Below, in pieces: positions 1-47,470 of a DNA stretch of 47,470 nucleotides. This DNA comes from a virus. Position numbers and translations under genes: made by a program. Under the pieces are notes generated by a model. It saw only the letters and a program-made list of their open reading frames with translations, had not been told where the DNA came from and did not search any database. The stretch's first letter is position 1. Every line of letters starts with the position of its first letter. The stretch lies in the IMG/VR virus record IMGVR_UViG_3300047311_000282, positions 1-47,470 of that record; one strand, 5' to 3'.

Positions 1-678
1 TCACGGCTGGGCCTTTTGCCGCGCGGCGCACTCCTGGATGTCCTTGAGCGCATCGTCATTGGTCGCGTAGAAATGCGGCACGCGGCCCGTCGACGCGCGA
101 TAGATCATCCCGCCAGCACGCGCGGGTCCGTGCTCCTCTTCCAATTTCTTGCCGGCTTCGCCCGCGAGCGTGATCGCCCAGCCAGCTCGACAGTGCGTGG
201 TCTCGCAGCTGGTCGAGTGCCACTGCGACATCTCGAGCTTTCCGGCGCCAGCCGTGATCGCGTCGAGGATGCGCTGATCCAAATTGACGACGACGGGAAC
301 CTCGGGATGACGCTGCCGAAACCGCTCTGCGCGCTTTTCGTCGCTCGCGTTGCGTTCGTAGGGCTCGACGGGATCTTTTCGCTCGATGCCGATCGGAAGA
401 TTTTTGGCGCGCGCGAGGTAGGCGCCCGCGAGGTAGGCGCCCGCGAGGTAGGCGCCCGCGAGGTTGGCGCGCGCGAGGTTGGCGTCCGCGAGGTCGGCGT
501 CCGCGAGGTCGGCGCCCGTGAGGTTGGCGCCCTCGAGGTTGGCGTCCGCGAGGTTGGCGTCCGCGAGGTAGGCGCCCTCGAGGTAGGCGCCCTCGAGGTT
601 GGCGCGCGATCCTCCTTCTTCTCCGCGTCGCCACTTCTTGTGCTTATCGAGAATGATCTTCAGCTCGGCTGTCGTCAT
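1..678 (-). CDS. Pentapeptide-repeat protein, short allele/paralogue (225 aa)
   Basis: A short charged N-terminus (about 1-24) leads into 12 complete A(N/D/Y)L-type pentapeptide repeats, expected to fold as a right-handed quadrilateral beta-helix. A 22-residue linker (KNLPIGIERK... to ...ERNASD) follows, then a conserved C-terminal domain with [10 protein letters not shown] and [11 protein letters not shown] motifs. The start has a good Shine-Dalgarno (GAGGGGA). The stop lies at the window edge. A second version occupies 46698-47459, with 22 repeats and no linker insertion. Known pentapeptide proteins such as Qnr and MfpA mimic DNA and bind gyrase; a DNA-mimic or anti-host role here is inference. 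The C-terminal domain is known to me only as a companion of pentapeptide repeats. Confidence 0.85.
   Translation of the reverse strand: MTTAELKIILDKHKKWRRGEEGGSRANLEGAYLEGAYLADANLADANLEGANLTGADLADADLADANLARANLAGAYLAGAYLAGAYLARAKNLPIGIERKDPVEPYERNASDEKRAERFRQRHPEVPVVVNLDQRILDAITAGAGKLEMSQWHSTSCETTHCRAGWAITLAGEAGKKLEEEHGPARAGGMIYRASTGRVPHFYATNDDALKDIQECAARQKAQP
406..611. repeat. 15-bp coding minisatellite (left copy)
   Basis: Tandem 15-bp units of the type GTTGGCGTCCGCGAG and GTAGGCGCCCTCGAG. On the minus strand they are in frame and each unit encodes one pentapeptide ([15 protein letters not shown] and similar). Unit-to-unit identity is high at the DNA level, so slippage or recombination would add or remove whole pentapeptides without a frameshift. 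Confidence 0.9.
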
Positions 679-688
679 AGGATTCCCC

Positions 689-982
689 TCAGACTTGCGG
701 TTGGAGTTGAACCTTCACGGCGCGCGCGAGCGTTGAATGGCACGCCTTGCAGTTGGCGTATTCGAGGAAGCTGTCTTCGTCGGCGACAACGGGTCGCACC
801 TGGTGTCCGATGGGCGGCTCCGTTTCGGTCGCCCACCGCGCGTCGTCGGCCTTGATGGCCGCGTGCGTCTCACGCGTGCAGATGAGCGCGCCGGCCAGCA
901 CCTGGCCGAGCTTCATCGCGTTGTCGCAGCGAGCTTGATCGCCGGGCACATGCAGAAGACGACAGCGGGGGCAGCGACACAT
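689..982 (-). CDS. Small Cys-rich (zinc-binding?) early protein, 97 aa
   Basis: Starts with the ATG at 982, which overlaps the stop of the upstream gene by one base (TGATG), so the two are probably translationally coupled. The N-terminus MCRCPRCRLLHVPG holds a CxCxxC cluster, and NCKACH sits near the C-terminus. Such spaced cysteine pairs suggest zinc binding. Function is unknown. It belongs to the leftward early operon, upstream of the pentapeptide gene. Confidence 0.65.
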   Translation of the reverse strand: MCRCPRCRLLHVPGDQARCDNAMKLGQVLAGALICTRETHAAIKADDARWATETEPPIGHQVRPVVADEDSFLEYANCKACHSTLARAVKVQLQPQV

Positions 983-1263
983 CACGCCACCTCCAGCTCG
1001 ACCGACCGGCGGATCACGTCTTCCGCGATCACGCACGCTTTGCACTTGTTGCCGTACGGGTGCAGCCCGACGGCGCCGCAGGTGGCGCACACGTCCTTGG
1101 CGAACAGCAGCGGCTGCAGCGCCTCGAGCACGGCGCGCTTGCGGTCCGCGCAGCCGACGTAGTGCAGGCCCCTGCCGGCGCAGTAGGGGCACACCGTCGA
1201 GCAGGCTTCCTTGTAGGTAGTGACTTCGGCGGCTTCGGTCCCGTTCAACGTGTTGTCGAGCAT
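982..1263 (-). CDS. Small zinc-finger protein, first gene of the early-left operon (93 aa)
   Basis: Contains CPYCAGRG (about 25-32), CATCG (about 59-63) and CKAC (about 73-76), an arrangement like a DnaJ-type or zinc-ribbon fold. It is the first leftward gene after the predicted promoter at 1270-1298. The -10 ends only six bases before the ATG, so the mRNA should be leaderless or nearly so, and no Shine-Dalgarno is visible. Position matches early anti-termination or regulatory genes of lambdoid phages, but no such function can be read from the sequence. Confidence 0.7.
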   Translation of the reverse strand: MLDNTLNGTEAAEVTTYKEACSTVCPYCAGRGLHYVGCADRKRAVLEALQPLLFAKDVCATCGAVGLHPYGNKCKACVIAEDVIRRSVELEVA

Positions 1264-1269
1264 GGGAAG

Positions 1270-1298
1270 AACGTAGCAATTTGCGAATGAATGGTCAA
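1270..1298 (-). promoter_or_regulatory. Predicted early-left promoter (PL-like), leaderless
   Basis: On the minus strand: -35 TTGACC (1298-1293), a 17-bp spacer, -10 TACGTT (1275-1270). The ATG of the first gene is at 1263, where transcription should begin. Operator A covers the spacer and overlaps the -10 by two bases. Operator B abuts the -35. The same geometry is seen at the right promoter. Confidence 0.65.
1274..1290 (+). promoter_or_regulatory. Operator A (17 bp)
   Basis: TAGCAATTTGCGAATGA. It differs from operator B at two positions and contains a GCA-N3-TGC dyad. It lies inside the spacer and edge of the -10 of the early-left promoter, where a bound repressor would block polymerase. 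Confidence 0.65.
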
Positions 1299-1315
1299 TA
1301 GCAAAATGCGAATGA
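1299..1315 (+). promoter_or_regulatory. Operator B (17 bp)
   Basis: TAGCAAAATGCGAATGA, immediately upstream of the early-left -35. It starts 25 bp after operator A starts. Operator C at 2156 matches it at 16 of 17 positions. Confidence 0.7.
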
Positions 1316-1383
1316 GTTGCAACTATCCGGGGCGATTTGGCAATCTCTGTTATTGGCGAACTTCGCTGAAGGAGGCTGACGAG

Positions 1384-1803
1384 ATGGTGGTGATAGCGAC
1401 GCGCGACCTGGAGCTTGCCCAGCGACTAAATACAGCCATCGAAGGGCGGAAGGCTCTGCTCACTCAGGCGCTGGAGCCCATCGAACTGCGCCACCGCGTT
1501 CATCAAGTGCAACCAGAGGTGGTAGTGCTTGATGTCCGTTTCGGTGGAAATCTCTATCGGGTAATCGAGCAGACCCCGGGAATCATGCTGGCGAATTCCG
1601 GGCCGGCGGTGATCCTACTGTTGCCATGGCAATCAGACGAGGTCGTCGACGAGGCCGCGCGCCAAGGGTGCTTTGACGCTATCAGCCTTTCCCACCCGTC
1701 TTTCGATGCTGAAGTCTCTCGGTCAGTTTTGGATGCAAAGGCTGCCCGCCTGTCGGGGGCGCTTGAACGTTTGCAGCGGCCCGCCCGTGGATCTCTCCAC
1801 TAA
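1384..1803 (+). CDS. Receiver-like (REC-like) single-domain protein in the immunity region, 139 aa
   Basis: Start chosen at 1384 because GGAGG lies eight bases upstream; an in-frame ATG at 1291 has no such site and lies between the operators. The fold pattern resembles a response-regulator receiver: a hydrophobic strand ending in VVVLDVRF, with the aspartate where the phospho-acceptor sits, then AVILLLPWQSDEVVDEAARQ and GCFDAISL, parallel to the beta4-alpha4-beta5 region. The usual paired acidic residues near the N-terminus and the conserved Lys after beta5 are not evident, so it may be a pseudo-receiver. It lies where rex genes lie in lambda. Its last 122 bases overlap the 3' end of the repressor gene antiparallel. 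Confidence 0.6.
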   Translation: MVVIATRDLELAQRLNTAIEGRKALLTQALEPIELRHRVHQVQPEVVVLDVRFGGNLYRVIEQTPGIMLANSGPAVILLLPWQSDEVVDEAARQGCFDAISLSHPSFDAEVSRSVLDAKAARLSGALERLQRPARGSLH

Positions 1804-2113
1804 CAAGACGCTCTCGTAATTTCTCTCGCTGAAGCCTCGGAACCGGCAACGGCATCGAGGGATGTTGTCGATGAGAGGCGAGCTGGAAAAGACGTTCAAA
1901 TACTTCCAGCGGCGTGACGACGCCCTTGTTGATCATCTTCTCGATTTGCTTCCAGCTCCCAGTTCTTTTCTTTTTGGCATCGGGCATCATCGAAGAGAGA
2001 TTGGGAGCCGGAATGCCAGCGCTGCGAGCAAAGTCGGCTTGGCTCATCTCGGACATCTTGTACAGCTCCAAGATGTACTGCTTGAATAGGTCGCGAAGAT
2101 CAAAGTCGGCCAC
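1682..2113 (-). CDS. Probable CI-like repressor, HTH (Xre-type), 143 aa
   Basis: An N-terminal helix-turn-helix is visible: LFKQYILELYKMSEMSQADF followed by ARSAGIPAPNLSSMM, which fits the Xre/Cro fold. The C-terminal 40 residues are Pro/Arg/Gln-rich. I chose the GTG at 2113, which has GGGGAAG upstream. An in-frame ATG at 2203 would give 173 aa, but its first codons would run through operators C and D. It is divergent from the Cro-like gene at 2206 and next to the operators, which supports a lysogeny-repressor role. No protease domain of the LexA/CI type is seen, so induction may work differently. Confidence 0.7.
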   Translation of the reverse strand: MADFDLRDLFKQYILELYKMSEMSQADFARSAGIPAPNLSSMMPDAKKKRTGSWKQIEKMINKGVVTPLEVFERLFQLASHRQHPSMPLPVPRLQREKLRERLVSGEIHGRAAANVQAPPTGGQPLHPKLTERLQHRKTGGKG

Positions 2114-2155
2114 GCGGGCATCTTCCCCGTCGGCAGCACCCGCAGGCAAATGAGG

Positions 2156-2193
2156 TAGCAAAATGCGATTGACACAGCGTTCGCGTTTTGCTA
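2156..2193. promoter_or_regulatory. Operators C and D, inverted pair (17 bp each)
   Basis: Operator C is TAGCAAAATGCGATTGA (2156-2172, + strand). Operator D is TAGCAAAACGCGAACGC read on the minus strand (2177-2193). Together they form an inverted repeat with 12 of 13 positions matching in TAGCAAAA(T/C)GCGA, centred in the right early promoter. C overlaps the -35 and D covers the spacer and two bases of the -10. Confidence 0.75.
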
Positions 2194-2197
2194 AGTT
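2169..2197 (+). promoter_or_regulatory. Predicted early-right promoter (PR-like), leaderless
   Basis: Perfect -35 TTGACA (2169-2174), 17-bp spacer, -10 TAAGTT (2192-2197). The ATG of the Cro-like gene is at 2206, about where transcription should start. The operators lie across it. Confidence 0.75.
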
Positions 2198-2205
2198 CCT
2201 CATGC

Positions 2206-2457
2206 ATGGATCGTCCTGTCCATCCGCTTCAAAAGTGGCTCAGCGAAAACGGCTTGGACTACGAGCAGGCCGCGGAACGATGCAAGCGTGCGGGGCGTGA
2301 GGTCAGCTCCAAATACCTGGAGCAGATCGCTCGCGGTTATTACTCGCCGAGCTACGCCCTTGCGAAATTTCTTTCGCGCGCCCTGACAAAAAACAAAATC
2401 TCGGTACCGCAGCTGAAGGAATTTCCCTACGCGCGTACGAGCGGCGAGGCCGCCTGA
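2206..2457 (+). CDS. Cro-like small HTH regulator, 83 aa
   Basis: Begins MDRPVHPLQKWLSENG. The segment YEQAAERCKRAGREVSSKYL, then EQIARGYYSPSYALAKFLSR, fits a Cro/Xre helix-turn-helix that recognises DNA with the second helix. Start at the ATG at 2206; a leaderless transcript is expected from the promoter at 2169-2197. It is divergent from the repressor gene, the classic Cro position. The binding site is probably the 17-bp operator family listed here, by inference. Confidence 0.7.
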   Translation: MDRPVHPLQKWLSENGLDYEQAAERCKRAGREVSSKYLEQIARGYYSPSYALAKFLSRALTKNKISVPQLKEFPYARTSGEAA

Positions 2458-2477
2458 CGATGCGCAGGGGGACCGCA

Positions 2478-2936
2478 TTACTGCCCTTGGAAGGTTGGTT
2501 CGATCACCTCTCCGAGCGGCGTTTCCGGCTTGTGCGCGATCGGATCTGTGGGTCTTTCGGGACCGGGAACTGCGCGCATCGCGGTGATGTGGTAGGGCCG
2601 TCCTGTGACGATCACGCACTCATTGCCGTCGCTGCGATACTCGAAGGTCGATCGGATTTCGATCAGCCCGTCGGCGTTCTGAGTCGAATCGAGCGCCAGC
2701 ACCTTGGCCTTCTCGTACAGAAATCCATTCACGATCTTCGACGGGTCGCGCGTTCGTTTGTATTGACTGTCTTCGACGGCAGCGCTGGCGCAGGCTTCGC
2801 CGCGAACGCGCGGCATGAGCTCGTACTCGACGGCATGGCGATACATGCCAAACCGGTCGAGCGGCGAGATGGGTGCATTCGCGCCCGATGTGATCGAAGC
2901 GCAGCCAGCCAGACCAAGTATCAGCAGAAATCGCAT
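2478..2936 (-). CDS. Predicted outer-membrane lipoprotein, 152 aa
   Basis: The signal peptide MRFLLILGLAGCAS has a lipobox (LAGC), with the lipidated Cys at position 12. The mature part has no family I recognise. It is transcribed away from the early genes together with the lipoprotein gene at 2949-3485, 12 bp upstream. A two-gene minus-strand cassette between the Cro-like gene and the rightward operon fits a prophage-expressed moron, for example for superinfection exclusion or host fitness, but that is inference. Confidence 0.7.
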   Translation of the reverse strand: MRFLLILGLAGCASITSGANAPISPLDRFGMYRHAVEYELMPRVRGEACASAAVEDSQYKRTRDPSKIVNGFLYEKAKVLALDSTQNADGLIEIRSTFEYRSDGNECVIVTGRPYHITAMRAVPGPERPTDPIAHKPETPLGEVIEPTFQGQ

Positions 2937-2948
2937 CGTCCTCCCCTT

Positions 2949-3485
2949 TCAGCACGGGTCGCAGATCGTCACGCCTGGCGAGCACTCGTGGCAGAACTTC
3001 GACTTGCCCGCGCCGCAGCCATTCGCCGTGATTGTCCACTGGCAGCAGATGTGTTCGCCGGATGGGCCGAGGCAGGTGGGAGCTGGGCCACTCGTCTGCG
3101 GCTTGCAGTCGCTGTCTTGCGCGCAGGCCTGGCCGAGCCCCTGCCAGCACTTCATCGACGGGTTTCCGTTGTACGAGCTGCAGCCGTAGCCGTTGCAGCA
3201 CTGGCTCGGATCCGTGCACGTCGCGAGCGCGGCCAGGCACATGACCATGTCGGAGCTCGCCGGATTGCCCATGTCGTGCGCGCCAGCCATGTCGGCAAGC
3301 TGAGCGCCGCGCATATCGAGCTGCAGCTGCGCGAGGTCTTCGCCGGGCACGCTGACCAGGTCGGCGCCAGCGAGATCGCTCGACTGAACCGTGCGCAGGT
3401 CGTGACGTCCAGCGAGATCCTCATCGGTGATCGACACGTCTGGGCTCGAGCTGCAGGCAGTCACCGCCAGCACCAACCACCGCAT
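2949..3485 (-). CDS. Cys-rich lipoprotein with degenerate DLA repeats, 178 aa
   Basis: Start chosen at 3485 (MRWLVLAVTACSSS), which gives a short signal peptide and lipobox VTAC. An N-terminal low-complexity part repeats DLAG, DLV, DLAQ, DMRG and ADMAG. The C-terminal half has about 16 cysteines in short-spaced pairs (CTDPSQCCNGYGC, CAQDSDC, CHECSPG), expected to form disulfides outside the cell. DLA-type spacer repeats plus Cys-rich modules are familiar from Myxococcota surface proteins, which is the main clue to the host. Likely a moron. Confidence 0.65.
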   Translation of the reverse strand: MRWLVLAVTACSSSPDVSITDEDLAGRHDLRTVQSSDLAGADLVSVPGEDLAQLQLDMRGAQLADMAGAHDMGNPASSDMVMCLAALATCTDPSQCCNGYGCSSYNGNPSMKCWQGLGQACAQDSDCKPQTSGPAPTCLGPSGEHICCQWTITANGCGAGKSKFCHECSPGVTICDPC

Positions 3486-3572
3486 TCCCTGGATCTTATC
3501 ACCCCGCGTCATTTTCCTCGCCTGCGGCAATTTGTCGCAGCCCACACCCTGAGCGCCTGAAGGAGCTTTTGA

Positions 3573-4106
3573 ATGTCGAGACCGTCGACCACACGCTCAG
3601 ACTTGCCACAAAAGGCACTGACAACTGAACGGCAACTCGGTTTCGGTGCGATTGCCAATACCGCTGTAGAGAAAACTGCGCGTGCCGAGGCCGAACGCCA
3701 GCAAGTGCACGAGCTCGCTGACGCTTTGTACAGCGTGTTCAAGGATGCGCTGGCGGAGAGCGGCGGCGCCGACGCGCTGCGCGCCCGCCTCGATGAGGTC
3801 GACTCCTTCAAGACCTACGTTTCGAAGGCGGCCAACCGAGTTGTTGACGGTACTGGCCAGCGCCGCGTGCCGCTTGAGTGGCTCGCGGGCGTAGGCGTCG
3901 ACTCCGACGGCGCCTACGCGCTCGTCGCCGGAATCAATCGCACCTTCGGGTTTCAGCCGCCGGTGCGTGAGCGAGTGCTAACCCGCGAAGAGATCGCCGA
4001 CACGAATCTCGAAATCGAAGCGGAGATGCCCGAGCACCAGAAGAAAGCGCGCAAGGCTGAGATCGCCCGGCGTCGCGGCGTTCGCCCCGAAGACGTGAAG
4101 CTGTAG
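3573..4106 (+). CDS. Unrecognised early protein, 177 aa
   Basis: A GGAG Shine-Dalgarno precedes the ATG by nine bases. The protein is mostly helical and charged, rich in Ala, Glu and Arg, ending in a basic tail (KKARKAEIARRRGVRPEDVK). No membrane segment or known motif is seen. It is the first gene of the long rightward run and is followed by a possible terminator. Confidence 0.65.
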   Translation: MSRPSTTRSDLPQKALTTERQLGFGAIANTAVEKTARAEAERQQVHELADALYSVFKDALAESGGADALRARLDEVDSFKTYVSKAANRVVDGTGQRRVPLEWLAGVGVDSDGAYALVAGINRTFGFQPPVRERVLTREEIADTNLEIEAEMPEHQKKARKAEIARRRGVRPEDVKL

Positions 4107-4114
4107 TGGGTTCT

Positions 4115-4138
4115 GCCGCGCCTCACGCGCGGTGTTTT
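4115..4138 (+). terminator. Possible intrinsic terminator or attenuator
   Basis: A perfect six-pair GC stem (CCGCGC / GCGCGG) with a five-base loop is followed by TGTTTT. The short T run makes it moderate at best. It lies between the first rightward gene and the small-gene cluster. Confidence 0.4.
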
Positions 4139-4152
4139 CACAGGGAGGAATC

Positions 4153-4281
4153 ATGCGCGTTCGTGATCTGAGCCCCCCCCGTCGGCGTTGGAAGCTCGCC
4201 TACGGCATTCGTTATCTCATAGACCACAGCGCCAGGTGCGCCTGCTTCGCGTGTGTGCTCCGTCGGAGCGCACGTAGATGA
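4153..4281 (+). CDS. Small basic protein, 42 aa
   Basis: A GGGAGGAA Shine-Dalgarno lies just before the ATG. The product is Arg/Cys-rich with CACFACV near the C-terminus and no known family. The frame runs through a run of eight C (4173-4180). The ATGA overlap with the next gene at 4278 supports this frame. Confidence 0.5.
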   Translation: MRVRDLSPPRRRWKLAYGIRYLIDHSARCACFACVLRRSARR

Positions 4282-4439
4282 TCTGTAACACGCCAACGAA
4301 GCCGCACCTCCTGCGAAACCTGACGCAGAAGCGCTGCCAGGCAATGCGCGCTGAGCAGCGTGGCCGTCATCAGTGCGCGATGGCGGCGATCGAGGGGCAG
4401 CCGTTCTGCCACATCCATCTGGAGCGGGTGGCGAAGTGA
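4278..4439 (+). CDS. Small zinc-binding phage protein (RCxA...CxxH type), 53 aa
   Basis: Cysteines and histidines are spaced as RCQAMRAEQRGRHQC, then FCHIH. This matches the common small phage motif RCxA-x4-G-x2-C...G-x3-C-x2-H, expected to bind one zinc ion. The start overlaps the upstream stop by ATGA and its own stop overlaps the next gene by GTGA. Function unknown. Confidence 0.6.
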   Translation: MICNTPTKPHLLRNLTQKRCQAMRAEQRGRHQCAMAAIEGQPFCHIHLERVAK

Positions 4440-4612
4440 AAGTCCCGTTGACACGGCCCTGTTTCGTGTGTGGGCGCGCGCAGGGATCGCCGCGCGCGCT
4501 GCCGAGCGGCGCCGTGGTCGATCTGTGTTTCGACTGCAGCGTTGATCGGTGGCGCCTCGCCGAGGCCGAACGACGCGTGACTCAAGCGACAAAGGAGATC
4601 CTAGATGGGTAA
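4436..4612 (+). CDS. Small zinc-ribbon protein, 58 aa
   Basis: GTG start overlapping the upstream stop (GTGA). The first half has CFVCGRAQ and then LCFDC, a four-cysteine zinc knuckle pair. The C-terminal half is a charged helix. Probably a nucleic-acid or protein binding adaptor; unknown role. Confidence 0.6.
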   Translation: MKVPLTRPCFVCGRAQGSPRALPSGAVVDLCFDCSVDRWRLAEAERRVTQATKEILDG

Positions 4613-4955
4613 GCAATCGCGTCGCACCATCAGCCTGTGCCGCTCGACCTATGAGCGGCTGCGCGAATACGCCACCAAACACGAGCGCAGCATGTCCGAT
4701 ATCGTGGAGGAGCTGCTGCGCCCCGTACTCGGCGCAGCGATGACGTTGACGCCGCCAATGTCAATCCCGGCGAGCCGCGAGAAGCCGCACCGCGAGCAGA
4801 AGCGGCGACCGAACTGGGGCAGGGCGGTAGTGAAGCCACGCCAGCCAGTGCGCGAGATCTCGGCTGGCACCAACGATCCAGCGCGCTCGCGACCCTCGCC
4901 CACGCGCGTTCCCATGTCGAAGGAAGCGCGGCCCGGCGAAGGGGTGCGCTGGTGA
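4605..4955 (+). CDS. Ribbon-helix-helix DNA-binding protein, 116 aa
   Basis: The N-terminal strand RRTISLCRSTYERLREYATK, then HERSMSDIVEELLRPVL, is a typical RHH (MetJ/Arc or CopG) domain that binds DNA as a dimer through the beta-strand. The C-terminal half is basic and probably disordered. Shine-Dalgarno AAAGGAG precedes the start; it overlaps the previous gene by eight bases. Probable transcriptional regulator of the early genes. Confidence 0.75.
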   Translation: MGKQSRRTISLCRSTYERLREYATKHERSMSDIVEELLRPVLGAAMTLTPPMSIPASREKPHREQKRRPNWGRAVVKPRQPVREISAGTNDPARSRPSPTRVPMSKEARPGEGVRW

Positions 4956-5338
4956 GCGAGGATATCCGCGAGCTGCAGCGGCTCACGCAGCGAGCAATGG
5001 CAGCAGCACACCAGGTCGATCAGCGCCTGGAGTCACCGGCTTCCGCGCGCGTCATTGTTGCCGCGCGTGTGTTCCTCGCCGAAGTCGACAAGGTCTGCGT
5101 GGTCGAGCAGCCATGGCAGTACAAGACGCTTGCCGGCGTACTGACCGCTGAGGCTCCCGCGCCAGACGAGACACCGTGGCCGCAGATTGGCGACGACATC
5201 GTTATCAAAGCAGGCCAGGAGCTGCTCCGCCGCGGTCGGGTGAAGTTTGAATACGAGCACCTGGGCGAGCGCGCGTTTCACTGTGAGTGGTCTGGCGGCA
5301 GCTTCGAGGCGCTGGTGAGCGAGTGCCTGCGCCCGTGA
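4952..5338 (+). CDS. Unrecognised early protein, 128 aa
   Basis: GTG start overlapping the previous stop (GTGA). Helical N-terminus ([18 protein letters not shown]). No cysteine motif, membrane segment or recognised family. Coupled to the sigma-like gene downstream by another GTGA overlap. Confidence 0.6.
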
Positions 5339-5838
5339 AATCGCGTCGATCGCAGACGCTGGACCCGAAGGCCCTTCGCCGCCTGGTGATCAGGGAGGCC
5401 CAGTCCGACGACGGCCTCGAGCTTCTGTACCCACGACCGCGCACGCGGGGCGAGTGCTGCGATGAGCCGCGGCCCTGTCCTTACGTCGGGTGCCGCTATC
5501 ACCTCTATCTCGACGTCAACGAAGAGACGGGCGCGCTCAAGCTGAACTTCCCGAGCCTCGAGCCGTGGGAGCTGCCCGACACGTGCGCGCTCGACGTCGC
5601 CGATCGCAAACCTCACAACCTAGAAGCCGTTGCCGAGCGACTCGGCGTGGTGCGCGAGCGCGTGCGCCAGATCGAGGTACGTGCCCTCGTGAAGCTGCGC
5701 GTCGTCGGCATCGACGACCCCGAGCCGCTGCACACCTCGCGACAGGAGCTTTTCGAGGAACACTCCGAGCCGTTTGGTTGGGCCGTCGAGTTTCGCCGGC
5801 AGCTCATCGAGGCGATGAAGAAGCGAGGCATCGGATGA
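5335..5838 (+). CDS. Sigma-70 region-4-like HTH protein with Cys-rich N-half, 167 aa
   Basis: Residues about 101-127 ([20 protein letters not shown]) are a near-perfect sigma-70 region 4.2 helix-turn-helix, the part that contacts the -35 element. An upstream patch ([20 protein letters not shown]) may bind zinc. Regions 2 and 3 of sigma factors are absent, so it cannot be a full sigma factor. More likely it is a -35-type DNA binder or an RNA-polymerase-associated switch for phage genes. GTG start chosen for the GTGA overlap at 5335-5338. Confidence 0.75.
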
Positions 5839-6075
5839 TCGCCGCCGCGTTCGCCGGAGCGTGCCGGCACTCAAAGCTGGAGTCGATCACGTCTGGGGGG
5901 GGGGCATCGGCTAGCCCTCCGCTGTCCGCGCTGCCTGAAGATCATCGAGCTGCGCGCGTGCCGTCAATGTGGCGCCGAGATGCGCGCGCCGCACTGGAAC
6001 CATCGCTATTGCAAATCTGCGTGCAGGTCGGAGGCCTATCGCGCGCGAAGGAGATCTCATGGCCGAAGTAGCTGA
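5835..6075 (+). pseudogene. Zinc-ribbon protein interrupted by a G10 tract (frameshift)
   Basis: The gene starts by ATGA overlap at 5835 and reads [17 protein letters not shown]... into ten G residues at 5895-5904. In the annotated frame the remainder is featureless. In the frame that would follow nine Gs, the remainder is a clear zinc ribbon: CPRCLKIIELRACRQCGAEM then HRYCKSACRSEAYRARRR, ending at TGA 6073-6075. So either the tract is variable or slippery, or one G is a sequencing error. The corrected protein would be about 79 aa. Confidence 0.6.
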
Positions 6076-6760
6076 AGACGAGAACGCGATCTGGGGCGAT
6101 CGCGCGAATGCACTGCTCAACGCGATGCAGATGATGTCGCGCCCGATCCAGCCGATCACGCTCGCGCACTTCGCGCGGCGCAAGGGCTGGGAGCAGCCAA
6201 CGCTCGAGGGCGTGCTCGCCTACTGCGAGCGCCAGCGCCTGGTCGAGCGCTTCAAGTCGATCAAGGGCGCGGCCTTTCGCCTCACTGGCGAGTCAGCGAC
6301 GCACGGCCCGGACGAAGACAACAACGACGTCGCCGAGAAGGAGGAAACGATGGCGAAGGATGAGATCTCGACCGGCGAAGCTGCGGAGCTCTGCGGCGTC
6401 AGCACGGCCGGAATTCGCAAGTGGGTGAAGCAGGGGAAGCTGAAGCCGCGCGTCGGCGGTGGCGGCCGCGGACAGACGTATTTTTTCGATCGCGGCGTCG
6501 TGCTGGCGTTCAAGCAAGTCCGTGAAGCCGGCAAGACCTTGGCCCCCCCCCAGCCGAAGGCGCGCGTCGTCAAGCTGAAGGCCGCGCACGAGCGAAAGCT
6601 GCCGACGAAGATCAATGCCAAGCACATCCTGAACAAGGTCACCGACGAGTACTGCGACCTGCGCGAGGACGTGATCATGCTCGTGCGTCTGGTCGATCGT
6701 GGCTGGATGTCACCCGAGCAGGCCTGGGGCAAGCTGCGCGAGCTCGCGGAGTCGATCTAA
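6059..6760 (+). CDS. Two-domain DNA-binding protein (winged helix + MerR/excisionase-type HTH), 233 aa
   Basis: Start at 6059 with GAAGGAG upstream. Residues about 10-80 look like a winged-helix domain (ALLNAMQMMSRPIQPITLAH...AFRLTGE). An acidic linker (about 83-97) follows. From about 98 an HTH_17/MerR-like domain begins: ISTGEAAELCGVSTAGIRKW. A strong Shine-Dalgarno and in-frame ATG lie at 6350, so a short HTH-only form may also be made. The reading frame runs through a C9 tract (6543-6551). Likely a regulator of replication or early genes. Confidence 0.7.
   Translation: MAEVAEDENAIWGDRANALLNAMQMMSRPIQPITLAHFARRKGWEQPTLEGVLAYCERQRLVERFKSIKGAAFRLTGESATHGPDEDNNDVAEKEETMAKDEISTGEAAELCGVSTAGIRKWVKQGKLKPRVGGGGRGQTYFFDRGVVLAFKQVREAGKTLAPPQPKARVVKLKAAHERKLPTKINAKHILNKVTDEYCDLREDVIMLVRLVDRGWMSPEQAWGKLRELAESI
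6338..6352 (+). promoter_or_regulatory. Internal ribosome-binding site and in-frame start
   Basis: AAGGAGG (6338-6344), five bases, then ATG at 6350, in frame with the gene starting at 6059. Initiation here would make a 136-aa protein starting MAKDEISTGEAAELCG, exactly at the beginning of the second HTH domain. Confidence 0.55.
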
Positions 6761-6761
6761 C

Positions 6762-7082
6762 GTGAGACGTCGCGCTGCCAAGGTCGACGCCAACCACGGC
6801 GTATTCGTCGAGACGCTCGAGCGTCTCGGGGCGCAGGTGCGCGACACATCAAACATTGGCGAAGGCTTTCCCGATTTGCTCGTGCTTTGGCGAAAGCAGC
6901 TCTTCCTCGTCGAGATCAAGAATCCCAACGAGGCGACCAAGGAGCAGGTCGCAGATCCTGATCACCTCGGGATGCTCACGCCATCGCAGCTCAAGATGCG
7001 CGCAGCGTGGCCTGTCGTGGTCGCGCTTACCGCTGCCGAAGCCGCCCGCAAGATGGACGCGCTGCTCGAGGTCGCTGCGTGA
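6762..7082 (+). CDS. VRR-NUC/Hjc-like nuclease, 106 aa
   Basis: Motifs of the PD-(D/E)XK fold are clear: FPDLLVLW supplies the Asp and FLVEIKNP supplies Glu-x-Lys, with LTPSQLKMRAAW after them. This spacing and length fit VRR-NUC or small archaeal/phage Holliday-junction resolvases. Expected to cut branched or flap DNA during phage replication or recombination. GTG start directly after the previous stop. Confidence 0.75.
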   Translation: MRRRAAKVDANHGVFVETLERLGAQVRDTSNIGEGFPDLLVLWRKQLFLVEIKNPNEATKEQVADPDHLGMLTPSQLKMRAAWPVVVALTAAEAARKMDALLEVAA

Positions 7083-7372
7083 GCCTCGCCGAGAATTACC
7101 TGCAGCACCTTGAGGACGCGGCCGAAAGCGAGCCAGCTTCCGAGAAGCGGAAGCCGCGCGCGTGGAATCCGAAGCGCCTGGGCGCGCTGCCCGAGATGAA
7201 GGTGCAGCCGCCACCGGTTGACCGCGAGCTCAACCAGGCTGCTGAGATGCTGCACGTGATTCTCACCGAGGACGCCTTCGATGCGTTGGTATCGGCGTGC
7301 GGCAGTCCACGCGTTAAGCGCGCGGTCAAGATCCTGCTCGTGGAACTTGTGAAGGCGAGGAGCTCAAGATGA
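7079..7372 (+). CDS. Unrecognised protein, 97 aa
   Basis: GTG start overlapping the nuclease gene by GTGA. N-half polar and Pro/Lys-rich (probably disordered), C-half helical (EMLHVILTEDAFDALVSACG and onward). No recognised family. Sits between nuclease and primase genes, so a role in replication is possible by context only. Confidence 0.6.
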   Translation: MSLAENYLQHLEDAAESEPASEKRKPRAWNPKRLGALPEMKVQPPPVDRELNQAAEMLHVILTEDAFDALVSACGSPRVKRAVKILLVELVKARSSR

Positions 7373-7578
7373 TCAGCGAAGCGGAAGCCGTCGAGCTCAT
7401 CCGAGCGATTCGCACATCGGGCCGTCTACGCGAGGCCGACCACGCGGTGATCGCGCGCGCGCTGCTCATCCTGATCGATTGTCGAGCTGAATTTCCCGCC
7501 GACCCCGTCGAGGCGCTCGTTCAGGCCATTGCGTCGCTCGTCGTGGCCGATGAGCGAAAGAGGTCCGCGAACGGATGA
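7369..7578 (+). CDS. Small helical protein upstream of the primase, 69 aa
   Basis: ATGA overlaps at both ends (7369-7372 and 7575-7578) couple it to its neighbours. The product is helical and mildly acidic, with no known motif. Function unknown. Confidence 0.6.
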   Translation: MISEAEAVELIRAIRTSGRLREADHAVIARALLILIDCRAEFPADPVEALVQAIASLVVADERKRSANG

Positions 7579-10184
7579 GCGTCTCTCTCATCGGCGCGCC
7601 CCAGATGGCGCTCGAATACATCCAGCGTGGCTGGCAGGTCACACCCGTGCGCCCGCGCGAGAAGCGGCCGATCCACGACGACTGGCCGATGCTCAACATC
7701 ACGGCCGCCGACGTGCCGCGCTACTTCTCGCCCAACCACAACGTCGGCGTGATCCTCGGCGACGTATCGCAGGGCCTGGTCGACATCGATCTCGACTGCC
7801 CGGAGACGATCGCGCTCGCCGATCACTTCCTGCCGGCGACGGGCGAGTTCGGTCGCGCATCCAAGCGTCGGTCACATCGCCTCTACTACGCCCGCGGCGC
7901 GCGCACCGAGAAGTTCCTGCAGCCGCTCGGCGCCGGCAAAACGCAGACGCTCGTCGAGCTACGCGCGAACAAGATCGGAGCAAAGGAAGGGCTGCAGACC
8001 GTTTTCCCGCGCTCGATCCACGAGTCCGGCGAGGCCGTGGAGTGGGAGACGGATAAACGCGAGCTCACGACGATCACGCCCGAGCCGCTCCGGCGCGCGG
8101 TCGCCCAGCTCGCCGCGGCCGCGCTCCTGGTGCGCGTGGGCTGGCCAGAGGCGCGCGCGGTCGCCGCCGTCAAGCTGGGCACTGCCCACGCGCTCATAGA
8201 CGCGCTTGCCGAGGAATACGCGCTCGTTGCCCGCTGGCTTGGCCTGCCCGCGCGCGCGCATCAGCCAGCGCGCCCAGCGGGCGCGCCCGCCAACAATCGG
8301 GTGAAGCGCGCCTCGGCCTACCTCGCCAAGATCGAGGGCGCGGTCAGCGGCGCCGGCGGCCATCAGAAAGCCTGGGGAGCTGCGCTGGCGGTGGTGCGCG
8401 GCTTCGATCTGGCCGAAGGCGAGGGCTACACGCTGCTCGCGAGCGAGTACAACCCGCGCTGCGATCCGCCATGGAGCGAGCGCGAGCTGCGCCACAAGAT
8501 CGCCGACGCGTCCAACAACGCGCGCGTGGAACGCGGCTATCTCTTGCGCCAGGAGCGGCCGATCACCGCTCGCACCAATGGTGTCGCGCACGTAGCTCAA
8601 GAACCGAGTCCTCAGCCGACCACCAGCGACTGGGATCCGCCCGTCGAGTTTGGCGCGTTCGAGCTGCCACCATTTCCCGCTGAGGCGCTGCCGTCGCAGC
8701 TTGGCGACTTCGTGCGCGCCTGCGCGCTTGCCACGCAAACGCCGATGGACCTTCCTGGCATGCTGGTGCTGAGCGCCACGGCCGCCTGCTGCGCCAAGCG
8801 AGTGGTGCTCGAGGTGAAGCCCGGCTACCGCGAGCCGTTGAACCTGTTTACGCTGGCGGCGCTGCCGTCAGGTCACCGCAAGAGCGCCGTGCTTCGCGAG
8901 GTCGCAGCGCCGCTCATCGAATGGGAAGCAAAAGCCGCCGAAGATAAAGCCCCTGAGATTGCGAAGGCGTCGCAACGCTGGGCGATCTCGAAGAAACGAC
9001 TCGACAGCATTACCGACCGTGCCGCCAAGGCTAAAACGAAAGGAGAACGAGAGCAGCTCGAGCTCGAGGTCGAAGATCTCACCGAGCAGCACGCAAAGCT
9101 GACGTTGCCCCCCGAGCCGCGCATCCTCGCCGACGACGTAACCCCTGAAGCCCTGGGGTCGCTGTTGGCGAAGTACGGCGGCCGCATGGCCATCCTCTCC
9201 GCCGAGGGTGGCGTGTTTCAACAGATGGCCGGTCGCTACTCCGATTCGCCCAACCTGGACGTGTACCTCAAAGCTCACGCAGGTGATGAAATCCGAGTCG
9301 ATCGGCAGAGCCGTGGCGCTGAACGAGTGACCGATCCTGCGCTCACGCTTGGGATCTCACCACAGCCCCATGTGCTCGAGGCGTTGGCAGAAAAACCGCT
9401 CCTTCGCGGGACGGGTCTGCTCGCGCGCTTTCTCTACGCGCTGCCCACTTCGATGTTGGGAGCGCGAACCGACGACGCACCGCCCATCCCTGATGCCGTT
9501 CGGTCGGCATACGTTGGAGCGCTGCGGCGCCTTCTCGTGTTGCAGGCTCAGAAAGAGCCGTTCGCATTGAAGCTGTCCCCTGAAGCCTATCAAGCCTGGC
9601 GCGAGTTCTACCTGTGGGTCGAACCACAACTCGCCGAAGGCGGTGAGCTCGAATCAATATCTGATTGGGGGTCGAAGTTACCGGGTGCGGTCGCACGCAT
9701 CGCGGGAATTTTGGGGATATTGAGGATATTGTGCCTTAAAGCCAATTCTGAAGATCTATCTATATCTATATATATCGACAGGGAGGAGATGGTTCGCGCC
9801 ATCGCTCTCGGCAAGTACCTGGTGCCCCATGCTCGAGCGGCATTCTCTTCGATGGGAGCCGACCCGAAACTGCAAGGCGCCAAGCAGCTCCTGAAGACCG
9901 TTCTCCGCAAGGGCTGGTCTTCATTTTCTCGACGAGAACTGCAGCAATCGGTGCGCAGGTCTGAGCGCTTCAATGACGCGGACCAGCTCGATGCTGCATT
10001 GAGGGTTTTGGTTGAACGCGGATTCATCCGTCCCCAGGCGCCTTCGATGAGCGCTGGACCAGGCAGACCCGCCGGACCGACCTTCGAAGTGAACCCGCAT
10101 ATCCCGGAAAATATCCTCAATATCCACAAAAACCAGGCGAGCGCCCATTTACGTGAGCGCGAGCCCGGAGAGGACGACGAATGA
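7575..10184 (+). CDS. Replication protein: prim-pol domain fused to DUF3987 (869 aa)
   Basis: Residues about 10-210 match the bifunctional primase/polymerase N-terminal domain: GWQVTPVRP, then GLVDIDLDCPE with metal-binding Asp70/Asp72, then KRRSHRLYY. A middle part (about 245-325) resembles a primase C-terminal domain. From about 365 the protein looks like DUF3987, a phage/plasmid helicase-like ATPase, with a Walker-A-like LAALPSGHRKSAVL in which the canonical GK is HRK. It should prime and possibly unwind phage DNA. An AT-rich island with repeats lies inside the gene at 9705-9785. Confidence 0.8.
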   Translation: MSVSLIGAPQMALEYIQRGWQVTPVRPREKRPIHDDWPMLNITAADVPRYFSPNHNVGVILGDVSQGLVDIDLDCPETIALADHFLPATGEFGRASKRRSHRLYYARGARTEKFLQPLGAGKTQTLVELRANKIGAKEGLQTVFPRSIHESGEAVEWETDKRELTTITPEPLRRAVAQLAAAALLVRVGWPEARAVAAVKLGTAHALIDALAEEYALVARWLGLPARAHQPARPAGAPANNRVKRASAYLAKIEGAVSGAGGHQKAWGAALAVVRGFDLAEGEGYTLLASEYNPRCDPPWSERELRHKIADASNNARVERGYLLRQERPITARTNGVAHVAQEPSPQPTTSDWDPPVEFGAFELPPFPAEALPSQLGDFVRACALATQTPMDLPGMLVLSATAACCAKRVVLEVKPGYREPLNLFTLAALPSGHRKSAVLREVAAPLIEWEAKAAEDKAPEIAKASQRWAISKKRLDSITDRAAKAKTKGEREQLELEVEDLTEQHAKLTLPPEPRILADDVTPEALGSLLAKYGGRMAILSAEGGVFQQMAGRYSDSPNLDVYLKAHAGDEIRVDRQSRGAERVTDPALTLGISPQPHVLEALAEKPLLRGTGLLARFLYALPTSMLGARTDDAPPIPDAVRSAYVGALRRLLVLQAQKEPFALKLSPEAYQAWREFYLWVEPQLAEGGELESISDWGSKLPGAVARIAGILGILRILCLKANSEDLSISIYIDREEMVRAIALGKYLVPHARAAFSSMGADPKLQGAKQLLKTVLRKGWSSFSRRELQQSVRRSERFNDADQLDAALRVLVERGFIRPQAPSMSAGPGRPAGPTFEVNPHIPENILNIHKNQASAHLREREPGEDDE
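9705..9785. other. AT-rich island inside the primase gene, candidate replication origin
   Basis: In a GC-rich gene this stretch is strongly AT-rich (GATCTATCTATATCTATATA at its core) and encodes a run of Ile, Leu and Ser. It starts with two direct copies of GGATATTG. Origins of many phages lie within or beside the replication gene. No initiator binding is demonstrable here. Confidence 0.45.
9715..9730 (+). repeat. Left arm of 16-bp inverted repeat (iteron-like)
   Basis: GGATATTGAGGATATT, itself two GGATATT units nine bases apart. An exact inverted copy occurs at 10110-10125 near the end of the same gene. Confidence 0.7.
10110..10125 (-). repeat. Right arm of 16-bp inverted repeat (iteron-like)
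   Basis: AATATCCTCAATATCC, the exact reverse complement of 9715-9730. A further related GGGATAT lies at about 10099-10105 on the same strand. The codons here spell ENILNIH. Confidence 0.7.
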
Positions 10185-10218
10185 CCATTACGTGGAGACG
10201 TCCACAACGGAGAAAATC

Positions 10219-10428
10219 ATGGCTGACTCAGAACTGAGCGAAGGGCGAACGTTGTTCACCGTCACGCAGGCGCCGAATAGTGCGATCTCGTTTTCGTCAC
10301 CACTGCCACCCAGGCAGGCGCTGAAGCTGCTGGTGTCAGTGCTCGAGGACCTGCGCGAGATGGCGCTCAAGCAGGGCGACGGCCAGGTCCAGGTCGTGCC
10401 CAGCGTGCCGGGGCTGAAGCTGCAGTGA
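10219..10428 (+). CDS. Small protein, 69 aa, unknown
   Basis: Start at ATG 10219 after GGAGA; an upstream in-frame start would overlap the primase and lacks a site. One amphipathic helix (PRQALKLLVSVLEDLREMAL). No recognised family. Lies between the replication gene and the packaging genes. Confidence 0.5.
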   Translation: MADSELSEGRTLFTVTQAPNSAISFSSPLPPRQALKLLVSVLEDLREMALKQGDGQVQVVPSVPGLKLQ

Positions 10429-10435
10429 GCATGGC

Positions 10436-10825
10436 GTGAGCGAGGGCCCTCATAAAAAGTCCGTTGTGGTTCGCGACGAACGCGGGCGGTTGGTCAGCGG
10501 CACGATCAATCCCGGCGGGCGCCCCAAGGCGCTCGTCGAGGTGGTGCGGCTTGCGCGAGAGGCGACGGTCGAAGCGATCGGCGAGCTGCGCCGACTCGCG
10601 ACCAGCGCCGAGAACGAATCGGCCCGCGTGGCAGCGTGCAATGCGCTGCTCGACCGCGGCTGGGGCAAGGCGCCGCAGACGATCACCATCGACGAAACGC
10701 CGAACATACCGGCGGCCACGTCGGCGAAGATCGACATGAGCAAGCTCAGCGACGACGAATTGCGCGCGTACGAGATGCTGGCGCGCGCGCTTGCGCGGAT
10801 CCGCGCAGAAGGACAAGAGCCATGA
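10436..10825 (+). CDS. DUF5681-like / possible small terminase, 129 aa
   Basis: Contains GTINPGGRPKALVEVVRLAR, a motif typical of the DUF5681-type proteins encoded upstream of large terminases, followed by a helical region (SARVAACNALLDRGWGKAPQ). Such proteins recognise the phage pac or cos site in some phages, but DNA recognition is not proven for this family. GTG start, weak ribosome site. Confidence 0.55.
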   Translation: MSEGPHKKSVVVRDERGRLVSGTINPGGRPKALVEVVRLAREATVEAIGELRRLATSAENESARVAACNALLDRGWGKAPQTITIDETPNIPAATSAKIDMSKLSDDELRAYEMLARALARIRAEGQEP

Positions 10826-11241
10826 GCTACGAAGACGATCCCGAACTGATGGCAGCCGTCGACCGCGCGGCCATTGGCATGCTCGGCAAGGTCATCGAAG
10901 GCGCGCACCGCGACGACGACCCGCACCATCGCCAGCTCCGCGCCGCCGCAGTCGAGATTTGTCGGCGCGCCGGCGTGCTCGAGATGCTGCGCGCGATCTC
11001 AGCCGACGGCGAGCTCAGGCCACCACAACCTTGGCCAGCCTGCGACATCGTGCCCTCGGGAGGTGGGCCCGGCTTTCTCGACGTCGAGGTGCGCACATGG
11101 ACAGCGGCAAAGGGCGTGATGCGCTGCCCGCTGCGCATCGCCATCCAGCTTGGCCGTGAGCATCGCGAGGAGCGGCAACAGCAAATCGAGCAGGCCTACG
11201 ACTTTGGGCGCTGGACGCTCAAGCGATGGATCGAAGCGTAG
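10822..11241 (+). CDS. Unknown protein in packaging region, 139 aa
   Basis: ATGA overlap with the gene upstream. N-half helical (DDDPHHRQLRAAAVEICRRA), C-half basic. No family recognised. It could be a part of the terminase complex by position only. Confidence 0.55.
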   Translation: MSYEDDPELMAAVDRAAIGMLGKVIEGAHRDDDPHHRQLRAAAVEICRRAGVLEMLRAISADGELRPPQPWPACDIVPSGGGPGFLDVEVRTWTAAKGVMRCPLRIAIQLGREHREERQQQIEQAYDFGRWTLKRWIEA

Positions 11242-11244
11242 AAA

Positions 11245-11796
11245 GTGGCAAAACCTCGAACGGTGGCGGGTGATAGAGCCATGACCAAGGACAGCGCGCC
11301 CGAGGGTTGGCAAGGCACCGTGGAGCACATGAAGTCGCACAGCGAGATCGACAACCCGTTCGCACTCGCGCACTGGATGGCAAACCAAGGCTATCACCCG
11401 CACGACGGGATGCACGCCGACGTTCTCGACGCTGCGCACGAGATGTACTGCGGCGCGGGCCACAACGATGGGCCCGCGTACACTACCGTCGGCGGCAAGC
11501 CCGACGAGGTGGCCGAAACGGATCTGTACGAGCAGGAAACCGAGAACCTGGCGCCCTTCAACGAGGAGAACGAAGACATGACCGACGACGAGAAGCTGCT
11601 CGAGGATTCCGAGGTCGCCACCGGCGAGCACCTGGCCGAGACCGAGACGCCCGCGAGCGATCCGCCCCCGAAGAACATTCCCACTGGCATCACGCACACC
11701 ATCGGCGACCCCGACCCGGAGAACTCCGGCGACAAGCCCGTCGAGGTCGAAGGCGAAGAAGCCAACGACAACGACGAGGACATGCTCGACGAATGA
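11245..11796 (+). CDS. Acidic phage protein with WxGTV-MKxH motif, 183 aa
   Basis: The N-half GWQGTVEHMKSHSEIDNPFA, then LAHWMANQGYHPH, matches a short domain common in phage structural/packaging clusters. The C-half is very acidic, ending in many Asp/Glu (NDNDEDMLDE), probably disordered. GTG at 11245 or ATG at 11281 could be the start; neither has a strong ribosome site. ATGA overlap with the next gene. Confidence 0.6.
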   Translation: MAKPRTVAGDRAMTKDSAPEGWQGTVEHMKSHSEIDNPFALAHWMANQGYHPHDGMHADVLDAAHEMYCGAGHNDGPAYTTVGGKPDEVAETDLYEQETENLAPFNEENEDMTDDEKLLEDSEVATGEHLAETETPASDPPPKNIPTGITHTIGDPDPENSGDKPVEVEGEEANDNDEDMLDE

Positions 11797-12134
11797 TCGA
11801 CGTCACCCAACAGCCGGACGTGCAGCAGCTCCGCTCGGCAGGGGCGAAGCCGATCACGCTCGCCGACGGCACCCACGTAGCTCACCGCCAGATGCAGCGC
11901 ACCTGGCAGGCCGAGGTCTCGCAGGCCAAGACAGAGCAGCGCGAGCCGGTGATGCCGCGCTTCGTGCCCACCGACGACAGCGTGCGCCAGGTGCTTGTGG
12001 CGCGTGCTCGACGGGCTGTGCGCGCCGAGAAACGAGCGCGGCTTGCAGCGCGTCCTGCGCTCGGCGTGATCGCGTTCCTGTGCTGGGCGACCAAACGACA
12101 CATGCAGGTGAACGTCGAGGTCGCCGAGCGCTGA
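11793..12134 (+). CDS. Unknown protein upstream of TerL, 113 aa
   Basis: Basic, Arg/Ala-rich C-terminal half (ARARRAVRAEKRARLAARPA). ATGA overlap upstream and one-base overlap with the terminase gene downstream. No family recognised. Confidence 0.55.
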   Translation: MIDVTQQPDVQQLRSAGAKPITLADGTHVAHRQMQRTWQAEVSQAKTEQREPVMPRFVPTDDSVRQVLVARARRAVRAEKRARLAARPALGVIAFLCWATKRHMQVNVEVAER

Positions 12135-13651
12135 TGGATCTGCCGCTCGACATCTCGGAGCAGGACATCGACCGTGAGGCGATCGCGCGTCATGGCTTCG
12201 CCGAGTTCGTCAAGCGGGCATGGCACGCTATCGAACCCGAGGAGCTGATCTGGTCATGGCATCTCGACGAAATATGCGCCCACCTCGAAGCAGTGAGCAG
12301 GGGCGAATGCCCGCGCCTGATCATCAACGTGCCACCAGGCTGCTCGAAGAGTCGCTTGGTGAGCATCCTTTGGCCGGCGTGGGACTGGTTGGCCCACCCG
12401 ACGCGCAGCTTCATGTTCGCGACCTACAGCCAGGTCCTCATGCGAGAACTGGCCCTCGAATCGCGGCGCTTGGTGAAGTCTCCCTGGTTCCAGGGACGGT
12501 TCAGCGATCGTGTCGCGGTTGCCAAGAGCGAAGACACCGCCGAGACGATTAGCGTTTGGTCGACGCGCGCCGGCGGCAAGCGTTTCTCGACGACGGTGGG
12601 CGGCCAGGCCACAGGCTTTCACGCGCACATCCAAGTGGTCGACGACCCGAACAAGCCCGAGGAGATCAAGGCGGACCCCGAGATCGCGCGCGCGGCGCTC
12701 GAGCGCACGTGGACCTGGTGGAACCGTACGATGGCGTCGCGCAAGAAAGACCCGCGCCACTTCTCCCGCGTGATCATCATGCAGCGGCTGCACGAGGACG
12801 ACCTAGTGGGGCGCATCCTGAACAGTCAGCAGGCGAAGGAGTACGCGCACCTGTCGCTGCCAATGCAGTTCGAGGCGCCTGGATGTGTCACTCGGTTCGG
12901 TGGCGATCGGCGTGCCCATGACGGCGAGCTGCTTTGTCCCGATCGCTTCGATGCGAAGACGGTCGAGACGGCGCGCCTCGAGATGGGCTCGCAGGTGGCG
13001 GCCGCGCAGCTGCAGCAGCGGCCCGCGCCGGTGGGCGGCAACGTCTTCAAGCGCGATTGGTTTCGCGAGCGCTGGACTGAGCTGCCCGCCGACTTGATGC
13101 TGGTGCAGAGCTGGGATTGCACGTTCAAGGATTCTGCGCAGGCCGACTTTGTCGCCGGCCATATCTGGGGATACAGCGGCGGCAAGTTTTATCTCGTCGA
13201 CCGCATCCACGATCGCATGGGCTTGCCCGAGACATGCGCGGGGATTCTTGGATTCTGCCGTCGGTGGCCAAAGGCTTACGCGAAGCTCATCGAGGACAAA
13301 GCAAACGGGCCCGCCGTCGAGCAGGTGCTGCGCGACAAGGTCACGGGCATCATCATGGTCGACCCAAGCGACATCGGCGGCAGCAAGGTGGCGCGCGCGA
13401 ACGCGGTGGCGCCACTGGCCGAGGCTAAAAATATCGTGTTTCCCGACGCGAGCATTCATCCGTGGGCCGATGACGTGCTCGAGGAGGTTGTCACGTTCCC
13501 GTTTGCCCGCCACGACGACGACGTCGACGCGATGACGATGGCGATCTTGCATCTGCACGGCCGTTCGAACGCGAGGTACTTGCAGGCGATGAAGCCGCAG
13601 AACATTGAGGCAGCGTCGAGAATACTTGGAACTTTCAGGAGGACCGCATGA
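12134..13651 (+). CDS. terL: Terminase large subunit, 505 aa
   Basis: Packaging ATPase and nuclease. Walker A is at about 66-73 (PPGCSKS), Walker B at about 166-171 (HIQVVDD). The RNase-H-like nuclease has acidic residues at SWDCTFKD (D328), LIEDKANG (E387/D388) and ARHDDDVDA (D462-464). Length fits the family. Start at the ATG overlapping the previous stop; an upstream in-frame ATG at 12080 lies within the previous gene. It loads DNA into the procapsid through the portal encoded at 14123. Confidence 0.93.
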   Translation: MDLPLDISEQDIDREAIARHGFAEFVKRAWHAIEPEELIWSWHLDEICAHLEAVSRGECPRLIINVPPGCSKSRLVSILWPAWDWLAHPTRSFMFATYSQVLMRELALESRRLVKSPWFQGRFSDRVAVAKSEDTAETISVWSTRAGGKRFSTTVGGQATGFHAHIQVVDDPNKPEEIKADPEIARAALERTWTWWNRTMASRKKDPRHFSRVIIMQRLHEDDLVGRILNSQQAKEYAHLSLPMQFEAPGCVTRFGGDRRAHDGELLCPDRFDAKTVETARLEMGSQVAAAQLQQRPAPVGGNVFKRDWFRERWTELPADLMLVQSWDCTFKDSAQADFVAGHIWGYSGGKFYLVDRIHDRMGLPETCAGILGFCRRWPKAYAKLIEDKANGPAVEQVLRDKVTGIIMVDPSDIGGSKVARANAVAPLAEAKNIVFPDASIHPWADDVLEEVVTFPFARHDDDVDAMTMAILHLHGRSNARYLQAMKPQNIEAASRILGTFRRTA

Positions 13652-13980
13652 TTGAGCTTCGCAAATTCGACCCCGAGCACCGCGTGCGCCAGACGGTGAC
13701 GCTCGAGTACACGCCCTCCAAGGACGGCACTGAAGAGCTGAAGCTGCCTGCAGTCACGATGGGCACCGACAGCCAGGGGAAGCCTCGCATCGTCAAGCAC
13801 ACGCTGAAGAAGGGCGACAACCACGGCATCTCGATGCGCTACTTCCACGCACTCGGCGGCGACCCGGCAATGATCGAGCTCATCGCTACCGGCGCGATCC
13901 GCCCGGTGTGTCGCGACCACGTGTTCGACGATCACATGCCTGCGTGCCGCTACTGCGGCGAACCCAACCCGCTGTACTGA
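13648..13980 (+). CDS. Unknown protein with C-terminal zinc knuckle, 110 aa
   Basis: Beta-rich N-part, then a C-terminal CRDHVFDDHMPACRYCGEPN with Cys/His spacing able to bind zinc. ATGA overlap with terL. Function unknown; packaging context. Confidence 0.6.
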   Translation: MIELRKFDPEHRVRQTVTLEYTPSKDGTEELKLPAVTMGTDSQGKPRIVKHTLKKGDNHGISMRYFHALGGDPAMIELIATGAIRPVCRDHVFDDHMPACRYCGEPNPLY

Positions 13981-14126
13981 TGCAGTCGATGCTCCACACG
14001 CTCGCTCGCGGTCGTCGGCAGAAGCTGCCGCTCACCATGTTCGTGCACCCACTGGCGCTCGACGTTTCGTACTTGTGGTCGCGCGTGTTCGTGCACGCGT
14101 CGTATCTGCCGGAGGCACAAGCGTGA
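13980..14126 (+). CDS. Small protein, 48 aa
   Basis: Fits exactly between two genes: ATG overlaps the upstream stop by one base and its stop overlaps the portal GTG start (GTGA). Basic N-terminus and aromatic C-half. No recognised family; may serve mainly for translational coupling. Confidence 0.45.
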   Translation: MQSMLHTLARGRRQKLPLTMFVHPLALDVSYLWSRVFVHASYLPEAQA

Positions 14127-15787
14127 GCTGGGCGCAGAAACTTCTGAAGCTGGGCCCCGCCGCACTGAGTGACTTCAAGGCGCGGGTTGACTCGTGGACC
14201 AACGCGATGACCGGGCTCGGCACGTCGCGCGACAAGACCACATACACTTCGCCGTGTCCGTCTCCGATCTTGCCGCCGATGGTGCTCGAGGCCATCTACC
14301 ACGACGATGACATCGCGGCGCGCATCATCTCGGCGCTGCCTGACGAAGCGTTCCGAGAGGGGTTCGTCGTCGTGTCGAAGAGCGCGGCTGAGCAGGTGAG
14401 CTCGTATCTCGACGGCGTGCGCTCCGCGATTACGGGCGGTCAAGCGCTCTCTCTTGCGCAGATCCAGCAACACGAACTTCAGGCATATGGCATCGGTCAA
14501 AAGGCGATGCGGTCCGAGCCCGACTCCGTGCAGGAGCAGTGCAACGAACTGCAGGCCGCGCTCGACACGTTCGGCGCGCGCGAGAAGAACCGCGAGGCGA
14601 TGACGTGGGGTCGTCTTTACGGCCTGGGCGCGATCTACCTCGGCATTGACGACGGGCGCGACAGCTGGGAGCCGGTTGACTGGGAGAATGTGCGCTCGGT
14701 CGACTTCATGACCGTGCTCGACAAGCGCGACCTCACGCCGTGGCGCTGGTATGCCGATCCGCAGGCGGCGCGCTTCGGTGACGTTGCCGTCTACCTCATG
14801 CAGCCGGTAGGCGTCTACGTCGGAGCGCCCTATGATCTCCACACGACGCAATCGGTGCTGCTCGTTCACGAGGAGCGGATGATCCGCTACGGCGGCGAAC
14901 TCACGTCGAAGCGGTTGCGGCTCGCGAACCAGGGCGCCGATTACTCGATCTTGCAGAAGTGCTTCCGCGCGCTGCAGCTTACGAACGACAACTGGCAGTC
15001 CGCGGGCGCGCTCCTCGCCGACGCTTCACAGGGCGTGTTCAAGATTCAGGGCCTCATCGACATGATCGCCCAGCAGCCCGACGTGATGACGCAGCGGTTT
15101 CAGTTCATGGACCTGGCGCGCTCGGTCTTGCGCGCGATCGTGCTCGATGCGGGCGACAAGTCAGGCGCAGGCGCCGAGAGTTTCGAGCGCGTGCCATCCC
15201 GATTCGAGGGCATCCCGCAGATGCTCGACCAGACATGGCGGCGGCTGGCGAGTGCGGCGCGCATGCCGCTGACCGTGCTCATGGGCATGTCGCCAGGTGG
15301 ACTCAACGCCACTGGCGAGAGTGACATTCGCTGGTGGTACGACACCATCAAGGCCACGCAGGAGTCGGCAGTCAGGCCGCAGGTGGAGCGCGTGTTGCGG
15401 CTCCTGTCCACGGCCGGCGGATACGACGACCCGGGCGACTTCTCGATCGTCTTCGCGCCGCTCTGGCAGATGACTGAGAAGGAAAAGGCCGAGATGCACT
15501 TCCAGCAGGCGCAAGCCGACAACCTGTACTTCGGCATGGGTCTCAGCGTCTCTGAGATTCTGCTCAGCCGTTTCGGTGGCGGGAAGTACTCGCTCGAGAC
15601 CAAGATCGATACCGAGAGCCGCAAGCGACAGCTCGCGCTCGAGCTCCAGTCGGCTGAGCAGTCGGCTCAGAACGAACTGTCGGTGGCGGAAGATCCTCCG
15701 CCAACGCCGGGTGTCACCGCAGAAGCCGAGCGACAGGCGCTCGAGAACACGCCCGAACCGATGCCGCCCAACGCGGTGGAGACCTAG
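14123..15787 (+). CDS. Portal protein, DUF1073 family, 554 aa
   Basis: N-terminal MTGLGTSRDKTTY and the long DUF1073-like core (SWEPVDWENVRSVDFMTVLD; LNATGESDIRWWYDTI; DFSIVFAPLWQMTEKEKAEM) identify the family of phage portal proteins. It forms the dodecameric channel through which TerL pumps DNA. GTG start overlapping the previous stop. The C-terminus is Pro/Glu-rich and probably flexible. Confidence 0.88.
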   Translation: MSWAQKLLKLGPAALSDFKARVDSWTNAMTGLGTSRDKTTYTSPCPSPILPPMVLEAIYHDDDIAARIISALPDEAFREGFVVVSKSAAEQVSSYLDGVRSAITGGQALSLAQIQQHELQAYGIGQKAMRSEPDSVQEQCNELQAALDTFGAREKNREAMTWGRLYGLGAIYLGIDDGRDSWEPVDWENVRSVDFMTVLDKRDLTPWRWYADPQAARFGDVAVYLMQPVGVYVGAPYDLHTTQSVLLVHEERMIRYGGELTSKRLRLANQGADYSILQKCFRALQLTNDNWQSAGALLADASQGVFKIQGLIDMIAQQPDVMTQRFQFMDLARSVLRAIVLDAGDKSGAGAESFERVPSRFEGIPQMLDQTWRRLASAARMPLTVLMGMSPGGLNATGESDIRWWYDTIKATQESAVRPQVERVLRLLSTAGGYDDPGDFSIVFAPLWQMTEKEKAEMHFQQAQADNLYFGMGLSVSEILLSRFGGGKYSLETKIDTESRKRQLALELQSAEQSAQNELSVAEDPPPTPGVTAEAERQALENTPEPMPPNAVET

Positions 15788-15796
15788 GAGAAGCAC

Positions 15797-16504
15797 ATGC
15801 CGAGAGCGATTGGATATGTCGCCACTGCCGCCACGACGGAGGCCGCGGTCAACGCAACGACCTACACCGAGCAGACGAGCGGCGCGCAGCGCTCGGTCAA
15901 GTCTTCGTCGGCGAGCGATGCCGCTGCGGGCACGGGTGCGCGCACGATCAAGATCACCTACTACGCGCTCGACGCGAGCGGCAACATCTTCGGCCCGTTC
16001 TCGGAGACGCTGACGCTCAACGGCCTGACTGCGGTGCCGACGGTGAACACCAACATCGCGCTCATCGACCGCATCGAGCTGGTGACCGCCGGCTCGGGTG
16101 GAGTCGCCGCGGGCACGATCACCCTGTTCACCGACAACGCCGGCGCCGGCTCCGCGATCGCGAGCATCGCTACCGGCGACCTGCGCACGTACATGGCGCA
16201 AGCCTACGTGCCCAATGGCCGCCGGTTGCACGTCAGCGATGTGGTGCTCGACTCCGGCGAAGCGGCGACGGTTGAGTCAGCCTTTCGCCTTCGCGTGCTC
16301 CCCTATGGCGGCGTGAGCAATCCAGCAGAAGCGGCGGTCGGCAACGGCTGGCGCGCGCTGGGCCTCTCGGGAGTCAGGCAGCTCGATGGCGGTGGTCGCG
16401 ACCTGGCAGTCGTATCTGGCCCCGCGCGCGTGAGACTCTACGTCGCCCCTGGCGCCGTCACTGGCACCACGCAGCGCGGCGAGTTCGGCTACTACCTGTC
16501 GTGA
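15797..16504 (+). CDS. Probable virion surface/decoration protein, 235 aa
   Basis: A Thr/Ser/Gly-rich, beta-rich sequence with few cysteines, repeated short strands and no enzyme motif. Good GGAG ribosome site. Position between portal and MuF genes fits a head or neck-associated structural protein. The exact role is not readable. Confidence 0.55.
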   Translation: MPRAIGYVATAATTEAAVNATTYTEQTSGAQRSVKSSSASDAAAGTGARTIKITYYALDASGNIFGPFSETLTLNGLTAVPTVNTNIALIDRIELVTAGSGGVAAGTITLFTDNAGAGSAIASIATGDLRTYMAQAYVPNGRRLHVSDVVLDSGEAATVESAFRLRVLPYGGVSNPAEAAVGNGWRALGLSGVRQLDGGGRDLAVVSGPARVRLYVAPGAVTGTTQRGEFGYYLS

Positions 16505-17277
16505 ACGTTCTCGCGCGCCGCAACCGTCATCGGCTGCGCGTGCATCGCGCGCTCGAGCTCGCACCCCACCACGCTGTCGGCATCGAAAATCGGATTGTCT
16601 CGTTGCTCCTTCGGCGCCATCAGGTGCATGCAGAAGCGATCAAGAAGCGCGCACTCGAGCTGGGCCGCGCTGGGCTGCGCGCCGACGAACGCAAGCGAGT
16701 GCCGGAGATGCCTGCGCACCTGGCGCGGGAGATCCACCTCGAGGCCAAGCGCGCGGCCGAGGATGTGCGCACGAAGGTGGCGCGCGCGCTGGGAGTCAAG
16801 CCCAAGGACTTCGACGTCGACTTGAACAGCCACGTGAGCCGGCTCTCAGACCGTGTGATGCAGCTTCAGATCGACTACGAGGCGCAGGGCGCGCGCCGCG
16901 CGCGAGAGACGCTGCGAGAGTGGCAGGAGCTGGGCGAGCGTTCGCCGCGCTATCAGGACCCCGACGCGCTCGAGCGGATGCTCACGGAAGCGTCAGAGGC
17001 GGTCGAGAGCAAGCTGGCCCAGTCGACGCGCGACGCATTCGGACAGTCGTGGGCGGAGATGAATCAGGACGCGCAGCGCCAAGCCGGCGTCGAGCAATAC
17101 GCCTGGAAGTGCACCGTCGACAAGGCGACGCGACCCAAGCATCTCGAGCTCAACGGCGAGACATGCGACTGGGATGATCCGCCGCTCAAGGCGGAAGACA
17201 GTGACAACGGAGACGACTGCCACGCGGGCGAAGATTTTGGTTGCAGATGTGTGGCCAGCCCGCTGCCGCCGAGTTAG
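16501..17277 (+). CDS. MuF-like head morphogenesis protein, 258 aa
   Basis: The C-terminal signature KATRPKHLELNGETCDWDDP, then CHAGEDFGCRC, is the Phage_Mu_F domain (Asp, Arg-x-x-H, DWDDP, CRC). The N-half is helical and basic. Members sit at the portal and may be ejected with the DNA. GTGA overlap with the previous gene. Confidence 0.8.
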   Translation: MNVLARRNRHRLRVHRALELAPHHAVGIENRIVSLLLRRHQVHAEAIKKRALELGRAGLRADERKRVPEMPAHLAREIHLEAKRAAEDVRTKVARALGVKPKDFDVDLNSHVSRLSDRVMQLQIDYEAQGARRARETLREWQELGERSPRYQDPDALERMLTEASEAVESKLAQSTRDAFGQSWAEMNQDAQRQAGVEQYAWKCTVDKATRPKHLELNGETCDWDDPPLKAEDSDNGDDCHAGEDFGCRCVASPLPPS

Positions 17278-17669
17278 GGCGCGGGCGTCGCGGAAGGCGC
17301 GAGCAGGAGCAGCGCTGACAGCAATCGGAGGCGCCCGCCGCTGCCATCGGTTCCCCACAGGTCGAGCATGTAGCGGCCAGGCGCGAGCGTTTTGGTATTG
17401 GCCGGCGTCCACGCAGTCGAGATTGTGCCAGCTGGCGCACTCACAATCGCTGGAGACGTCTGCAGCACCGGCGGCGCGATCGGGCTGCCGAACAGGTCGA
17501 GCGCGGCAAGCGAGAACGCGAAGGTCCAGTTCGTGACATCGATGGGCGTGCGCGCAGCAGGATCTTCGCACGTCAGGGCCCAGTTCACCGTCTCGCCGAC
17601 GACGATGGGATCGAGGCCGATGAACTGACCGTAGCAGCTGAGCGCGATTCCGATTCCGGCATTGGCCAT
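17274..17669 (-). CDS. Minus-strand Ig-like phage protein, 131 aa
   Basis: Encoded against the head operon. Pattern VVGETVNWALTCEDP, DVTNWTFAFSLA, then APGRYMLDLWGTDGSGG fits a small beta-sandwich found in phage structural or baseplate-associated proteins. The last four bases overlap the MuF stop tail-to-tail. Forms an island with the HTH gene at 17679. Possibly a moron. Confidence 0.6.
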   Translation of the reverse strand: MANAGIGIALSCYGQFIGLDPIVVGETVNWALTCEDPAARTPIDVTNWTFAFSLAALDLFGSPIAPPVLQTSPAIVSAPAGTISTAWTPANTKTLAPGRYMLDLWGTDGSGGRLRLLSALLLLAPSATPAP

Positions 17670-17678
17670 GCGCTCACG

Positions 17679-17861
17679 CTAGCACTCGTCGAGCAGGCCC
17701 GCGCGTTTCAACGCGGCCGTTGCTCGAGCACCAGCGCTGCCGCGAACGATCTGGCCCTGTAGCACGCGAATGATGCTGCGCGGATCGACATTAGCCTCGA
17801 CGGCGAGCTGGCGCGCGGTGCCGGCGTCGAGGCTTCGAGGGCGTCGCGGCTTCTGCACCAT
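17679..17861 (-). CDS. Small HTH (LacI-like) regulator, 60 aa
   Basis: ARQLAVEANVDPRSIIRVLQ is a helix-turn-helix, followed by GSAGARATAALKRAGLL, typical of very small phage HTH proteins. The start ATG lies within a palindrome/direct-repeat region that also covers the start of the protease gene, which suggests autoregulation. Confidence 0.7.
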   Translation of the reverse strand: MVQKPRRPRSLDAGTARQLAVEANVDPRSIIRVLQGQIVRGSAGARATAALKRAGLLDEC

Positions 17862-17883
17862 GCAGCATCATGATGCACCATGC
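17854..17883. promoter_or_regulatory. Palindrome flanked by direct repeats, candidate operator
   Basis: GCATCATGATGC (17865-17876) is a perfect 12-bp palindrome. It is flanked by two exact copies of TGCACCATGC (17854-17863 and 17874-17883), 20 bp apart. It covers the divergent starts of the HTH gene and the protease gene. Confidence 0.55.
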
Positions 17884-19231
17884 GATCATCTTCGCCAGAA
17901 ACAGCTCGTTTTCTGGTGAGGTGCCGTTCGCTGCCCGCACGTTTGGGCAGATGCAGTATTTCCGGCATGACCGCGGAACCACCGGAGAGCTCGAGCGCAC
18001 GCCCCAGGGCGGCCTCGTTGTCCCCGCGTTCCTGACTCGCGCCGGAGTCTTTGAGTACGATCAGCCCGACGGGCGCGTGATTCGGGAGTGGCGGCCTTCC
18101 TCGGAGGTGTTCCACAAGGACACGCTGGCCACGCTGCCGAATGCGACGCTGACCAACACCCACCCCTCCGAGCACGTCAACCCGGCCAACTTCAAGAAGC
18201 ACGTCGTCGGCCACGTTGAGACCGACAGCGTCAAGACCAGCGGCGACAAGATCGCTGCGCGCCTCGTCGTGCAGGACGGGCGCACCATCCGCGACCTCGG
18301 CGTGGGTCGTCGGCGCGAAGTGAGCTGCGGCTACCACTGCGACGTCGACGAGAAGTCAGGCGTCGTGCCCGAGGGCGAGCCCGATGCGGGCATGCCCTAC
18401 GACCGCGTGCAGCGGTCCATTCGTTACAACCACGTTGCGCTCGTCGACGACGGGCGCGCGGGTCCCGATGTTCGTTTGCGCCTCGATTCGAAGGGCAATC
18501 AAACAGATTCAGGAGAAGAAACGATGAAAGTCGAAGTGATCGACGGCGTCGACTACGAAGTCGGCACGCCCGCCCACACCGACGCGGTCAAGCGCCGTAG
18601 CGACGCGGCGGAGAAGCAGCGCAAGGATGCCGCCGACACGCAGCGCGCCCTGGCGGAAGCCAAGAAGCGTGCAGACGCGGCGGAGGAGAGGGCCAAGAAG
18701 GCGCAGGTCGCGCTCGTCGAGGCGACCTCCGCTCAGCGGCTCGATCACGCGGTGGCCGTGCGCGGCGCCATCATCCGCAGCGCGACTGCGATGTTCGGCC
18801 GTGAGTTCAAGGCCGACGGCATGTCGGAGCAGGCGATCAAGATCGCCGCGGTGCGAAAGCTCGCGCCGCAGCTGAAGCTCGATGGCAAGGGCGGCGACTA
18901 CGTCAACGGCCTGTTCCGCATGGCCGACCTCTTGCTCGTGCGCAATCGCCGCAAGGACGCGGCGCAGCGCTCGCCGAACGCGCAGCTGCACCTCGACGGC
19001 GGCGACCGCGTGCGCGGTGGCGATCTGCCCGACGAGTTGCGCCTGCCTCCGCCCGGCTTCGAGCGCCGGGACGCGCAAGGCGGCGGTGGCCGCACGCTGG
19101 CGCAGGTCCGCTCGGATCGTGACGAGGAAGCGCGTCACCGTCGGCCGTTGGCCGTGTCGAAGTCCAACCCGCACCGAGAGATGGACGGCTACCCCAGCCT
19201 CCAGGGCTCGATGCTCGAAACGATGAAGTAA
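17870..19231 (+). CDS. DUF2213-type prohead protease with fused scaffold, 453 aa
   Basis: Residues about 28-215 match DUF2213: GTTGELERTPQGGLVVPAFL, LTNTHPSEHVNP, VSCGYHCDVDE and IRYNHVALVDDGRAG, with the conserved His and Ser-like positions of prohead proteases. From about 219 on, the protein is a helical, charged coiled coil (AAEKQRKDAADTQRALAEAK) like a scaffold, ending Arg/Pro-rich. An internal start at 18524 would give the scaffold alone. The protein start is uncertain: 17870 lies in the palindrome, and M28 at 17951 is an alternative. Confidence 0.8.
   Translation: MMHHAIIFARNSSFSGEVPFAARTFGQMQYFRHDRGTTGELERTPQGGLVVPAFLTRAGVFEYDQPDGRVIREWRPSSEVFHKDTLATLPNATLTNTHPSEHVNPANFKKHVVGHVETDSVKTSGDKIAARLVVQDGRTIRDLGVGRRREVSCGYHCDVDEKSGVVPEGEPDAGMPYDRVQRSIRYNHVALVDDGRAGPDVRLRLDSKGNQTDSGEETMKVEVIDGVDYEVGTPAHTDAVKRRSDAAEKQRKDAADTQRALAEAKKRADAAEERAKKAQVALVEATSAQRLDHAVAVRGAIIRSATAMFGREFKADGMSEQAIKIAAVRKLAPQLKLDGKGGDYVNGLFRMADLLLVRNRRKDAAQRSPNAQLHLDGGDRVRGGDLPDELRLPPPGFERRDAQGGGGRTLAQVRSDRDEEARHRRPLAVSKSNPHREMDGYPSLQGSMLETMK
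18524..19231 (+). CDS. Nested scaffold protein from internal start, 235 aa
   Basis: AGGAGA lies eight bases before an in-frame ATG (MKVEVIDGVDYEVG), exactly where the protease domain ends. Nested protease/scaffold genes are established in lambda (C/Nu3) and relatives. The product is a predicted coiled coil that would fill the procapsid and then be cleaved or released. Confidence 0.55.
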   Translation: MKVEVIDGVDYEVGTPAHTDAVKRRSDAAEKQRKDAADTQRALAEAKKRADAAEERAKKAQVALVEATSAQRLDHAVAVRGAIIRSATAMFGREFKADGMSEQAIKIAAVRKLAPQLKLDGKGGDYVNGLFRMADLLLVRNRRKDAAQRSPNAQLHLDGGDRVRGGDLPDELRLPPPGFERRDAQGGGGRTLAQVRSDRDEEARHRRPLAVSKSNPHREMDGYPSLQGSMLETMK

Positions 19232-19241
19232 GGAGCGGCCG

Positions 19242-19808
19242 ATGGCTCAGCAAACCACCTACACGGACAATCCAGCCGCCGCAGTCGCCGGCATGGTCGT
19301 CAAGAAGGGCGCCGAGGTCATCCTGACCAAGATGGCCGAGGCGGCCGTCGGTATCGGCCTCCTCGCCGCGCCGGGCGCCACCTCGATGTCGGTTCCTTCG
19401 ACGAGCGCGCCGATCACGGCGTCGAGCGGCGACACCGGAACCTGCAAGCAGCTGCCGACCGGAACCTCCGACGATCCGATCTTGGATTCGGAGTTCATCG
19501 GCATCCCGCTGTGGGATCCGGCGAGCATGGCGAGCGACCAGCTCTCGACCGCGTCGCAGGGCAACTTCACCTACTCCACGTACAAGCAGTTTCAGGACGT
19601 GGCGCTTCTGCGAAAGGGCTACATCTGGGTGTTCAGCGCCCAGGCCACCACGCAGTTCGGTGACGTCTACGTCTACGGCACCACGCAGACCAACAACCCG
19701 AACGGCCAGTTTGGCTTCGGGGCGGGCACCGGAAAGATCAAGTTCACTCACGGCCGCTGGATGATGACCACCTCGGCGGCGGGTCTCTCGCTCCTGGAGG
19801 TTTGGTAA
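19242..19808 (+). CDS. Head decoration or structural cement protein, 188 aa
   Basis: Starts MAQQTTYTDNPAAAVAGMVV, typical of DUF2190-like or cement proteins located directly before the capsid gene. Beta-rich, Gly/Thr-rich, no enzyme motif. It should sit on the capsid surface. Overlaps the capsid start by one base. Confidence 0.65.
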   Translation: MAQQTTYTDNPAAAVAGMVVKKGAEVILTKMAEAAVGIGLLAAPGATSMSVPSTSAPITASSGDTGTCKQLPTGTSDDPILDSEFIGIPLWDPASMASDQLSTASQGNFTYSTYKQFQDVALLRKGYIWVFSAQATTQFGDVYVYGTTQTNNPNGQFGFGAGTGKIKFTHGRWMMTTSAAGLSLLEVW

Positions 19809-20899
19809 TGCGCGTCGAGAATCTCGGCCGTTTCGACGGCAGCCGCACCGGTGGCGACGCGGGCACGCCGCATCAGCTCCGGTCGTTCAAGGACTTCCGC
19901 TGCGACGAGAAAGATCCCGAGTACCAGGAGATCTGGGAGTTCGTCGCCGACATGGTGCGCCACGGCGCGCTCAAGCGCTCCGACGGGCGCCGCTTCGACG
20001 CGGGGGAGACGGCGTTCATCACGCGCCAGCTGCTCTACATCAAGGCGCGCACCTTCGACGTGAAGTACACCATGTTCCGCGCGCGCGACTTCATTCCGGT
20101 CTCGCACGAGGTTCCGCCGGGCGCCGAGCAGTGGAGCTTCTGGTCGTGGGACCTGGTCGGCATGGCGAAGGTGATCGCCAACTACGCCACCGACTTCGAA
20201 AAGGTCGACGCGTTCAAGACCGAAGTGATCACCAACGTCAAGTCGCTGGGCGCGAGCTACAGCTACACCATCCAGGACTTGCGCGCGGTGGCCATGACGG
20301 CGCCGCAGGGCGGCGGCCAGCTCGACTACAAGCGAGCGGCGGCCGCGCGGCGCGCGATCGAAGCGCGCATCGACGACATCGCCGCGGTGGGACTGACCGA
20401 CGCCAGCTTCACCGGGCTCGTGAACAACGCGAGCGTCCCGGTGGTGCCAGCTCCCGTCGGCAACTGGGCGACGGCGGCAGCCGCCGACATGATCGGCGAT
20501 CTGAACTTCGCGGTGACCACGGTCATCACGCAGTCGAACGGCGTCGAGATTCCCGACACTGTGCTGCAGCCGATCAACGAGTTCGCCATCTTCTCGCAGA
20601 CGCCGTACTCGGCGCTCGTTCCCGACATGGCGATGTACCTGTTCCTCAAGAACAACCCGTACATCAAGAACATCGACCAGTGGTCGAAGCTCGCCAAGCA
20701 GAACGCGGGCGCGACCGGCGGCCGCAGCATCGTGTACCGCCGCGACGAGAACGCGCTCACGCTCGAGATTCCGCAGGAGTTCGAGCAGTTCGCGCCGCAA
20801 CTCGAGGGCATGGAGTACGAGGTGCCCTGCCACGCGCGCATCGGCGGGGTGGTCTTCTACTACCCGCTGAGCGCGGTCTACCTCGACGGCACTTCGTAA
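19808..20899 (+). CDS. Major capsid protein, DUF2184 family, 363 aa
   Basis: Recognised from the DUF2184-type sequence: RQLLYIKARTFDVKYTMFRA, FIPVSHEVPPGAEQWSFWSW, then SYTIQDLRAVAM. HK97-fold capsid proteins of this family form the shell. Start at ATG 19808 with GGAGG seven bases upstream. Length and place (after protease/scaffold and cement) fit. Confidence 0.88.
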   Translation: MRVENLGRFDGSRTGGDAGTPHQLRSFKDFRCDEKDPEYQEIWEFVADMVRHGALKRSDGRRFDAGETAFITRQLLYIKARTFDVKYTMFRARDFIPVSHEVPPGAEQWSFWSWDLVGMAKVIANYATDFEKVDAFKTEVITNVKSLGASYSYTIQDLRAVAMTAPQGGGQLDYKRAAAARRAIEARIDDIAAVGLTDASFTGLVNNASVPVVPAPVGNWATAAAADMIGDLNFAVTTVITQSNGVEIPDTVLQPINEFAIFSQTPYSALVPDMAMYLFLKNNPYIKNIDQWSKLAKQNAGATGGRSIVYRRDENALTLEIPQEFEQFAPQLEGMEYEVPCHARIGGVVFYYPLSAVYLDGTS

Positions 20900-20914
20900 A
20901 AAAAGGAGCTCCTG

Positions 20915-21301
20915 ATGGGACTCACGCAGGACCTTGCGAAAATCAAAGCCGCGCAGCTGTCGGCGTTCTTCAACGGCGCGGTCAGCAACACGGCGGTGCA
21001 GATCAAGGCCACCGGGCCGGTCATCGTTCCCTACCTGCGACTGCTCTCGGGCGCGACCGCGGCGTTCTTGCAGATCTTCAATCTGCCGAGCGCCAGCGTC
21101 ACCGTCGGGACCACCGTCGCGATCTGGACGATTCAGATGACCGCCAGCCAGGACCTCACTCTGGTCAACGGCCTCATCGAGACCCCCACGCTGGGCGTGC
21201 TCGATCTCGGCGGCACTGGTCTCACGATCGCGTGGACCACCACCGCGACCGGCAGCGCCGCGCCGGCCAACGGCGTGAGCGTTCACGCGCTGTACTTCTA
21301 G
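20915..21301 (+). CDS. Small structural protein, 128 aa
   Basis: Hydrophobic/Thr-rich beta protein, with AAAGGAG ribosome site. No family recognised. Placed between capsid and connector genes, so a head or neck component is likely. Confidence 0.55.
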   Translation: MGLTQDLAKIKAAQLSAFFNGAVSNTAVQIKATGPVIVPYLRLLSGATAAFLQIFNLPSASVTVGTTVAIWTIQMTASQDLTLVNGLIETPTLGVLDLGGTGLTIAWTTTATGSAAPANGVSVHALYF

Positions 21302-21311
21302 GAGGAGCGAC

Positions 21312-21776
21312 ATGGACACGGTTCATGTGATCAACACCCAGCCGCGCATCTTCCACCTCCCGCCCGAGGTCAAGGCCGAGGAAGTGATCGATGGCGCCGG
21401 CAACAAGCAGACCCGTCATCGCGTGATCGGCCAGGGCATCGCCGTGAGCCCGTCCGCGCCGCGCGAGAAGGACGGCAAGGCGCTGGCGACCGTAGTTCCC
21501 GTCAAGGATTGGGAGCGCGCCAAGAAGAACGCCCAGGTGCGCGTGTGGCTCAAGAACGGCTGGATCAAGTTGGCCGAGAGCTTCGACGAGCAGACCGGCG
21601 AAGAGCGAAAGTCAGTCACGCTGATGGGCTTTGGCGTCAACACCGCGCTCACGGTCATCGAGGGCGAGGACGACAAGAAGTTGCTCTCCGACTGGCTGAG
21701 GACGGAGGCGCGCGACGAGATCAAGGACGCGCTCAAGAATCGCCTCAGCGCGCTTTCGCAGGTCGCCAAGAAGTAG
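21312..21776 (+). CDS. Unknown head-associated protein, 154 aa
   Basis: GGAGG ribosome site. Beta-rich N-part (HVINTQPRIFHLPPEVKAEE) and helical, charged C-terminus. No recognised family. Position between capsid and connector. Confidence 0.55.
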   Translation: MDTVHVINTQPRIFHLPPEVKAEEVIDGAGNKQTRHRVIGQGIAVSPSAPREKDGKALATVVPVKDWERAKKNAQVRVWLKNGWIKLAESFDEQTGEERKSVTLMGFGVNTALTVIEGEDDKKLLSDWLRTEARDEIKDALKNRLSALSQVAKK

Positions 21777-21779
21777 CGA

Positions 21780-22097
21780 ATGGCGATCGACCTCCTCACC
21801 TTCCGCTCGCTCTATCCCGAGTTCGCCAGCGCGCCAGACCCTCTGGTGCAGGCGAAGCTCGTGGAGGCCGAGCAGATGGTCCCCGACGCGGTCTGGGGCG
21901 CAGGCACGCCGTCGGGTGGCCTGGGCGGTGGGGGTTCGCTCACGCAGCAGGCGACGTTCCTCTACTGCGCGCAGTTTCTTGCCAAGAGCCCGTTTGCGCG
22001 CAGCATGAACCTCGTCTCGAAAACTGGCGAGACCATCTACGACGAGCGCATCCAGAACCTGAAGCGCGTCGTCACCAGCGGCTTCCGGGTGCTCTGA
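21780..22097 (+). CDS. Head-tail connector, DUF4054-like, 105 aa
   Basis: LLTFRSLYPEFASAPDPLVQ and FLYCAQFLAKSPFA fit the DUF4054 family (gp6-like adaptor). It would bind under the portal. One-base overlap with the next gene. Confidence 0.75.
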   Translation: MAIDLLTFRSLYPEFASAPDPLVQAKLVEAEQMVPDAVWGAGTPSGGLGGGGSLTQQATFLYCAQFLAKSPFARSMNLVSKTGETIYDERIQNLKRVVTSGFRVL

Positions 22098-22600
22098 TGG
22101 AGCGCTTCCAGGTCAACACGCGCTTCCTCGAGAAGGTGAAAAAGAACCTTCGCGATCGCACGCGCCGCGTGTGGCCGCACCGGATTGCCGTCGGCATCAA
22201 CGCCAAGGACGGCGCGCAGCCGAAGGTCGACTATCACGGCAAGGACACCGAGGCGACGCTCGCACAGGTGCTCAAGTGGATGGAGTTCGGCACGGACACG
22301 GTGCCCGAGCGCCCCATCATGCGTATCTGGTTCGACGCGAACGAGACACGCCTACGCCGCGAGATGACCGCAGCGACGCGGCGCGAGTACATGGGCAAGA
22401 AGGAGGCGGTGCACGAGCTCGGCGAGAAGTGGGCCGAGGAGCTGCGCGAGTACTACCTCGCTGGCGCTGCCCCGGTCGACGAGCTCGCCACCAGCACCAT
22501 CGGCGCCAAGGCGGCCGCCGGCCTCAGCCACCCCGAGATCCCCGTGGTTGCCACGAGACAGCTGGTCGATGCGATCGGCTGGAAGGAACGGCGCCGGTGA
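22097..22600 (+). CDS. HK97 gp10-like / tail-completion protein, 167 aa
   Basis: Helical N-terminus, then VLKWMEFGTDTVPERPIMRI, a motif typical of gp10-like and related tail completion proteins (fitted PRPFLRP-type loop). Located between connector and terminator genes, as in other tailed phages. Confidence 0.7.
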   Translation: MERFQVNTRFLEKVKKNLRDRTRRVWPHRIAVGINAKDGAQPKVDYHGKDTEATLAQVLKWMEFGTDTVPERPIMRIWFDANETRLRREMTAATRREYMGKKEAVHELGEKWAEELREYYLAGAAPVDELATSTIGAKAAAGLSHPEIPVVATRQLVDAIGWKERRR

Positions 22601-23193
22601 TCGACTGGACCACCATCAAGAGCACGGCGCACGATGTCATCGCCGACGTCATGCAGCTCAAGCCCGACCAGGTGCGCTGGCGCGACGAGGCCGAGGGCGG
22701 CACGTGGATGCTCGACCCTACGATCACGCTGCGCATCTTCGGCACCAGTGACATCGGCTACGCGGAAGAGCTGCGCTCGACGCCGAACGCGACCGACGAC
22801 CAGGTCGTCACGGTCTCGCAGCAGAAGCGCTTCACGCTCAGCGTGCGCGCCGAGTCGTTCACGCAGAAGATCGACGACCCGAAGAACGCCGCCGCGATGC
22901 TCGAGACCCTGAAGACTCGCCTCCAGCGCTCGACGAGCATCACGCGCATGGCCGGCATCTTCGGGATCGCCGCGTTCCAGTCGAGCAAGAACGCGAGCTA
23001 CGTCGACGAGAACAATCGAATGGTCAACGCGTTCGTGATGGATCTGTCGTGCAGCACCGTCGACAACGACGTCGACACCTCGCAAGACGCTGGCAAGTGG
23101 ATTGGCTCGACGCAGGGCCAGGGCGTCATCAAGCAGACGGGGCCCGGCAGCCCGCCTGCGGACACCACCATCAACTTCTTGGCGGGAGGCTAG
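22597..23193 (+). CDS. Neck/tail terminator protein, 198 aa
   Basis: GTG start with GTGA overlap. The middle FTLSVRAESFTQKIDDPKNA, then AAMLETLKTRLQRS, resembles the LIC_12616-type phage neck terminator. It would cap the tail tube and join it to the head. Confidence 0.7.
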   Translation: MIDWTTIKSTAHDVIADVMQLKPDQVRWRDEAEGGTWMLDPTITLRIFGTSDIGYAEELRSTPNATDDQVVTVSQQKRFTLSVRAESFTQKIDDPKNAAAMLETLKTRLQRSTSITRMAGIFGIAAFQSSKNASYVDENNRMVNAFVMDLSCSTVDNDVDTSQDAGKWIGSTQGQGVIKQTGPGSPPADTTINFLAGG

Positions 23194-23196
23194 CCC

Positions 23197-24516
23197 GTGG
23201 GTCCCATTGACAGCATTGTCACGGTCACCATCATCGCGAACAACGCGACCCCGACGCTGCCGAACTTCGGCACGCCGGCGGCGCTTTGCTATCACACGCA
23301 CAACACCGATTTCATCCGCACGTACAACAGCCTCGCGGGGTTGGTCGCCGACAGCTTCGTGACCACCGAGCCGGCCTACTACATGGCGACCGCAATCTTG
23401 TCGCAGTCGCCGACGGTGCCGAGCTTCAAGATTGTGCGCGGCTCGACCGCGGCGGCGCAGACCGCCACCTTCTTGGTCACCGACTTGAACGTGGGTGACT
23501 CGATCGGTTTCCAGGTCATCGGCGTCAACGGCTCGGTCACCAACCTGTACGTCACCGCCACGGGCAACGCGACCACGGACGGAGCCTCCATCGCGGCGCT
23601 CACGCCGCCGAACGGCTGCACTCTTACGGCGGCGACCGGAACCGTCACCTTGCATGTCACGGTGGCGGGAAAGCACGCCTACGTTCAGGGAATCAAGGGC
23701 GGCACGTTCACCGACACCACCGCTTCGGCGTCGCCGGCCACCGACCTCAACAACGCGCTCACCGTCGACACCTCGTGGTACGGCATCACCGGTGAGTGGC
23801 AGGACGCCACCAACATCGCCGCGATCGCGAGCTGGGCGGAGGCCAACAAGCACTTTCACGCCTACTCGACGGCCGACACCAACAACCTCTCGGCGTCGAG
23901 CGGCATCGGCAACACGCTCAAGACCTCGGGCTACACCTACAGCTTCGGCCAGTTCGGCGGCACTCAGGTGCAGTACGGCGCACTTGCGCTCGAGGCGCAG
24001 CGGTTCACCGCGAACCCGGGCACGGACACGTGGGCGTTCAAGCAGCTAGCCGGCGTCACCGCCGACACGCTGACCCCGACGCAGATCACGAATCTGCAGG
24101 GCAACAACCTCAACTACTACATCAACATCCAGGGCATCAACGTGACCCAGGTGGGCGTGTGCGCCTCGGGCCTCTACGCTGACCTGCGCCGTGGCATCGA
24201 TGCGCTGGCCGCGCAGATCCAGATCCAGGAGTACGTGCTCCTGGTGACGCAGCCGAAGGTGCCTTACGACCCGTTCGGCATCGCGATGATGGGCGGCGAG
24301 CTCAAGTCGGCGCTCAAGCAGTTCACCGCCACCCCGAGCCAGCCGGCGGCACTTTTGCGCAGCGACCCGGGATTCCAGCCGCAGGTGTTGCTGCCGGACA
24401 TTTCCACCATCGCCAAGACCGACATCAGCGCGCGCGTGCTCAAGAACCTGAACTTCACCGCGTACGCGCAGCAAGCGATTCAGACCGTGCAGATCCAGGG
24501 AACCGTGAACCTGTAG
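23197..24516 (+). CDS. Contractile tail sheath, DUF3383 family, 439 aa
   Basis: N-terminal SIVTVTIIANNATPTLPNFG, a middle WYGITGEWQDATNIAAIASW and C-terminal TQPKVPYDPFGIAMM fit DUF3383 tail sheath proteins. It should polymerise around the tube and contract. The next gene encodes the tube protein, as expected for myoviruses. Confidence 0.85.
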   Translation: MGPIDSIVTVTIIANNATPTLPNFGTPAALCYHTHNTDFIRTYNSLAGLVADSFVTTEPAYYMATAILSQSPTVPSFKIVRGSTAAAQTATFLVTDLNVGDSIGFQVIGVNGSVTNLYVTATGNATTDGASIAALTPPNGCTLTAATGTVTLHVTVAGKHAYVQGIKGGTFTDTTASASPATDLNNALTVDTSWYGITGEWQDATNIAAIASWAEANKHFHAYSTADTNNLSASSGIGNTLKTSGYTYSFGQFGGTQVQYGALALEAQRFTANPGTDTWAFKQLAGVTADTLTPTQITNLQGNNLNYYINIQGINVTQVGVCASGLYADLRRGIDALAAQIQIQEYVLLVTQPKVPYDPFGIAMMGGELKSALKQFTATPSQPAALLRSDPGFQPQVLLPDISTIAKTDISARVLKNLNFTAYAQQAIQTVQIQGTVNL

Positions 24517-24559
24517 AGCGCCATCCGCAGCTCGGCGCGCGCTCTGAGAAGGAGAACAG

Positions 24560-25000
24560 ATGCCGCCCGGACCAAAATTCTACGACCCGCAAAACCATGT
24601 CGTCTATTTCTCAGGCAAGCGCCTGCAGGAATTTGCCGATGGCTCATGGATCACCGTCGAGCCCAAGACTCCCGCGTTCGCGGAAGTTGTCGGCGTCGAT
24701 GGCGGCGTCGCCCGTTCGAAGAGCGGCGACGCCCGGCTCAAGGTTGTGGTGAAGCTGCTGCAGACGTCTTCGTCGAACGCTGACCTCTCAGCCATCCACC
24801 AGACCGACCGTGCCGCGTTTAATGGCGCTGGCGTGGGCACGTTCCTCATGCAGGACCTGCAGGGCAAGACGGTCGTGCAGGACTCCAAGGCGTGGGTGGT
24901 GGCGATGCCGTCGAGCGATCGCGACCGCACCGCCAAGTCGCGCGAGTGGGAGTTCACGCTGCCCTACGGCTACGACACCTGGATCGAGGGCGGGAACTAG
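24560..25000 (+). CDS. Tail tube protein, DUF3277 family, 146 aa
   Basis: VGVDGGVARSKSGDARLKVV, LSAIHQTDRAAFNGAGVGTF and the C-terminal WEFTLPYGYDTWIEGGN fit the DUF3277 tail tube family. AGAAGGAGA ribosome site. Forms the inner tube. Confidence 0.85.
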   Translation: MPPGPKFYDPQNHVVYFSGKRLQEFADGSWITVEPKTPAFAEVVGVDGGVARSKSGDARLKVVVKLLQTSSSNADLSAIHQTDRAAFNGAGVGTFLMQDLQGKTVVQDSKAWVVAMPSSDRDRTAKSREWEFTLPYGYDTWIEGGN

Positions 25001-25003
25001 CCC

Positions 25004-25444
25004 ATGGGGCTCGAGGAGAAAGCGCAGACGCGTGAGATCGACGGCCGCGCCTTTCGCGCTTGGCCGCTCCCGTTCGGTCTTGGCCTGACTGCGCTCGTTC
25101 GGCTTTCCGGCATCGTGTCTCCGGTTCTATCGTCGATGTTCAAGGGCGCAACCGAGTCCGAGCGCATGGCGGGACTGTTCGACGCGCTCCCGGCGGCGCT
25201 CTCTGTCGACGATGTGCAGTACTTCGCGCGCCTCTTCGGCGACGCCTCGCACGTCAAGGACGGCGACAACTGGGTGCCGCTCGTCGAGAAGAACCAGGCC
25301 GAGCGATTCGAAGGCCAGTACATGGCGTTCTTCAAGTGGTTGACCTTCTGCATGGAGGTGAACTTCAGCGGTTTTTTCGATGGAGTGATGAAAGGCGGCG
25401 CCGGCGTCGACCTCGCCAAGATGGTGCGGTCGACCTCGAAGTAG
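25004..25444 (+). CDS. Tail assembly chaperone (zero-frame product), 146 aa
   Basis: Located directly between tube and tape-measure genes, the canonical place for lambda G-like chaperones. Helical, mixed charge. A perfect slippery heptamer T TTT TTC in frame lies 69 bp before its stop, giving a longer product by -1 shift (see 25004-25599). Confidence 0.8.
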   Translation: MGLEEKAQTREIDGRAFRAWPLPFGLGLTALVRLSGIVSPVLSSMFKGATESERMAGLFDALPAALSVDDVQYFARLFGDASHVKDGDNWVPLVEKNQAERFEGQYMAFFKWLTFCMEVNFSGFFDGVMKGGAGVDLAKMVRSTSK

Positions 25445-25599
25445 ACCCTTGGGTCTGGTTCACCTGGCGAATCGTCACCCATCCGACGCATCCCGCTACC
25501 AAGTCCGAGATCGAGAGGTTCTGGAGCATCAACGACGTCTGCGAAGCGCATGACGTCCTGGACGCAATCGACGACGCGCAACCAAAGGACGAAGACTGA
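25004..25599 (+). CDS. Tail assembly chaperone, -1 frameshift product (G-T-like)
   Basis: Slippage at 25372-25378 moves the ribosome one base back and adds about 74 residues: a basic stretch (DERRRRRRPR), then WVWFTWRIVTHPTHPATKSE and IERFWSINDVCEAHDVLD, ending at 25599. There is no strong start inside the extension, which supports production by frameshift. In lambda, G and G-T hold the tape measure during tail assembly. Confidence 0.75.
25372..25378 (+). promoter_or_regulatory. -1 programmed frameshift site (TTTTTTC)
   Basis: Codons TTT (25373) and TTC (25376) preceded by T give T TTT TTC, an X-XXY-YYZ heptamer known to slip efficiently. It lies inside the overlap of the two chaperone frames. 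Confidence 0.75.
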
Positions 25600-27233
25600 T
25601 GGCCGAAGGCGAAGGACATAGCGAGGGCGGAAGCGGAGTTCTCCGCGAGCTCGTTGCCGTCTTCGGCTTCGACGTCGACACCAAGAAGGTCGAGGAGGGC
25701 GAAAACCGCCTTTCGCAGTTCGTCAATCGCGTCAAGGAGCTGGCCGAGGGCGTCGCCGCCGCGTTCGCCGTCGAGAAGATCTACGAGTTCGTCGAGGCCA
25801 ACGTCCAGGCGATGCACGCGATCGATCACGCATCGGCGCGCCTGGGCATCAGCGCCGAGAGCGTCCAGAAGTGGCAGTTCGCCGCGCGCTCCGCTGGCGA
25901 GGACGCCGACGCGCTCTTGTCGAGTATGGGCCGTCTGCAGGTGACGCAGCAGCAGGCGGAGCAGGGCAGCACGCAAGCGGCCAAGGGGTTCGGGCTGCTC
26001 GGCATGAAGGCTGCGGACCTAAAAGGTCTTGGCGCCGACGAGATGTTCTTGCGCGTTGCCGACGGCATCTCGAAGATCGAGGACCCGGCCAAGCAGGCGA
26101 CCGCGGCCACCGAACTGTTCGGCCGCTCTGGCCGCGAGCTACTTCCGATCTTGAAGCGAGGCCGCGAAGGGCTCGACGAGCTGACCGCCTCGTTCGGCGA
26201 GCTCGGCGGCGGCTACAGCAAGCAGGCGCGCGAGGAGTCGGAGCAGTTCGAGGAGCAGTCCGCGAAGCTCAATCTCACGCTCACGTCGCTGCGCTCGACG
26301 ATCATGGTGCAGCTCCTGCCCGTGGTGACGCTGTTCGAGCGCGGCTTGACCAAGGTCGTCAACTGGATTCGCGAGATGACCAAGGAGTCGAACATCGTCC
26401 AGGCGACGCTGGTGGTGCTCGGCGCGATCGCCACGGCGTTCGCGATCAAGATGGCGATCGCATTCGCACCCGTCATCGCCATTGCGGCTGCGCTCGCTGC
26501 GCTGGTGCTCATCGTCGACGACCTCATCACGATGATGAAGGGCGGCGACTCGCTGACTGGCGAGTGGATCGACAAGATCTGGGGAAAGGACGCTCACCTC
26601 GAGGTGGTGCAGGGACTCAAGGACGCCTGGGTCGGCACCATGGCAGCGCTCAAGGACTCGGTCCCGGTCATCAAGCAGATCTACGACATGCTGTCGGCGA
26701 TGGTGCATTTCATCTCCGCCATCAACGTGTTCGGCCGCGCGACGCAGCTGTTCGACAACGCGAAGGCTGCCGACCGTCAGGCCGCGATCCGCAACGCGCT
26801 CTCCGGCGGCAAGGGCCGTGGAGGTCTCTCGCTGCAGGAGCGCGCGATCACCGACAGCGCGAAGCTCTACCTCGCTGCCGAGGCGCGCGGGGAGCAGGGG
26901 TTGACCCCCGAGTCCTATCTCACCGTTCCAAAGGGAATGACGCGCGGCCAGGCGCTCACCGCGCGCATGAACACGCTCGACCAGATGCGCGGCGCTGGCT
27001 ATTCGCCATCTACCGCTGCCACCTTCGGCCCTTCGCTGCCGCCGGTCTCGATGTCGTCGGAAGCGTTTCACCCGGCCCACCGCAACGTGACGTTGGTGCA
27101 GCACATCCATCCGTCGAAGGGGATGAACGAGAAGCACCTCGGCGACCACGCGGCCAACAGCGCGAGGCCGGTGCTCAAGCAGGCGATCCGTGAAGCAGCG
27201 GCAAACGTCCCGCGCGCGAGGAGCAGCCAGTAG
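25599..27233 (+). CDS. Tape measure protein, 544 aa
   Basis: Long helical protein with central hydrophobic segments (TLVVLGAIATAFAIKMAIAF; IAIAAALAALVLIVDDL at about 265-310), as in tape measures that later pass the host membrane. By the usual 1.5 angstrom per residue the tail would be about 80 nm. One-base overlap with the chaperone extension stop. Confidence 0.85.
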   Translation: MAEGEGHSEGGSGVLRELVAVFGFDVDTKKVEEGENRLSQFVNRVKELAEGVAAAFAVEKIYEFVEANVQAMHAIDHASARLGISAESVQKWQFAARSAGEDADALLSSMGRLQVTQQQAEQGSTQAAKGFGLLGMKAADLKGLGADEMFLRVADGISKIEDPAKQATAATELFGRSGRELLPILKRGREGLDELTASFGELGGGYSKQAREESEQFEEQSAKLNLTLTSLRSTIMVQLLPVVTLFERGLTKVVNWIREMTKESNIVQATLVVLGAIATAFAIKMAIAFAPVIAIAAALAALVLIVDDLITMMKGGDSLTGEWIDKIWGKDAHLEVVQGLKDAWVGTMAALKDSVPVIKQIYDMLSAMVHFISAINVFGRATQLFDNAKAADRQAAIRNALSGGKGRGGLSLQERAITDSAKLYLAAEARGEQGLTPESYLTVPKGMTRGQALTARMNTLDQMRGAGYSPSTAATFGPSLPPVSMSSEAFHPAHRNVTLVQHIHPSKGMNEKHLGDHAANSARPVLKQAIREAAANVPRARSSQ

Positions 27234-27929
27234 ATGGCCGAGCCCGCACAGGTGCTGCTCTCGTACGAGATGCCCGACGACTCGACGGGGAACGTGTACC
27301 TCGACGCGTCGGTGAACGAGAACCACCAGGCGAACGCGCAGGTCACCGAGCATCGCGTCGAGAGCGGGCAGAACGTCACCGACTACATCCGCCCGCTTCC
27401 GCGCCGGCTGTCGATCGAGGGCCTGGTAACCAACACGCCGTTGTCGGCGCCGAAGTCGCAGGCGAACGGCGTCACCGCCCAAGTCGGCAAGTTCTCCGCT
27501 CCCATCCAGACGGGGATCTTGGAGGCGCCGTTCTTCGGCGGAGCGCTGCAGGTCGATTGGCAGGCGGTGAGCTTCTCCACCCAATTCGACCGCATGCGCG
27601 ACGTCTACGGCGTGCTCGTCGATGCGGCGCTGGCCGGCGCGGTGTTCACAATCACCACCTCGCTCGCCACCTACAAGAACATGGTGATCGAGAACTTTGC
27701 CAGCCCGCGCAGCGTCGAGACGGCCAACGCGCTTCGCTTCACAGTCGACTTCAAGGAGATCGTCGTCGTCGACACACAGACGGTGCAGGCGCTGCCGTCG
27801 AAGGTGCAGACCAAAAAGCGCGGCAACAAGGCGCCCAAGGCAGCGACGCAGACCGAACAGCAGCAGATGAAGTCGGCACTCCTGAAGACGGCCAACTTTA
27901 TCGGCGGTCTCTTCGGAGGTGGCGGATGA
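27234..27929 (+). CDS. Dit-like baseplate protein, 231 aa
   Basis: ITEHRVESGQ-like segment (VTEHRVESGQNVTDYIRPLP), then RRLSIEGLVTNTPL, fits the N-terminal domain of myophage Dit-like baseplate proteins (DUF6046-like). The C-tail is Lys/Gln-rich and ends Gly-rich. Starts the baseplate gene series. Confidence 0.7.
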   Translation: MAEPAQVLLSYEMPDDSTGNVYLDASVNENHQANAQVTEHRVESGQNVTDYIRPLPRRLSIEGLVTNTPLSAPKSQANGVTAQVGKFSAPIQTGILEAPFFGGALQVDWQAVSFSTQFDRMRDVYGVLVDAALAGAVFTITTSLATYKNMVIENFASPRSVETANALRFTVDFKEIVVVDTQTVQALPSKVQTKKRGNKAPKAATQTEQQQMKSALLKTANFIGGLFGGGG

Positions 27930-28303
27930 GCTACCTCGTGATCGACACCGACGCGGCCGCCACTGACAAGCGCTTCGAGCAGACCACGCAGCTCGATGGC
28001 CTCGAGTACTTGCTCACCTTCCAGTGGAGCGATCGCGAGTCGTGCTGGTACCTCGATGTCGAGGACCAGGACGGCAACCCGCTGTGCGAGCTCGTGAAGC
28101 TGGTGGTCTCGTGGCCGCTCCTGCGGCGCTTTCGCACCAATCAGGCGGTGCCGCAGGGCGTGCTCGCGTGCTGTGACATGAGCGCGCCGACGCCCGACCA
28201 GGCCGCGGACATCGTCTCGCCGGAGGAGCTTGGGCAGCGCGTGCTGCTCATGTACATCACCGCCGACGATCCAGACCTCCAGCCGGGAGGAGCATTCACA
28301 TGA
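27926..28303 (+). CDS. Baseplate plug protein (DUF6983-like), 125 aa
   Basis: The segment QLDGLEYLLTFQWSDRESCW, then YLDVEDQDGNPL, matches the DUF6983 family of small baseplate plugs. ATGA overlap with the Dit-like gene. It probably closes the hub below the tube. Confidence 0.78.
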   Translation: MSYLVIDTDAAATDKRFEQTTQLDGLEYLLTFQWSDRESCWYLDVEDQDGNPLCELVKLVVSWPLLRRFRTNQAVPQGVLACCDMSAPTPDQAADIVSPEELGQRVLLMYITADDPDLQPGGAFT

Positions 28304-29238
28304 GCTCGCAGCTCTTTCCCAGGGCATGGCGCGTGATCGTGGGCGATCTCGACGTGAGCAATCTCGACGTTGAATTCAAGGTGCTGTCGACGCTCAAGCC
28401 AGAGCCCAACAAGTGCGTGCTCACGATCTGGAACCTGAGCCAGGACCACCGCGCTGAGCTGCTCAAGCGAAACCGGCCGAACGCGTCATCGAGCAAGCTG
28501 GTGGGTATCCCGGTGCAGGTCGAGGCCGGCTACAAGGACAACACCAGCGTCATCTTCTCGGGCGACCTGCGCGAGGTGGCCAGCTTTCGCGATGACACCG
28601 ATTGGAAGACGACGCTCAGCGGAGATGATGGCGGCCGCTCCTATCGTGAGGCGCGCTTCTCGCCGGGCATGCAGTACAACGCCGGCGCGCGCATCGGAGA
28701 CATCCTGAAGAAGTGTGCTGATGCCATGGGCATTGGACTCGGCAACGCCGCCAATTTCGAAGCGACCGCTCAGATCGCGGGCATCGGCTCGGTGCTTGCG
28801 CATTCGTTCACGCTCGATGGTTCGGCGTCGAAAGCGCTCACGCGTTTGCTCAACTCGATTGGGCTGACTTGGTCGATTCAGCGTGGCGCGCTGCAGCTCC
28901 TGCAGAAGGGCGCGCCGCTGAACCAGAGCGCGATCCGGCTCACGCCGTCGACAGGCCTTCTTGATTCGCCGGAGGCGGCGATCGACGCAACGGTGTCCCT
29001 CGGCAATCCGCAGCAGTTCGCGCCCGGTGCCAAGCAGACCACGAAGAAGGTCAAGCCAAAAGACCCCGGCATCCTGAAGTTGAAGGCGATGCTAATCCCT
29101 GGCCTCGATCCGGGCCGGAAGATTGCGCTCGAGTCGGCGAACTTCAACGGCGGCTACTACCTGACCGAGTGCGAGAAAGTCGGCCAGAGCTGGGCCGACG
29201 ACTGGCACGTCAACGCGGTGGCGAGGCAATACACATGA
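28300..29238 (+). CDS. Baseplate hub protein, 312 aa
   Basis: FKVLSTLKPEPNKCVLTIWN, a gpD/gp27-like first domain, and the C-terminal NGGYYLTECEKVGQSWADDW identify the hub. It should form a trimeric ring that carries the spike. ATGA overlap at the start. Confidence 0.8.
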   Translation: MSSQLFPRAWRVIVGDLDVSNLDVEFKVLSTLKPEPNKCVLTIWNLSQDHRAELLKRNRPNASSSKLVGIPVQVEAGYKDNTSVIFSGDLREVASFRDDTDWKTTLSGDDGGRSYREARFSPGMQYNAGARIGDILKKCADAMGIGLGNAANFEATAQIAGIGSVLAHSFTLDGSASKALTRLLNSIGLTWSIQRGALQLLQKGAPLNQSAIRLTPSTGLLDSPEAAIDATVSLGNPQQFAPGAKQTTKKVKPKDPGILKLKAMLIPGLDPGRKIALESANFNGGYYLTECEKVGQSWADDWHVNAVARQYT

Positions 29239-29951
29239 GCGACATCGCCGCCGAAGAAGTCACGCTGCTTGAGCTGATCCAGATGGCGATCGACGCGCAC
29301 ATGCTCGACGTGCACGTGTCGCTGCCCGCGCGCGTGGAGTCCTTCGACGCGTCGAAGCAGACCGTCGAGATCACCATCATGATCAATCGGATGGTCAGCG
29401 ACGGCGCGACGCCGCCGAACTGGGTCTCCGAGCAGATGCCAAAGCTCAAAGACGTGCCCGTGGCATTCCCGCGTGGCGGCGGCTTCTTCATGTCGTTGCC
29501 GCTGCAGCAGGGCGATCCTGGGATGCTCATCTTTGCGGAGCGTCCGCTCGGCGCGTGGCGCTCGACGGGCGGCCAGGGCGACCCCGGCGATCTTGGGATG
29601 CACACGCTCGACGGCGCGTACTTCATCCCGGCGACTGCACCCGACAAGGCAGCGCTTCAGAGCGTCAGCGACACCAACATGGTGATCGGCAAGGACGACG
29701 CGTCCAGCGGTCAGATCGAAATCACTCCGGGTGGCGAGATCCATCTCGGCACTGGCGCCACGAAAGGCATCGTGCGTGAAGGCGATGACCTGAGCGCGAG
29801 CGCAGCGATGAGCGCATGGGCAGCGGCCGTAGAAGCCGCGCTCAGTAGCTTGAGCGCTCCGGTTGCCACTCCATTTGCCACCGCCGCCGGTCTTCCTGGT
29901 GGGCTTGGTGCAACCCATGGCGCATCGTCGACAGAGAAGGCGGCTGATTGA
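29235..29951 (+). CDS. Baseplate central spike, gp138-N-like, 238 aa
   Basis: VHVSLPARVESFDASKQTVE and LPLQQGDPGMLIFAERPL match the Gp138 N-terminal OB domain of contractile tail spikes; the C-part (PGGEIHLGTGATKG) forms short beta-repeats. Membrane-puncturing tip of the tail. ATGA overlap at the start. Confidence 0.8.
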   Translation: MSDIAAEEVTLLELIQMAIDAHMLDVHVSLPARVESFDASKQTVEITIMINRMVSDGATPPNWVSEQMPKLKDVPVAFPRGGGFFMSLPLQQGDPGMLIFAERPLGAWRSTGGQGDPGDLGMHTLDGAYFIPATAPDKAALQSVSDTNMVIGKDDASSGQIEITPGGEIHLGTGATKGIVREGDDLSASAAMSAWAAAVEAALSSLSAPVATPFATAAGLPGGLGATHGASSTEKAAD

Positions 29952-30370
29952 TGGCGTCCCTTCGACTCGCCATGTCCGTTGACGCCAACAACCCAAACGT
30001 TGGAGACATCTACATCGGACCGAACGGTTCCGATCGTCTCTGCTCTTCGCTGTCCGAGGAAGTGCAGCAGCTGCTCTTCACGCGCTTCCGTTTCTTCCTC
30101 GGAGAGTGGTTCCTCGATCCGACGACGGGCATCCCCTATTTCCAGTCGATTCTCGGCCAGAAGGTGGCGCTCTCGATCGTCGCGCAGGTGTTCAAGCAGG
30201 TGATCACGACATGCCCAGGCGTCGCCTCGCTTGATAGCTTCTCGCTCGCCGTCGACGCGCGGCGCGCGGCCAAACTCGTCTTTGCCTGCATGCTCGCCGA
30301 TGGCACGACGCTGAAGTCTAGCGACTTCGTTCCGTTTGTTATCGGCACGCTCACGATTGGGGGCCCGTAA
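29951..30370 (+). CDS. Baseplate wedge, gpW/gp25-like, 139 aa
   Basis: Residues LSEEVQQLLFTRFRFFLGEW, then FLDPTTGIPYFQ, fit gp25-like wedge proteins, which start sheath contraction. Position before gpJ agrees. Confidence 0.78.
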   Translation: MASLRLAMSVDANNPNVGDIYIGPNGSDRLCSSLSEEVQQLLFTRFRFFLGEWFLDPTTGIPYFQSILGQKVALSIVAQVFKQVITTCPGVASLDSFSLAVDARRAAKLVFACMLADGTTLKSSDFVPFVIGTLTIGGP

Positions 30371-31591
30371 ATGGCGACCTACGGACTTCTGCCCGAGGGC
30401 TTCAAGCGCAAGCCGCTCGACGTGATCTTGAGTGACATGCAGGCCGAGCAGCTCGCCGGCATCTCGCCCGTGCTGGACCTCCAGCCGCCGGACCCGATCG
30501 CGGTGGCTACTGGCATTGTCGCCGCGGCGCTTGACGAGGTGTGGCAAATCCTCGCCGCGCTCTACGGTGGCATGGACCCGGACATCGCGACCGGTGACCA
30601 GCTCGAAGGCCTGTCGCTCCTGACGGGCACAGATCGCGAGGCAGCGACCAAGACGCAAGTGCCTGGCGTCGTGACCAACGTCAATGCCGGCTTCAGCGCC
30701 GCGCCTGGGACGATGCTGGCCAGCATCAACGGCGGTGACCCGAGCGTGCTCTTCACCAACAAGGTCACGGTCGCCAACACCGGTGGCTCACCCGCAAACA
30801 TCACGGCGAATTGGGAGGCGGTAAACACCGGCCCGCAGCAATGCCTCGGCGGCACGCTGAGCGTGATCGCTTCGCCGCTCTCAGGCTGGAACAGCATCAA
30901 CAACCCGAACGACGGGATCCCTGGCAGCGACATCGAGAGCGATCCGAATCTGCGCCTGCGCCGAGAAGAAGAGCTGCAATCGGGCGGCGCCGCGACCGCA
31001 GACGCGATCCGCTCGGCGGTGTTCGAGGCTTCGCAGGCGGGAAAGTTCTCGTCGCAGGTGAAGAACTGCACGGTCTACTTCAACGACAGCGACGTCGTCG
31101 ACGCGAACGGCATCCCGCCGCACTCGATCGAGGTGGTGTGCTATCAGCCCGGCAACACGGGCGACGACGACCAGGCGCTAGCCGATCTGATCTTCGCAGA
31201 GAAGGGCGCCGGCATCGGCACGTGGGGGAACACCACCGAGACCAGCACTGACGACCAGGGCTTCTCCGAGACGATTCGGTTCACGCGCCCGGAAGCGGTG
31301 CCGATCTACATCGTGCTGACGATCTTGACTGACCCCACGATGTTCCCAGGCGACGGTGCCACGCAAGTCAAGAGCGCGCTCGCTGGCTTCGGTGCGATCT
31401 CCACCGTCGGCAGCACCATCTATTGGAAGCACGTCGAGGCGGAGGCCTTCAACGTCGCCGGAGTTCTCGATGTTCCGGTGTTCAATATTGGCACTGCGCC
31501 GAGCCCGGTGACCGCCACCAACATCACGCTCACCTTTCGACAGATTGGTGATTTCGAGACCGCAAACATCACGCTCACGGTGACGCCATGA
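30371..31591 (+). CDS. Baseplate J-like protein, 406 aa
   Basis: DILSDM-type start (DVILSDMQAEQLAGISPVLD), LYGGMDPDIATGDQLEGLSL and DLRLRREEEL-like segment (DPNLRLRREEELQSGGAATA) are hallmarks of gpJ-like wedge proteins. It connects hub and tail fibres. Confidence 0.87.
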   Translation: MATYGLLPEGFKRKPLDVILSDMQAEQLAGISPVLDLQPPDPIAVATGIVAAALDEVWQILAALYGGMDPDIATGDQLEGLSLLTGTDREAATKTQVPGVVTNVNAGFSAAPGTMLASINGGDPSVLFTNKVTVANTGGSPANITANWEAVNTGPQQCLGGTLSVIASPLSGWNSINNPNDGIPGSDIESDPNLRLRREEELQSGGAATADAIRSAVFEASQAGKFSSQVKNCTVYFNDSDVVDANGIPPHSIEVVCYQPGNTGDDDQALADLIFAEKGAGIGTWGNTTETSTDDQGFSETIRFTRPEAVPIYIVLTILTDPTMFPGDGATQVKSALAGFGAISTVGSTIYWKHVEAEAFNVAGVLDVPVFNIGTAPSPVTATNITLTFRQIGDFETANITLTVTP

Positions 31592-32223
31592 GCTTGACGA
31601 AGAACACCGATTACGTTGGCGAGGGGCTGGGGCGCCTACTCGAGCAGTACAAGGGACTGCCTCGGATGACGGCGCTCCTGACGGCGTACCTGACCGAGTT
31701 CCAGGCGGTCGAAGATGCAGCATGGGACGTCTACATCGATCGCCAGCTGCAGCAAAATCTCGTCTTCGGTGACCTGCTCGACAAGCTCGGCGGTCTGGTC
31801 GGCCAAGGGCGCGAGGGCTTCATCGACAATGTCTACAACCTGCTCATTCGCGCGCGCATCGCGACCAACCGATCGAGCGGACGGCGGACGGCGATCTTGC
31901 GCGTTGCGACACTGCTGCTGCCGGGCACCGCGATCGAGGCGCGCGAGTACGTCGGCGCCGTCGTCATCACGGGATATGGCCCCGTCACGGTTCCGGCAGC
32001 GACAATCGAAGACGAGTTCCTCGAGCGCGCCAAGATGGCCGGCGTGCGCATGTCGTTCGTCTGGCTGGGCACTCCGCTCGCGTCGACGATCTTGGGCGGC
32101 TACGCCTTTCGCCCCGACCTCATCACCACGCCGACGGCCGCGCAGTCTCCCGGCTACGACGGCACCATCACCGGCGGCCTCCTGGCTGGCGAGATGACCC
32201 AGGACGAAGGAGCTGTTTCATGA
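31588..32223 (+). CDS. Baseplate protein, DUF2612/gpI-like, 211 aa
   Basis: LLEQYKGLPRMTALLTAYLT, then EFQAVEDAAWDVYIDRQL and LDKLGGLVGQGREG, resemble DUF2612-type wedge tip proteins that follow gpJ. ATGA overlap at both ends. Confidence 0.72.
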   Translation: MSLTKNTDYVGEGLGRLLEQYKGLPRMTALLTAYLTEFQAVEDAAWDVYIDRQLQQNLVFGDLLDKLGGLVGQGREGFIDNVYNLLIRARIATNRSSGRRTAILRVATLLLPGTAIEAREYVGAVVITGYGPVTVPAATIEDEFLERAKMAGVRMSFVWLGTPLASTILGGYAFRPDLITTPTAAQSPGYDGTITGGLLAGEMTQDEGAVS

Positions 32224-33617
32224 CCCGGCCCACGATCCCGCCCGACTGGGCCACCGATACCAACTACACGCACGGCCCCGTCAGCGGCTTGCCAAACAAG
32301 TCGACGCCATCAACGGGCGCGCAAGACGAGGGCTTTATCCCGACCGAGCCACTGCCAGCCGACGAGCTCAACTGGGTGCTCAACAACCACGGCAGTTGGA
32401 TCGACTATCTCGCGGCAGCAATCGACACGCTCCAGCTCGGCGGCGGCGATGACGGCGCGCTCGTGTTCGATGGCACGTCGACCGTGCTCGGGATGGTGCC
32501 CGTCGCCAACGTCTACTCGATCACGCGCGACATCCGCGCGACAAACATCACCTTTACGGGCAACGCGCAGCTCATCGTCAGCAGCCACACAGTCAAAAAC
32601 TTCCGCATCTTTTTTACAGGCACGTTCGACACGACGGGCAGCGCACTTGGTGCTGGCGCTCCCGTCCTGATCGCCAACGGGCAAAACGCTGGCATCGGCC
32701 CCCCAGCGCAAAACATCACACCGGGACTCGTAGGCGCGATCGGTACCCTCCGAGGAGGCTTCGCCGGTGGAGCTGGCGCTGTCAATCTCAGCGGTAGCAG
32801 CCCCGGCAATCCTGGTACGAGCGACACGAATGCCATCGGCGGAAATGGCAGCCCCGGTGGAAATTCAAGCGGCGGCGGCGGCATCGGTGGCGGAAACGGA
32901 TCTGCTTCACTCACTGCCGAAAACGGCCCTGTTGCCTTCACGATCTGGCAGCTCGCAGGGCTCATCGCTGGCAGCGGCGGACTCGTCGCTCTTGGCGGCG
33001 GCGCAGGCGGTGGCGGTGGCGCGACGAACGCGGGCACGAGCGGTGGTGGTGGCGGCGGCGCGGGAGGCGGGATCATTTGCCTGATTGGCAAGACGCTCAA
33101 GCTGCGCGCCGCAACCGATCTGCTTGCGCGTGGCGGTGACGGGATCGTTCCCGCTGGATCAAGCGGTGGTGGCGGCGGCGGAGGCGGTGGTGGCGGTGGC
33201 GCACTCTTCGTCGCCTACGTGGAAAAGCTCGGCGGGATCGTCTTCGTCAACACGACCAATTGCCCAGGCGGCGCTGGTGGCGGTGGTGCTGGTGGCGGAA
33301 GCAGCGGGTCCACCGGTAGTCACGGTAACGTCTACGAGTTCGTGATCGCGGGCGGCACGGCAGCGCTTCCTACCGAGCAACGCGGAATTGCCGCCTTCGC
33401 GACTGGCGGATCGGGCGCGGGCTTCGACTACGTCGACGTCGCGCTATCGCCGTCGATGCCAAACACCAGCTACGAGGTACCGACCGGCGTGGAAATGAGC
33501 GACGACGTGAGCGGCGGCCCAGTCGTTCGCATCACGCTGAAGACGACCGCCGGCTTCCGCATTCGTACCAACTCACAATTTTCTGGAGGAGTGTCATGGG
33601 TCGCCAAGCCCGCGTAG
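32220..33617 (+). CDS. Glycine-rich tail fibre/adhesin, 465 aa
   Basis: The N-terminal half carries a fibre attachment pattern (PADELNWVLNNHGSWIDYLA). About 170-370 is extremely Gly-rich with runs of GGGGGG, like poly-glycine helix adhesins (for example S16 gp38-type). The C-terminus is a beta domain (YVDVALSPSMPNTSYEVPTG). Likely the receptor-binding fibre part. Confidence 0.75.
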   Translation: MTRPTIPPDWATDTNYTHGPVSGLPNKSTPSTGAQDEGFIPTEPLPADELNWVLNNHGSWIDYLAAAIDTLQLGGGDDGALVFDGTSTVLGMVPVANVYSITRDIRATNITFTGNAQLIVSSHTVKNFRIFFTGTFDTTGSALGAGAPVLIANGQNAGIGPPAQNITPGLVGAIGTLRGGFAGGAGAVNLSGSSPGNPGTSDTNAIGGNGSPGGNSSGGGGIGGGNGSASLTAENGPVAFTIWQLAGLIAGSGGLVALGGGAGGGGGATNAGTSGGGGGGAGGGIICLIGKTLKLRAATDLLARGGDGIVPAGSSGGGGGGGGGGGGALFVAYVEKLGGIVFVNTTNCPGGAGGGGAGGGSSGSTGSHGNVYEFVIAGGTAALPTEQRGIAAFATGGSGAGFDYVDVALSPSMPNTSYEVPTGVEMSDDVSGGPVVRITLKTTAGFRIRTNSQFSGGVSWVAKPA

Positions 33618-35794
33618 TCGCGGTTGCCATAGCTCTCATTGCTGCCACTGCGTATGCCTACAACGGAGCGACGCCGGTAGGGCCGGGCACTACGCCCACC
33701 TGCCAGACGAGCGCTCCGGGTCCATCTGGAAAGCCGCGCTACTGGAACCGTTGCAGCGACGGCGCGAGCATGTACACTGACGCGGCGAACGTAGACCACG
33801 TCACGCCGACGCCGCCGGTTGCAGGCATCGTCAAGGGCGACATTCCCGTGTCGAACGGCCTCGGAGGGTTCACGCTCCAGCCGCCGGGAAGCGATGGCCA
33901 GTGTTTGGTCTCGCGTTCGGCTTCCTCTACTGGCTGGACGACCAGCGCATGTGGCGGCGGAGGAACCAGCGGCGGAGGCGGTGGAAGCTTGCAGGCCGCC
34001 TTTAATGGCGGCAATTCGATCACCTTCGATCCTTCTCCCGCGCCGTCGCCGGTCGTCTTCAACGCCGACGGTCACTACAACCACGGCGCGGCGGGAGCTT
34101 ACGATCTTGAGTACTGGTTTGGAGATAGCACGGTGGCCAATCGCAGTGGCAGCACGCTATCGCCCGCGCCCCCGTGGCCGCTTCCGGGACTGACCACCAC
34201 GTCACCGATGATGGGACTCGGCATGACCAGCTCGGGGGAACTGATCACTGGCGATCCGAACGACTACCTCGTCAACGGCAACGGCATGGACGGCAACATC
34301 CAGTTGCGCGGTGGTCTCGGGGACTGGCACATCTACCCCGGTCCATCGCTGACGACGGACAAGTACGTCGAGGGTGTCGAGCTCTGGATCATGGCTGGCG
34401 GCGGCGCGCCGGTAACCAATGCCTTTGGCGGATCGTTGCATCTGCACGGCGGCCCGCATGGCGTCGGCGCATCGGCTCCGGGTGGCATGGTCGAGATCGA
34501 TAGTGCTCCTGATCCTGGCGGGACACATACCGGTTTTTACTATTCCGGGTATGCGGACGTTCAGTTGGGCGGGTTCTACGCGACTACTGTATCGATGGGA
34601 CGGTCCGATCTTACCGGCAGCCCAGCTACGCAAGTAGCGCTACGTGCAGGCACCAATGGGATTCAGGCCACGTCGCTCGGTCGCGTCGTGTTCCGAAATG
34701 CCGACAGTTCCCCGACGGTGTATTGGGATACCGTCGGTCCAACTAGCTCGGGATTAGAGTTCGCCAAAAAAGCAGGATCTTTCACGGTCCTTCTCCCGAA
34801 TGATGCGGGATTGAATCAATCGATTTGGGCCCAAGATCTCACCTCGATCACGCTCAGCACCGGAGTCTCGCCCGCCTACAATGAAGTCTTTACGGCGCAC
34901 ACGCACCAAGGTATGCGCTACACGACCTACAACGCGGACGGGCTTGGAAATGTCGCCTTCACCGTCGCTAGCAGTGTTACGTGGACAACTACGGCACTGG
35001 CTCAATTTAAATCCGCGTCTTTGGTCCGTGCCGATATCCAGAGCGGCCCGGCAAGCGTAACCGGAATCGGCGTGATCAACGCATACGGAAATCTCGGCAG
35101 CGCTGCCACGATCGCGCAGTTCAATGCGGTTGCGGTCTCGGCCGATGGCGGATTCAGCGGCGCCGGATACGCGATGGATGCCACGCCTGCGGGTGGTGAT
35201 AAGGCGTTTTTGACGACTGGCGGCACCGTCGGGAATACTTCCTTGGCGCACGTCGCTGCTCTCTACAATGGGAGCTATCAGGGCGCCTATGTCGATCTTG
35301 CAGACGGCAGCTTTAAGTCACTGGCGGTGAAGCTTGGAACCGGTGGAACGCCGAATCTCGGTTCAGCGGCAGTCCCATGGGGCAGCATATATGTGACCGG
35401 TACAATCGCCGAGTACAAGGGCGAGACCACCGACGGTACCGGCGTAGCCTACATCGAAAAGAAGGGCACAGACGTGGCGTCGAGCGGCGCAGGTGCTCAA
35501 TCGACGACGATCGCGACCTATTCACCGGGTACGAGTGGACTCTATCGCGTGCAGGTCCTGATTGATTGCACCACGGCCGATACTGTAACCGCGACCGTGA
35601 CCTACAGCGATGCGGTCAATACAACCGCGCAGACCGAGACTCCAATCTCGGCAGCGAGCTGCGGAACCAACGGTGTGGTGCATGGCGCCGATCTGCTGAT
35701 TCGCGCTGCGAGCGGGACTGCGATTATTGCGACGTTGACCCTCAGCTCGCACAACACGACGAAGGCTCACGCCACAATCGAGAGGCTCAACTAA
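33596..35794 (+). CDS. Large tail fibre-like protein with an N-terminal signal-like segment, 732 aa
   Basis: SD GGAGGAG before the ATG, and a 22-base overlap with the preceding fibre gene. The N-terminus VVAVAIALIAATAYA looks like a Sec signal with AYA cleavage, unusual for a virion fibre. The body is Gly/Ser/Thr-rich, beta-helical in composition, with TTDKYVEGVELWIMAGGGAP and a C-terminal beta domain near LYRVQVLIDCTTADTVTATV. Probably a side fibre; the exported alternative is a question. Confidence 0.65.
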   Translation: MGRQARVVAVAIALIAATAYAYNGATPVGPGTTPTCQTSAPGPSGKPRYWNRCSDGASMYTDAANVDHVTPTPPVAGIVKGDIPVSNGLGGFTLQPPGSDGQCLVSRSASSTGWTTSACGGGGTSGGGGGSLQAAFNGGNSITFDPSPAPSPVVFNADGHYNHGAAGAYDLEYWFGDSTVANRSGSTLSPAPPWPLPGLTTTSPMMGLGMTSSGELITGDPNDYLVNGNGMDGNIQLRGGLGDWHIYPGPSLTTDKYVEGVELWIMAGGGAPVTNAFGGSLHLHGGPHGVGASAPGGMVEIDSAPDPGGTHTGFYYSGYADVQLGGFYATTVSMGRSDLTGSPATQVALRAGTNGIQATSLGRVVFRNADSSPTVYWDTVGPTSSGLEFAKKAGSFTVLLPNDAGLNQSIWAQDLTSITLSTGVSPAYNEVFTAHTHQGMRYTTYNADGLGNVAFTVASSVTWTTTALAQFKSASLVRADIQSGPASVTGIGVINAYGNLGSAATIAQFNAVAVSADGGFSGAGYAMDATPAGGDKAFLTTGGTVGNTSLAHVAALYNGSYQGAYVDLADGSFKSLAVKLGTGGTPNLGSAAVPWGSIYVTGTIAEYKGETTDGTGVAYIEKKGTDVASSGAGAQSTTIATYSPGTSGLYRVQVLIDCTTADTVTATVTYSDAVNTTAQTETPISAASCGTNGVVHGADLLIRAASGTAIIATLTLSSHNTTKAHATIERLN

Positions 35795-36009
35795 TGCGCG
35801 ACTCGCTGAAGGTCGGCGCGATTGCTGGCGTGGTGCTTGTCGGTGCTGCCGCGCTCGTCTCGATCAAGAAGCCAGTGCCTGCGCCTGCACCGCCGAATGA
35901 GATGCAGTGTTTTTGCCCATTCGGGCACCGCTTCACGTTCGCCGAAGCGAAGGCGCTGAAGTTCGCGCACCACCAAAATCGGATCGTGTGCATGGAGAAA
36001 AGAAAATGA
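35794..36009 (+). CDS. Small membrane protein, 71 aa
   Basis: One membrane segment (VGAIAGVVLVGAAALVSI), then a Pro-rich stretch and a Cys/His part (MQCFCPFGHRF). Overlaps the fibre stop by one base. First gene of the membrane/lysis cassette. Confidence 0.6.
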   Translation: MRDSLKVGAIAGVVLVGAAALVSIKKPVPAPAPPNEMQCFCPFGHRFTFAEAKALKFAHHQNRIVCMEKRK

Positions 36010-36293
36010 AACGCCTGCTGATTCTCGCCCTGTTCGCCGCCTCCTGTCACAGCGCCTCGGCACAGTCGCCTGACCCGCCGTCAAAGATGCAGGCGGCTGA
36101 TGCTGCGCGCCTCGACCGCGACTTGTCTCACCTGCGCGAGCTGCAGCAGGCGATGGCGCCCTATCAGCACGAGGCGGCCGACATCTGCGCGACCTACAAG
36201 ATCGACCCCGCGCAGCTCGGCAAGACCGTCGGGATCAACTTCCAGACGGGCGAGATTCAGCGCGCCCAACCCGAAAACAGGAGCACGCCATGA
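36006..36293 (+). CDS. Exported small protein (possible spanin-type), 95 aa
   Basis: Signal peptide MKRLLILALFAASCHSASAQ with AxA cleavage or possibly lipidation at the Cys (weak lipobox AASC). The mature part is helical (LDRDLSHLRELQQAMAPYQH). In a lysis cassette such a protein could be a periplasmic or outer-membrane spanin part. ATGA overlap at start. Confidence 0.55.
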   Translation: MKRLLILALFAASCHSASAQSPDPPSKMQAADAARLDRDLSHLRELQQAMAPYQHEAADICATYKIDPAQLGKTVGINFQTGEIQRAQPENRSTP

Positions 36294-36664
36294 AGGACAT
36301 CTTATTGCAGTTTCTGATGCCGCTCGCGATGGCGCTCGGCACCCTCATCGCGGCACAGGTGGTCGCGCTGCTCCGCCGCGTGCTGACGCGCGTTGGCGTG
36401 CAGCTCTCGGCCGATCAGGAGGCGGCGGTCAGCGACGCGACGAAGCGCGCGGTGCTCGCCGTCGAGGAATGGGCTGCCAAGCAAGCGTCGACGACGGCGG
36501 CGGCCAAGTACGACAAGGCCGCCAGCATGCTCAAAGAGAAGTTCCCGAAGATGGCCGCAGCCGACCTCGATACGCACATCCACGCGGCGGTCGCGTCGCT
36601 CGGACTGGGCGCGGCTGCGGCGGAGCAGGCGTTGCCACCCGAGCCGCCGAAGGTGGCGGCGTGA
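36290..36664 (+). CDS. Holin, LL-H-like, 124 aa
   Basis: N-terminal membrane segment (LLQFLMPLAMALGTLIAAQV), then an amphipathic helix with charged Lys/Glu region (AVLAVEEWAAKQ), and Ala-rich tail, like the phage LL-H holin family. It would permeabilise the inner membrane for the endolysin. Confidence 0.65.
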   Translation: MKDILLQFLMPLAMALGTLIAAQVVALLRRVLTRVGVQLSADQEAAVSDATKRAVLAVEEWAAKQASTTAAAKYDKAASMLKEKFPKMAAADLDTHIHAAVASLGLGAAAAEQALPPEPPKVAA

Positions 36665-37140
36665 GGCCGCTACCCGGCGAGTCCTACGACGAATACCGCG
36701 CGCGGCACGACGCTCGGTTTGACTGGATCTTCGCGCTGGTGATTTCAGCCGGCGTCATTCTGGCGGCGATTGCGCTGGGCGGGTGCGCGACCGGCGCGAC
36801 CAATGCGCGCAAGGTCGTCACTGGCGCGTACACCGCGATCGGTGCCGCTGCTGTTCTTGCGCGACCCGCGCTCAAAGCGTGCGAGGACAAGGCGGTCGAC
36901 GACAAGAGCGACGCGGAGTTGCAGAAATGCGCGGCCGCGCAACAGGTGCTGGCGAAGGCGCTGCCTGCTGCTGAATCGACAGCGGCAGCCGTGTCGGCTT
37001 CCATCGACGCCTACGAGAAAATCGCAGCCAAGGACTACGGCGGAGCGCTGGCGCCGCTCTATGGCGCGCTCGTCGAACTGGCGCAGGCGCTGACTACGGC
37101 GGGCGTGAAACTGCCGGTACAAATTCCGGGGGTGAATTGA
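36661..37140 (+). CDS. Membrane protein with internal lipobox-like Cys, 159 aa
   Basis: After about 22 charged residues a membrane segment (WIFALVISAGVILAAIALGG) ends in C, ALGGC resembling a lipobox, but it is not N-terminal. A second weaker hydrophobic stretch (TGAYTAIGAAAVLAR) follows, then a helical acidic region. GTG start with GTGA overlap. Role unknown; lysis cassette. Confidence 0.6.
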   Translation: MRPLPGESYDEYRARHDARFDWIFALVISAGVILAAIALGGCATGATNARKVVTGAYTAIGAAAVLARPALKACEDKAVDDKSDAELQKCAAAQQVLAKALPAAESTAAAVSASIDAYEKIAAKDYGGALAPLYGALVELAQALTTAGVKLPVQIPGVN

Positions 37141-37439
37141 TGCCCGCATGGCTGATCCCGCTTCTGCCGCTGCTCGCCAAAGCTGGTGGCATGCTGCTCG
37201 ACTACTTCGAATCACTGCCGGAGAAGGAGCGCCAGGCCGTCAAGGACGCGCTCGACGCCATGGCGAAGTCGTCGAGCCAAGACGTGGGCGACTTCGTCAC
37301 CGGCTCAGCCGCCGACCTCGCCGACGCGCAGGCCCGTCTCGCGGCGCTGGAGGCGCACCCGGTGGTGGTGGCGAGCGGCTTGGCGGCTACCGTGGCGACG
37401 TTGCGGAACGAGCTGGCCGAGAGGGCGAAGCCGCTATGA
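37140..37439 (+). CDS. Small membrane-associated protein, 99 aa
   Basis: N-terminal amphipathic/hydrophobic segment (AWLIPLLPLLAKAGGMLLDY) and a C-terminal Ala/Leu helix. One-base overlap upstream, ATGA downstream. Possibly holin-related. Confidence 0.55.
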   Translation: MPAWLIPLLPLLAKAGGMLLDYFESLPEKERQAVKDALDAMAKSSSQDVGDFVTGSAADLADAQARLAALEAHPVVVASGLAATVATLRNELAERAKPL

Positions 37440-37564
37440 TCGCGGCCATCGTCGCCGTGCTCACTGCCTCGGTCACGTTCTGGATCGGGTTCCACATGGG
37501 CCGCGCTGACGGCGAGAAGCGCGCTGCGTTTGAGGACGCGTTCAAGAAGGCGGGCGGCAAGTGA
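37436..37564 (+). CDS. Tiny membrane protein, 42 aa
   Basis: MIAAIVAVLTASVTFWIGFH is a single membrane helix followed by a charged tail (GRADGEKRAAFEDAFKKAGG). It is coupled by ATGA upstream and GTGA downstream. Lysis-related by context. Confidence 0.55.
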   Translation: MIAAIVAVLTASVTFWIGFHMGRADGEKRAAFEDAFKKAGGK

Positions 37565-37653
37565 CCGCGCGCGCCGTCCTCCTGTGCGGCTATGCGATTT
37601 TCGCGGCGTCCATCGTGGCCGTGTGCGCGCTCATTTTCGGAGGGCGGCGGTGA
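37561..37653 (+). CDS. Tiny membrane peptide, 30 aa
   Basis: GTG start; almost entirely one membrane helix (AVLLCGYAIFAASIVAVCAL) ending GGRR. Flanked by GTGA overlaps at both ends, which supports translation of this very short frame. Confidence 0.45.
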   Translation: MTARAVLLCGYAIFAASIVAVCALIFGGRR

Positions 37654-38162
37654 GCGAGATCCCAGTCACCGAGCATTTCACGATCGACGAGTGGACATGC
37701 AGAGACGGCACGCCCTACCCGATCGGCTGCATCGACGACGAGGACGCGCAAGGCCGCACGTGGCTGCAATCTCGTCTACTGCCGCTGTGCCAGCTGCTCG
37801 AGATCATCCGCGCGGAGGCCGGCAACTTGCCGCTGCATATCGATTCGGGCTACCGCACGTCGGCCTATGACGAGCGGCTGTACGAGGCGAGCGCAAAGGA
37901 TGGCAGCGTTGCACCGGCCAGTCGCAGTCAGCACCCGAAGGGACGCGCGGCCGATATCACTCACCCGACAATGACGCCAATGCAGTTGTTCAATCTGATC
38001 TTGCGGATCTATGAGCGAGGGGAGCTACCGCAACTCGGCGGCATCGGGCTGTATCGAAATTTCGTGCACGTCGATGTTCGCAAGCGCGATGGTTCCGACG
38101 GGTCGCCGACCGGTGGTCACCTCGCAATCTGGGGCGGCTCGCGGCCGTCGAACGTGATCTGA
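37650..38162 (+). CDS. Endolysin, peptidase M15A family, 170 aa
   Basis: Zinc peptidase motifs are complete: SGYRT (66-70), SQHPKGRAADI with His95 and Asp102, and FVHVDVR with His140. These bind zinc and cut peptidoglycan cross-links (D-Ala endopeptidase or carboxypeptidase). No signal peptide, so release depends on the holin. GTG start chosen by GTGA overlap. Confidence 0.88.
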   Translation: MSEIPVTEHFTIDEWTCRDGTPYPIGCIDDEDAQGRTWLQSRLLPLCQLLEIIRAEAGNLPLHIDSGYRTSAYDERLYEASAKDGSVAPASRSQHPKGRAADITHPTMTPMQLFNLILRIYERGELPQLGGIGLYRNFVHVDVRKRDGSDGSPTGGHLAIWGGSRPSNVI

Positions 38163-38163
38163 G

Positions 38164-38367
38164 ATGGCAAAGCCAGCAGAGACGATCGAGACTGCGGACG
38201 AGCCAGCTTATGTTCCGCCGCAAGCGCTGCCCGAAGATCCGCCTCTCGTGACGCGCGAAGACTTGCCGGTGCTGTTCGCGATCTCGCGCTTTCTCCAGAG
38301 CCGCGTGCACCTCCATGCGCGCATGGACGCGATGGACGAAGAAATAGAAGCGCTCCATGCACCCTGA
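38164..38367 (+). CDS. Small acidic protein, 67 aa
   Basis: Acidic N-part and a helical C-part (LFAISRFLQSRVHLHARMDA). Overlaps the next gene by 11 bases. No recognised family. Confidence 0.55.
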   Translation: MAKPAETIETADEPAYVPPQALPEDPPLVTREDLPVLFAISRFLQSRVHLHARMDAMDEEIEALHAP

Positions 38368-38938
38368 CGATCACATCGTCAATTTGACGAATCACCTCAC
38401 CGCCAACCATCAGGACCAGGTGCGCTTGCAAGGTCAGCTCGAGCGGTTGATCGAGGCGATTCGCGACAACAAAAAAGAGAGCTACGAGATCAACATGATC
38501 TTGGCCTCCTTCACGGCCGAGGCGCGGCTGTTGGTGAATGACCGCATCGGCGAGATGAGCGTGGAGCGACTCGCTGAGCTTTTGCCGCGCCACAAGATCG
38601 ATCAGGTGCGTGCGCTGCTCTATGCCCGCGAAAAGGGGATAGAGGATGTGCCCCCCGACCTGTTGTCGCCCGAAGATCTGCGCCGGACGTCCTCTCTCAG
38701 GCGCGAGCCTACGCTGCGGCTGCCGGTGCAAGAGGTTGACGACGAACGACGCGACCCGTGGTATGCGCGGCTGCTGCGAGCGGTGCTACGCACGCCGCCG
38801 ATGACGTTGCTTGTGCTCGGGTTGCTGGTCATCGTGGCCACGGTCGCGATGACCGCCGGGCTGCGGCTGCTCCAGGCGCTCGACCACTCGCACCTGCTCG
38901 GCGAGCCGCAGCACCACGCGGAGCCGGCGAAGCCGTAA
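38357..38938 (+). CDS. Helical protein with C-terminal membrane anchor, 193 aa
   Basis: N-terminal helical part with LERLIEAIRDNKKES, and a C-terminal membrane segment (TPPMTLLVLGLLVIVATVAM, about 150-170). No signal peptide or lipobox. Last rightward gene; it may act in lysis or in membrane protection of the host. Confidence 0.6.
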   Translation: MHPDDHIVNLTNHLTANHQDQVRLQGQLERLIEAIRDNKKESYEINMILASFTAEARLLVNDRIGEMSVERLAELLPRHKIDQVRALLYAREKGIEDVPPDLLSPEDLRRTSSLRREPTLRLPVQEVDDERRDPWYARLLRAVLRTPPMTLLVLGLLVIVATVAMTAGLRLLQALDHSHLLGEPQHHAEPAKP

Positions 38939-38939
38939 A

Positions 38940-39101
38940 TCAGCCGCTCGCCACCTGCTCCCACGCTTCCTTCTCGCTCGCGCCGCCGGCGACGAGCTCC
39001 TGCCAGCGCTCGAACTTCTCGGGCGCTTCCTTCTTCCACCTTTCGACGGTCTGCTTCCAGAGCGGCAGGTGCGCGTCGAGGTCGTGGCCTGCGAAACCCA
39101 T
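38940..39101 (-). CDS. Small helical protein, 53 aa, minus strand
   Basis: ATG at 39101 to stop at 38940-38942. The sequence is Trp/Glu/Lys-rich and helical (LWKQTVERWKKEAPEKFERW). An AGGA is 13 bases upstream, a weak ribosome site. It converges with the gene ending at 38938 with one base between them. Distal to the tRNA and integrase on the leftward strand. Confidence 0.5.
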   Translation of the reverse strand: MGFAGHDLDAHLPLWKQTVERWKKEAPEKFERWQELVAGGASEKEAWEQVASG

Positions 39102-39176
39102 CGATGAGCGATCCTACCGGAGATGCCCCAGCGACGAGCATTTGATTAAAGGGCTCAATCGGTGCTAGATAAAAGT

Positions 39177-39250
39177 TGCCCTTGCCGAGATTCGAACTCG
39201 GAGCCTGCACCTTAGCGGGGAGCTGCTCTACCGGTTTGAGCTACAAGGGC
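39177..39250 (-). tRNA. tRNA-like gene, anticodon GCU (Ser) on a class I body
   Basis: The 74-nt minus-strand sequence folds into a full cloverleaf: acceptor GCCCTTG/CAAGGGC, D-arm GCTC/GAGC with GG in the loop, T-arm CCGAG-TTCGAAT-CTCGG, discriminator A. The anticodon stem is GCTCC/GGTGC with one T-T mismatch, loop CCGCTAA, anticodon GCU at 34-36. Position 33 is C instead of the nearly universal U. The variable loop has five bases, while bacterial serine tRNAs have a long variable arm. CCA is not encoded. It may be a degenerate, mis-charged or regulatory tRNA. Confidence 0.7.
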
Positions 39251-39258
39251 GGAAGATG

Positions 39259-39286
39259 GCCTCGGACGAAAGTCCGGGGCTTTTTT
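39259..39286 (+). terminator. Intrinsic terminator
   Basis: Nine-pair stem GCCTCGGAC/GTCCGGGGC with a GAAA tetraloop and one T-G wobble, followed by TTTTTT. It ends the rightward late transcript after the membrane gene cassette. Confidence 0.8.
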
Positions 39287-39439
39287 CTTTGGTGCGCCAA
39301 ATGTCTCACATGCGACATCTGACCCGATCGATCACATTAATTATATGACTCTACAAGGAAAACCTTCAGTCACGTATGGTAGGGTAGGGTCGCCTTCTGG
39401 GGACAAGCCTGTGGGTGTCCTGTGAGTGGTCCTTCGTAA
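39287..39439. other. Non-coding region beside integrase, probable attP location
   Basis: No gene is seen here. The stretch includes an imperfect palindrome ATGTC-N8-GACAT (39301-39318), an AT-rich part (CATTAATTATATGAC) and a tandem GGTAGGGTAGGG. Large serine integrases usually act on attP sites directly next to their gene, so attP should be here, but its core cannot be defined from one sequence. Confidence 0.4.
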
Positions 39440-41002
39440 CTACGCGACAACCTTGAGCACGATGCTGCTGCTCTCGTGCTCGGTTCTGGAACCAGCAGCG
39501 CGCGCCAGAGCAACAGGCGGATCTTCACGAAACACCAGCGTCACCTCGATCGAGCCGTCCGCCCCCAACTCTATTCCTCGTCGAGGAACCAGCGACAGCA
39601 CCAGGGCACGCTTCTCAGCGAGCGTGGCGCCGTCCAGGCGGCTGCGAAGCGTCGCCAGGGTCGCCAGCACCGCCGCGCCATGCGCGAGCTCCTGGCGGGC
39701 TCCCGCGGCTTGTCGCTTGGCTGTTTCGACCTGGTGAGCCTGTAGCCGACGCTCTTTGGCCAGTCGCTCGAGCTCGGCGTCCATCGCCTCTTCGCTGACC
39801 AGGTCACGGCTGAAGCGCTCGAGGATGGCCTGCTCTGCGCGCTGCAGGCGCGCCAGTGCGCGCTCGGCGGCCGCGAGGTCCTTTTGCCAGTCGCTGGCGC
39901 CGCGCGCGGTCAGGACCCGCTGGCGCTCGATCGCGCGCTCGAGGTGGTCGGGGCGCTCGAGCGCGGCCGCCACGCTGGCCCACACGCGCTCGTCGACGGG
40001 TTCGACGCGGCGCATGGGGAAGGTGCAGCGCGGCTGGCCCCACACCGGCCGCCGGCGGTGACTGCACACGTAATAGGTCTGCTTGCGGCCACCCTTCCAT
40101 CCGTTCGACGAGCTCATACCGATCGGCGCCTGGCAGAGCTTGCAGAAGCCGAGCTCCTCGCACAGGTAGATGTGCTTCGTGCGTCGCAGGCCGCGCTTGC
40201 CGTAGCGCTTCAAGGCCTCCTGCGCGGCCTCGTAGAGGTCCTCGGTCACGATCGCCGGCACGTCGACTGTCAGCTTGCGCGCGCGATCGGCTGTCCACTT
40301 CCCGAGGTAGGTGCGCGCGGTGATGATCTGCCAGACGCGCTCACGGTTCCAGAGGCCGCCGCGCGCGCGCCGGATGCCGCGCAGCTGCAGGTCGCGTGCG
40401 ATCGGCTCGCAGCTCTCGCCGGCGGCGACGCGTGTGAAGAGCTCGAGCACGATGGGCCCCAGCTCCGTGTCGATGCTCCACTCGTGAGTCGCGCCGTCGT
40501 AGCGCAGCCCGAACGGCGTCGGGCCCGAGGGCTTCCGCCCCTGACGGATCGCCTCGAGCTTGCCGCGCACGGTGCGCTCGCGGCGCTTCCGGTTCTCTTC
40601 GGCGGCGAAGAAGGCCTGCAGGCCAGACATCAGATCACCCATCGAGCTCGCCAGGTCGAGCACCTGACCGGTCGAGGCGATCGCGATCTGGACGCCGGCG
40701 CGCTGGAAGGCGCCGAGTACTTCGCCGCGCTCGCGCAGGTCCTCGGAGCGCGTGAGGCGGTCTTGGTCGACCATCACCACGACGTCGAAGGCGCGCGCGG
40801 CCATGTCGCGCAGCAGCCGCTGAAAGCCCTCGCGCCGCTCGAGGTGCCCGGCCTTTGCCGTCTTGCCGTCGTCGACGTAGGTGCCGACGAGCTGCCAGCC
40901 GCGCGCGGTGATGAACGTTGGTAGCGTCGAGAGCTGGCTGTCGATGGTGTGCTTGTCGCGCTGCAGCTGAGAGGACACTCGTGCGTAAATGACCGCCCTC
41001 AT
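39440..41002 (-). CDS. Large serine integrase, 520 aa
   Basis: Resolvase domain at the N-terminus: AVIYARVSS with catalytic Ser10 and VVMVDQDRLTRS. The recombinase domain holds GPTPFGLRYDG and YLGKWTADRARKL. The zinc ribbon has Cys pairs CEELGFCKLC and a distal SHRRRPVWGQPRC. A C-terminal coiled coil (AAAERALARLQRAEQAILE) mediates synapsis in this family. It inserts and excises phage DNA at att sites. Start at 41002 because AGGG lies eight bases upstream; the ATG at 41008 is also possible. No separate excision factor is obvious. Confidence 0.9.
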   Translation of the reverse strand: MRAVIYARVSSQLQRDKHTIDSQLSTLPTFITARGWQLVGTYVDDGKTAKAGHLERREGFQRLLRDMAARAFDVVVMVDQDRLTRSEDLRERGEVLGAFQRAGVQIAIASTGQVLDLASSMGDLMSGLQAFFAAEENRKRRERTVRGKLEAIRQGRKPSGPTPFGLRYDGATHEWSIDTELGPIVLELFTRVAAGESCEPIARDLQLRGIRRARGGLWNRERVWQIITARTYLGKWTADRARKLTVDVPAIVTEDLYEAAQEALKRYGKRGLRRTKHIYLCEELGFCKLCQAPIGMSSSNGWKGGRKQTYYVCSHRRRPVWGQPRCTFPMRRVEPVDERVWASVAAALERPDHLERAIERQRVLTARGASDWQKDLAAAERALARLQRAEQAILERFSRDLVSEEAMDAELERLAKERRLQAHQVETAKRQAAGARQELAHGAAVLATLATLRSRLDGATLAEKRALVLSLVPRRGIELGADGSIEVTLVFREDPPVALARAAGSRTEHESSSIVLKVVA

Positions 41003-41012
41003 CTGCATCACC

Positions 41013-41150
41013 CTACTTCTTCGGCGGCCCGAAGAGAAGCTTGGCCAGGAGCTGCGCCACCTGGTCGAGCGCGCGCGGATCATCCTTGTCCGCATATCGC
41101 ACCCGCACAGGCTGCAGCTCGGGGCGAGGCCTGGGCGCGCGCGCGGGCAT
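41013..41150 (-). CDS. Small basic protein, 45 aa
   Basis: MPARAPRPRPELQPVRVRYA then DKDDPRALDQVAQLLAKLLF. Start overlaps the upstream stop (TGATG). Directly upstream of the integrase gene; could be a recombination directionality factor by position and basic charge, but this is only a guess. Confidence 0.45.
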   Translation of the reverse strand: MPARAPRPRPELQPVRVRYADKDDPRALDQVAQLLAKLLFGPPKK

Positions 41151-41356
41151 CAGCGGAGTCTCCCTCGCTTGCGCAGCTCGGCGATGGCGGCGCCGAGAAC
41201 GCGATAGTTGAGGCTCACGGTCGGCAGTGACGACGGATGCCAGTTCGTGCCTTTGCCGCTGCGCCACATCAACTGCTCGCTGCGAATGAGACACAGTGCC
41301 TGCCGTTGCTCACCCGCCGGCAATTCACTCCACGTCGGTTTGCGCGCGCGGGTCAT
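41150..41356 (-). CDS. Unknown small protein, 68 aa
   Basis: Basic, with a Trp/Arg-rich segment (RSEQLMWRSGKGTNWHPSSL) and a basic C-terminus. TGATG overlap downstream and ATGA overlap upstream. No recognised family. Confidence 0.55.
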   Translation of the reverse strand: MTRARKPTWSELPAGEQRQALCLIRSEQLMWRSGKGTNWHPSSLPTVSLNYRVLGAAIAELRKRGRLR

Positions 41357-41601
41357 TTCGACGCCTTCACGTAGCGGCGCGCGCGGTCGCAGAGCTTGTA
41401 GATTTTATGGAGGTCGCTGCCAGATTCGGACAGCGCGCGCACGATCGCGTCGGCTTCGGCGGCGCACGCGGCGCTTGCAATCCTCTCGGCGTATACCTTT
41501 GCCACCTCGGTGCGACATTTCCGTCTCAGCCTCGCATTGGCCCGAAGGTAATACCGGCGCCATTCGTCGATCGTGGTCTTGTCTTCGCTCGATTCGCTCA
41601 T
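41353..41601 (-). CDS. Unknown helical protein, 82 aa
   Basis: Start at 41601 with GGAGA upstream. Helical, Arg/Ala-rich (RRYYLRANARLRRKCRTEVA). ATGA overlap with the next gene. No recognised family. Confidence 0.5.
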   Translation of the reverse strand: MSESSEDKTTIDEWRRYYLRANARLRRKCRTEVAKVYAERIASAACAAEADAIVRALSESGSDLHKIYKLCDRARRYVKASK

Positions 41602-41918
41602 TTCGTCTCCTTCGCCGCGTCGCCGTCGAGAACGCGGGCGTGGGCAAGGGCGGCATGCACCTCCGCGCACCATGCGCCTTGTGGATGGTCACTAAATCCC
41701 CGGTCACCGCAACGGCACTGGAGCAAGTCCTCGTCGAGGGCGCGTTGCAGCGCCTCCCGCAGCTCGAGGGCAATGGCGCGGTAGTCCTCGCCCGCGAGGC
41801 GCATCTGCTCGGCGAGCTGGTCACGCTCGGCCTCGGCGAGCTCGGCGCGCTCCCTCCAGGCGTCGCGCGCGATCGTCATCAGCTTGAGCGCGGTCACGAT
41901 CGCTTCGCTGGCGCTCAT
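41598..41918 (-). CDS. Coiled-coil protein with C-terminal Cys/His motif, 106 aa
   Basis: N-part coiled coil (AWRERAELAEAERDQLAEQM), C-part CRCGDRGFSDHPQGAWCAEV with Cys/His spacing that may bind zinc. ATGA overlap with the gene upstream. Function unknown. Confidence 0.6.
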   Translation of the reverse strand: MSASEAIVTALKLMTIARDAWRERAELAEAERDQLAEQMRLAGEDYRAIALELREALQRALDEDLLQCRCGDRGFSDHPQGAWCAEVHAALAHARVLDGDAAKETK

Positions 41919-42154
41919 CGCGGCCTCCGATGCTGGTCAGCATCCGGACACGTCACGAAGTGACAGGTCAGCCGCTCGCGGTGTAGCCGGCGATCTTCGT
42001 CGGTCGCGCGCCGCGCCTTGCCGTTCGACACCACCCAGTCGCCGTCGACGGGCTTTGCGGCGAAGCCACGTGGCGGCTCGTCGAAGGGCATCATCTTGCC
42101 GTTGGGCCCCTCTGCCCATGTGATCGGCCGTTCGCAAGTCTTGCAGGCGGCCAT
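41915..42154 (-). CDS. Small zinc-finger protein, 79 aa
   Basis: Starts MAACKTCERPITWAEGPNGK, a CxxC zinc ribbon start, with C-terminal TCHFVTCPDADQH as the second metal site. Similar small proteins occur in phage recombination operons. Function unknown. Confidence 0.65.
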   Translation of the reverse strand: MAACKTCERPITWAEGPNGKMMPFDEPPRGFAAKPVDGDWVVSNGKARRATDEDRRLHRERLTCHFVTCPDADQHRRPR

Positions 42155-42156
42155 GA

Positions 42157-43764
42157 CTATGACGTCGCCTCCGCGCTTGTCGGCTTGCTCTTCTTCTCCG
42201 CCTTCGCCTTCTCGGCGGCCGCGATGTCGGCCTTCACCTTCTTGACGATGGCGTCGACGTCGATCCCGAGCAGCTCGGCGGCGTCTTCCAGGTTGGTGCG
42301 TCGGTCGATGCCATCCTTGTCGTCGTCGTAGTCGATGCCGCGCGCCTTCTCGTCGAGCCAGCCGTGCGTCTCGCGCACGAGCAGATCGATCATGAAGTTG
42401 CGCACCTCGACGACCGTCTTCAGCTCAACACCGATCCAGGCAAGCAGCGTCTGGCGCGCCGAGCACTCGGCGGTCGCTTTGAGGTTGTTGGCGGCGAGCA
42501 CGGCCCTGTGCGCGTCGTTGCCGCACGCGCGGACCACCATGCGCGCGATCAGTTTCCAGCCGTCGATCAGGCTGGGTTCGTCGGCCTTGGCGTGGACCGC
42601 TTCGATGATGGTCGCCGTGACCAGGCGCTCGAGCTGGTTGCGCTTCTTGTATTCGTCGTCGGCGCTCGTGGGCGCCGCGTGCCCATTCTTCGGCGCCTTG
42701 ATGCCCGCCTCTTTGAGCAGCGTCGGCAGATCGTTACGGGAAATCAGCTCCTTGATCTCGTCGTGGTCGCGGGCGACCGCGGTGACGGCTTGTTCCGCGT
42801 GCTTGCCGAGCACCTCGCGCCAGCTCTTGCCGGGATCGACGCCGTGCGCGCTGGTGTCGAGGTCGATGAGCTTCTTGTCGCCGTAGCTACCGGCCTGCTC
42901 ACCCTCTTTGCCTTCCAAGACCTCGCGGCCGCTCGCCTCGGCCTCGTTCTTCACGCGCAGCCAGTGAGCGTCGACCTTCTCCTGATAGCATTTGCCGTCG
43001 GTGCACAGGTCGGCGCCACCGCGTTCGGCGAGCACATCGGCGAACAGCTCCTGTTGATTCCCGGTGCGCTTCGGGCACGTGGTGCACGGGCCGGCCTTCT
43101 CGATGAGCAGCCCATCGCCAACTTTGAAGGGCGCATCGGCGAGCCTGAGCATGTAGTTGCGGCGGATGTGGCTCGCCGCGTCGCGGAAGCTCACCGGGTC
43201 CTCGGGATCGCGGTCGGAGATCTCCCCGGTGGCCTGCTTCTGCTGCGACGTCGGCAGCCGTGCGATCAGCAGCGCGCGCGACTTGTCGAGCTTGCCAGCC
43301 AGGAACGCCTGGCGCGCCTCCTTGCCGAGCGCGCACAGCTTCATCGCGGCGTAGACGTAGGCCTTCGACTTGCCGGTCAGCTCTGCGATCTCCTCGATGT
43401 CGCGGCCGTGGTCCTGGTGCAGCCGGCGGTACGCGTCGGCCTCCTCGAGCGGGTGCACGTCGCTGCGCTTGTCGTTCTCGGCGATCTGCGCCTCGAGCAC
43501 GTCGAGGTCGCTCATGTCGCGGACGATGACCGGCACTGTCTCGAGCCCGACCAGGCCGGCCGCGCGCCACCGGCGCTCGCCGAACACGATCATGTGGCGG
43601 CCCTTCCTGTCGGGGTGCGGCCGCACCATCATCGGCTGCAGCATGCCGCGAATGGAAAGGTCGGTGCCCAGCTCCTGCAGCTTCGTCTCGTCGAAGAGCT
43701 GGCGCGGGTTGTTCGGATCCGGGTCGATGCTGCCGTGCTTCATTTCTTGGATGGCGATCGCCAT
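42157..43764 (-). CDS. ParB/Spo0J-like protein, 535 aa
   Basis: The N-terminal CTP-binding ParB fold includes FGERRWRAAGLVGLETVPVI (about 61-80), then IAENDKRSDVHPLEEADAYR and a HTH (IEEIAELTGKSKAYVYAAMK). A central Cys cluster (CTTCPKRTGN... DGKCYQEK) may bind metal. No ParA partner and no canonical parS site are seen. ParB-like phage proteins may act in transcription or DNA modification rather than partition. GGAG ribosome site precedes the start. Confidence 0.85.
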   Translation of the reverse strand: MAIAIQEMKHGSIDPDPNNPRQLFDETKLQELGTDLSIRGMLQPMMVRPHPDRKGRHMIVFGERRWRAAGLVGLETVPVIVRDMSDLDVLEAQIAENDKRSDVHPLEEADAYRRLHQDHGRDIEEIAELTGKSKAYVYAAMKLCALGKEARQAFLAGKLDKSRALLIARLPTSQQKQATGEISDRDPEDPVSFRDAASHIRRNYMLRLADAPFKVGDGLLIEKAGPCTTCPKRTGNQQELFADVLAERGGADLCTDGKCYQEKVDAHWLRVKNEAEASGREVLEGKEGEQAGSYGDKKLIDLDTSAHGVDPGKSWREVLGKHAEQAVTAVARDHDEIKELISRNDLPTLLKEAGIKAPKNGHAAPTSADDEYKKRNQLERLVTATIIEAVHAKADEPSLIDGWKLIARMVVRACGNDAHRAVLAANNLKATAECSARQTLLAWIGVELKTVVEVRNFMIDLLVRETHGWLDEKARGIDYDDDKDGIDRRTNLEDAAELLGIDVDAIVKKVKADIAAAEKAKAEKKSKPTSAEATS

Positions 43765-43781
43765 GGTTGGCTCCTTGGTCA

Positions 43782-43818
43782 GAAAGAAAAGGCGCGCAGA
43801 TCACCCGCTGCGCGCGCC
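43782..43818 (-). terminator. Intrinsic terminator or attenuator between ssb and parB-like genes
   Basis: On the minus strand a GC stem (GGCGCGCGCAG / CTGCGCGCC, one bulge of two bases) is followed by TTTTCTTTC. It lies downstream of the SSB gene and upstream of the ParB-like gene and may reduce readthrough. Confidence 0.55.
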
Positions 43819-43845
43819 GGGTGGTCGCAGGGCTGCGAGCTGCGA

Positions 43846-44427
43846 CTAGAACGGGATGTCGTCGTCACCGACGCCAGGCACGCCCTGTTCACCGCTCGGC
43901 GCGTTCGGGTGTTTGACTCCGCCATTAGTGGCGGGTGTCGGCTTCTTGGGCGCGCTCTTCTCCGCCTGCTGACGGGACTGCACGGCGTCGCCCTTCATCT
44001 TCGCGGCGAACGCCTTCCGCTGCGCTTCGCTCATCGGCGACCTCATGGCAAGGCCGCCCGAGCCCGCGCGATTCACCCACGCGACGCGCGCCGAGACTTT
44101 TCCTTCCCACGTGTTGTGCTCGACGACGATGTCGATCTCGGTGTCGCCGAAGCCCTCGATCTCGGCGATGTCGTCGTTCGACCAGCCAGCCAGGCGGAGG
44201 GATTCGAGCGTTCGCTTCTTGGTCTTGTCGCTGAAGTAGCCGTACCAGGGCACCGACTTGCCGGCCTGCGGCCCATCGAGGATCTCGAAGGCGGCACCGA
44301 TCTGCGGCTTGCCCTCGGCGGTCTCTCCGAGCTGCGCCGAGCCTGGCACGCCGCGCGCGCGATAGGTTGCCACGGGCACGAGCGGCCCACTGGTCTCGTC
44401 ACTCTCGTTCTGATCTCCGTATCCCAT
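43846..44427 (-). CDS. ssb: Single-stranded DNA-binding protein (DUF669-like), 193 aa
   Basis: Beta-rich N-half with ATYRARGVPGSAQLGE and QAGKSVPWYGYFSDKTKKRT, then a flexible Pro/Gln-rich linker and the acidic tip GDDDIPF. That tip is the classic SSB protein-interaction tail. It should coat ssDNA and recruit the Sak4-like recombinase next door. Confidence 0.78.
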   Translation of the reverse strand: MGYGDQNESDETSGPLVPVATYRARGVPGSAQLGETAEGKPQIGAAFEILDGPQAGKSVPWYGYFSDKTKKRTLESLRLAGWSNDDIAEIEGFGDTEIDIVVEHNTWEGKVSARVAWVNRAGSGGLAMRSPMSEAQRKAFAAKMKGDAVQSRQQAEKSAPKKPTPATNGGVKHPNAPSGEQGVPGVGDDDIPF

Positions 44428-44430
44428 GGG

Positions 44431-45390
44431 TCACTCCTTCGAGCGCAGCGTAGCGCTCAGTCGATTTTCGATTTTGGCCAGGTCGGCGACGTTGCCCTGC
44501 GCTTCCGTGATCGCAGCTGTGACCTTCTGGGTCAGGGCCTCGTCGCTCTTCTCGCGCAGCTGCGCGTTGACGCGCTGGACGATGATCGCGGCGTCGCGCA
44601 CCTGCTCTGCGCTCTGGACTGCGGTGGTGAACGCTTCGTAGTCGAGGGGAAGCGTCTCCGGTAGACCGTAACGGTTCTTGGCGTCGAAAGCGTGGGTGCG
44701 GCGCGTGTGAACGATCCGCTCGCCGGTCGTGACGCCTTTGGCCTTGGCCTTCTCGCTCTCCTTGACCGTCAAGATCTCGTAGTTGGCGAACAGCACCGCG
44801 TCGCACCACTCGCGCAGAAGGCCGCCCGCCTTCGGGTGCAGCTTCATCTCGTACCGATCGAAATCGTCTCCTTCGGGATTCTTGAAAGGCTTGATCCAGC
44901 TGTGCGCGATCAGGATGACGCCCATCTGCTTGGCCCGCCGCAGCCGCTCGAGCCGCGCCAGAAACACGCGCCACTCATCGAGAGCGGCCACGTAGCCTTT
45001 TCCGTATCCGTAGTCCTCGATCCCGCTTTTCTTGTCGCGTTCGCAGATGAAGCGCCACGCCATCGCCTCGGCAGCGTCGAGCGTGTCGATGACGACGGTT
45101 TGATAGTCGTGCTCGTCGGAGACCAGTGCATCGATCGAGTCGATGATGTCGGCCCAAGAATCCGGCGCCGGAAAGCGCGCGGTGTCGATGCGCGCGGTAC
45201 CGTCGCGCTCGGGCGTGATGAAGATCGGCTTTGGCGCCTTCGCGGCGAACGTCGACTTGCCGATGCCCTCGGTGCCGTAGAGCAGCACGCGGTCGGGCAC
45301 CTCGACGAGCCCCGTGACCGCGCTGGCGACGGTCATGCGTCGCTTGGTCTCGGGCGGTGGATCTTGTTGCTTTGCGTTGACCTTGGCCAT
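44431..45390 (-). CDS. Sak4-like recombinase (RecA-fold ATPase), 319 aa
   Basis: Walker A GTEGIGKST (39-47), Walker B TVVIDTLD (98-105) and LIAHSW (the RecA-core motif with His) fit phage AAA_24/Sak4 single-strand annealing proteins. It should anneal or exchange strands with SSB. Three bases separate its stop from the ssb start. It follows the exonuclease gene, forming a recombination operon. Confidence 0.85.
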   Translation of the reverse strand: MAKVNAKQQDPPPETKRRMTVASAVTGLVEVPDRVLLYGTEGIGKSTFAAKAPKPIFITPERDGTARIDTARFPAPDSWADIIDSIDALVSDEHDYQTVVIDTLDAAEAMAWRFICERDKKSGIEDYGYGKGYVAALDEWRVFLARLERLRRAKQMGVILIAHSWIKPFKNPEGDDFDRYEMKLHPKAGGLLREWCDAVLFANYEILTVKESEKAKAKGVTTGERIVHTRRTHAFDAKNRYGLPETLPLDYEAFTTAVQSAEQVRDAAIIVQRVNAQLREKSDEALTQKVTAAITEAQGNVADLAKIENRLSATLRSKE

Positions 45391-45418
45391 GTTCCACTCC
45401 TCTTTCGTGGTTGCCGCG

Positions 45419-46483
45419 TTATTGCGGCGTCAGCTCGGAGTGAGCCCACTCGAGCCGCTTGAACTGCGAGTCGTCGGTGTTGGCGTTGCCGCAGCACACG
45501 TCGAAGTAGCTGCAGGTGTTGCCGTAGCGCTGGCACGCGTCGGGATTACGAGGCGCCAGCTGCAGGCGGTGGTGCTCGCGAAGCATGCCGGCGAGCTGCC
45601 AGAGCTCGGCGTCGGCCTCCGCCATCTGCTGCTCGAGGCGCACGACCAGGCCGCGCTGGTAGTACTTGTCGGGCTCCTCGGCGATCGCGGCGCGCAGCCG
45701 CTCCTTGTACTCCTCGACAGTCTCGGCGACCGCGCGCTTGGCGCCAGGCTGATACGGGCGCAGCTGCGGCTTGCGCACGACGTCGTAGATGACGCCGCCC
45801 ACCTGGTGGCCGAGCGCCTCCACGCCGCGGATGTAGCCGCTCGCCTGACCGCCCATGCGCAGACGCGCCCACCAGCTCGAGCCCGGCGTGACGTCCTCTG
45901 ACGACGTCTTGTGCTCCATCACGAACGCGCGGCCCGTCGCGTCGCACACCAGCACGTCGAGCTTGCCGGCGCGCTCGAAGGTGCGGCTCTTCGCGCCCGT
46001 CTCGGGATTCACGAGCGGCGCGCGGAACTCCAGCTCCACGCCCAGCACCTCGAAGTGCTCAGCGCCCCAGCGCGCGTCGTAGCCCTCGAGCATTACCTCC
46101 GCGCGCGCTAGCTCGTAGGCGTCGGTCTCGGGCGTGGCGTGGTTGCGCATATGAGCGGTGGCAGCCGGCAGGGCGATGTCCGCTTCCTCGTTCGCCGGCG
46201 AGTGCGCGACCCACCACGCCTCCATGCCGTGGTGCCAGAGCGTGCCGAACCTCAGCGCGTCAGCGGTCGTTGCCGAGACGACTCCCTCGACGTAGCGCAG
46301 GTGCTCCTCGCGCAGGCAGCGGCGCGCCACCTGGCAGCGACTCTCGGTCAGCAGATCGAGCTTGCCAATCGGCGATGGCTTGCTCCCACGCTCCCTCGCT
46401 GTCGGAGTCGGTCCCGTGGCGTCGACGTCCCGCTGGATAGGTTCGATCGTCATGCTTGGTGTGCCCCACGATTCCTCCTTCAT
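45419..46483 (-). CDS. Cas4/RecB-like exonuclease with probable Fe-S cluster, 354 aa
   Basis: PD-(D/E)XK motifs are visible: FGTLWHHG, GKLDVLV (Asp176) and FVMEHKT (Glu190, Lys192). Cysteines at 50 and 56 near the N-terminus plus the C-terminal CQRYGNTCSYFDVCCG are arranged as in 4Fe-4S Cas4/AddB nucleases. Expected to resect DNA ends for the Sak4-like annealer. Start at 46483 with GGGAGGG six bases upstream; an in-frame ATG at 46453 is an alternative. Confidence 0.82.
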   Translation of the reverse strand: MKEESWGTPSMTIEPIQRDVDATGPTPTARERGSKPSPIGKLDLLTESRCQVARRCLREEHLRYVEGVVSATTADALRFGTLWHHGMEAWWVAHSPANEEADIALPAATAHMRNHATPETDAYELARAEVMLEGYDARWGAEHFEVLGVELEFRAPLVNPETGAKSRTFERAGKLDVLVCDATGRAFVMEHKTSSEDVTPGSSWWARLRMGGQASGYIRGVEALGHQVGGVIYDVVRKPQLRPYQPGAKRAVAETVEEYKERLRAAIAEEPDKYYQRGLVVRLEQQMAEADAELWQLAGMLREHHRLQLAPRNPDACQRYGNTCSYFDVCCGNANTDDSQFKRLEWAHSELTPQ

Positions 46484-46701
46484 CGGACCCTCCCAGCGAA
46501 CAGCCACGACAGCAGCGCGAACACGAGACTCGCCACCACACAGCCGATCACGACTGTTGGAGACGTCTGCACCCGCGCCCACCTGGTTGTCTCGTCGGGC
46601 TGCTGCACCGGCTCGAGGTCATAGCTCTTGATGACGCTCAGGTGCGGCCGACGGGGCGGCGTGCCGAGCTTCCTCTGATACTTCTCGAGCTCGCCGTTCA
46701 C
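46480..46701 (-). CDS. Small C-terminally anchored membrane protein, 73 aa
   Basis: GTG start overlapping the stop of the pentapeptide gene (GTGA). The last 25 residues form one membrane segment (VVIGCVVASLVFALLSWLFA) with a short basic end. The soluble part is basic and faces the cytoplasm by the positive-inside rule. ATGA overlap with the exonuclease gene. Role unknown. Confidence 0.6.
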   Translation of the reverse strand: MNGELEKYQRKLGTPPRRPHLSVIKSYDLEPVQQPDETTRWARVQTSPTVVIGCVVASLVFALLSWLFAGRVR

Positions 46702-47459
46702 GGCTGGGCCTTTTGCCGCGCGGCGCACTCCTGGATGTCCTTGAGCGCATCGTCATTGGTCGCGTAGAAATGCGGCACGCGGCCCGTCGACGCGCGATAG
46801 ATCATCCCGCCAGCGCGTGCGGGACCGTGCTCTTCTTCCAGCTTCTTGCCCGCCTCGCCCGCGAGCGTGATCGCCCAGCCAGCTCGACAGTGCGTGGTCT
46901 CGCAGCTGGTCGAGTGCCACTGCGACATCTCGAGCTTTCCGGCACCGGCCGCGATCACATCGAGGATGCGCTGGTCGAGATTCGCGACGACAGGGACCTC
47001 AGGATGGCGCGCGCGAAACCGTTCGGCGCGCTTCTCGGCGCCCGCGAGGTAGGCGCCCTCGAGGTTGGCGTCCGCGAGGTTGGCGTCCGCGAGGTTGGCG
47101 CCCTCGAGGTTGGCGCGCTCGAGGTTGGCGTCCGCGAGGTTGGCGTCCGCGAGGTTGGCGTCCGCGAGGTTGGCGCCCTCGAGGTTGGCGCCCTCGAGGT
47201 TGGCGCGCTCGAGGTTGGCGTCCGCGAGGTTGGCGTCCGCGAGGTTGGCGCCCTCGAGGTAGGCGCCCTCGAGGTTGGCGTCCGCGAGGTTGGCGCCCTC
47301 GAGGTAGGCGTCCGCGAGGTTGGCGTCCGCGAGGTAGGCGCCCTCGAGGTAGGCGCCCTCGAGGTAGGCGCCCTCGAGGTTGGCGCGCGATCCTCCTTCT
47401 TCTCCGCGTCGCCACTTCTTGTGCTTATCGAGAATGATCTTCAGCTCGGCTGTCGTCAT
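46698..47459 (-). CDS. Pentapeptide-repeat protein, long allele/paralogue (253 aa)
   Basis: Same N- and C-terminal parts as the gene at 1-678, but with 22 complete pentapeptides and without the 22-residue linker insertion ([10 protein letters not shown] follows directly). The C-terminal domain differs at a few residues ([23 protein letters not shown]) and at several silent sites. Expected beta-helix about five coils long versus three in the other copy. Possible DNA mimic, by analogy only. Confidence 0.85.
47038..47386. repeat. 15-bp coding minisatellite (right copy)
   Basis: More than 20 tandem 15-bp units, mostly GTTGGCGTCCGCGAG, GTTGGCGCCCTCGAG and GTAGGCGCCCTCGAG. They encode the pentapeptides of the longer protein. 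The unit order differs from the left copy, as expected for repeat expansion and contraction. Confidence 0.9.
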
Positions 47460-47470
47460 AGGATTCCCCT

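Follow-up and report, generated by a model that had tools for sequence, protein, structure and literature searches.

Two versions of a pentapeptide-repeat gene at opposite ends of a phage contig: tandem copies favored over strain alleles

IMG/VR record IMGVR_UViG_3300047311_000282, all 47,470 bases of which were analyzed here (hereafter the window), carries one pentapeptide-repeat protein gene in two versions, one at each end. This layout raises the question of whether the record runs through two strain versions of a single-copy gene, as an earlier note on this DNA had put first, or through two tandem copies in one circular genome, which that note had put second. Real precedents were found for both readings, and the evidence leans to the second of them: a tandem pair or larger cluster of such genes in a circular genome is favored over strain alleles, and we consider it the probable, if by no means assured, explanation.

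Layout of the two gene versions

The two versions, termed A and B, are both intact open reading frames on the minus strand. Their main features, with those of the flanking genes, are as follows.

1..678, minus strand: gene A, a pentapeptide-repeat protein of 225 aa with 13 units, a linker, and a C-terminal helical domain
46698..47459, minus strand: gene B, the second version of gene A, 253 aa with 23 units and without the linker
409..603, minus strand: A array, with 13 units (A-x-L-x-x) of 15 bp each
47040..47384, minus strand: B array, with 23 units of 15 bp each
340..405, minus strand: linker of 22 residues, KNLPIGIERKDPVEPYERNASD, in A only
1..117 = 46698..46814, minus strand: shared edge 1, covering the 3' end of the gene, 117 bp identical by exact comparison
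564..689 = 47345..47470, minus strand: shared edge 2, covering the leader, the start codon, and the first units, 126 bp identical by exact comparison
679..689 = 47460..47470, minus strand: leader AGGGGAATCCT, with the ribosome site
689..982, minus strand: small gene upstream of A, the stop codon of which (691-689) abuts the leader of A
45419..46582, minus strand: exonuclease gene (phrog_1218) downstream of B and on the same strand

These coordinates bear out much of what had been claimed for the locus, namely that two gene versions lie flush with both ends of the record, that their outer parts are identical over 117 and 126 bp, and that a 22-residue linker is present in one version and absent from the other. 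The claim of 12 versus 22 repeats stood as far as the divergence of the arrays is concerned; the numbers themselves become 13 and 23 when the count begins at the first ANLEG unit, the difference lying in how units at the array edges are counted. Outside of the arrays, A and B share 93% identity over 300 bp, far above chance. As linkers of similar style follow the array in most relatives, the lack of the linker in B looks like a derived state.

Genome context and the joined ends

The window encodes a phage-like gene set that includes a terminase, a portal protein, a primase-helicase, ParB, a large serine recombinase, a Sak4-like protein, and an exonuclease. The run of minus-strand genes that includes A and B goes on over both record ends, and a circle fits this arrangement. 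When the record ends are joined (sequence over the join: ...GATTCCCCT followed directly by TCACGGCTGG...), a gene-to-gene junction, TGA-AGGGGAATCCT-ATG, is formed; that joining would place one stop codon directly before the ribosome site of the next copy had been noted earlier and proved correct. We infer that A and B are neighbors within a single genome.

A record from elsewhere, G001 (IMGVR_UViG_3300047319_000568), is 99.96% identical to window positions 10088-35016 (24,929 bases, 9 mismatches), indicating that the same virus is present in a second metagenome. Since G001 covers 10088-35016 only, it does not reach the join, and no second contig or near-identical record was found to cross it. 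In a search for records crossing the ends, the exact 64-bp edge pattern had no occurrence elsewhere, and no join-spanning record was recovered with the upstream ORF, the ORF at 1291-1803, the exonuclease gene, or the Sak4-like gene as queries.

Protein family and predicted structure

Membership of A and B among pentapeptide-repeat proteins is indicated by PF00805 scores of 63.9 and 113.5 bits, respectively, against a cut-off of 20.2, and a match to phrog_31265 covers the C-terminal domain (E 4e-37 and 8.4e-60). The family to which they belong combines a pentapeptide array with a helical THCRAGW domain (phrog_31265, function not assigned). The predicted structure has a strand every five residues, forming a right-handed beta-helix that is followed by helices, and its best solved match is Nostoc NP275. 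Like the Pfam PF00805 proteins NP275 and HetL, A and B have the repeat signature and a predicted right-handed beta-helix, but they differ from both in an extra C-terminal helical domain. Taken alone (window 1-342, minus strand), this domain is predicted to be all-helical with a mean pLDDT of 89.5; it has no relative among solved structures, whether by sequence or by fold, and one marginal viral match was obtained. Its invariant residues (W, H, C, T, H, C, R, G, and W, in a motif starting with WH) could, as a guess, form a metal site or a disulfide.

The gyrase-binding pentapeptide proteins Qnr and MfpA have the repeat fold in common with A and B, but the best NCBIfam score for these families was 43 bits, far under cut-offs of 240 and more. 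By analogy with other pentapeptide proteins, the beta-helix may bind a host protein or a DNA-binding enzyme. PADLOC returned no match, and annotated phage and plasmid collections gave one weak match and one match on a Bordetella plasmid.

Mosaic divergence between the two versions

Of 113 codons compared in the C-terminal part, 25 are not the same in A and B, and 21 of these differences are silent. They are not spread evenly, as the following blocks illustrate.

247..339, minus strand: first divergent block of A (codons 114-144), where dS against B is 1.17
160..246, minus strand: identical core, codons 145-173, dS 0 (the identical run spans 158-246)
118..159, minus strand: second divergent block of A (codons 174-187), with saturation at silent sites

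Beyond the core (codons 145-173), dS between A and B is also 0 over the N-terminal 27 codons and the last 38 codons (188-225), and the longest identical codon run is above expectation (p 0.001). The same clustering of differences was seen in several tandem pairs of the loci and records L245, L256, and G030. To judge from the sequences, this patchwork of dS would represent a gene-conversion mosaic. It is unlike the drift of two strains in one population, and would need either conversion among long-standing copies or acquisition from a distant relative.

Tandem clusters and array variants in relatives

More than one copy of the family gene was present in 5 of 77 virus records (G030, G033, G034, G035, and G036), in each case as true head-to-tail copies. 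In the natural clusters that were measured, adjacent copies are 585-799 bp apart, their C-terminal domains share 86-93% identity, and identical runs reach up to 110 bp; the stop codon of one copy overlaps, or lies close before, the start of the next. By the same measures, A and B when joined have a spacing of 773 bp, a C-terminal domain identity of 91.2%, and an identical run of 118 bp. The spacing, divergence, and junction of the joined pair fit natural clusters.

In four of the five multi-copy records, a contig end lies inside the cluster or at most 0.8 kb from it. One of these relatives, G033 (IMGVR_UViG_3300037522_000055), encodes five copies, and its contig ends nearly meet inside one of them (about 3 nt are missing), with end sequence that is common to other copies over 116 and 77 bp. 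Judged by analogy, this record is the closest precedent for the window layout. Together with G034 (3300047994_000225) and G030 (3300036768_000843), it resembles A and B in the C-terminal domain, the variable array, the head-to-tail order on one strand, the spacing, the divergence, and the patchy identity. In these three records, however, the copies stand side by side in one contig, whereas for the window we infer the join, and the N-terminal part of the window genes (phrog_7713 type) is unlike theirs.

Variation in array length was also found within a virus. The loci L026 and L032 belong to near-identical viruses with 0 mismatches over 2.3 kb and a lone 165-bp (11-unit) indel in the array. They come from neighboring data sets, and the array-length polymorphism lies around 5073-5537. 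The literature searched contained no report of phage pentapeptide genes in tandem copies or with allelic arrays.

Contig ends and assembly breaks

A first protein search gave 49 matches, 20 of which were at most 200 bp from a contig end, where 0.9 would be expected. A second search, with the C-terminal domain alone as the query, placed a contig end at most 500 bp away on the array side of the domain in 20 of 79 virus loci, and on the other side in 2 of 79. For the terminase of this phage, the corresponding count was 6 of 80; among contigs of at least 30 kb, the counts were 14 of 33 for the family gene versus 0 of 32 for the terminase. Since the enrichment of contig ends is on the array side, it follows that arrays of phrog_31265-type genes break assemblies. 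Pentapeptide proteins have been reported to be 26 times commoner in long reads than in assemblies (PMC9238414).

Among sister records, G007 has a self-overlap of exactly 127 bp within its array, and the closure of G010 likewise involves 127 bp, which suggests k=127 for those assemblies. A third record, G008 (IMGVR_UViG_3300044714_000251), has two different array versions at its ends that share 58 and 33 bp, a layout like that of the window.

The allele and two-copy tandem readings were compared over k in an idealized assembly graph. With alleles, a break is forced at every k tested and the contig ends k bases from the first or last difference; k=117 is needed at the left end of the window and 126 at the right. 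With a two-copy tandem and k of at most 117, the outer edges of the repeat node fall within 1 nt of the window ends, whereas at k of at least 127 there is no branching k-mer and the circle should close. Neither graph matches the window ends perfectly. A reading of 117 and 126 as k=127 minus 10 and minus 1 was dropped as numerology without a trimming mechanism.

Weighing the explanations

According to the favored reading, the window would be an assembly, close to being closed, of a phage genome that is circular or circularly permuted and has at least two head-to-tail copies, A then B along transcription, or has A and B as the outer copies of a larger cluster. Duplication of the stop-to-leader unit would have come first. 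The 15-bp arrays, as their pattern suggests, would then gain and lose units, while gene conversion or unequal crossing-over would keep the ends of the gene and the C-terminal domain core alike and the parts between them would stay diverged. The long stretches common to the copies would halt the assembler between them, leaving the copies at opposite ends of the contig. Tandem copies are preferred because A and B differ outside of the array as tandem paralogs do, unlike the allelic pair L026 and L032, and because joining the ends yields a gene-to-gene junction such as natural clusters have. The enrichment of contig ends had led to an early lean toward alleles, which the natural tandem clusters and the dS mosaic reversed. 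As a counterpoint, if the k of this record was 127, as the overlaps in G007 and G010 suggest for theirs, a two-copy tandem should have closed, which favors alleles or more than two copies.

The chief alternative is a single-copy gene, versions A and B of which occur in co-existing strains, with the contig running through both arms of a fork in a circular graph. We regard this as rather unlikely. Strain-type forks that end contigs have been described (PMC10563150; PMC10914622), and as in the forks of those COBRA and Phables papers, the window would end where several paths meet; further, alleles force a break at this gene whatever the k, array-length variants are real (the 11-unit indel between L026 and L032), and G008, too, has a different array version at either end. 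In a bubble at fixed k, however, both edges have length k, and those of the window, at 117 and 126 bp, are unequal and not set by one k. Moreover, the array is the sole difference between L026 and L032, whereas saturated silent divergence in two blocks further separates A from B, and it would be chance that the window ends at a stop codon and just before a ribosome site. An assembly chimera, in which one copy or its array came from another virus and was wrongly joined, is improbable: 15-bp arrays do cause breaks in this gene family, and the longest exact repeat within gene B, at 71 bp, makes a misjoin possible at short k, but both copies are intact with the same edges and domains, and G001 supports the middle of the genome at 99.96%. 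A linear genome, the physical ends of which bear diverged gene copies, agrees with the class given to the record in IMG/VR (linear), but is very improbable. Where packaged phage genomes have terminal repeats, these are normally identical, and exact comparison of the record ends found no exact direct terminal repeat of at least 10 bp; in addition, the same-strand gene run continues over the ends, and relatives hold the gene inside contigs.

Implications

Virus contigs whose ends fall in pentapeptide arrays are in many cases nearly complete circular genomes interrupted at a single gene, and neither the copy number nor the array length of that gene should be trusted when derived from short reads. 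Short-read virus catalogs lose such genes, and clusters of them would be hidden since they break contigs. Both this kind of protein and this kind of assembly break are known; the recurrent clustering of the gene in phages is less usual. If tandem copies are indeed present, the locus adds an instance of concerted evolution, here in a small cluster of phage genes whose helical domain is uncharacterized. A more speculative suggestion, which we hold to be doubtful, is that in some environmental phages the clusters might act as a recombination-driven store of diversity, in which the ends and core are homogenized, the 15-bp arrays are shuffled among copies, and the length of the beta-helix surface shifts quickly.

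Short repeats in the window

The 8-mer TTCACGGC occurs at 46697-46704 and 713-720, flanking the gene unit on either outer side, as well as at the joined ends; it is a possible candidate substrate for duplication. Elsewhere, near the end of the primase-helicase gene, a 31-nt inverted repeat with 84% complementarity lies at 9700-9730 and 10110-10140, its arms 379 nt apart.
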